DNA of 28,620 nucleotides from IMG/VR virus record IMGVR_UViG_3300046028_007623, positions 1 through 28,620 of that record; one strand, given 5' to 3'. Made by a program: the position numbers and the translations under genes. Source of the DNA: a virus. The notes under the pieces were generated by a model. The model made no database searches, was not told the origin of the DNA, and saw only the letters and a list, made by a program, of their open reading frames with translations. Below, in pieces: positions 1-28,620 of the stretch (position 1 is its first letter; each line of letters opens with the position of its first letter).

Positions 1-3
1 TAG

Positions 4-315
4 GATACTATCGAAACATGTTCGGATATAGGTATGAAGTCACAAATAGCTATGGCTGGTTTATCTATGTTACTAAAAGAATTAAATATTGATTATAAGA
101 TTAAAACAAGGTCTGATAAACAAAACTTTATTTCATTTTCGTTAAAGAATCGTAATCGTGGTAATTCCTCATTCACCGATAAAACTAAAAAGAAATCGTC
201 TGAAGTTTGGAAAAATGAAATAATACTCAATAATGACAAGAATGATTATGTGTATGATATTTCAACAGAAGATGGCACTTTTGTTTGTGGTATTAATGGT
301 ATCATTGCACATAAT
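4..315 (+). other. C-terminal part of a DNA polymerase intein (class 1 type, polymerase motif C site)
   Basis: Self-splicing protein element, excised after translation. The visible part holds the end of a LAGLIDADG-type endonuclease domain (IETCSDIGMKSQ followed by a helix, AGLSMLLKELNIDY). It then holds intein block F (VYDISTEDGTF) and block G (GIIAHN), with Thr as the first extein residue. Block F has Asp at position 4, as in class 1 inteins. The insertion point, directly before TDGF of the polymerase catalytic motif, is the site used by several archaeal DNA polymerase inteins. The first residue and the first half of the endonuclease are outside the window. Confidence 0.85.
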
Positions 316-2166
316 ACTGATGGCTTTAACTTTGCATTTCCATCAAATATTGATGATATTAAGTATGTTGCTAGAGGAACTCATTGGAAAACTATCAATG
401 ATGCTGGTAAAGAATTGATTGGACTGGATGCCGTACTAGCTGAATTCAATGAAAACTATATGGAAGGTCGTATGGGTCTTGATATTGACGATATTTGTCG
501 TTCAACTATTAATTTTGCTCGTAAGAATTACGCAAATGATATAAATGGTAAAATTAAATTGGTCGGTAACTCTATTAAGTCTAAGAAGATGCCTGTTTTT
601 ATTGAGGATTTTCTAGCCAAGGCTATACGTATGTTATTGGATGGTGATGGACAGTCATTTATTAATTATTATTATGAATATGTTGATAAGATATATAATT
701 ATCAAATACCATTGGTTAAGATGGCTAATAAATCTAGGGTTAAGACCACATTATCCGATTATCGTAAAAAAGCTTCAATGAAGAATAAAGCTGGTAATCC
801 TATGCCTAAACAGGCGCATATGGAATTGGCGCTTCTTGATGGTCTAAATATAACACTAGGCGATACGTTATATTATATTAATACTGGTAATTCAAAGGCA
901 CAAGGTGATTTAAAGACCGTTGATAGAAATAAGATGACCAAAAAAGCAAAAGCTGCGTTTTTTGCGGCTAATGGTTTTTATCCACCAGTTGATAAGGTTA
1001 CTGAATTAAACTGTAAATTAATTGACCCAGCTGTTGTTGAGCATGACTTTGAAATCATTAAAGAACTTGAACTACTTAAAAAAGCCCTGCTTGGTCTTAC
1101 TGAAGATTCTGATAATGATGGAAGGGTAAGTATTGAAACTAGGATTGCAGAAATTGAGACAGAATTACATACTGACGAATATAATGTCCCTAAATACTTA
1201 GAGAGCTTTAATAATAAGGTTAAGCCGTTGTTGGTATGCTTTAACCCAGAGGTAAGAAAAAATATATTGTTATCTATAATAAAAACTAAAGATAAACAAA
1301 CAAAGATTGTTACTGAAAAATTAAAAGAACGTACTGTTTACACAAAGCATGAATGTGAATTGGTTTCAGGTGTACCGTTTAATGTTGGTGACCAAGATTC
1401 ATACGCTGACCTTATGCGTATGGAAGATAAAGAGATTAAGTTCTGGGACAAGGTGGATAAGCTACCTAACTATATGTCCCAAGATGAATGGGACGCTATA
1501 AGGGCTGATTACCTTAATAGAATGGCTATATTTAGAGCTGAAAGTATCCAACAAGAAAAATATAGGTTAGATTATTTATTTAGACGCTTGGAAGTCAAAG
1601 AACTTAGTGATGTTACAAACAAGGGTTTGTTGACTGTTGATATCTTTATGATTGCTGATATATCTAATGATGACTTGGGTAATTTAGTTTCTAGAAAATG
1701 GGGTGAGGTTTTAGCACATGTAAATGATATCTTTAAATATGAAGAAGATGCTATAAGACGTAACCATTACTACAATTTAACCAATAATGAAAGTATTGAT
1801 AGGTATGATGCTTGGCTTGATTATACTAATCAACAATTGGTTATGTCTGGTGAAACCATAGAGATAGATTCCGATGAAATAACATTGGTCGATGCAGCTG
1901 TTGTTACTAAATTGCTAAATGAAAAAGCTAATCAAGTTATCAACACAAATAAAATAAAAGAGGTTGTTGAGGAAGAAGATGATGATGCTGAAGATGATGC
2001 TGTAAATGATGCTGAAGATGATGCTGAAAATGATGCTGTACCTAGAGATGAAGAAATGATTATCTTAGAAGATGAGTTTGACGATACATATGCCGAAAGA
2101 CCTGATGACTACGTACCTATTATTGAACCAAAAATAGAAGTTGTTGACGATGGGTGGCCATTTTAA
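4..2166 (+). CDS. Family B DNA polymerase, C-terminal part with the end of an intein (5' partial)
   Basis: Replicative phage DNA polymerase. The frame is open from base 4; an ATG at 34 exists, but protein-like intein sequence precedes it, so this is the tail of a gene that began upstream. Bases up to 315 encode intein (ending AHN). The host protein resumes at 316 with TDGFNFAFP, the second half of the YGDTD(S/G) polymerase motif C, where an Asp normally precedes the T. Downstream are palm and thumb sequence, including TLYYIN and a YLESFNNKVKPLLVCF stretch typical of the polymerase B C-terminus. Residues near the end form an acidic repeat (1981-2040), and the protein ends DDGWPF. In T4 the polymerase C-terminal tail binds the sliding clamp, so a similar role here is a guess. 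A TAG lies in frame at 1-3. The family call is firm; the N-terminus is unseen. Confidence 0.88.
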   Translation, partial: DTIETCSDIGMKSQIAMAGLSMLLKELNIDYKIKTRSDKQNFISFSLKNRNRGNSSFTDKTKKKSSEVWKNEIILNNDKNDYVYDISTEDGTFVCGINGIIAHNTDGFNFAFPSNIDDIKYVARGTHWKTINDAGKELIGLDAVLAEFNENYMEGRMGLDIDDICRSTINFARKNYANDINGKIKLVGNSIKSKKMPVFIEDFLAKAIRMLLDGDGQSFINYYYEYVDKIYNYQIPLVKMANKSRVKTTLSDYRKKASMKNKAGNPMPKQAHMELALLDGLNITLGDTLYYINTGNSKAQGDLKTVDRNKMTKKAKAAFFAANGFYPPVDKVTELNCKLIDPAVVEHDFEIIKELELLKKALLGLTEDSDNDGRVSIETRIAEIETELHTDEYNVPKYLESFNNKVKPLLVCFNPEVRKNILLSIIKTKDKQTKIVTEKLKERTVYTKHECELVSGVPFNVGDQDSYADLMRMEDKEIKFWDKVDKLPNYMSQDEWDAIRADYLNRMAIFRAESIQQEKYRLDYLFRRLEVKELSDVTNKGLLTVDIFMIADISNDDLGNLVSRKWGEVLAHVNDIFKYEEDAIRRNHYYNLTNNESIDRYDAWLDYTNQQLVMSGETIEIDSDEITLVDAAVVTKLLNEKANQVINTNKIKEVVEEEDDDAEDDAVNDAEDDAENDAVPRDEEMIILEDEFDDTYAERPDDYVPIIEPKIEVVDDGWPF
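1981..2040 (+). repeat. Five tandem 12-base repeats encoding an acidic tract
   Basis: Five exact-length units follow the pattern (G/A)AT GAT GCT G(A/T)A and encode DDAE, DDAV, NDAE, DDAE and NDAV. They form an acidic, probably disordered linker between the polymerase body and its last 40 residues. Units differ only at the first codon and at the Glu/Val codon, so copy number could change by slippage without breaking the frame. Confidence 0.9.
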
Positions 2167-2169
2167 ATT

Positions 2170-2195
2170 AAAAGAGGGGAAATTTCCCCTCTTTT
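2170..2195. terminator. Bidirectional terminator between convergent genes
   Basis: A perfect 26-base inverted repeat: AAAAGAGGGGAAA is followed directly by its complement, giving a GC core with A tracts on one side and T tracts on the other. It lies 3 bases after the polymerase stop and 5 bases before the stop of the minus-strand neck-like gene, so it can serve both. Confidence 0.85.
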
Positions 2196-2200
2196 ATATT

Positions 2201-3340
2201 TTAGAATACCCAGAATCCCATTGGTTGGAATTTTAAAGTTCTATTTAGATATTCCGCTTCGTTAGCTGCTCGTTCTAATTGTGCTGTTGTGGATAATCTT
2301 AATAACCTAGCGTCTAAGCGTTCTAGGACGGCTCTACGCTCTTCATTACCCTCACTTAGTAGTGTATCATAGTCCATGGTCCTTTCGGCCTCTGGTGGTC
2401 CTACAATCCCTCCGAATTTACCACGTACTCTACCTAGAGTTCTTTTACCTTCAGCGATAAATAATTGTCTAATCAGAGTCTTGGTTGGTTCATTAAAATC
2501 AGAATAGTCTAACTTTGACAATGGAACTTGGTTAGGCATCTTAATAATATCTGGATTATCCCTTAGACATTCATCAAGATTTTCAGGTATGGTGTCATAA
2601 TAGAAATACCAAACATGGCAACCTGTCATATTAACATTACTACCTAGACCACCTATGCCTTGACCAAAAGAAAACTTAGAGCCTGGTACTGACAGCAAAT
2701 GTAATAATTTAGTACCGTTTGGTCCAGCAGTTATCTTATACACCAACTCACTTCTAACAATTCTATTTTTTAAGTTCATATCAGAAGCGGTTAGTAATAT
2801 ATCAAATGCTGGTGCTATATAGTAACCCCTAGCCCCAAGACCAGAACCACCATTTACACCAGCACCTGTTTGTGCGAAGCCACCACCGAAGCCATAATCA
2901 ATACCACCAAAATTAGCTAATAGGGCTTGACTTGTTGGTGGTGGTGTTATCCATAATACTTCATTTACTTCACGACCAGCTGGAATTTGGTAAACTTGTC
3001 GACCAGCTTCTAGTTCAACGTAGTCTTTCTTTAGTTCCCATGGGCCATTTGTTTGTAGACCAACTTGCTTAGAATAAGCATATGTTGATTGCTGCACATA
3101 ATCTAGAGTTCTAACACTAAGAGCAAATGACATATCGGTTGTTGATATGCTTTGTCCCAATAATGATTGCCATTGATGTTCAATTAACCATTCTTGTACA
3201 TATTGAGCGTAATCTTCTATTGATATCTCAAGTAGTGTACAAAGTTGTTCATCAGTTAATTCAACGGCACGTGTTGGTGCACCGAGTGAGTGCCTAAATT
3301 GCGTAAATAGTTTTTCTCTATCATCTGTACTTACTGGCAT
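2201..3340 (-). CDS. Virion structural protein, possibly neck protein (T4 gp13-like)
   Basis: A 379-residue soluble protein with no signal peptide or membrane segment. The N-terminal 60 residues contain SLGAPTRAVELTDEQL followed by an amphipathic helix ending WLIEHQW. This pattern (LGxP, then x-V-x-L-T-D-E-Q-L) resembles the start of T4 gp13-type neck proteins, which close the head for tail joining. The middle is rich in Gly and Ala (around residues 142-170) and the rest looks beta-rich. It is the only apparent structural gene on the minus strand and has its own TATTTAT promoter motif 15 bases ahead of the ATG, separating it from the glutaredoxin-helicase unit. The structural call rests on promoter class and composition; the gp13 match is from memory of the family pattern and is tentative. 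Confidence 0.5.
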   Translation of the reverse strand: MPVSTDDREKLFTQFRHSLGAPTRAVELTDEQLCTLLEISIEDYAQYVQEWLIEHQWQSLLGQSISTTDMSFALSVRTLDYVQQSTYAYSKQVGLQTNGPWELKKDYVELEAGRQVYQIPAGREVNEVLWITPPPTSQALLANFGGIDYGFGGGFAQTGAGVNGGSGLGARGYYIAPAFDILLTASDMNLKNRIVRSELVYKITAGPNGTKLLHLLSVPGSKFSFGQGIGGLGSNVNMTGCHVWYFYYDTIPENLDECLRDNPDIIKMPNQVPLSKLDYSDFNEPTKTLIRQLFIAEGKRTLGRVRGKFGGIVGPPEAERTMDYDTLLSEGNEERRAVLERLDARLLRLSTTAQLERAANEAEYLNRTLKFQPMGFWVF

Positions 3341-3348
3341 AATTCCTA

Positions 3349-3362
3349 TTTATTTATAAATA
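3349..3362 (-). promoter_or_regulatory. TATTTAT late-promoter motif of the neck-like gene
   Basis: On the minus strand this reads TATTTATAAATAAA, ending 8 bases before the ATG; the TATTTAT core ends 15 bases before it. It matches the motif seen before eight other genes in this window. Confidence 0.6.
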
Positions 3363-3376
3363 TCAATAAAATAGTA

Positions 3377-3631
3377 TTAACCTAATAATTTTTTAATAAT
3401 ATTACCAGCATCTTTAATTGTATTAAAGGATACATTTGGTACCAATAATTGATTACCGACCCTTATAATCGGAACTTGGTCCGACTTAGTTAAGTCATGA
3501 ATCTTATTATACGTAGCCTCATTCTCTGGCAATTCAACATTAACATCAATGTATTCAATACCATTTGACGTTAAAATATCTTTTAATTCTATGCAATACG
3601 GGCATTCAGATATCGTGTATATTGTAACCAT
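3377..3631 (-). CDS. Glutaredoxin
   Basis: An 84-residue thiol-disulfide oxidoreductase. The active site CPYC lies at residues 10-13 after the first beta strand (MVTIYTIS), and the cis-proline loop QVPI is at residues 52-55, followed by the strand IIRVGNQLL. Length and order fit the classic glutaredoxin fold. In T-even phages such proteins (NrdC) reduce ribonucleotide reductase; no reductase gene is visible here, so the partner is unknown. It starts 11 bases after the helicase stop, without its own promoter motif, so it is probably cotranscribed with the helicase as an early gene. Confidence 0.9.
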   Translation of the reverse strand: MVTIYTISECPYCIELKDILTSNGIEYIDVNVELPENEATYNKIHDLTKSDQVPIIRVGNQLLVPNVSFNTIKDAGNIIKKLLG

Positions 3632-3642
3632 TTAATTAGTTT

Positions 3643-6519
3643 TTATTGTTCTGTATTAAGTATGTTATCCATTATTAATTCGGTTTCATTTTTATCTTTT
3701 CTTTCACCTAAGATTGTACTAATAACTAGTTGTTTATTTTTTAGTGTTTCCCACATTCTAGTTGAAATCGTTCCTTCAAATAATTGATAATAAACGTTAA
3801 CATTATTCTTTTGCCCAATTCTAAAACTTCTATCTTCAGCTTGTTCATTATTTCCAGTAACCCAAGAAAATGAATTAAATATTACAACAGTTGCTTCGGT
3901 TAGAGTTATAGCCACACCAGCTGAATCTATGTTACCAATAAATACCTTTACCTTTGGATTATTTTGAAATTCATCCACTGATTTTTGTTTCTGAGTGGTA
4001 GACATTGGGCCATTGTGTTTAACTGATAGCTTGCCAAAGTGTTGTGATAGTATTTCTAATTCTTCAGTAAAGCTTGTAAATATAATCACCTTACGCCCCA
4101 TTTCTATTGCATTTTCAACCATTTCAATAGTATAAGGTATTGCGGCTGCCGCAATAAATTGTCGCAACAGAATTAATTCTACTAAGTCCTTTTGTATGTT
4201 GCCATTCTTTTTACCATCAAGTATACGCTTTACTAGATATTCTTCCCATAACGCATCATATTCTTTTCTAGCCTTGGAGTCTAGACGATAATATGATGGT
4301 GTCACTACCTTATCTGGCATATCTAATACTTCGGTTTTATACCGCCTAAGAATTATGTTTTTAGTCTTGGTGGCCAACTCATCCAAGTTAGAGGCACCAT
4401 CGGTTATCCAAATTTGTTTTTTCTGACCATTCTTGAGTGTTCTATACATCTTTTTAGCGTCACAATACCTAACGGCATAATGTTTCCAATTCTCAGCTAA
4501 TTTAGACTTGATGAGCTTAAGCAAGTTAAAAAAGTCCATTGGTCTATTAGCTACTGGTGTACCAGTAAGTAACCAAACATTTGGGATGCCATGTTTTTCA
4601 ACCAATTCAACCATTATTTTACCTCTGATACTATCATTATTTTTTAGGTAATGCGCCTCATCAACAATAACCAAATCAAAACCAGCATTTGCTAATTCTC
4701 TATTTAATTTCTTTGGTTCTTCACCGTCCTTTGGTTTCTTACCATCGTCTAGTGTATGAAAATTCTTAAGAATATCATAGTTTATGATAGTAAACTTAGC
4801 TTCGGACCATTTTTTACCATCTATTATAGTTGTATCATTACAAAAAACATTTATTTCTCGTTCCCAATTTATCTTAGCTGACGATGGTGATACCACCAAT
4901 ATTTTTTTAGCACCGCTTTCTAATGCCGCAATTATTGACTGTGTTGTGTTATGTGTAACAACATAATCTTTTATAACATATAAATGGTCTTCAGATTCAA
5001 CCATTATACATTGACCAATTGCTCTTCTTGAAAATTCAATAGATTTTATACCTCTTGATGGGTTGTATTTTTTTATTTTTGGTAAACGGTCAATTTTTCT
5101 TTTTAGTTTGAATGGGACTATTTCAGTTGGTAAATTTATAGTTAAAATAAAACATTTTTTACATATTTTAATTGTATTATCTGGTAATTTATATTTACCA
5201 ACCTTACTAGATAATCTGGCAACCCCACCTAATGATTGTACTAATGCTTTAACACCATTAGTTAAATCTTTTGATACGCTATAATATTGTATTGTACCAT
5301 TTTTACTGCAATAACCATCAGTATCTAATAACCCTTGTAATAAATTAAGTCTGTCTTCAATATTACTAAATAAGTAGTTATTTGGTATAAATTTAGTTTC
5401 TGATTTTAAACCCATTAACCCATATTCTTTAAAATATCTAATAATTAAATTAATATTATTATTACCGCATAAATGAAATTGGTTTTCCGCAAAAAGTTTT
5501 AATTTATGTTCTTTTGGTAATCTTTTATTTATTTCATAAATTATACTTGAATCATTTGATGTAAATCTTATATTATGTCCAGAAAAACCACCATCACCCA
5601 ACAAACAACCCATAACATATGGGTCAATATTTAAATTTAATTTTTTAAAATGAACTGGTTTTACTATTGGTAGGTACCATTTAATATTACCTTTGGTACC
5701 GTAAGTTAAATCATTTATAATTTCTTTTAGTTCTTTTATAACAAAACCATTATTTCTTTTTTTGTGGTTTGTTGTTTGTACAGCCCATAAGTGTTCATCA
5801 CAAGATTCTATAACACTACCATCTGTTAATGTTATATTATAAAAATTTTTTTCTGGTTGTGGATAAACACCTAAAATCTTTGTTGGTCTACCGTTAGACC
5901 CAATAACGTAATCACCTATCTTTAAATCACCATTGTTAACCCAACCATGTGGTGTTAATACTGGTGTATCATTCGCCAAAACTTTTCCTAAACCCATATC
6001 GTCAGCTAATATACAGTTTTTTCTTGATAATAAAAACTTAACACCATCTTCTTGGTGTTGATATAGCTTTTTACCAAACTTAGCTAAAACCTCATTATAT
6101 TTAGTAAAATCTACTTCTACTTGGATGTCCTCAAAGTATGGGTCGTCAATCAATTGTGTCTTTGGAATCCAATACATCTTAGATTCCTTTTGATTTTTAG
6201 TTAATTTACCATATATGTGAAAAGATTTATCATTTTCACCTAATATAAACTCAATTAAAATCTTCTCTGGTATAAACGATATGTTATATTGGCGCTGAAG
6301 TTCTTCGCCTAGATATTTTGTTATACCAACAACTCGATTAATGTATTCTGGCTCTCTAGTATTATTCTTTATTATATAGGCTGATTGATTCTCTGTTAAA
6401 GATATTTTTTTATTTTTAATATATTCGTTTTTAAGCTTTAAGATATATGGATTAATACCTTCGTATTTTTCCAATAAATCAATTGCTGAACGGCCTTTTA
6501 AGTCATTTAAATTAATCAA
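3643..6519 (-). CDS. SNF2-type (superfamily 2) DNA helicase/translocase with an intein in its Walker A motif
   Basis: 958 residues as translated, about 613 after splicing. The N-terminal 150 residues are an accessory domain. Motif I is DDMGLGK at 173-179, interrupted by the intein (180-524) and completed by TTQS. Motif II is DEAH (620-623), motif III LLTGTP (650-655) and motif VI QAEDRSFRIGQ (893-903). RIGQ after an ExxR-type stretch is typical of SWI2/SNF2 proteins. This implies ATP-driven movement on duplex DNA, with likely roles in repair, recombination or fork remodelling. No ATG is available: the frame opens after a TAA upstream and TTG at 6519 is the best start, only about 15 bases below a strong host-like promoter. 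Glutaredoxin follows in the same unit. Splicing should be essential, because the intein separates the Walker A Lys and Thr. Confidence 0.93.
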   Translation of the reverse strand: MINLNDLKGRSAIDLLEKYEGINPYILKLKNEYIKNKKISLTENQSAYIIKNNTREPEYINRVVGITKYLGEELQRQYNISFIPEKILIEFILGENDKSFHIYGKLTKNQKESKMYWIPKTQLIDDPYFEDIQVEVDFTKYNEVLAKFGKKLYQHQEDGVKFLLSRKNCILADDMGLGKVLANDTPVLTPHGWVNNGDLKIGDYVIGSNGRPTKILGVYPQPEKNFYNITLTDGSVIESCDEHLWAVQTTNHKKRNNGFVIKELKEIINDLTYGTKGNIKWYLPIVKPVHFKKLNLNIDPYVMGCLLGDGGFSGHNIRFTSNDSSIIYEINKRLPKEHKLKLFAENQFHLCGNNNINLIIRYFKEYGLMGLKSETKFIPNNYLFSNIEDRLNLLQGLLDTDGYCSKNGTIQYYSVSKDLTNGVKALVQSLGGVARLSSKVGKYKLPDNTIKICKKCFILTINLPTEIVPFKLKRKIDRLPKIKKYNPSRGIKSIEFSRRAIGQCIMVESEDHLYVIKDYVVTHNTTQSIIAALESGAKKILVVSPSSAKINWEREINVFCNDTTIIDGKKWSEAKFTIINYDILKNFHTLDDGKKPKDGEEPKKLNRELANAGFDLVIVDEAHYLKNNDSIRGKIMVELVEKHGIPNVWLLTGTPVANRPMDFFNLLKLIKSKLAENWKHYAVRYCDAKKMYRTLKNGQKKQIWITDGASNLDELATKTKNIILRRYKTEVLDMPDKVVTPSYYRLDSKARKEYDALWEEYLVKRILDGKKNGNIQKDLVELILLRQFIAAAAIPYTIEMVENAIEMGRKVIIFTSFTEELEILSQHFGKLSVKHNGPMSTTQKQKSVDEFQNNPKVKVFIGNIDSAGVAITLTEATVVIFNSFSWVTGNNEQAEDRSFRIGQKNNVNVYYQLFEGTISTRMWETLKNKQLVISTILGERKDKNETELIMDNILNTEQ
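4948..5982 (-). other. Class 3-type intein with LAGLIDADG endonuclease (345 residues)
   Basis: The intein runs from Val180 to Asn524 of the helicase. Block A is VLANDTPVLTPHGW, so position 1 is Val, not the Cys, Ser or Ala of class 1 and 2 inteins. Block B reads ESCDEHLWAV, with His at intein residue 64 and Trp at 66. Block F reads GQCIMVESEDHLY, with Cys at 325 where class 1 inteins have Asp. Block G is VVTHN, followed by Thr. Trp, Cys and Thr at these three places are the signature of class 3 inteins, in which the block F Cys attacks the N-terminal junction directly. Two LAGLIDADG motifs, MGCLLGDGG (124-132) and LLQGLLDTDG (214-223), keep their catalytic Asp residues, so homing activity may be intact. 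Confidence 0.9.
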
Positions 6520-6539
6520 AGTTAATAATTTAATTGTAA

Positions 6540-6569
6540 CAAATATAGTTTATTTTTTAAAAAAATCAA
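6540..6569 (-). promoter_or_regulatory. Host-like (Bacteroidota) promoter of the helicase
   Basis: The minus strand shows TTG, 19 bases, then TATATTTG, matching the Bacteroidota -33/-7 pattern TTG and TAnnTTTG. The transcript would begin near 6533, about 14 bases before the TTG start codon. Confidence 0.7.
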
Positions 6570-6599
6570 GCCTTACCACTAGATTACCTAAAAGATAAA

Positions 6600-6613
6600 T
6601 ATTTATATATAAA
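6600..6613 (+). promoter_or_regulatory. TATTTAT late-promoter motif before the 173-residue structural gene
   Basis: TATTTATATATAAA, with the core ending 10 bases before the ATG at 6617. It diverges from the helicase promoter within the same 97-base gap. Confidence 0.6.
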
Positions 6614-6616
6614 ACC

Positions 6617-7138
6617 ATGGACAATAAGCGTTATATTCCAATAACTAGGGTTAATAAATTTTTTTCTAGTGCCGATTTTGACTTAGAAGTTAATATGGGT
6701 AGAGAGGCTATTGAAGGTGATGGTAACTTTACTGTAATATTATATCGTGTTAATAGACAGCAAACAGAATATGATGATATTTATGGTGAGGCAACCAAAG
6801 ACGGTATTAGATTTTTACCACCAGTAGAATTAAAGGTAATACCAATACTTGCTGAACCAGAAAATAAAGTATATAATAAAAATGGTACTGCAAGACACTT
6901 GCAAGATGGTAATTTAGTGTTTGGTATATATGTAGCACAGCTATCTGAGATGGATGTTCAACTTAGCTTTGGTGATTATGTAGGATATGCGGTTACTGAA
7001 AATAGTATTAGATACTATAGCGTAGCTAATGATGGATTAAAAAACTTTGATAATAAACATACTATTATGGGGTATAAAGGCGCATTTAGGACAATTACTT
7101 GTGCACCAATTGATGAGACTGAGTTTCGTGGTATGTAA
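6617..7138 (+). CDS. Virion structural protein, possibly neck-related
   Basis: A 173-residue soluble protein beginning MDNKRYIPITRVNKFF. It has no signal peptide, membrane segment or recognisable catalytic motif. The stretch DIYGEATKDGIRFLPPVEL is reminiscent of the GE(D/A)-containing region of T4 gp14-like neck proteins, but this is weak. It is the first of a plus-strand run of virion genes and carries a TATTTAT promoter motif. The next gene begins 25 bases after the stop and has its own copy of the motif. I infer a virion role from context; the exact function is not recognised. Confidence 0.5.
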   Translation: MDNKRYIPITRVNKFFSSADFDLEVNMGREAIEGDGNFTVILYRVNRQQTEYDDIYGEATKDGIRFLPPVELKVIPILAEPENKVYNKNGTARHLQDGNLVFGIYVAQLSEMDVQLSFGDYVGYAVTENSIRYYSVANDGLKNFDNKHTIMGYKGAFRTITCAPIDETEFRGM

Positions 7139-7154
7139 TATTTATTAAAATAAA
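7139..7154 (+). promoter_or_regulatory. TATTTAT late-promoter motif before the 352-residue structural gene
   Basis: TATTTATTAAAATAAA begins immediately after the preceding stop codon; its core ends 18 bases before the ATG at 7164. Confidence 0.55.
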
Positions 7155-7163
7155 GGATTAGAC

Positions 7164-8222
7164 ATGGGAATGCAAAAAGGATATAGAACAAACATTAATA
7201 TAGTTAATAGCAAGATTGGCCCTCCAAGAAGACAAGAGATTCTAGATGGTATTGCTGATAACGGTACCTTTTTACCTAGAGGTGTGTTGGTTGAGGATAT
7301 GGACCAGACCTTCTTAGAGTATTTTAAATCAGATACTGGGTTGGGCTTGACTATTGATGGTGAAAAAGTACCTGTTATATTCTTAACGATTCAACGATGG
7401 ACAGAATTCACCAAGACTTGGGAATTTACTGATGAATATAAAAACATTAAGATGCCATTTATAACCATAGTTCGAAAACCAGATATTCAAGTTGGCGAAA
7501 ACCAAGCTGGATTATGGAACATACCAGGTAATCGAACATATACCTATATGAAAATACCAACTTGGGACGGTGTTAGACATGGTGTTACCTTATATCAAAT
7601 TCCACAACCAACATCTGTAGATATATTATATGAAGTTAGATTGTTTACCAATCGCATGAAGGATTTAAATAGATTTAATATTAATCTACAAAAAGCCTTT
7701 CATTCTAGACAATCATATATCAACGTTAATGGTCACCCTATGCCATTGCATTTGGATTCAATTGGTGATGAGAGCAATATTGATGATTTTGAAAATAGAC
7801 GTTTTTATGTTCAATTATTTGATATTAAAATGATGGGTTATATCTTGGATGAAAATGATTTTAGAGTTATACCTACAATCAATAGAACATTAATGACTAC
7901 CGAAGTTGAAGAGCAATTGATAGCTAACGATGCAATATTAACACCAATCAGAAAAGGTAATCAAATAGTTTATAATTTTATATGGGAACCAAGGTCTAAT
8001 ACTGAATTTACCTTTAACGCATTGTATGATTTAAAGTTTACACAACTAACAAATATAGAGAATATTAGTAGAATCGTAATTACTCAAAACGGTACGACTG
8101 TCTTTGATGGCACCATTTTGAACACAGCAATTATTTTTTACGCTAATGATATTATTAAAATAAAAGTTACTAAGAGTGCTGCAACACTGGGTAAACTAAC
8201 ATTAATTGGGAGTACATTATAA
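7164..8222 (+). CDS. Virion structural protein upstream of the tail fibre
   Basis: 352 residues, beginning MGMQKGYRTNINIVNSKIG. The first 230 residues are mixed alpha/beta and include the pattern QRWTEFTKTWEFTDEYKNI. The last 100 (from about TPIRKGNQIVYNF) look like an all-beta domain with alternating hydrophobic residues, possibly an attachment platform. The stop overlaps the fibre start (TAATG, 8220-8224), so translation is coupled and the two products may be needed together, for example as a fibre and its connector. That is inference; no family is recognised with confidence. A second ATG two codons in (7170) is possible. Confidence 0.55.
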   Translation: MGMQKGYRTNINIVNSKIGPPRRQEILDGIADNGTFLPRGVLVEDMDQTFLEYFKSDTGLGLTIDGEKVPVIFLTIQRWTEFTKTWEFTDEYKNIKMPFITIVRKPDIQVGENQAGLWNIPGNRTYTYMKIPTWDGVRHGVTLYQIPQPTSVDILYEVRLFTNRMKDLNRFNINLQKAFHSRQSYINVNGHPMPLHLDSIGDESNIDDFENRRFYVQLFDIKMMGYILDENDFRVIPTINRTLMTTEVEEQLIANDAILTPIRKGNQIVYNFIWEPRSNTEFTFNALYDLKFTQLTNIENISRIVITQNGTTVFDGTILNTAIIFYANDIIKIKVTKSAATLGKLTLIGSTL

Positions 8223-11200
8223 TGGGACACGTTGGAAAAGGTTATGATATAAATCAAACGTTTATAATAGAAACGAATGGTATTGACGGGCAAGATATTT
8301 TTGTTACTGGTGGTACCTATTCAGCTGGAACAGCCATCTTTACCAATAATTCTGGTGGAACATTTAGCGTTAGTGGATTAACAACACCATTCACAGGTGG
8401 TACGGTATCTGGTTCAACAATATTTCTAGCTGGATTATCAGCAACAACAATATCGGGAACAACATATCTTGGTTTACCAATAGATATTTTTGTTACTGGT
8501 GGAACGTATTCAGCTGGAACAGCTCAATTTACTAATAATACTGGTGGAACCTTTAGTGTAACTGGATTTAAAACGGATGATGTATTCGTAACTGGTGGTA
8601 CTTATTCAGCTGGAACGGCTCAATTTATTAATAACACAGGTGGTACATTTAGCGTTAGTGGATTCTTAACTGGTCAGACTGATACATATGTTACTGGATT
8701 AACGTTTAGTAATAATGTATTAACTCTTCAACAAACTAATAACCAAGCAAATATAACTATTTTAGTTAATAATTTTTCAGGTTTAACTGTTAATGGTGGA
8801 ATATCAGCAAATACAATATCAGCAAATACAATATCTGCAACTACGTATATTAACCTACCAGCTTTTTCTGGTGCTTATTTACCATTGAGTGGTGGTACAG
8901 TAACTGGCCCCACTAACTTTATAAGTGGTTTAACGACAAACACCTTTAGTGCAGCAACATATCTTGGCTTACCAACAGATATTTTTGTAACTGGTGGTAC
9001 GTATTTAGCTGGAACAGCTGAATTTATGAATAACACAGGTGGAACATTTAGCGTTAGTGGTTTTAGTACTGGTGGTGGTTCCACCTTTACAGGTGGTACG
9101 GTATCTGGGCCAACTAGTTTTATAAATGGTCTAACAGCTAATACTTTTAGTGCAACAAGTATAAATCAAGTTGATTACGTTGTTTTCAATACTGGAACAA
9201 CAAGTGCTGCTACAGAACCTGGAACTGTTTATTTTAATAATACAGAAAAAACATTATCTTATAACACTTCAATTAATCAAGGTGTTACGGTTAACTTAGG
9301 TCAACAAAACTATATTAGAGTATTCAATAATTCTGGGGTTGATATTCCTAGAGGTAAAGCGTTAGAGGTTTTAACTGCTTATAGCGGTTTACCATCTGTT
9401 AGTTTAGCTATTAATAGATATGATGGTTTTTATGTTATTGGTGTTTCAAGTGAAATCATTCCCAATAATTCTGAAGGTATTGCAATTACGAATGGTATTA
9501 TTAGTGACATTGAGTTAACTGGAATGACAATTGGTACTTTAGTGTATGCTTCTGATTCTATAGCTGGTAATTTTAGTGATTTTATTAATTACCAAAATTT
9601 TCCACTTACGGCTAGAACAAATGAAATTGGTTATGTCATCCAAACTGGAACAACAACTGGTAAACTTTTTGTTAATATTATAAATGAAAATTCTGTTTTA
9701 TCGCTTACTGATTTAGAAAGAAATGTACTTGAAGGCAATGTAATATCTACGGGGACATTTGAATATACTGGGATGACGACATCATCAACAACAACTTTTA
9801 ATGTTGCACCATTAAAAGGATGGATTGTTAGCAATACTTATGAAAATTCGTTGACACCAGATGTTCAGAGTGTTAATTATACTGGTGGTACCAGTATTCC
9901 AGTTACAAATATTGCTACGGCAGATTCAACATATGTTTTAATTAATAGTGGTTTAACTATAACACAACAAACAACATTTCCAACTCCACAACAACGAAGA
10001 GAAAACATATTTTTGGGTAAGGTTAATCACCCAAATAGAACTAGTATATTAAACATAAATAATACCGTTGATTATGATGTATCACCGATGTCATCTTTGC
10101 GTGATTTATGGTCGCCAATAAAATTAATAAATCAAGGTATCATACCCTCACCAAATGGGGCTAATCTAAGTTTCAATACTTCAGCTGGTACTCTTTGGGG
10201 TAATGGTATTAATTGGCATAATAATCAATTAAGTCCTAATAATGTCAGTATTGCAGCAAAGGTACCAGCATCATTTTTTTACAGGACACAAACTGGTGGT
10301 ACTTCTTCAAGTGTTAGTGTTATTGACCCTAGAAATTATGATGTTGGTGGTGTGATTACTAGCGTTGGTAATTCTAATAGTGATGATGCGACTAATCAAA
10401 GGATATATATGTATCCTACTGGTGTTATTAATGTTCTTTATGGTCAAACAGTATATGCAAATTTAACTGCCGCTGTTGCCGCTATAAACTCAGAGACATT
10501 TATACCTTATCCTAATGCTGAAAGTACTGGTATTTTAATTGGTGTTCTTTCTGTTAGAAATGATATTGGTACTGATGGAGAACCACTAACAAACACAAAT
10601 TATGCTAAATTCACACTAGTTTCTAAATTTGGTGAAAGTTTTGGAGGTACTGGTGGGTTATCTACAACTACGCTTCAACAAGCATATGATAATTCAACAA
10701 CACCAGAAATTGTTATTAATGCAATCCTAGATGGATTAAGTGTTAAAAACGGTACTGGTAATGCTGATAACGTAACTAATGTATTTGAGGCTGTTAATAC
10801 AGCTGGTGCAACTACTGCGTTAATTAGGGCTGATGGTTATATTTCTGGTACTACATTCCAATCAAACGGTTTTACAGCAAATAATAATGGCCTAACCGCT
10901 ACAACAGTATCTGCTACAACATATCTTGGCTTACCAACAGATATTAGGGTAACTGGTGGTACTTATTCAAATGGAACAGCTGAATTTACCAACAATACTG
11001 GTGGAACCTTTAGTGTTAGTGGATTTAGTACTGGCGGTGGAAGTTCGTTTACGGGTGGAACCGTAAGTGGGGCAACTAGTTTTACAGGTGGATTATCAGC
11101 TAATACCTTTTCAGCAACAACTATAAGTGGTACTACATTATTTGGTAATGGTGCTAACTTAACAGGTATTGGACTACCAATAGTTAACTTTAGGGGTGCG

Positions 11201-11647
11201 GTTACAGTAGTTCAGACTAACGTTGAGGTTGCATTTGGTTATTATCTAATACCAGCTAATACATTTACAACAGGTGATATTATTGAAATACAATGTACTT
11301 GGGACCCTTGTGATTTTACAGCTGCTAGTTTAAGCACAACTGGTATAAGAAGCTTTACAGGTAATACACCAACACCACCATCAGTCGGACAATCATTGGC
11401 CAATAATGGAGCTTCAGGTGCAGCGACTAGATACGTTCAATTACAAAGAGAAAATTTATACTTTAGTGATGCAACAACTTTAAGAGTGGTAAATAGCCCT
11501 ACCCTTAGTGATGTTGGTATAATATCAACAACAGCTATGGGAACACCAACATTTAATACAGCCATCGATAATTATATATACCCGACTATGAGAGCTGGTG
11601 TAGGAACAACGGCAACATTAAGAAGCTTTATAATATCAAAAAAATAA
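8222..11647 (+). CDS. Long tail fibre / receptor-binding protein with beta repeats
   Basis: 1141 residues, very rich in Gly, Thr, Ser and Asn. Five copies of a 25-residue unit (VTGGTYSAGTAxFxNNTGGT followed by FSVSG) start at residues 28, 91, 123, 256 and 910. They alternate with a second unit of the form GGTVSGxTxFxxGLxAxT and with TTYLGLP linkers. Such repeats fit trimeric beta-helical shaft segments. A central region (about 310-880) is non-repetitive and includes NINRYDGF-like and FIPYPNAESTGI-like stretches common in phage fibres. The C-terminal 150 residues, after LPIVNFRGAV, form a distinct domain that is the likely receptor-binding tip. No peptidase S74 chaperone ending is apparent. 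Translation is coupled to the preceding gene. Confidence 0.85.
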   Translation: MGHVGKGYDINQTFIIETNGIDGQDIFVTGGTYSAGTAIFTNNSGGTFSVSGLTTPFTGGTVSGSTIFLAGLSATTISGTTYLGLPIDIFVTGGTYSAGTAQFTNNTGGTFSVTGFKTDDVFVTGGTYSAGTAQFINNTGGTFSVSGFLTGQTDTYVTGLTFSNNVLTLQQTNNQANITILVNNFSGLTVNGGISANTISANTISATTYINLPAFSGAYLPLSGGTVTGPTNFISGLTTNTFSAATYLGLPTDIFVTGGTYLAGTAEFMNNTGGTFSVSGFSTGGGSTFTGGTVSGPTSFINGLTANTFSATSINQVDYVVFNTGTTSAATEPGTVYFNNTEKTLSYNTSINQGVTVNLGQQNYIRVFNNSGVDIPRGKALEVLTAYSGLPSVSLAINRYDGFYVIGVSSEIIPNNSEGIAITNGIISDIELTGMTIGTLVYASDSIAGNFSDFINYQNFPLTARTNEIGYVIQTGTTTGKLFVNIINENSVLSLTDLERNVLEGNVISTGTFEYTGMTTSSTTTFNVAPLKGWIVSNTYENSLTPDVQSVNYTGGTSIPVTNIATADSTYVLINSGLTITQQTTFPTPQQRRENIFLGKVNHPNRTSILNINNTVDYDVSPMSSLRDLWSPIKLINQGIIPSPNGANLSFNTSAGTLWGNGINWHNNQLSPNNVSIAAKVPASFFYRTQTGGTSSSVSVIDPRNYDVGGVITSVGNSNSDDATNQRIYMYPTGVINVLYGQTVYANLTAAVAAINSETFIPYPNAESTGILIGVLSVRNDIGTDGEPLTNTNYAKFTLVSKFGESFGGTGGLSTTTLQQAYDNSTTPEIVINAILDGLSVKNGTGNADNVTNVFEAVNTAGATTALIRADGYISGTTFQSNGFTANNNGLTATTVSATTYLGLPTDIRVTGGTYSNGTAEFTNNTGGTFSVSGFSTGGGSSFTGGTVSGATSFTGGLSANTFSATTISGTTLFGNGANLTGIGLPIVNFRGAVTVVQTNVEVAFGYYLIPANTFTTGDIIEIQCTWDPCDFTAASLSTTGIRSFTGNTPTPPSVGQSLANNGASGAATRYVQLQRENLYFSDATTLRVVNSPTLSDVGIISTTAMGTPTFNTAIDNYIYPTMRAGVGTTATLRSFIISKK
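8303..8377 (+). repeat. Fibre 75-base repeat, copy 1
   Basis: Encodes VTGGTYSAGT, then AIFTNNSGGTFSVSG. It is the first of five 25-codon units in the fibre gene. Confidence 0.85.
8492..8566 (+). repeat. Fibre 75-base repeat, copy 2
   Basis: The same unit as copy 1 with AQFTNNTGGTFSVTG, preceded by a TTYLGLP linker. Confidence 0.85.
8588..8662 (+). repeat. Fibre 75-base repeat, copy 3
   Basis: The same unit with AQFINNTGGTFSVSG, almost directly following copy 2 after a 7-residue spacer. Confidence 0.85.
8987..9061 (+). repeat. Fibre 75-base repeat, copy 4
   Basis: VTGGTYLAGTAEFMNNTGGT, preceded by an ATYLGLPTDI linker and followed by STGGGS. Confidence 0.85.
10949..11023 (+). repeat. Fibre 75-base repeat, copy 5
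   Basis: VTGGTYSNGTAEFTNNTGGT, with the same ATYLGLPTDI linker before it and STGGGS after it. It lies nearly 1.9 kb after copy 4, so the linker, repeat and STGGGS block form a larger duplicated module. Confidence 0.85.
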
Positions 11648-11659
11648 AAAATAAAAAAT

Positions 11660-11836
11660 ATGGAATATACATTTACATTTGGTGACGAAACACTCACCTT
11701 TCCAAGTCTAGCAGAGCATAATGCTTTTTTGGATATATATCAGTCATTAATAAGTGCACAATTGCAATCAATTTATAATGTAGCAAAAGCTCAAGCAATC
11801 GCTGATGGTATTAACTATACTTCTAATAATGGTTAA
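11660..11836 (+). CDS. Small protein of unknown function downstream of the fibre
   Basis: 58 residues: MEYTFTFGDETLTFPSLAEH, then a helix (NAFLDIYQSLISAQLQSIY) and a polar end. The start lies 12 bases after the fibre stop with an A-rich leader and no promoter motif, so it belongs to the fibre unit. A small fibre-assembly or fibre-tip accessory role is possible from position only. Its stop codon overlaps the stop of the convergent small gene on the minus strand (TTAA, 11833-11836). The composition and clean frame support a real gene, but no family is recognised. Confidence 0.6.
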   Translation: MEYTFTFGDETLTFPSLAEHNAFLDIYQSLISAQLQSIYNVAKAQAIADGINYTSNNG

Positions 11837-12000
11837 TTTTCACCGTATAAATCTTTCTTGGTAATACAAGCTTCACGTATTAATTTTTCAACAAAAGAAA
11901 ACATTTTAAGACCATTCTGTTCGCAATGTTTTTTTAGTAACTCATGAGTTTTTGTTGTAATTTTAATGTTTTTATCTCGCTTAAGCATATCTTTTAACAT
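11833..12000 (-). CDS. Small ribbon-helix-helix-like protein, possible repressor
   Basis: 55 residues. A basic N-terminus (MLKDMLKRDKN) is followed by the short strand IKITTKTHELLKKHCEQNGL and a second helix FSFVEKLIREACI, ending KKDLYGEN. A strand followed by two helices of this size is the layout of Arc/MetJ-type ribbon-helix-helix DNA-binding proteins, usually dimers that bind repeated operators. The gene is oriented against its neighbours, has a TATATTTG -7 box of the host type and has repeated TATGT/ACATA sequences between that box and its start, which fits autoregulation. The fold is inferred from pattern only. Confidence 0.6.
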   Translation of the reverse strand: MLKDMLKRDKNIKITTKTHELLKKHCEQNGLKMFSFVEKLIREACITKKDLYGEN

Positions 12001-12044
12001 AAGTATGTCAAAAGTATGACAAAAAACATACTAAAACAAATATA
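11997..12044 (-). promoter_or_regulatory. Promoter -7 box and possible operator of the RHH-like gene
   Basis: On the minus strand TATATTTG occupies 12037-12044 (no clear -33 TTG at the usual spacing). Between it and the start codon lie the inverted arms AGTATGT (12002-12008) and ACATACT (12026-12032), a further direct copy AGTATGA (12013-12019), and ACATAAGTATGT across the start codon. Repeated half-sites at this place suggest a repressor-binding site. Confidence 0.4.
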
Positions 12045-12080
12045 TATTTTATCCTAATTCTCTTTTTGGGTAAAACCTAA

Positions 12081-12093
12081 TATTTATAATAAA
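12081..12093 (+). promoter_or_regulatory. TATTTAT late-promoter motif of the tail sheath gene
   Basis: TATTTATAATAAA, identical over 13 bases to the copies before the tube and the 378-residue genes. A 37-base A-rich leader without Shine-Dalgarno follows the core to the ATG at 12125. Confidence 0.65.
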
Positions 12094-12124
12094 CAAAACA
12101 ATAAAGTAAACTAAAACAACTAAT

Positions 12125-14992
12125 ATGGCAACAAAAGTTTTCGTCAGTCCAGGTGTTTATACCTCAGAAAGAGATATAACATTCATTACCCGTCAAGTAG
12201 GTGTAACAACTCTTGGCTTGGTAGGTGAAACCACAATTGGACCAGCATTTCAACCAATATTTATAAGTAATTATGGTGAATTCCAATCTTTCTTTGGTGG
12301 CTTAAATGCAACCAAGATAAAAGATACTGGTGCGCCTAAGTATGAATTACCGTACATAGCTAAGTCTTATTTATCACAATCTAATCAATTATTCGTAACT
12401 AGGGTATTAGGTTTTTCTGGTTATGATGCTGGTCAAGCTTGGGGTATTACTATTGATGCGGCTCTTGACCCATCTACATCTGGTACCGTAGTTACTAGAC
12501 AAGCTATTACATATACTGGTGGTACTGATTATTTAATAACATACTCAGCATCACCTAGTGGTTCAATCCTATCGTTAACATCTAATGATATTATTGTTCA
12601 AGCGTTAATAAATGATGGAACACTAGGTTCTAGTCTAGCTTATTTAGGTTCAGCAACTAGTGGCTCAAGTGTTAATATTGGACCAATATTTAGTAAATTT
12701 GGTAGTGTATTTAGTGGTGTTTCATTTAACAACTATGTTACTGAAACAAACTATACTGGTGGTACATCATTGGTGGATATCACTGGTATTACATCTGGTA
12801 TAACAGTAGCCTATACTGGTACAGGATATAGTGACGTTGAAGACCAATTGGTTGCGTTATTACGTTCAAGAGGTGTTATTGATGCAGCTACACAATTACC
12901 TAACTTTGAATTAAGTGCTGCAACTAGTGTTATTTTTGACCCAGCATTTAGTGCTGCAACAACAAACCCTGTTGGTGTTTTTGCATTAAGTGGTAATTCA
13001 ACAACACAGGGTTTATTTAGCTACCAATTATCACTTGATAGAACACAACGTAACTACCTTCCTAAGGTATTGGGTAGAACAGCGCAAGATGGTAATACTG
13101 CATTATTTGTTGAAGAACTTTATGGTAATTTATTTAACACAGCAAACGTTGATGGAAAGATTAGGGGTATCAACCAGACTCTTATCCAATATGATACTGA
13201 TTATTCTGACTATTTGAAACAATACCAACCAGCTGTTACACCATATGTCGTTTCAGAATTGCGTGGTAATAAAGTATTACGTTTGTTTAGGTTATGGACT
13301 ATCTCTGATGGTAATGCAGCTAACGAACAGTTTAAAATTTCAATAGTTAATATTAAACCAGATACACTAGAATTTGACGTTAGAATTAGAGGTTTTTATG
13401 ATACTGACGCACAACCAGTTATACTTGAAAGTTTCTCACGTTGTACTATGGACCCAACTTCAGCTAATTTCGTTGGTAGAAGAATAGGTACGCTTGACGG
13501 TGAATATATTTCTAAATCAGCTTATGTTCTTGTCGAAGTTGACGACACTAGCGACACTAGTGACGCATTCCCAGCTGGTTTTGTTGGTTACCCAATCCGT
13601 GATTACCAAACCAATAATAATACAAGTGTTATTAATCCAACATTATCATATAAAACTAGTTACTCAACATATGAAAATAAACGTAAGTTTTACTTAGGTT
13701 TATCTGAAACTGTTGGTATTGATTCTGACTTTTTTGACTATAAGGGTGTACCATTAACTTCTAGTCCAGATATTTGGACAGGTATGACAAATGGTTTCCA
13801 CATGGATGTTGATGCAACTGGTGTTACAATCGATAATGTGTTTGAAATTATTAATACGAGTGGTGGTACTTATAGTCCAGTATTCTTATTTGACACTGGT
13901 GCTGCTCAATTTAGAACTGATGCTGGTTTAGTTGGTGGGCCGTATGAGCAAATATACGCTCGTAAATTTACCTTCGCACCGTATGGTGGTTTTGATGGTT
14001 GGGACGTATACCGTACAATTAGAAGTAACGCAGATAAGTATATTATCAATGGTACTGCTGGTCAAGCTGGTCTTACAAGTGGTGCGTTTGCGAATAGAAC
14101 GTTAACTACTGGTGATTTAGGTATTAATTCAGATTACTACGCTTACCTTGAAGCTATATTAACCTTTAAGAACCCAGAAGCTGTTAGTATTAATATTTTT
14201 GCAACTCCAGGTATTGACACACTTGATAACACAAACTTGGTTGAAGCAACAATTGATATGGTTGAAAACGACAGAGCCGATTCGCTTTATATCGTTACAA
14301 CACCTGACGTTTCATCTGGAACAATATTAAGTGCTGATGATGTTGTTGATAACATGTCTGACCTATACGATAGTAACTACACTTGTACTTACTGGCCATG
14401 GGTTCAAATAAACGATTCTGAGAACAATGTGTTGATATGGATACCACCTACTAGAGACGTAGTTAGAAACGTTGCCTTGACTGATAACATCGCATTCCCT
14501 TGGTTTGCGGTTGCTGGTATACAACGTGGTGATGTTGACGCAATACAAGCTAGAAAATCTCTTACATTAGCTGAAAGAGATACACTATATGAGAACCGAA
14601 TTAACCCAATCGCCACATTCAATTCTGATGGTATTAAGATTTGGGGTAATAAAACACTACAAGTTAAGGAATCAGCGTTAAATAGAATTCAAGTTAGAAG
14701 ACTTTTATTACAAGCTAGAAAACTTATTTCAGCTGTGGCTATTAGACTTCTATTCGAACAAAATGACACAATAGTTAGAAATCAATTCTTAGCATTGGTT
14801 AATCCAATATTATCAAATATAAGAACTGAAAGAGGTTTAACGGACTTTAGGGTTACATTATCTAGTGACCCAGAAGATATTGATAGAAACCAATTAACTG
14901 GTCAAATATTCCTAAAACCAACAAGAAGTCTAGAATACATACAAATAGAATTCGTGGTTACAAATACAGGTGCTTCATTCGATAACATCTAA
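12125..14992 (+). CDS. Contractile tail sheath protein (T4 gp18-like)
   Basis: 955 residues. The N-terminus, VFVSPGVYTSERD, is the hallmark start of myovirus sheath proteins, followed by GLVGETTIGPAF and an SQSNQLFVTRVLG-like stretch. The C-terminal 150 residues hold the conserved sheath domain: IKIWGNKTLQ, a helix (RIQVRRLLLQARKLISAVAI), the acidic RTERGLTDFRV segment and a beta-strand end, RSLEYIQIEFVV, which in T4 meshes with neighbouring subunits. It is much longer than T4 gp18 (659), with the extra length in the variable middle, probably surface domains. Sheath contraction drives the tube through the host envelope. It has its own late-promoter motif with a long leader and is followed by a strong terminator. 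Confidence 0.96.
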   Translation: MATKVFVSPGVYTSERDITFITRQVGVTTLGLVGETTIGPAFQPIFISNYGEFQSFFGGLNATKIKDTGAPKYELPYIAKSYLSQSNQLFVTRVLGFSGYDAGQAWGITIDAALDPSTSGTVVTRQAITYTGGTDYLITYSASPSGSILSLTSNDIIVQALINDGTLGSSLAYLGSATSGSSVNIGPIFSKFGSVFSGVSFNNYVTETNYTGGTSLVDITGITSGITVAYTGTGYSDVEDQLVALLRSRGVIDAATQLPNFELSAATSVIFDPAFSAATTNPVGVFALSGNSTTQGLFSYQLSLDRTQRNYLPKVLGRTAQDGNTALFVEELYGNLFNTANVDGKIRGINQTLIQYDTDYSDYLKQYQPAVTPYVVSELRGNKVLRLFRLWTISDGNAANEQFKISIVNIKPDTLEFDVRIRGFYDTDAQPVILESFSRCTMDPTSANFVGRRIGTLDGEYISKSAYVLVEVDDTSDTSDAFPAGFVGYPIRDYQTNNNTSVINPTLSYKTSYSTYENKRKFYLGLSETVGIDSDFFDYKGVPLTSSPDIWTGMTNGFHMDVDATGVTIDNVFEIINTSGGTYSPVFLFDTGAAQFRTDAGLVGGPYEQIYARKFTFAPYGGFDGWDVYRTIRSNADKYIINGTAGQAGLTSGAFANRTLTTGDLGINSDYYAYLEAILTFKNPEAVSINIFATPGIDTLDNTNLVEATIDMVENDRADSLYIVTTPDVSSGTILSADDVVDNMSDLYDSNYTCTYWPWVQINDSENNVLIWIPPTRDVVRNVALTDNIAFPWFAVAGIQRGDVDAIQARKSLTLAERDTLYENRINPIATFNSDGIKIWGNKTLQVKESALNRIQVRRLLLQARKLISAVAIRLLFEQNDTIVRNQFLALVNPILSNIRTERGLTDFRVTLSSDPEDIDRNQLTGQIFLKPTRSLEYIQIEFVVTNTGASFDNI

Positions 14993-14996
14993 AACT

Positions 14997-15019
14997 AAAA
15001 GGCCCTACGGGGCCTTTTT
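14997..15019 (+). terminator. Terminator after the tail sheath gene
   Basis: The stem AAAAGGCCC and its complement GGGCCTTTT enclose a TACG loop, with a T run at the end. It starts 4 bases after the sheath stop. Confidence 0.9.
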
Positions 15020-15031
15020 AGTTTATAATGA

Positions 15032-15044
15032 TATTTATTATAAA
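15032..15044 (+). promoter_or_regulatory. TATTTAT late-promoter motif of the OmpA-domain gene
   Basis: TATTTATTATAAA, with the core ending 14 bases before the ATG at 15053, directly after the sheath terminator. Confidence 0.6.
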
Positions 15045-15052
15045 GAAATTTT

Positions 15053-16123
15053 ATGACCAAAATTAAAATAACAGAATCACAATATAATAAGATTTTGTTA
15101 AATAGACAAACTGAAGCGTTATCTAATCAACCAATTATTAATGAAGGTTGGGGTGATATCGTATTGGGTGTTGCTTTATTATTGGGAGTCAAATTAAGTG
15201 GTCAAAATGAAATTATTGGTCAAAATGCGATTAGTGATGATAATATAATGGGTCAAATAAAACAAACACTAGAAGATGATACTAAGATTAAGGAATTAGT
15301 TAAATCGTTTACCGATAAAGGTATGAATAATCCAGATACTAGGTTTGCTAAGAATGCTAAAAATATTGTTACTAAGTTTAATGACATCGCTAAAACGAAT
15401 GGTAAAGATTATAGAATTAGCACCAAGGTTATTAATAACTTAGAAGCTTTAGATAAAAACCTAAATCTTGAAGTAGAAACTAAGACTGAAACAATACCTA
15501 AACCAAGTATTGAAGACATAGATTTATTTATTAAAGATAATATGGTTATTAATCTGTTTAATGATAAGGTATTTGATGACGCTAATTCAAAACTAAATAA
15601 TACTGGTAGTGAGATTATTACTAATTTAATTAATATTATTAATGACACTAACATTAAGGTGTTATCAATTAGTATTGAATCATCAACCGATGCTCAACCA
15701 GCACCTATTTATAAAACCGAATATGATTCATCTGGAAATATTGAGCTAACAACATTAAGAACTAAATCAATTGCTTTATTATTATCTAAGATTAAACATA
15801 ACCCAAATATACGTCATAGAGAAATACCAAATAATGCTAATGATATTGTTAACACAAAACAATTTTTAACAGCCAAGAATGACCCTAATGAGTTAGATTC
15901 ATTAAAAGATAAGACTAGCGAATATCGTTATACAAAATTAACCATTGAGTTATTATATACTGATAAGATTTCCAATGATGTTAAACCAGAAGAGTTAAGT
16001 AATGAATATAGAGGTAAATTTAAAGATTTGATACCAACAGAAGATAATGGTAAATACTCTTTTAATAATAAAAAAATTAAATGTAACAAAACAAAAGAAA
16101 CTATATCTTGTAGCACCTATTAA
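15053..16123 (+). CDS. OmpA-like (peptidoglycan-binding) domain protein with N-terminal leader
   Basis: 356 residues. Residues 1-31 form a leader (MTKIKITESQYNKI... then PIINE, followed by Gly32) that resembles the start of the 378-residue gene product at 19588. A hydrophobic stretch, DIVLGVALLLGVKL (about 35-48), could be a membrane segment. Residues 164 to about 260 match the OmpA/MotB C-terminal pattern: a strand plus F-x-x-A-x-x-x-L, a helix, a strand leading to STDAQP in place of the usual G-x-T-D, then a helix with LRTKSIALLL. This domain normally binds diaminopimelate peptidoglycan. The gene sits alone between sheath and tube with its own motif. It may act at the cell wall during infection or be a virion component; both are inference. 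Confidence 0.65.
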   Translation: MTKIKITESQYNKILLNRQTEALSNQPIINEGWGDIVLGVALLLGVKLSGQNEIIGQNAISDDNIMGQIKQTLEDDTKIKELVKSFTDKGMNNPDTRFAKNAKNIVTKFNDIAKTNGKDYRISTKVINNLEALDKNLNLEVETKTETIPKPSIEDIDLFIKDNMVINLFNDKVFDDANSKLNNTGSEIITNLINIINDTNIKVLSISIESSTDAQPAPIYKTEYDSSGNIELTTLRTKSIALLLSKIKHNPNIRHREIPNNANDIVNTKQFLTAKNDPNELDSLKDKTSEYRYTKLTIELLYTDKISNDVKPEELSNEYRGKFKDLIPTEDNGKYSFNNKKIKCNKTKETISCSTY

Positions 16124-16194
16124 TAAAAGATTTTTAACTTCATTTGTGTATTTAAAATATTTAATTTATTTTTGATTTATTTTGTAATATCAGA

Positions 16195-16207
16195 TATTTA
16201 TAATAAA
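16195..16207 (+). promoter_or_regulatory. TATTTAT late-promoter motif of the tail tube gene
   Basis: TATTTATAATAAA, with a 58-base leader between the core and the ATG at 16260, the longest in the window. The remainder of the gap (16124-16194) is A/T-rich with nothing recognisable. Confidence 0.65.
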
Positions 16208-16259
16208 CAATAACGCTAGTATCACAAAGGTACTAATAATTATCTTAAACACGAACACA

Positions 16260-16748
16260 ATGCCAGATTTACTAATGAAGATGCCGTTGCCTTACGAGCC
16301 TAAAAGAAAGAATCGATGGTTAATTACTTTCCCAGCTGACTTAGGTATACAACAATGGTGGTTAGCATCTGCCTCTAGACCCTCAATTTCTCAAAATGAA
16401 GTTGAAATGCAATTCCTTAATACATCTACGTGGGTTATAGGCCGTTTTACTTGGGAAGCAATCGATGTTACGTTCCGTGACCCAATTGGCCCATCTGCAA
16501 CACAAGCCATCATGGAATGGGTGCGTTTGCACTCTGAATCTATAACAGGTCGTCAAGGTTATGCTGCTGGTTATAAGAGACCTGTAGAGCTTGAAATGCT
16601 TGACCCAACAGGTGTTGTTGTGGAAAAATGGTTGCTTGACGGTACAATGCTTACAAATGTTGGTTTTGGTGATTTATCTATGGATGATGATGCCATAGCT
16701 GATATTACAGCAACACTTAGATTTGATAGAGCAATACTTTTATTTTGA
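16260..16748 (+). CDS. Tail tube protein (T4 gp19-like)
   Basis: 162 residues, matching the usual size of gp19 (163 in T4). The N-terminus, PKRKNRWLITFPADLGI, the central FTWEAIDVTFRDPIGPSA and EWVRLHSESITGRQGYAAGY, and the C-terminal VEKWLLDGTMLTNVGFGDLS with a final strand are the conserved pattern of myovirus tube proteins. It polymerises as hexameric rings inside the sheath and forms the DNA channel. It has its own late-promoter motif with a long A-rich leader, as expected for a very abundant product. It ends with TGA, showing that TGA is a stop codon in this phage. Confidence 0.95.
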   Translation: MPDLLMKMPLPYEPKRKNRWLITFPADLGIQQWWLASASRPSISQNEVEMQFLNTSTWVIGRFTWEAIDVTFRDPIGPSATQAIMEWVRLHSESITGRQGYAAGYKRPVELEMLDPTGVVVEKWLLDGTMLTNVGFGDLSMDDDAIADITATLRFDRAILLF

Positions 16749-16808
16749 TTTTATTTATTTGATAATCAACTAGTTACGTTTATTTTACAATTTTACTCTA
16801 TCAAAACA

Positions 16809-16839
16809 TTGACTTGTAAGAATTCTTTCAGTATATTTG
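16809..16839 (+). promoter_or_regulatory. Host-like promoter of the homing endonuclease
   Basis: TTG (16809-16811), 20 bases, then TATATTTG (16832-16839) gives a full match to the Bacteroidota -33/-7 pattern. The -7 box lies in the loop of the terminator hairpin at 16821-16857, and the transcript would start about a dozen bases before the ATG at 16858. Confidence 0.65.
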
Positions 16840-16857
16840 CTGAAAGAATTTTTATTT
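16821..16857 (+). terminator. Terminator after the tail tube gene
   Basis: A perfect 11-base stem, AATTCTTTCAG with CTGAAAGAATT, encloses an 8-base loop and is followed by TTTATTT. The next gene starts at the base after it. Confidence 0.8.
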
Positions 16858-17739
16858 ATGGTAAAATGTAAAAAATGTGAAAGAGAGTTTGAAACATTGG
16901 ATTCTCTTAGGAGACATAATAAACAGAAACATGGTGTTGATGCTGAAAAAACCTATATTGAATATGTTTTGGAGGGTGTTGAGCCTACCTGTAAATGTGG
17001 TTGTGGTGAGAAACCTAAATACTTGGGTATTGATGTTGGTTTTAGAGACTTTATTCGTGGTCATGCTGCTAGGGTCAACAATAACTGGGGGCATAATCCA
17101 GAAGCTCTAAAAAAATCACATGAAACGCAAAAAAAGATGCACGATTCTGGAACGTTAAAGGTATGGAATGATGGTTTAACCAAAGAGGATTCTAGGGTTG
17201 CTGAGAACACCAGAAAAACAATGAGTAACCCAGAGCGTGGTAATAATATTTCACAAGCTTTAAGTGGTATACCAAAAAGTGATGAACATAAACTTAAATT
17301 AAGCGAAACTGCTAGTATTAGGTGGTTAAACCAAGATGAACGAGATAAGCAATCAGCAAGATTAATTAGTAGGTTAATAAAAAATAATCATAGGAACAAA
17401 AAAACCAAATTAGAATCTACGTTTGAGGATTTACTGATTGGTTTAGGTTTAATAACTGATATTGATTATAAATATCAAACTCAAGTTGGCTCTGCTATTT
17501 TTGACTTTATAATTTTAAACAAGAAAATACTAATTGAGGTAGATGGTGATTTTCACCATTGTAATCCGAATACAATACATAGGGTACCTAAATATCCAAT
17601 ACAAATAAAGACTGTAGGTAATGATATAAGAAAGAATATTCTAGCTGAAGATAATAATTATATGTTAATTAGATTTTGGGAGAAGGATATTAATGAGAGA
17701 CCAGAATGGGTTATTAAACAATTAAGATTAAAGATTTAA
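16858..17739 (+). CDS. Free-standing homing endonuclease, Vsr-like (EDxHD / PD-(D/E)XK fold)
   Basis: 293 residues from the ATG at 16858; an upstream TTG at 16837 lies inside the terminator loop and is unlikely to be used. A C2H2 zinc finger is at residues 4-25 (C4, C7, H20, H25), then a CKCGCG cluster (45-50) that may bind zinc. A NUMOD3-like DNA-binding motif, SGIPKSDEHKLKLSETA, is at about 136-152. The nuclease domain has FDFIILNKKILIEVDGDFHH (D216, E227, D229, D231, H233, H234), then a KNI-LAEDNNYMLIRFWEKDI segment typical of Vsr/DUF559-like nucleases and of the EDxHD homing endonucleases of phages. It sits between tail genes with its own host-like promoter and is not needed for the tail. 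Likely a selfish element cutting the same site in phages that lack it. Confidence 0.85.
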   Translation: MVKCKKCEREFETLDSLRRHNKQKHGVDAEKTYIEYVLEGVEPTCKCGCGEKPKYLGIDVGFRDFIRGHAARVNNNWGHNPEALKKSHETQKKMHDSGTLKVWNDGLTKEDSRVAENTRKTMSNPERGNNISQALSGIPKSDEHKLKLSETASIRWLNQDERDKQSARLISRLIKNNHRNKKTKLESTFEDLLIGLGLITDIDYKYQTQVGSAIFDFIILNKKILIEVDGDFHHCNPNTIHRVPKYPIQIKTVGNDIRKNILAEDNNYMLIRFWEKDINERPEWVIKQLRLKI

Positions 17740-17745
17740 TTAATT

Positions 17746-17904
17746 TTATTTATTAGATTCTAATAATTCATCTTTAATTTTTAATTCTAAATCTCTTAGA
17801 ATGGCAGCGTATCCATACTCTTGTTGGTTTATTAGTGAAAATTTAATTTCAGTTATCTTTGGGAGTATATCATTAAAATAGTCTTTATCGGATTGGTTTA
17901 ACAT
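17746..17904 (-). CDS. Small protein of unknown function
   Basis: 52 residues: MLNQSDKDYFNDILPKITEI, then IKFSLINQQEYGYAAI and a charged helix LRDLELKIKDELLESNK. It looks fully helical and soluble and ends 6 bases from the endonuclease stop on the other strand. No promoter with good spacing was found. It could be a passenger that arrived with the endonuclease, or a small early regulator; both are guesses. Confidence 0.5.
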   Translation of the reverse strand: MLNQSDKDYFNDILPKITEIKFSLINQQEYGYAAILRDLELKIKDELLESNK

Positions 17905-17977
17905 GATTTTATTTTTTTAAAAAATACTATTTTTATAAGTTAAAGTAAAGTATTTACAAAAAAATTTTAATGACATA

Positions 17978-17990
17978 TATTTATGAATAA
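17978..17990 (+). promoter_or_regulatory. TATTTAT late-promoter motif of the gp26-like gene
   Basis: TATTTATGAATAA, with the core ending 15 bases before the ATG at 18000. It is the most divergent copy in its 3' half but has an intact core. Confidence 0.55.
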
Positions 17991-17999
17991 GAATAAATT

Positions 18000-19265
18000 A
18001 TGGAGAAACCAAATGTAATACCAAACCAAGCCCAAAGAAATGAGGCTGAAGAAAGGGCTAGACTAGCAAAGTTTGAAGCTGATAAGGCTAACGCAACCAA
18101 TGAAATATATGCTAATGCGGCTCAACCAGCGGATACCTCAGTCACACATATAGATGCTGTTGAGGCCATGCGACTTAGAACCGAAGCACAATTAAATATG
18201 CTTAAGACCAACGGTACGGTTGTTGAGCCAAATCTAGCTGAAAATCCAAAGCCAGTATTATCTAGATATGACCAAGAAGTCTTAGCGATTAGAGCAAAAG
18301 CTGAAGAACAAATGAGGCTTAGGGATGCCGCTTTATCAAATAATCAAACACAAACCGATAATTACCATAAAGCATCCGAAGGTTTAATGAATCAAACATA
18401 TGAACCTAAAACGTATGAACCTACAACATATCAACCACAATATAACCCATCGGCACAACAACCAACTAAAGAACCTATGATTATACCACAACAAGCACCA
18501 AATATTGATTCATATTTAATCGAATTGAATCAACCAAACTATAATACAGCACAAGATACGGTACCATTACCATCTGAAGGTAAGCTATATAGAAATAAAA
18601 AGCCTAGTATTAGAGTATCATTTATGACTACTGCCGATGAGAACATTCTTACTAGTCCTAACTTAATTGAGAGTGGGCAATTTTTATCTATTCTATTTAA
18701 TAGAAAAATGTTAGAACCAGATTTAAGGTATAGGGATTTACATATTGGTGATAGGAATGCTCTTATGATTTATTTACGGGCCACAGCGTATGGTGAGATG
18801 TATCCAGTTACATTATTGGATGAAGATGGTCAACCATTCGATACTGAGATTAACTTAAATGATTTGAAGTATAAGAAGCTGGGTGCTGAGCCAGATGAAG
18901 AAGGATTATTCTACTTTGTATTACCGTTATCTAAAAGACAAATCAAGTTCAAGTTATTAACTTGTGGTGATGTTGATGACATTGAGGTTATGTTAGCTAA
19001 GGATAAGGCTAATAATTTACCAGTTAATAATAGTAGTACATATATCCTACAAAAAACCTTCGTTGAAATTGATGGAATTAGGGATAAAAACTTAATTACT
19101 GAATTTGCTAGCAACATTACAATAAAAGATGCTAAAGCATTAACTCAATATATTGATAAGATTGAGAGTGGTATCGATTTGGATATTACTATTGGGACTC
19201 CAAGAGGTGGGTCCATAACAACGTTTCTTCCCCTTAACCGAAACTTTTTTTGGCCTAACCGCTAG
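18000..19265 (+). CDS. Baseplate protein, T4 gp26-like (T4_baseplate family), zero-frame product
   Basis: 421 residues. The first 180 are low-complexity and charged, with Gln/Pro/Tyr-rich repeats (YEPKTYEPTTYQPQY) and probable coiled coil. From about 185 the family domain begins: PLPSEGKLYRNKKPSIRVSF, then LHIGDRNALMIYLRATAYGE (the G-D-R plus LR-x-x-x-Y pattern), the LPLSKRQIKFKLLT strand region and the end FLPLNRNFFWPNR. This matches the gp26/T4_baseplate family, which in T4 is part of the baseplate hub. The stop is TAG, the only such stop in the window, and lies 12 bases after a run of seven T where the frame can change (see the frameshift entries). Position ahead of the tape measure is where other phages encode frameshifted tail assembly chaperones. 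Confidence 0.75.
   Translation: MEKPNVIPNQAQRNEAEERARLAKFEADKANATNEIYANAAQPADTSVTHIDAVEAMRLRTEAQLNMLKTNGTVVEPNLAENPKPVLSRYDQEVLAIRAKAEEQMRLRDAALSNNQTQTDNYHKASEGLMNQTYEPKTYEPTTYQPQYNPSAQQPTKEPMIIPQQAPNIDSYLIELNQPNYNTAQDTVPLPSEGKLYRNKKPSIRVSFMTTADENILTSPNLIESGQFLSILFNRKMLEPDLRYRDLHIGDRNALMIYLRATAYGEMYPVTLLDEDGQPFDTEINLNDLKYKKLGAEPDEEGLFYFVLPLSKRQIKFKLLTCGDVDDIEVMLAKDKANNLPVNNSSTYILQKTFVEIDGIRDKNLITEFASNITIKDAKALTQYIDKIESGIDLDITIGTPRGGSITTFLPLNRNFFWPNR
19245..19254 (+). other. Probable frameshift site (T7 run, +1 or -2)
   Basis: The zero frame reads AAC TTT TTT TGG. The Phe tRNA on the second TTT (19248-19250) can slip one base to 19249-19251 and still pair perfectly, after which GGC is read and a second protein-like frame follows to 19530. 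The alternative is a length error in the T run: with six T the two frames would be one gene. Confidence 0.55.
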
Positions 19266-19530
19266 TTATAAAGTACCATTATTAGAAGAAATTTATCTTT
19301 GTCTTCAACACTTAAAAGGTGTTACTTATTCAGATGTTTTAATGATGCCAACATATGAGAGACGATTCTTCTTAGGGTTGCTAACTAAAGATTATAGAGA
19401 ACGTGAAGAACAACAAGAAAAAATGAGAGAACAACAATCAACTAAAAGTGGTAAGGGTTCTAGAACAAGCAGGGTATCTGGTTCCGCACTGAAGCAAAGA
19501 TTTAAAAATGGTGATGTACCAATAACTTAA
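19252..19530 (+). CDS. Frameshifted C-terminal extension of the gp26-like protein (or small overlapping gene)
   Basis: This frame begins GLTASYKVPLLEEIYLCLQH, continues LKGVTYSDVLMMPTYERRFF and ends in a highly charged, probably helical tail. The pattern of a helix, KG-x-(T/S)YSDV, MPxYERRFFL and a charged helix is like short phage tail-assembly or hub-assembly proteins. About 30 residues of this sequence precede the first ATG (19342), and no ATG, GTG or TTG occurs there, so the natural route is frameshifting from the gp26-like gene. That would give a fusion of about 509 residues. If translated alone from 19342 it would be 62 residues and lack the conserved first helix. The stop is 2 bases before a strong terminator. 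Confidence 0.65.
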   Translation, partial: GLTASYKVPLLEEIYLCLQHLKGVTYSDVLMMPTYERRFFLGLLTKDYREREEQQEKMREQQSTKSGKGSRTSRVSGSALKQRFKNGDVPIT

Positions 19531-19532
19531 TT

Positions 19533-19560
19533 AAATACCCACTACGTGGGTATTTTTATT
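19533..19560 (+). terminator. Terminator after the gp26-like unit
   Basis: A perfect 10-base stem, AAATACCCAC with GTGGGTATTT, has a 3-base loop followed by TTATT. It excludes a start at 19546 for the next gene. Confidence 0.9.
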
Positions 19561-19568
19561 TTAGCTAA

Positions 19569-19581
19569 TATTTATAATAAA
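19569..19581 (+). promoter_or_regulatory. TATTTAT late-promoter motif of the 378-residue gene and tape measure
   Basis: TATTTATAATAAA, identical to the sheath and tube copies. The core ends 12 bases before the ATG at 19588, which supports that start codon. Confidence 0.65.
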
Positions 19582-19587
19582 AGAATC

Positions 19588-20724
19588 ATGAAATTAATAA
19601 TTAACGAACGACAACTAAAGCTTATTGAGGACCATATCAATGAGGCTAAGTATGATAAGACTACAATGGTTAAGTTAGGTAAAGTATTATTGGATTTAAC
19701 TAAGATGGTCGACCATTATGATGATATCGTATTAACCACAAAAAGTAACAACGAATTAGTTTTAAGTTATGTATCAAATGATGATAGTACATATGTCTTT
19801 AGTGTTAAAAAAGATAACGCAAAATTAGTAAAAAAATTTACTAATTTAGCTATAAATATTAATTTAGGTAATGGTGAATTTGATGGTGACGCAGAAGCTA
19901 TTGATGTATATCTAAAAAATAAAAATATTATAACAACTGACGGTTCTAGCTTTACATTACAATTTATTGGTAGTAATAATACACTAAAAAATAAATATAT
20001 TAAAGTTAATAATATTATTAACTTTCAACCATACGTTGGAGGTGATGACGACTCGGAAGATTTAGTTAAACCATACGATTTAGATTCTGGTGATACATCT
20101 ACTACTACTGGTACTACGGCTACCACTACTGGTACTACGGAAAATGTTTTGGATGATGCTAAGATAGCGTATGATATGATATCAAAAGACCCATTATTAA
20201 AAAAAGCATTTTATTCACAACCAAGTTTTTTAAATCTATTTGTTGCTGAATTAACTGGTAAGAAAGCTGTTGGTAAGGGTATTTATAGCGTATTAAATTT
20301 AGTCCGTAAATATAATAGGAAAAAAAACAGTAAATACTTAAAAGCTGAATTTATAGATGGTAAAAAAGTTGAATTTATATTTTTAGAGTCTAAGAATATT
20401 GTATCAAATAAAAAAACAATATTTAATGTTGACGAACGATTAAATGAAGTATATAAATCAAAAGTTAACGATAGACTTGGAAGTAATCCTATTCTTATTA
20501 GTAAGAATAATGGTATAGATTTTGAATTAGAAATTAAAGACCCAATCGATAAAGCTGAGGATTCTTTTAGTTGTAAATTAGTAATTCTAAATGGTAATAG
20601 ACCTTATATAGAAACCAATAGGATAAGAATTAAAATTATTGGTGGTGAACGTTCTCCAGGTTATGTACCAATTACTAACACAACATCTGGTACAACAACC
20701 ACTAACACAACATCAACAAATTAA
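19588..20724 (+). CDS. Unknown protein with N-terminal leader, upstream of the tape measure
   Basis: 378 residues from the ATG at 19588, chosen because an upstream in-frame ATG at 19546 lies inside the terminator and before the promoter motif. Residues 1-19 (MKLIINERQLKLIEDHINE, then Ala20) resemble the leader of the OmpA-domain protein. A beta-rich N-terminal domain follows. A Thr/Gly linker (TSTTTGTTATTTGTT) lies near 172-186. A helical middle contains DPLLKKAFYSQPSFLNLFVA, and a second beta-rich domain ends in a Thr/Asn-rich tail. No catalytic motif or membrane segment is seen. The stop is 6 bases before the tape measure start, so the two are cotranscribed. A virion or tail-assembly role is inferred from this linkage only. 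Confidence 0.6.
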   Translation: MKLIINERQLKLIEDHINEAKYDKTTMVKLGKVLLDLTKMVDHYDDIVLTTKSNNELVLSYVSNDDSTYVFSVKKDNAKLVKKFTNLAININLGNGEFDGDAEAIDVYLKNKNIITTDGSSFTLQFIGSNNTLKNKYIKVNNIINFQPYVGGDDDSEDLVKPYDLDSGDTSTTTGTTATTTGTTENVLDDAKIAYDMISKDPLLKKAFYSQPSFLNLFVAELTGKKAVGKGIYSVLNLVRKYNRKKNSKYLKAEFIDGKKVEFIFLESKNIVSNKKTIFNVDERLNEVYKSKVNDRLGSNPILISKNNGIDFELEIKDPIDKAEDSFSCKLVILNGNRPYIETNRIRIKIIGGERSPGYVPITNTTSGTTTTNTTSTN

Positions 20725-20730
20725 TATATT

Positions 20731-23151
20731 ATGGCAAATCGTAATTTAGAACGAGAAATTGAATTATTAAGAGAAGGTGCTAGGCTTAGGGCTGAGATGG
20801 GAAATAGCTTAGAGGGTTATTTAACTGGCTTAAAAACCATGACCACATTACAGAAAGAATTGGTGCGTCAAGACGAAATTATTGCGAAGTTAGAAAAAGA
20901 AGCAGAAACGGCAAGTGGTGAAGCTTTAACCAACCTACAAAAAAAAATTGGATTATTACAAAAGGAGCGAGTTTCAATTGAAACTAATATAAAGAGGTAT
21001 CAAGAAGCAAATAAAGAGACCAATAAAGGTTTATTATTATCCGCTAAGGGTCTTGGTATGGTTGCTAAGGGTATCGTTAATATACCGAATACCGTTAATA
21101 AAACTCTAGATAAAATATCTTCATATGGATTGTTTAAGATGGATAAAGCCATCAAGCAATCTAGTCTTAACATGGGGTTGATGACCAATCAATCTAAGAT
21201 GCTACGTTTTGATATTACCGATGCAGCAAATAGTACCTTAGAGATTGGGGATGGTATTGAAGAATTAGCTAAGTATCAATCTGATTATAGTGATGAGTTA
21301 GGTCGTTCTATTATGTTAGGTCGTAAGGGACTTGAAGCTATTAGTGAAATGGCCAAGGGTACTGGCTTAGGTGCTGAAGGTGCTGCAAAGATGGCAGCTG
21401 ATTTTGAAATGCAGGGTATATCGGCTGAAAGAACTAGAGACTTGATTGAGGAATCAGTTAATACTAGTGGTAGATTAGGCTTAAACGCATCTAAGATTAT
21501 TAAAAACATGCAACAAAACTTTAAGCTATTAAATAAGTATAGCTTTAAGGGTGGTGTTAAGGGCCTGATTAAGATGGCTGAAACTACTACAAAATTGGGT
21601 ATTGAAATGAATTCAATTGGTGGTATGGCTGACAAGTTATTTGAAATTGAAGGTGCCGTTGATATGTCAGCTCAATTGCAAGTTATGGGTGGTGCTTGGG
21701 CGCAAATGGCTGACCCATTCCACTTGATGTATATGGCCCGTAATGATATGGAAGGACTAACTAGGGAAATAGGTGAAGCGGCTAAATCATCAGTTGTATT
21801 TAATAAAGAATCGGGTGAATTCCAAGTATCAGCACTTGAAATGCACAGACTTAGAAAGATTGCTGAACAAACTGGCGTTGCTTACGAAGACTTAGTAACC
21901 GCTGGTAAAAATGCAGCAAAGTATACTAAGATTAGGTCTCAATTATCATTTAATATCAGTGACCCAAACATTAAGGAATTTATTGAAAATACTGCAATGT
22001 TTAATAAAGAAGGTAAAGCTGAGATTGAATTTATGGTTAATGGTAAACCAGTTAAGAAGTTGGTTAGTCAAATAACACAAATGGACTTAGCTAGTTTAGA
22101 ATTGCAAAGTAAAGAAGAAAAAACACTTAAAGAATTAGCTAAGGAAGCTAGAACCTTTGATGAAGCATTTAATAATACGGTTAATTTATTTAAAAAATCA
22201 TTATTACCGTTTATTGATGCGATTAATACAAAATTATTACCTAGTCTAGATGGTTTTACCATGGAAATGAAACAAGGTGGTTGGTTGGATAAAATTGGTA
22301 AATTTACCAAAGAAATGGGTAATTTAGTTTCAGGTATTGCTGGTTTTATGCTTGATAATCCAGTTACTTCCTTAATAACATTTTTAGGTACTTGGTCAGT
22401 AATGCAAGCAGCAACTTGGTATGCTCATGGTGTTCAATTAGGTCTTGGTTTCAACACAGTTACACAAGGTAAAGGTGGAGTCATGGAATTAGCTAAGGGT
22501 TTTGGTAAAATTGCTGGCCCATTGATTGGTACAGCAGTAGGTACTGGTATTGGTATGTGGCTTGGAAGTAAAGCTTCTAGCGCATGGGGTAATGATGATA
22601 CTATGACTGGTGACGTTGCTGGTATTGGTGGTGGTCTTTTGGGTGGTATCGCTGGTGGTGCATTAGCTGGTGCTAGCGCTGGTGTTTGGGGTGGACCTTG
22701 GGGTATGGCTCTTGGGGCATTGATTGGTGCTGGAATAGGTGCTACAGGTGGTAAGTTTTTTGGCGATATGGCAGCATCTGATGCTGTTTTTACTAGCCCT
22801 ATTGGAGATGGTATTATTGGTAATAGCGGTCCAAAGTTAGGTAGTAACTATGATAAAAGTAGAGGTATTATACAAAACGGTAAAATAACCCCGATTGATA
22901 ATAAAGATGATTTATTAGCGATGAAAAAGGGTGGAACTATTGATAAATTCGCATCAAAAACAGAATCTAAGCCTGGTATAATAAAGCATGAGTTTTCCGA
23001 CCTAAATATCAATGGTAGTTTAGTTATTTCTATACCTGGTAATCAATCCATGGGTGTAGATTTATTGAAAGACCCGATGTTCATACGAGATATTAGTAAA
23101 ATGATTAAGGTTGAAATGCAAAGGTCAGTCAATCAAGTTCAAAAAGGATAA
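20731..23151 (+). CDS. Tape measure protein
   Basis: 806 residues. The first 110 are charged coiled coil (MANRNLEREIELLREGARLR, LEKEAETASGEALTNLQKKI). A long, mostly helical body follows with Met/Ala/Gly-rich segments. Hydrophobic stretches near 540-570 are followed by a Gly/Ala-rich, glycine-zipper-like segment (about 628-690). The polar C-terminus includes a DLNINGSLVISIPG strand pair. Length, helical content, membrane-like segments and position after the gp26-like/frameshift gene fit a tape measure, which sets tail length and may enter the host membrane at infection. At about 1.5 angstrom per residue it predicts a tail tube near 120 nm. It has no promoter motif of its own. Confidence 0.8.
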   Translation: MANRNLEREIELLREGARLRAEMGNSLEGYLTGLKTMTTLQKELVRQDEIIAKLEKEAETASGEALTNLQKKIGLLQKERVSIETNIKRYQEANKETNKGLLLSAKGLGMVAKGIVNIPNTVNKTLDKISSYGLFKMDKAIKQSSLNMGLMTNQSKMLRFDITDAANSTLEIGDGIEELAKYQSDYSDELGRSIMLGRKGLEAISEMAKGTGLGAEGAAKMAADFEMQGISAERTRDLIEESVNTSGRLGLNASKIIKNMQQNFKLLNKYSFKGGVKGLIKMAETTTKLGIEMNSIGGMADKLFEIEGAVDMSAQLQVMGGAWAQMADPFHLMYMARNDMEGLTREIGEAAKSSVVFNKESGEFQVSALEMHRLRKIAEQTGVAYEDLVTAGKNAAKYTKIRSQLSFNISDPNIKEFIENTAMFNKEGKAEIEFMVNGKPVKKLVSQITQMDLASLELQSKEEKTLKELAKEARTFDEAFNNTVNLFKKSLLPFIDAINTKLLPSLDGFTMEMKQGGWLDKIGKFTKEMGNLVSGIAGFMLDNPVTSLITFLGTWSVMQAATWYAHGVQLGLGFNTVTQGKGGVMELAKGFGKIAGPLIGTAVGTGIGMWLGSKASSAWGNDDTMTGDVAGIGGGLLGGIAGGALAGASAGVWGGPWGMALGALIGAGIGATGGKFFGDMAASDAVFTSPIGDGIIGNSGPKLGSNYDKSRGIIQNGKITPIDNKDDLLAMKKGGTIDKFASKTESKPGIIKHEFSDLNINGSLVISIPGNQSMGVDLLKDPMFIRDISKMIKVEMQRSVNQVQKG

Positions 23152-23167
23152 TTATTTGGTTGATAAT

Positions 23168-23207
23168 CAAGTATTTAATAACTATTTTCAAATAATACTT
23201 GTTTTTG
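23168..23207 (+). terminator. Possible terminator after the tape measure gene
   Basis: CAAGTATT (23168-23175) and AATACTTG (23194-23201) form an 8-base stem with an 18-base loop, followed by TTTTTG. It is weaker than the other terminators because it is A/T-rich with a long loop. The end overlaps the -33 TTG of the next promoter. Confidence 0.45.
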
Positions 23208-23229
23208 TCAAAAAAAAGTAGTAAATTTG
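23199..23229 (+). promoter_or_regulatory. Host-like promoter in the gap before the 1418-residue gene
   Basis: TTG (23199-23201), 20 bases, then TAAATTTG (23222-23229) is a full match to the Bacteroidota pattern. It would give a leader of about 145 bases containing the palindrome at 23297-23314. Confidence 0.6.
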
Positions 23230-23268
23230 TATAAATTAGTTAGAAAATTACATTTAACAATATAATAT

Positions 23269-23314
23269 AAATAATACTATATTACTAAAATAATACTATA
23301 CTATTAATAGTATA
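23269..23314. repeat. Direct repeat and perfect palindrome in the leader
   Basis: AAATAATACTATA occurs twice (23269-23281 and 23288-23300, 19 bases apart). The second copy runs into TATACTATTAATAGTATA (23297-23314), a perfect 18-base palindrome. It lies between the host-like promoter and the late motif, so it may be an operator or an RNA hairpin. Confidence 0.5.
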
Positions 23315-23363
23315 AAGTAATAATAATTAATCATTTATTTTAATAAAAATTACCTTATCATAG

Positions 23364-23377
23364 TATTTATATAGAAA
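23364..23377 (+). promoter_or_regulatory. TATTTAT late-promoter motif of the 1418-residue gene
   Basis: TATTTATATAGAAA, with the core ending 12 bases before the ATG at 23383. Confidence 0.6.
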
Positions 23378-23382
23378 GTACT

Positions 23383-26300
23383 ATGCCATTTCCATTTTAT
23401 AATGTTGGTGCACCAACACCATTAACCAAGAATAGTATTACCAATACCGCAACTAATCTTGGTTTAAGGGATTTTCTTCTTAATAGAAACTTATCACCAA
23501 GATATCCTCAATTATCAACTTCGTTGAATGGTAGTCCTAGAATTGGTGAACCTGTACTTGAAACTAGTATTAATAGTAATAGTAACATAATACCCATTGG
23601 TCTTCCATTAGAAGTTGAAGGTTTAAACAATTATAATACCGCAATTCTACCAAATAAGTTCAAGAACGATGATGGGATTTCACCAACATTATTAAATATT
23701 GATGATATCCAAACAATTCAAGGTGTTTTTGGTAGTATAGATTATCCACAAGGTACTCAATCATATCCAATTAGTGCTACGCAAGATGTTAGCAATTTTG
23801 GCTTATTAGGTAAGACAGAATTTGCTGAATTTAGAAAGAAAATGACACTTTATAATCAATACTTAGATGTATCTAAACAATTAGATGTATCTGATTATAT
23901 TAGTCTTCAACCAGTTGAAATTAAACAACAAATCAAGGGATATCTTGATGAATATGGTGCATTGAATGTTGGAGATAGTGGAAGTGTTGAAGCGGCAAAT
24001 ATTATTGGTAGTATTTTAAATGGACAAGGACTTGGTTTTACCAAGGCTGGTATTGTTACTAATTTTGATATTAGGTCATCGTTAGCTGGAAGGGTATTAG
24101 GTGCCGCTGGTGCAATCAATGATACAAAATTAGGTATGATTGGTGCACAACAATTAGCGTTATCATTAGCCAATAATGCGGCATTCAATGTTCAACAAGA
24201 TATATTAGGCGCACTTAACGTATCAGATAATATGTTAAGTATAGCTAAGGGTAATGGTACAGCTGGATTTAGACCTAACTATAAGATAACCATACCTTCA
24301 AGCACCGAAGGTAACGTTTTTGATTATACCGCTAGTATACTTGGTTTTACAGTACCTAGAAGTTATTTAAGTGATGCTGGTTCATTATTTACCTCTGAAA
24401 ATAGCTCAGGTAATATTGAAAGAGCCAATTCAATGATTGAAAATACAGGTAAAGGTCAAGTTGTTGCACTCATTACAAACGCAAATGCTAACCTTATTGG
24501 TTCTGGAGAATATGATAATCCAGATAATACACCATTTAGAAGTGGTTATTCTCCAGGTTACCTTAACAATAAAGGTGAAAAAGCCATCAATCCAAACCTA
24601 TATGCATTTTATAATGCAGATAAGGCTACGATTTATAACTTCATAGCGCAACCTAGCGACCCTAAAAACGTAATACCTGAGATATCATATCAAAGAAGCA
24701 AGATGGTGTCTAATTATGGCTTTAAATCACCAGAAGAGACATTTAATGGTCCAAGAGGTAATGTAGGTTATGATAATAGAAAACTTAGTGATGTTGGGTT
24801 TACATGGACAACAGGTAATGGTGATGCATTAAATTCTTCAATTGAATTTGATGAATTATTGGTAGGTGATGATTTACACACCAAAAAATCCCTATTACTT
24901 AAGACTCAAAAGCTGTTTAATAGCAACGGTATGTTAAATATCGTTAGTGTTAAGGGTAGTAATAAAAACCAAAATTCTAGTCAAATAGAAACAGCTAATG
25001 GTTCATTATTTTCTAAGGGTAGTGCTGTTATTAGAGGTGATAGATATACCTCTAACGGTATATTTGACGGTAAAAAGGATACTGCCGAAAATACATTTTG
25101 TAGAAGTTGGACTACATTAGATAGATATGATACTGTATCTAAGATGGTTAGAAAATCTGGCTTAAATGAAACGGTACCATATAGATTTCAAACAATTAAT
25201 TCAACGCTTGATGATAATGGATTCCCAAAGATAGCACCATATACAACTGATATACAAAACGACCCAGCAAAAGGTACGAAAACAAATCCTAAAAATTATA
25301 TGTTTTCTATTGAAAATCTAGCTTGGCAAGATGATATAGCAAATCTACCACCTGTTGAAATAGGTAGTGGTGATTTAACCACAGGTAAACGAGGTAGAAT
25401 TATGTGGTTTCCTCCATATAATATCCAATTTAGTGAAACATCAAGTGTAGATTGGGAAACAAATAAATTCATAGGTAGGGGTGAACCGATTTATACGTAT
25501 AATAATACCGAAAGAAGTGGTAACCTATCATTTAGTATTATCGTAGACCATTCTAGTTATATGAATTCGTTTAGAGGTTCTAACGGCCCAGATGATAATT
25601 ATGTTGCATCATTTGTTGCTGGTTGTGTTGAACCATCAAGTGTTTTTGCTGATAAATTAACTATAAGTGACAAGAGTTCAATTGCCGATAGTCTTAGGTT
25701 ATTTCCGCAACAAACGGTTATTGAGCCAGATGTACCACCAGTTAGCTTTAGTATATATTATCCAAACGATGTTTACGATATAAGTACCATTATTGATTTA
25801 GGGTATGAAAATGGTAAACAAAATGATTTTAATAATGGCAACGCAATTGTCGGTACAGTACCGATTGATTATACCACAAATGGTAAAGGTACAGGATTTG
25901 GTATTGGTTTAATTAGAGGACAAGTCACACCCCAAAAGGATTCAAATGGTGGTGTAATAAACCCAATAACATATTCTTCATATAATGATGGTTATAACTA
26001 TGGTCTTAATGGACCTCTAAAGGTCGACCCAAATGGTCCAGTTTACAGCGGTATATCAGACCCTGCATATCTACCAGCCTTAGAAGCTTATCTTGAAAAT
26101 AATTGCAAATATTGTACTGTAACTATTCAATCATATGCTAGCCCACAAGGTGTTACAGCAACTAATATTATACTAGCTAAAGAAAGAACAAATAGTATTT
26201 ATAACTACTTGAATGCAAATTTGAATATAACAAATAAGTCAAAAAGGTTATTTGTATCAACAACTAGTAAGGCTTTAACTGGAACTGGTTGTATTGTTGG

Positions 26301-27639
26301 TGGGTTATCAGATGAGAAGCCATGTAAAGAAGATAGAAGGTCGGATGTTTCATTTGTATTTAGTCCTGAATTGGCACAAGAGGATAATGTAATACCTAGT
26401 AGTACTAATCAAGCGTCTCAACAGAGTAGAAGTATTAATACCAAGATAACTAATAGACTTTATGATGAATCTAATTATTTTGAACAATTAACCGATACTG
26501 ATACCTTTGTATTTGATAGCTTTAGAGAAAAGATAAAGTATTTTCATCCAGGTTTTCATTCAATGACACCAGAGGGTTTAAATTCTAGATTAACTTTCCT
26601 TCACCAATGCACAAGACAAGGACCAACACTTGAAAATTTAGGTGCTGATAATTTGGCTTTTGGTCGACCACCTATTTGTATACTTAGAATTGGTGATTTT
26701 TATAATACCAAGGTAATCATTGATAACCTAACTATTGATTATGAACCATTGGTATGGGATTTAAATCCAGAAGGTATTGGTGTACAACCAATGATAGCAA
26801 ATGTAAACTTATCGATTAAATTTATTGGTGGTTCATCATTACTAGGTCCAATTAATAAATTGCAAAATGCGTTGTCGTTTAATTACTACGCAAATACACA
26901 CGTATACGACCCAAGAGCTGATTATTTAGCTAAGAAGCCAACAAGCGCTATTGCAGAAAATACACAAAATACAACAACCCAAAATGCTACACAAGCAGCT
27001 GATACCTTAGAAGAATGGGGTATAGTTAATGGTATTCGTAATGTTAATATTTCTGAATATAGAGATGTGGTGATAACTAGTAGCCCAATACAACCAGTAA
27101 CCAATCAAATAACAGATAATAATGTAACTACTGGACCATTAGTTCCAGCCTCAGCCAATGTACCAGCACCTTCAATTACTGGTGGTACACCTACTATTAC
27201 AGGAATAAAGAGTGTATATATAACTAGTACGGGCAAACCAAATAGCTATACTGTTAGGGTTAAATTATCACAAAGTGGTTTATACGATGTTTTTGGTGAT
27301 ACAGCAACACAAATAGTGAGTAATGATGAATTAAGTAGATTTATGTCTAAGGGTATAAAACTAATATTATTGGCGACACCTAACCCAACAAATAATAGCA
27401 TAATTGAGGAAATTATTAATAATAACAATATAACATCATATGTTAACGCTAACGGTTTCAATAAAAGTGCTGTTAATTTGTTTACTGATGGATATTTAAT
27501 GGGTGTATCTGATAACAAATCAACTGAATTGATAATTGACAGTGGTAATTATTTATTAAGGGTATCCTATAACGGTAATCCAGTAGCTAATTTACAAGTT
27601 GTGGTAAATGCAACGACTGAATTTAAATACAACCAATAA
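23383..27639 (+). CDS. Very large baseplate/tail structural protein with an embedded OmpA-like domain
   Basis: 1418 residues, no signal peptide. The N-terminal half is varied in structure. About 670-730 holds RIMWFPPYNIQFSET and FIGRGEPIYTYNNTERSGN, a pattern seen in large tail proteins. From about 785 (VSFSIYYPNDVYD) to 1000 lies an OmpA-like domain: TVTIQSYASPQG in place of G-x-T-D, helix LAKERTNSIYNYL and CKEDRRSDVSFVF. It is followed by a structural domain with PGFHSMTPEGLNSRLTFLHQ, PPICILRIGDFY and LWDLNPEGIGVQPM, the type of segment found beside LysM-like tail proteins. A C-terminal beta domain closes the protein. The next gene is a LysM/gp53-like wedge protein 11 bases downstream, so a baseplate position is likely. 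The OmpA domain could anchor the baseplate to peptidoglycan. Confidence 0.7.
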   Translation: MPFPFYNVGAPTPLTKNSITNTATNLGLRDFLLNRNLSPRYPQLSTSLNGSPRIGEPVLETSINSNSNIIPIGLPLEVEGLNNYNTAILPNKFKNDDGISPTLLNIDDIQTIQGVFGSIDYPQGTQSYPISATQDVSNFGLLGKTEFAEFRKKMTLYNQYLDVSKQLDVSDYISLQPVEIKQQIKGYLDEYGALNVGDSGSVEAANIIGSILNGQGLGFTKAGIVTNFDIRSSLAGRVLGAAGAINDTKLGMIGAQQLALSLANNAAFNVQQDILGALNVSDNMLSIAKGNGTAGFRPNYKITIPSSTEGNVFDYTASILGFTVPRSYLSDAGSLFTSENSSGNIERANSMIENTGKGQVVALITNANANLIGSGEYDNPDNTPFRSGYSPGYLNNKGEKAINPNLYAFYNADKATIYNFIAQPSDPKNVIPEISYQRSKMVSNYGFKSPEETFNGPRGNVGYDNRKLSDVGFTWTTGNGDALNSSIEFDELLVGDDLHTKKSLLLKTQKLFNSNGMLNIVSVKGSNKNQNSSQIETANGSLFSKGSAVIRGDRYTSNGIFDGKKDTAENTFCRSWTTLDRYDTVSKMVRKSGLNETVPYRFQTINSTLDDNGFPKIAPYTTDIQNDPAKGTKTNPKNYMFSIENLAWQDDIANLPPVEIGSGDLTTGKRGRIMWFPPYNIQFSETSSVDWETNKFIGRGEPIYTYNNTERSGNLSFSIIVDHSSYMNSFRGSNGPDDNYVASFVAGCVEPSSVFADKLTISDKSSIADSLRLFPQQTVIEPDVPPVSFSIYYPNDVYDISTIIDLGYENGKQNDFNNGNAIVGTVPIDYTTNGKGTGFGIGLIRGQVTPQKDSNGGVINPITYSSYNDGYNYGLNGPLKVDPNGPVYSGISDPAYLPALEAYLENNCKYCTVTIQSYASPQGVTATNIILAKERTNSIYNYLNANLNITNKSKRLFVSTTSKALTGTGCIVGGLSDEKPCKEDRRSDVSFVFSPELAQEDNVIPSSTNQASQQSRSINTKITNRLYDESNYFEQLTDTDTFVFDSFREKIKYFHPGFHSMTPEGLNSRLTFLHQCTRQGPTLENLGADNLAFGRPPICILRIGDFYNTKVIIDNLTIDYEPLVWDLNPEGIGVQPMIANVNLSIKFIGGSSLLGPINKLQNALSFNYYANTHVYDPRADYLAKKPTSAIAENTQNTTTQNATQAADTLEEWGIVNGIRNVNISEYRDVVITSSPIQPVTNQITDNNVTTGPLVPASANVPAPSITGGTPTITGIKSVYITSTGKPNSYTVRVKLSQSGLYDVFGDTATQIVSNDELSRFMSKGIKLILLATPNPTNNSIIEEIINNNNITSYVNANGFNKSAVNLFTDGYLMGVSDNKSTELIIDSGNYLLRVSYNGNPVANLQVVVNATTEFKYNQ

Positions 27640-27650
27640 AAAATTGAAAT

Positions 27651-27971
27651 ATGGGAGAATATTACGATAGATATAGAAATTTTAGGGATAATAGCAATAT
27701 TAAACCAATACCAGGCATTAAGATACCAGTATCCAGTTCTGACAAGTCGGTTTTATATCGTAAAGGACAGTCAAGGCTTGACAAAGTAAGTAATGATTAT
27801 TATAATAATGCTTATAGTGGTTGGTTAATACTTAATGCTAATCCAGAATATGGTGGTTTGGAGTTTAATATTCCAGATAATACCGTATTACGAGTACCGT
27901 TTCCGTTTGATGATGCGATACAACGATATATTGACCAAATAAAATTACATTTAACCCTATATGGCAAATAA
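27651..27971 (+). CDS. Baseplate wedge protein, LysM/gp53-like
   Basis: 106 residues. The N-terminal 30 are polar. The rest has SVLYRKGQSRLDKVSNDYY, SGWLILNANPEYGGLEFNIP and DNTVLRVPFPFDDAIQRYI. The order of a Y-x-x-x-G-(D/Q)-(S/T)-x-x-x-(I/V)-(S/A) opening, an x-W-x-x-(I/L)-x-x-A-N segment and a closing G-x-x-(I/L)-x-(I/V)-P strand is that of LysM-like tail proteins and T4 gp53-type baseplate wedge proteins. Such proteins sit at the wedge/hub boundary. The end overlaps the next start by 11 bases, so translation is coupled. Confidence 0.7.
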   Translation: MGEYYDRYRNFRDNSNIKPIPGIKIPVSSSDKSVLYRKGQSRLDKVSNDYYNNAYSGWLILNANPEYGGLEFNIPDNTVLRVPFPFDDAIQRYIDQIKLHLTLYGK

Positions 27972-28620
27972 GACAGAAATAGTAGACCCGAATAACTTAA
28001 CTAATTCATTAGTTAATAATACACCTGTTGCCTTAGATGACTTAACTATATCGGTTGAATTAAAAGCAAATAGAACAGCTAGAACATTATTAGTTACTGA
28101 TAAAGAAAAATCCACTGCCGTATCAACTAATTCGATTACGCTTAATTTTATTGGGGGTAGTAACGTTAATGGTAAACAAACACTAACAACAAAGTTTACT
28201 GACTTAACAACAAGTCTAGATTCAAATAATAATCCAGAAACACTTGGTATATCAGCAATTGATATTGAGTTTAATACAGGGTTTGCTCCATTGGTTACGA
28301 TACAATTTATTGATGTAAGAGGAAGTTCTGTATTTCAAAACGAGGATAAAATGGGTGATAATAGATACTCTTTGTTTTTTCAATTACCATATCCATTATA
28401 TACCTTAACCATAAAGGGTTATTATGGTCAACCAGTATCTTATTGTTTACACATGACAAAGTTTACGTCTAGATTTAACTCACAAACAGGTAACTTTGAA
28501 ATGACAACCAGTTTTATTGGTTACACATATGCTATGTTATCTGATTTATTATTGGGTTATTTAAAGGCAATTCCATATACAAAGATAGGTGCCGAAAAGT
28601 ATAAGGTATTACAGGATGAA
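27961..28620 (+). CDS. Large virion structural protein, N-terminal part (3' partial)
   Basis: The frame opens with ATG at 27961, inside the end of the previous gene, and is still open after 220 codons at the window end. It begins MANKTEIVDPNNLTNSLVNN, followed by a beta-rich region with IDIEFNTGFAPLVTIQFIDV and FQLPYPLYTLTIKGYYGQPV, then SYCLHMTKFTSRFNSQTGNF and SFIGYTYAMLSDLLLGYL. The F-x-L-P-Y-P-x-Y-x-L-T-(I/V)-K-G-Y-Y-G pattern recurs, in my memory, in large tail proteins of related phages, but I cannot name a function. As part of the 23383-started unit it is probably another baseplate or tail component. Confidence 0.6.
   Translation, partial: MANKTEIVDPNNLTNSLVNNTPVALDDLTISVELKANRTARTLLVTDKEKSTAVSTNSITLNFIGGSNVNGKQTLTTKFTDLTTSLDSNNNPETLGISAIDIEFNTGFAPLVTIQFIDVRGSSVFQNEDKMGDNRYSLFFQLPYPLYTLTIKGYYGQPVSYCLHMTKFTSRFNSQTGNFEMTTSFIGYTYAMLSDLLLGYLKAIPYTKIGAEKYKVLQDE

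Follow-up and report, generated by a model that had tools for sequence, protein, structure and literature searches.

A class 3-type intein with a LAGLIDADG domain at the Walker A site of a phage SNF2 helicase

What kind of intein interrupts the ATP-binding site of a phage helicase, and how might it leave its host protein when its first residue is a valine? The window, that is, the whole stretch of DNA analysed here, comprises the 28,620 bases of an IMG/VR virus record and is probably a fragment; tail sheath, tail tube and baseplate-hub genes are present in it, and its source is most likely a contractile-tailed phage. A free-standing ORF resembling HNH or other homing endonucleases (16837-17739, forward strand; PHROG 9084, 1.3e-9) is flanked by the genes for tail tube and baseplate hub. 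The interrupted protein matches SNF2-rel_dom (5e-29), Helicase_C (2.5e-12) and a PHROG DNA helicase family (3e-107). Its gene contains the following features, all on the reverse strand.

3643..6519, reverse strand: precursor of an SNF2-family DNA helicase, 958 codons in all, of which 179 for the N-extein, 345 for the intein and 434 for the C-extein
4948..5982, reverse strand: very probable class 3 intein with a LAGLIDADG homing endonuclease domain, between the Walker A Lys and Thr (from residues, alignments, empty allele and model)
5980..5982, reverse strand: codon GTT of Val1 (A:1), first intein residue and residue 180 of the ORF; same residue in the related loci L035, L005, L011, L019 and L036
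5785..5793, reverse strand: block B His64-Leu65-Trp66 (B:10 to B:12); His64 in 206/206 and Trp66 in 191/206 relatives
5593..5595, reverse strand: Asp130, first LAGLIDADG acidic residue (LLGDG, block C), in 192/206 relatives; profile aligned with PI-SceI
5317..5319, reverse strand: Asp222, second LAGLIDADG acidic residue (LLDTDG, block E), in 204/206 relatives; profile aligned with PI-SceI
5008..5010, reverse strand: Cys325 (F:4), proposed first nucleophile
4948..4956, reverse strand: Thr343-His344-Asn345 (G:5 to G:7)
4945..4947, reverse strand: Thr+1 of the C-extein, proposed second nucleophile and also the Walker A Thr

Read from 5982 to 4948, the insert translates into 345 amino acids, stop-free and in frame inside the ORF 6519..3643. 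At the N-terminal junction, ...DDMGLGK is followed by Val-Leu-Ala-Asn of the intein, which ends in ...YVVTHN ahead of the C-extein TTQSIIAALESG (its start is also given as TTQSII); the Walker A motif is thereby laid out as DMGLGK/V...THN/T. Helicase relatives were gathered with the C-extein alone as query, and among the best 80 taken, 61 have no intein detectable using the window intein as query and 19 have one. The nearest of them, L319-L322, which are mutually identical in their extein DNA, share 92.7% of the N-extein and 97.2% of the C-extein residues with the window and carry no insert: their site reads DMGLGK/TNQAIIGALESG (beginning DMGLGK/TNQ). The Lys and Thr codons are therefore separated by an insertion of precisely 1,035 bp. 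Because hundreds of inteins are homologous to the insert over its full length and its 345 codons are precisely what is absent from the empty allele L320, chance or artefact can be rejected as its origin. Translation and empty allele thus bear out the initial annotation in placing an intein at 4948-5982, inside Walker A of an SNF2 helicase encoded by a phage.

The extein DNA of the window is 91.2% identical to that of the empty allele, and the 80 nt downstream of the insertion hold 16 differences between the two, the maximum along the gene (mean 7.2; Fisher p 0.0017, uncorrected for the choice of stretch). At the sites that differ within this stretch, the intein-bearing L035 agrees with the window in 10 cases and with the empty allele in 2, compared with a ratio of 31:43 elsewhere. 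This one-sided patch of divergence, set against a single donor-like relative, is suggestive of co-conversion during homing from an L035-like donor.

The residues of the insert place it in class 3, defined here by the triplet Trp B:12, Cys F:4 and Thr G:5 (PMC3196547, PMC7891396) and by a residue 1 other than the nucleophiles Cys, Ser or Thr. The window intein has the full triplet in Trp66, Cys325 and Thr343, and its residue 1 is Val, where class 1 inteins have Cys, Ser or Thr. Across 14 aligned inteins there is no variation at His64, Trp66, Cys325, Thr343, His344 or Asn345, and among 206 distinct related inteins the triplet reads WCT in 186, FCT in 11 and WCS in 4. Translation confirmed the positions that had been assigned to His64, Trp66, Cys325, His344 and Asn345, and Cys325 falls at block F position 4, as had been claimed, in all 202 rows that cover this position. 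The triplet itself stands with one correction: Trp66 and Cys325 were rightly named as members, and the third, previously taken to be Thr+1, is Thr343 (G:5) by the published definitions. In a tree of 177 rows, all of class 3 type apart from a single outgroup of class 1 type, the window intein groups with seven phage SNF2 inteins with a support of 100 (quick SH-aLRT), and residue 1 in the resulting eight-row clade is Ala, Met or Val.

The predicted fold agrees with this assignment. An AlphaFold model of the intein without its exteins, based on 46 aligned sequences, combines a Hint with a LAGLIDADG fold (mean pLDDT 96.1, pTM 0.93). Among structure matches restricted to the splicing domain, the class 3 DnaB inteins 6bs8, 6riy and 6rix of Mycobacterium smegmatis and M. 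chimaera rank highest (Z 19-20), the Hint domain superposing on 6bs8 over 123 residues with an rmsd of 1.5 (Z 19.8). Over its full length, the model matches PI-SceI, the Sce VMA intein (Z 26.9 over 333 residues). PI-SceI, a class 1 intein, shares with the window intein the combined splicing and LAGLIDADG architecture, both LAGLIDADG acids being aligned, but resides in a different host gene and is 17% identical. The intein also matches LAGLIDADG_3 (PF14528, 2.4e-9), and Asp130 and Asp222 are both present, so that the LAGLIDADG motifs retain their acidic residues as originally described. In a survey of 1,701 class 3 inteins, 82.5% had LAGLIDADG motifs (PMC7891396), and the endonuclease domain of the window intein is therefore typical.

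Residues, alignments, the empty allele and the fold model together give good support to a class 3 intein inserted in Walker A, and the other readings have to be weighed against them. A valine at position 1 would equally suit a class 2-type intein, in which residue 1 is likewise non-nucleophilic and Thr+1 would attack the N-terminal splice bond directly. Class 2 inteins, however, are known from KlbA only and carry Asp at F:4, Ala1, Ser at G:6 and Cys+1 (PMC4031507, PMC3196547), whereas the window has Cys at F:4, His at G:6 and Thr+1, and the nearest splicing-domain structures are of class 3; we regard a class 2 intein as exceedingly unlikely. As the window is an IMG/VR virus contig, Val1 might instead be a misread Cys, Ser or Ala codon of a class 1 intein, the probability of which is close to nil: Val1 recurs in L005, L035, L011, L019 and L036, contigs from other datasets, and in the more distant phages Kwan and HM1, and the window has Cys F:4 and Thr G:5, unlike the motif VI intein of L035, which is of class 1 type and described below.

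A degenerate intein that blocks the helicase, comparable to the class 3 pseudogene Arth_1007 of Arthrobacter, is very unlikely too. Nothing specific favours it, and in the literature we found no report of a bench-tested class 3 intein with Val1, that of the window included. The known pseudogene has lost His B:10 and Cys F:4 (PMC3196547), but every catalytic residue is present in the window, the reading frame is uninterrupted, the helicase domains are preserved and a Val1 intein persists in L035 at 76% identity. Hence, the insert is very probably a LAGLIDADG-bearing class 3 intein that splits Walker A at GK/T in a phage-encoded SNF2 helicase, and it presumably splices via Cys325.

For this class 3 intein, a splicing route can be proposed from the biochemistry of the class (PMC5222942, PMC4031507, PMC7664689). 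Cys325 at F:4, aided by His64 and Thr343, would attack the Lys179-Val1 peptide bond, whereupon the N-extein would be held on Cys325 as a thioester, the block F branched intermediate. Thr+1 would then accept the N-extein to form the block G branched intermediate, cyclisation of Asn345 would free the intein, and an O-to-N acyl shift would rebuild the Walker A sequence GKT and, with it, a working ATPase. The intein would spread by homing, its endonuclease domain cutting Walker A codons that lack an insert. The initial annotation had forecast that splicing would tolerate changes at Val1; that the identity of this residue is not required is plausible, but not assured. In the class 3 AceL NrdHF intein, the A1G substitution abolished splicing (PMC7891396).

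Neither of the two features that had been singled out as unusual, the valine and the SNF2 host, sets this intein apart from its relatives. A tblastn search recovered related inteins from 778 phage records, with identities of 42% and below, 739 of which span 80% or more of the query. Only two loci came from scanning viral_contigs with a single protein, and an alignment and a Walker A pattern were used in its stead. An SNF2-like Walker A motif precedes 66 of 186 non-redundant relatives, a share biased upward by two scans that targeted DMGLGK followed by Val or Ala codons. Class 3-type inteins also follow DMGLGK in Hymenobacter genomes, and the Snf2 intein of Deinococcus radiodurans was, by the account of Brace 2010 given in PMC3196547, among the first class 3 inteins proven to splice. 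The D. radiodurans precedent and the 66 relatives rule out an unusual host. Residue 1 of the relatives is mostly Ala, with Val, Phe, Gly, Ser, Asp, Glu, Met, Leu and Cys also occurring (the same two scans having raised the Val and Ala counts), and seven other full-length inteins among those examined begin with Val, namely those of L005, L011, L019, L035 and L036, which belong to the lineage of the window, and those of phages Kwan and HM1. An unusual Val1 is thereby ruled out as well; residue 1 is weakly constrained.

Two further groups illustrate the variety at the N-terminus. Inteins that follow DDMGLGK or DEMGLGK and start with Cys were seen in L078 (1498-2601), L081 (148-1257), L092 (1498-2607) and L340; those of L078, L081 and L092 have Cys F:4 and THN, and the tree puts L078 and the L081/L092 pair into separate subclades among relatives that start with Ala or Leu. 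Going by this placement, Cys1 may have returned on more than one occasion among class 3-type inteins. In L105, L108, L113 and L147, Pro1 inteins follow PRG in another protein (PNIDLLGPRG/PLAVS.../SAKST), have Ser in place of Thr at G:5 and end in SHN, SKN or SSN before Ser+1.

Comparison with known systems locates the window intein within its class. The D. radiodurans Snf2 intein, compared here by its description, is likewise of class 3 and in an SNF2-family helicase, and its block F branched intermediate has been detected by experiment (Brace et al. 2010, as related in PMC3196547 and PMC4031507), but its host is cellular. Also comparable are class 3-type inteins of phages, such as those of the Erwinia phage Kwan gp48 helicase, Pseudoalteromonas phage HM1, the PhiPA3 gp233 SNF2 helicase and the uncultured phage LR756508, which follow the Lys of Walker A or of a comparable GK and share with the window the WCT triplet (nearly all of them), the THN/T end and the LAGLIDADG domain. 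They are 33-42% identical to it, reside in various helicases and other proteins and mostly start with Ala, those of Kwan and HM1 having Val1 as in the window. The mycobacterial DnaB-1 inteins (6bs8, 6rix/6riy) resemble it in Hint fold, class and insertion after GK, the point being GK/S in M. smegmatis (PMC5222942), but are mini-inteins without an endonuclease domain, reside in DnaB and are 27-28% identical over the aligned residues.

This helicase family contains other inteins as well. At the same Walker A site, L323, L334, L340, L356-L359, L370, L393, L395 and L398 carry a different class 3-type intein, about 39-41% identical to that of the window, in helicases that are 71-81% identical; intein-free alleles with equally similar exteins exist in L392, L394 and L396. 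These data support the view that the Walker A site of this phage SNF2 family is a hotspot occupied by two or more distinct lineages of class 3-type inteins. The SNF2 protein of L035 (IMGVR_UViG_3300025789_000026, 1-5223) contains two whole inteins, one of class 3 type in Walker A, with Val1 as in the window, and a second, of class 1 type, in motif VI (EQAEDR/CIFGG...NVHN/CYRIG), with Cys1, Leu at B:12, Asp at F:4 and Val at G:5. L081 and L102 likewise have two inteins, the motif VI one running off the end of the locus; L230, of which only the motif VI intein was examined, has one of class 1 type there (HN/C). A redox-sensitive splicing switch has been proposed for the mycobacterial DnaB-1 intein (PMC6195587). 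By analogy, Cys-initiated splicing of the ATP-binding site could make the activation of the helicase in infected cells sensitive to redox state, a speculation that we consider unlikely to hold.

Taken as a whole, the intein of the window is a clear but ordinary addition to a well-known and widespread class, and the known scheme is unchanged. The intein-free allele of the same phage gene, 91% identical at the DNA level, makes a good natural control. Across the wider set of relatives, residue 1 of class 3-type inteins is nearly free, as expected if Cys F:4 alone initiates the reaction.
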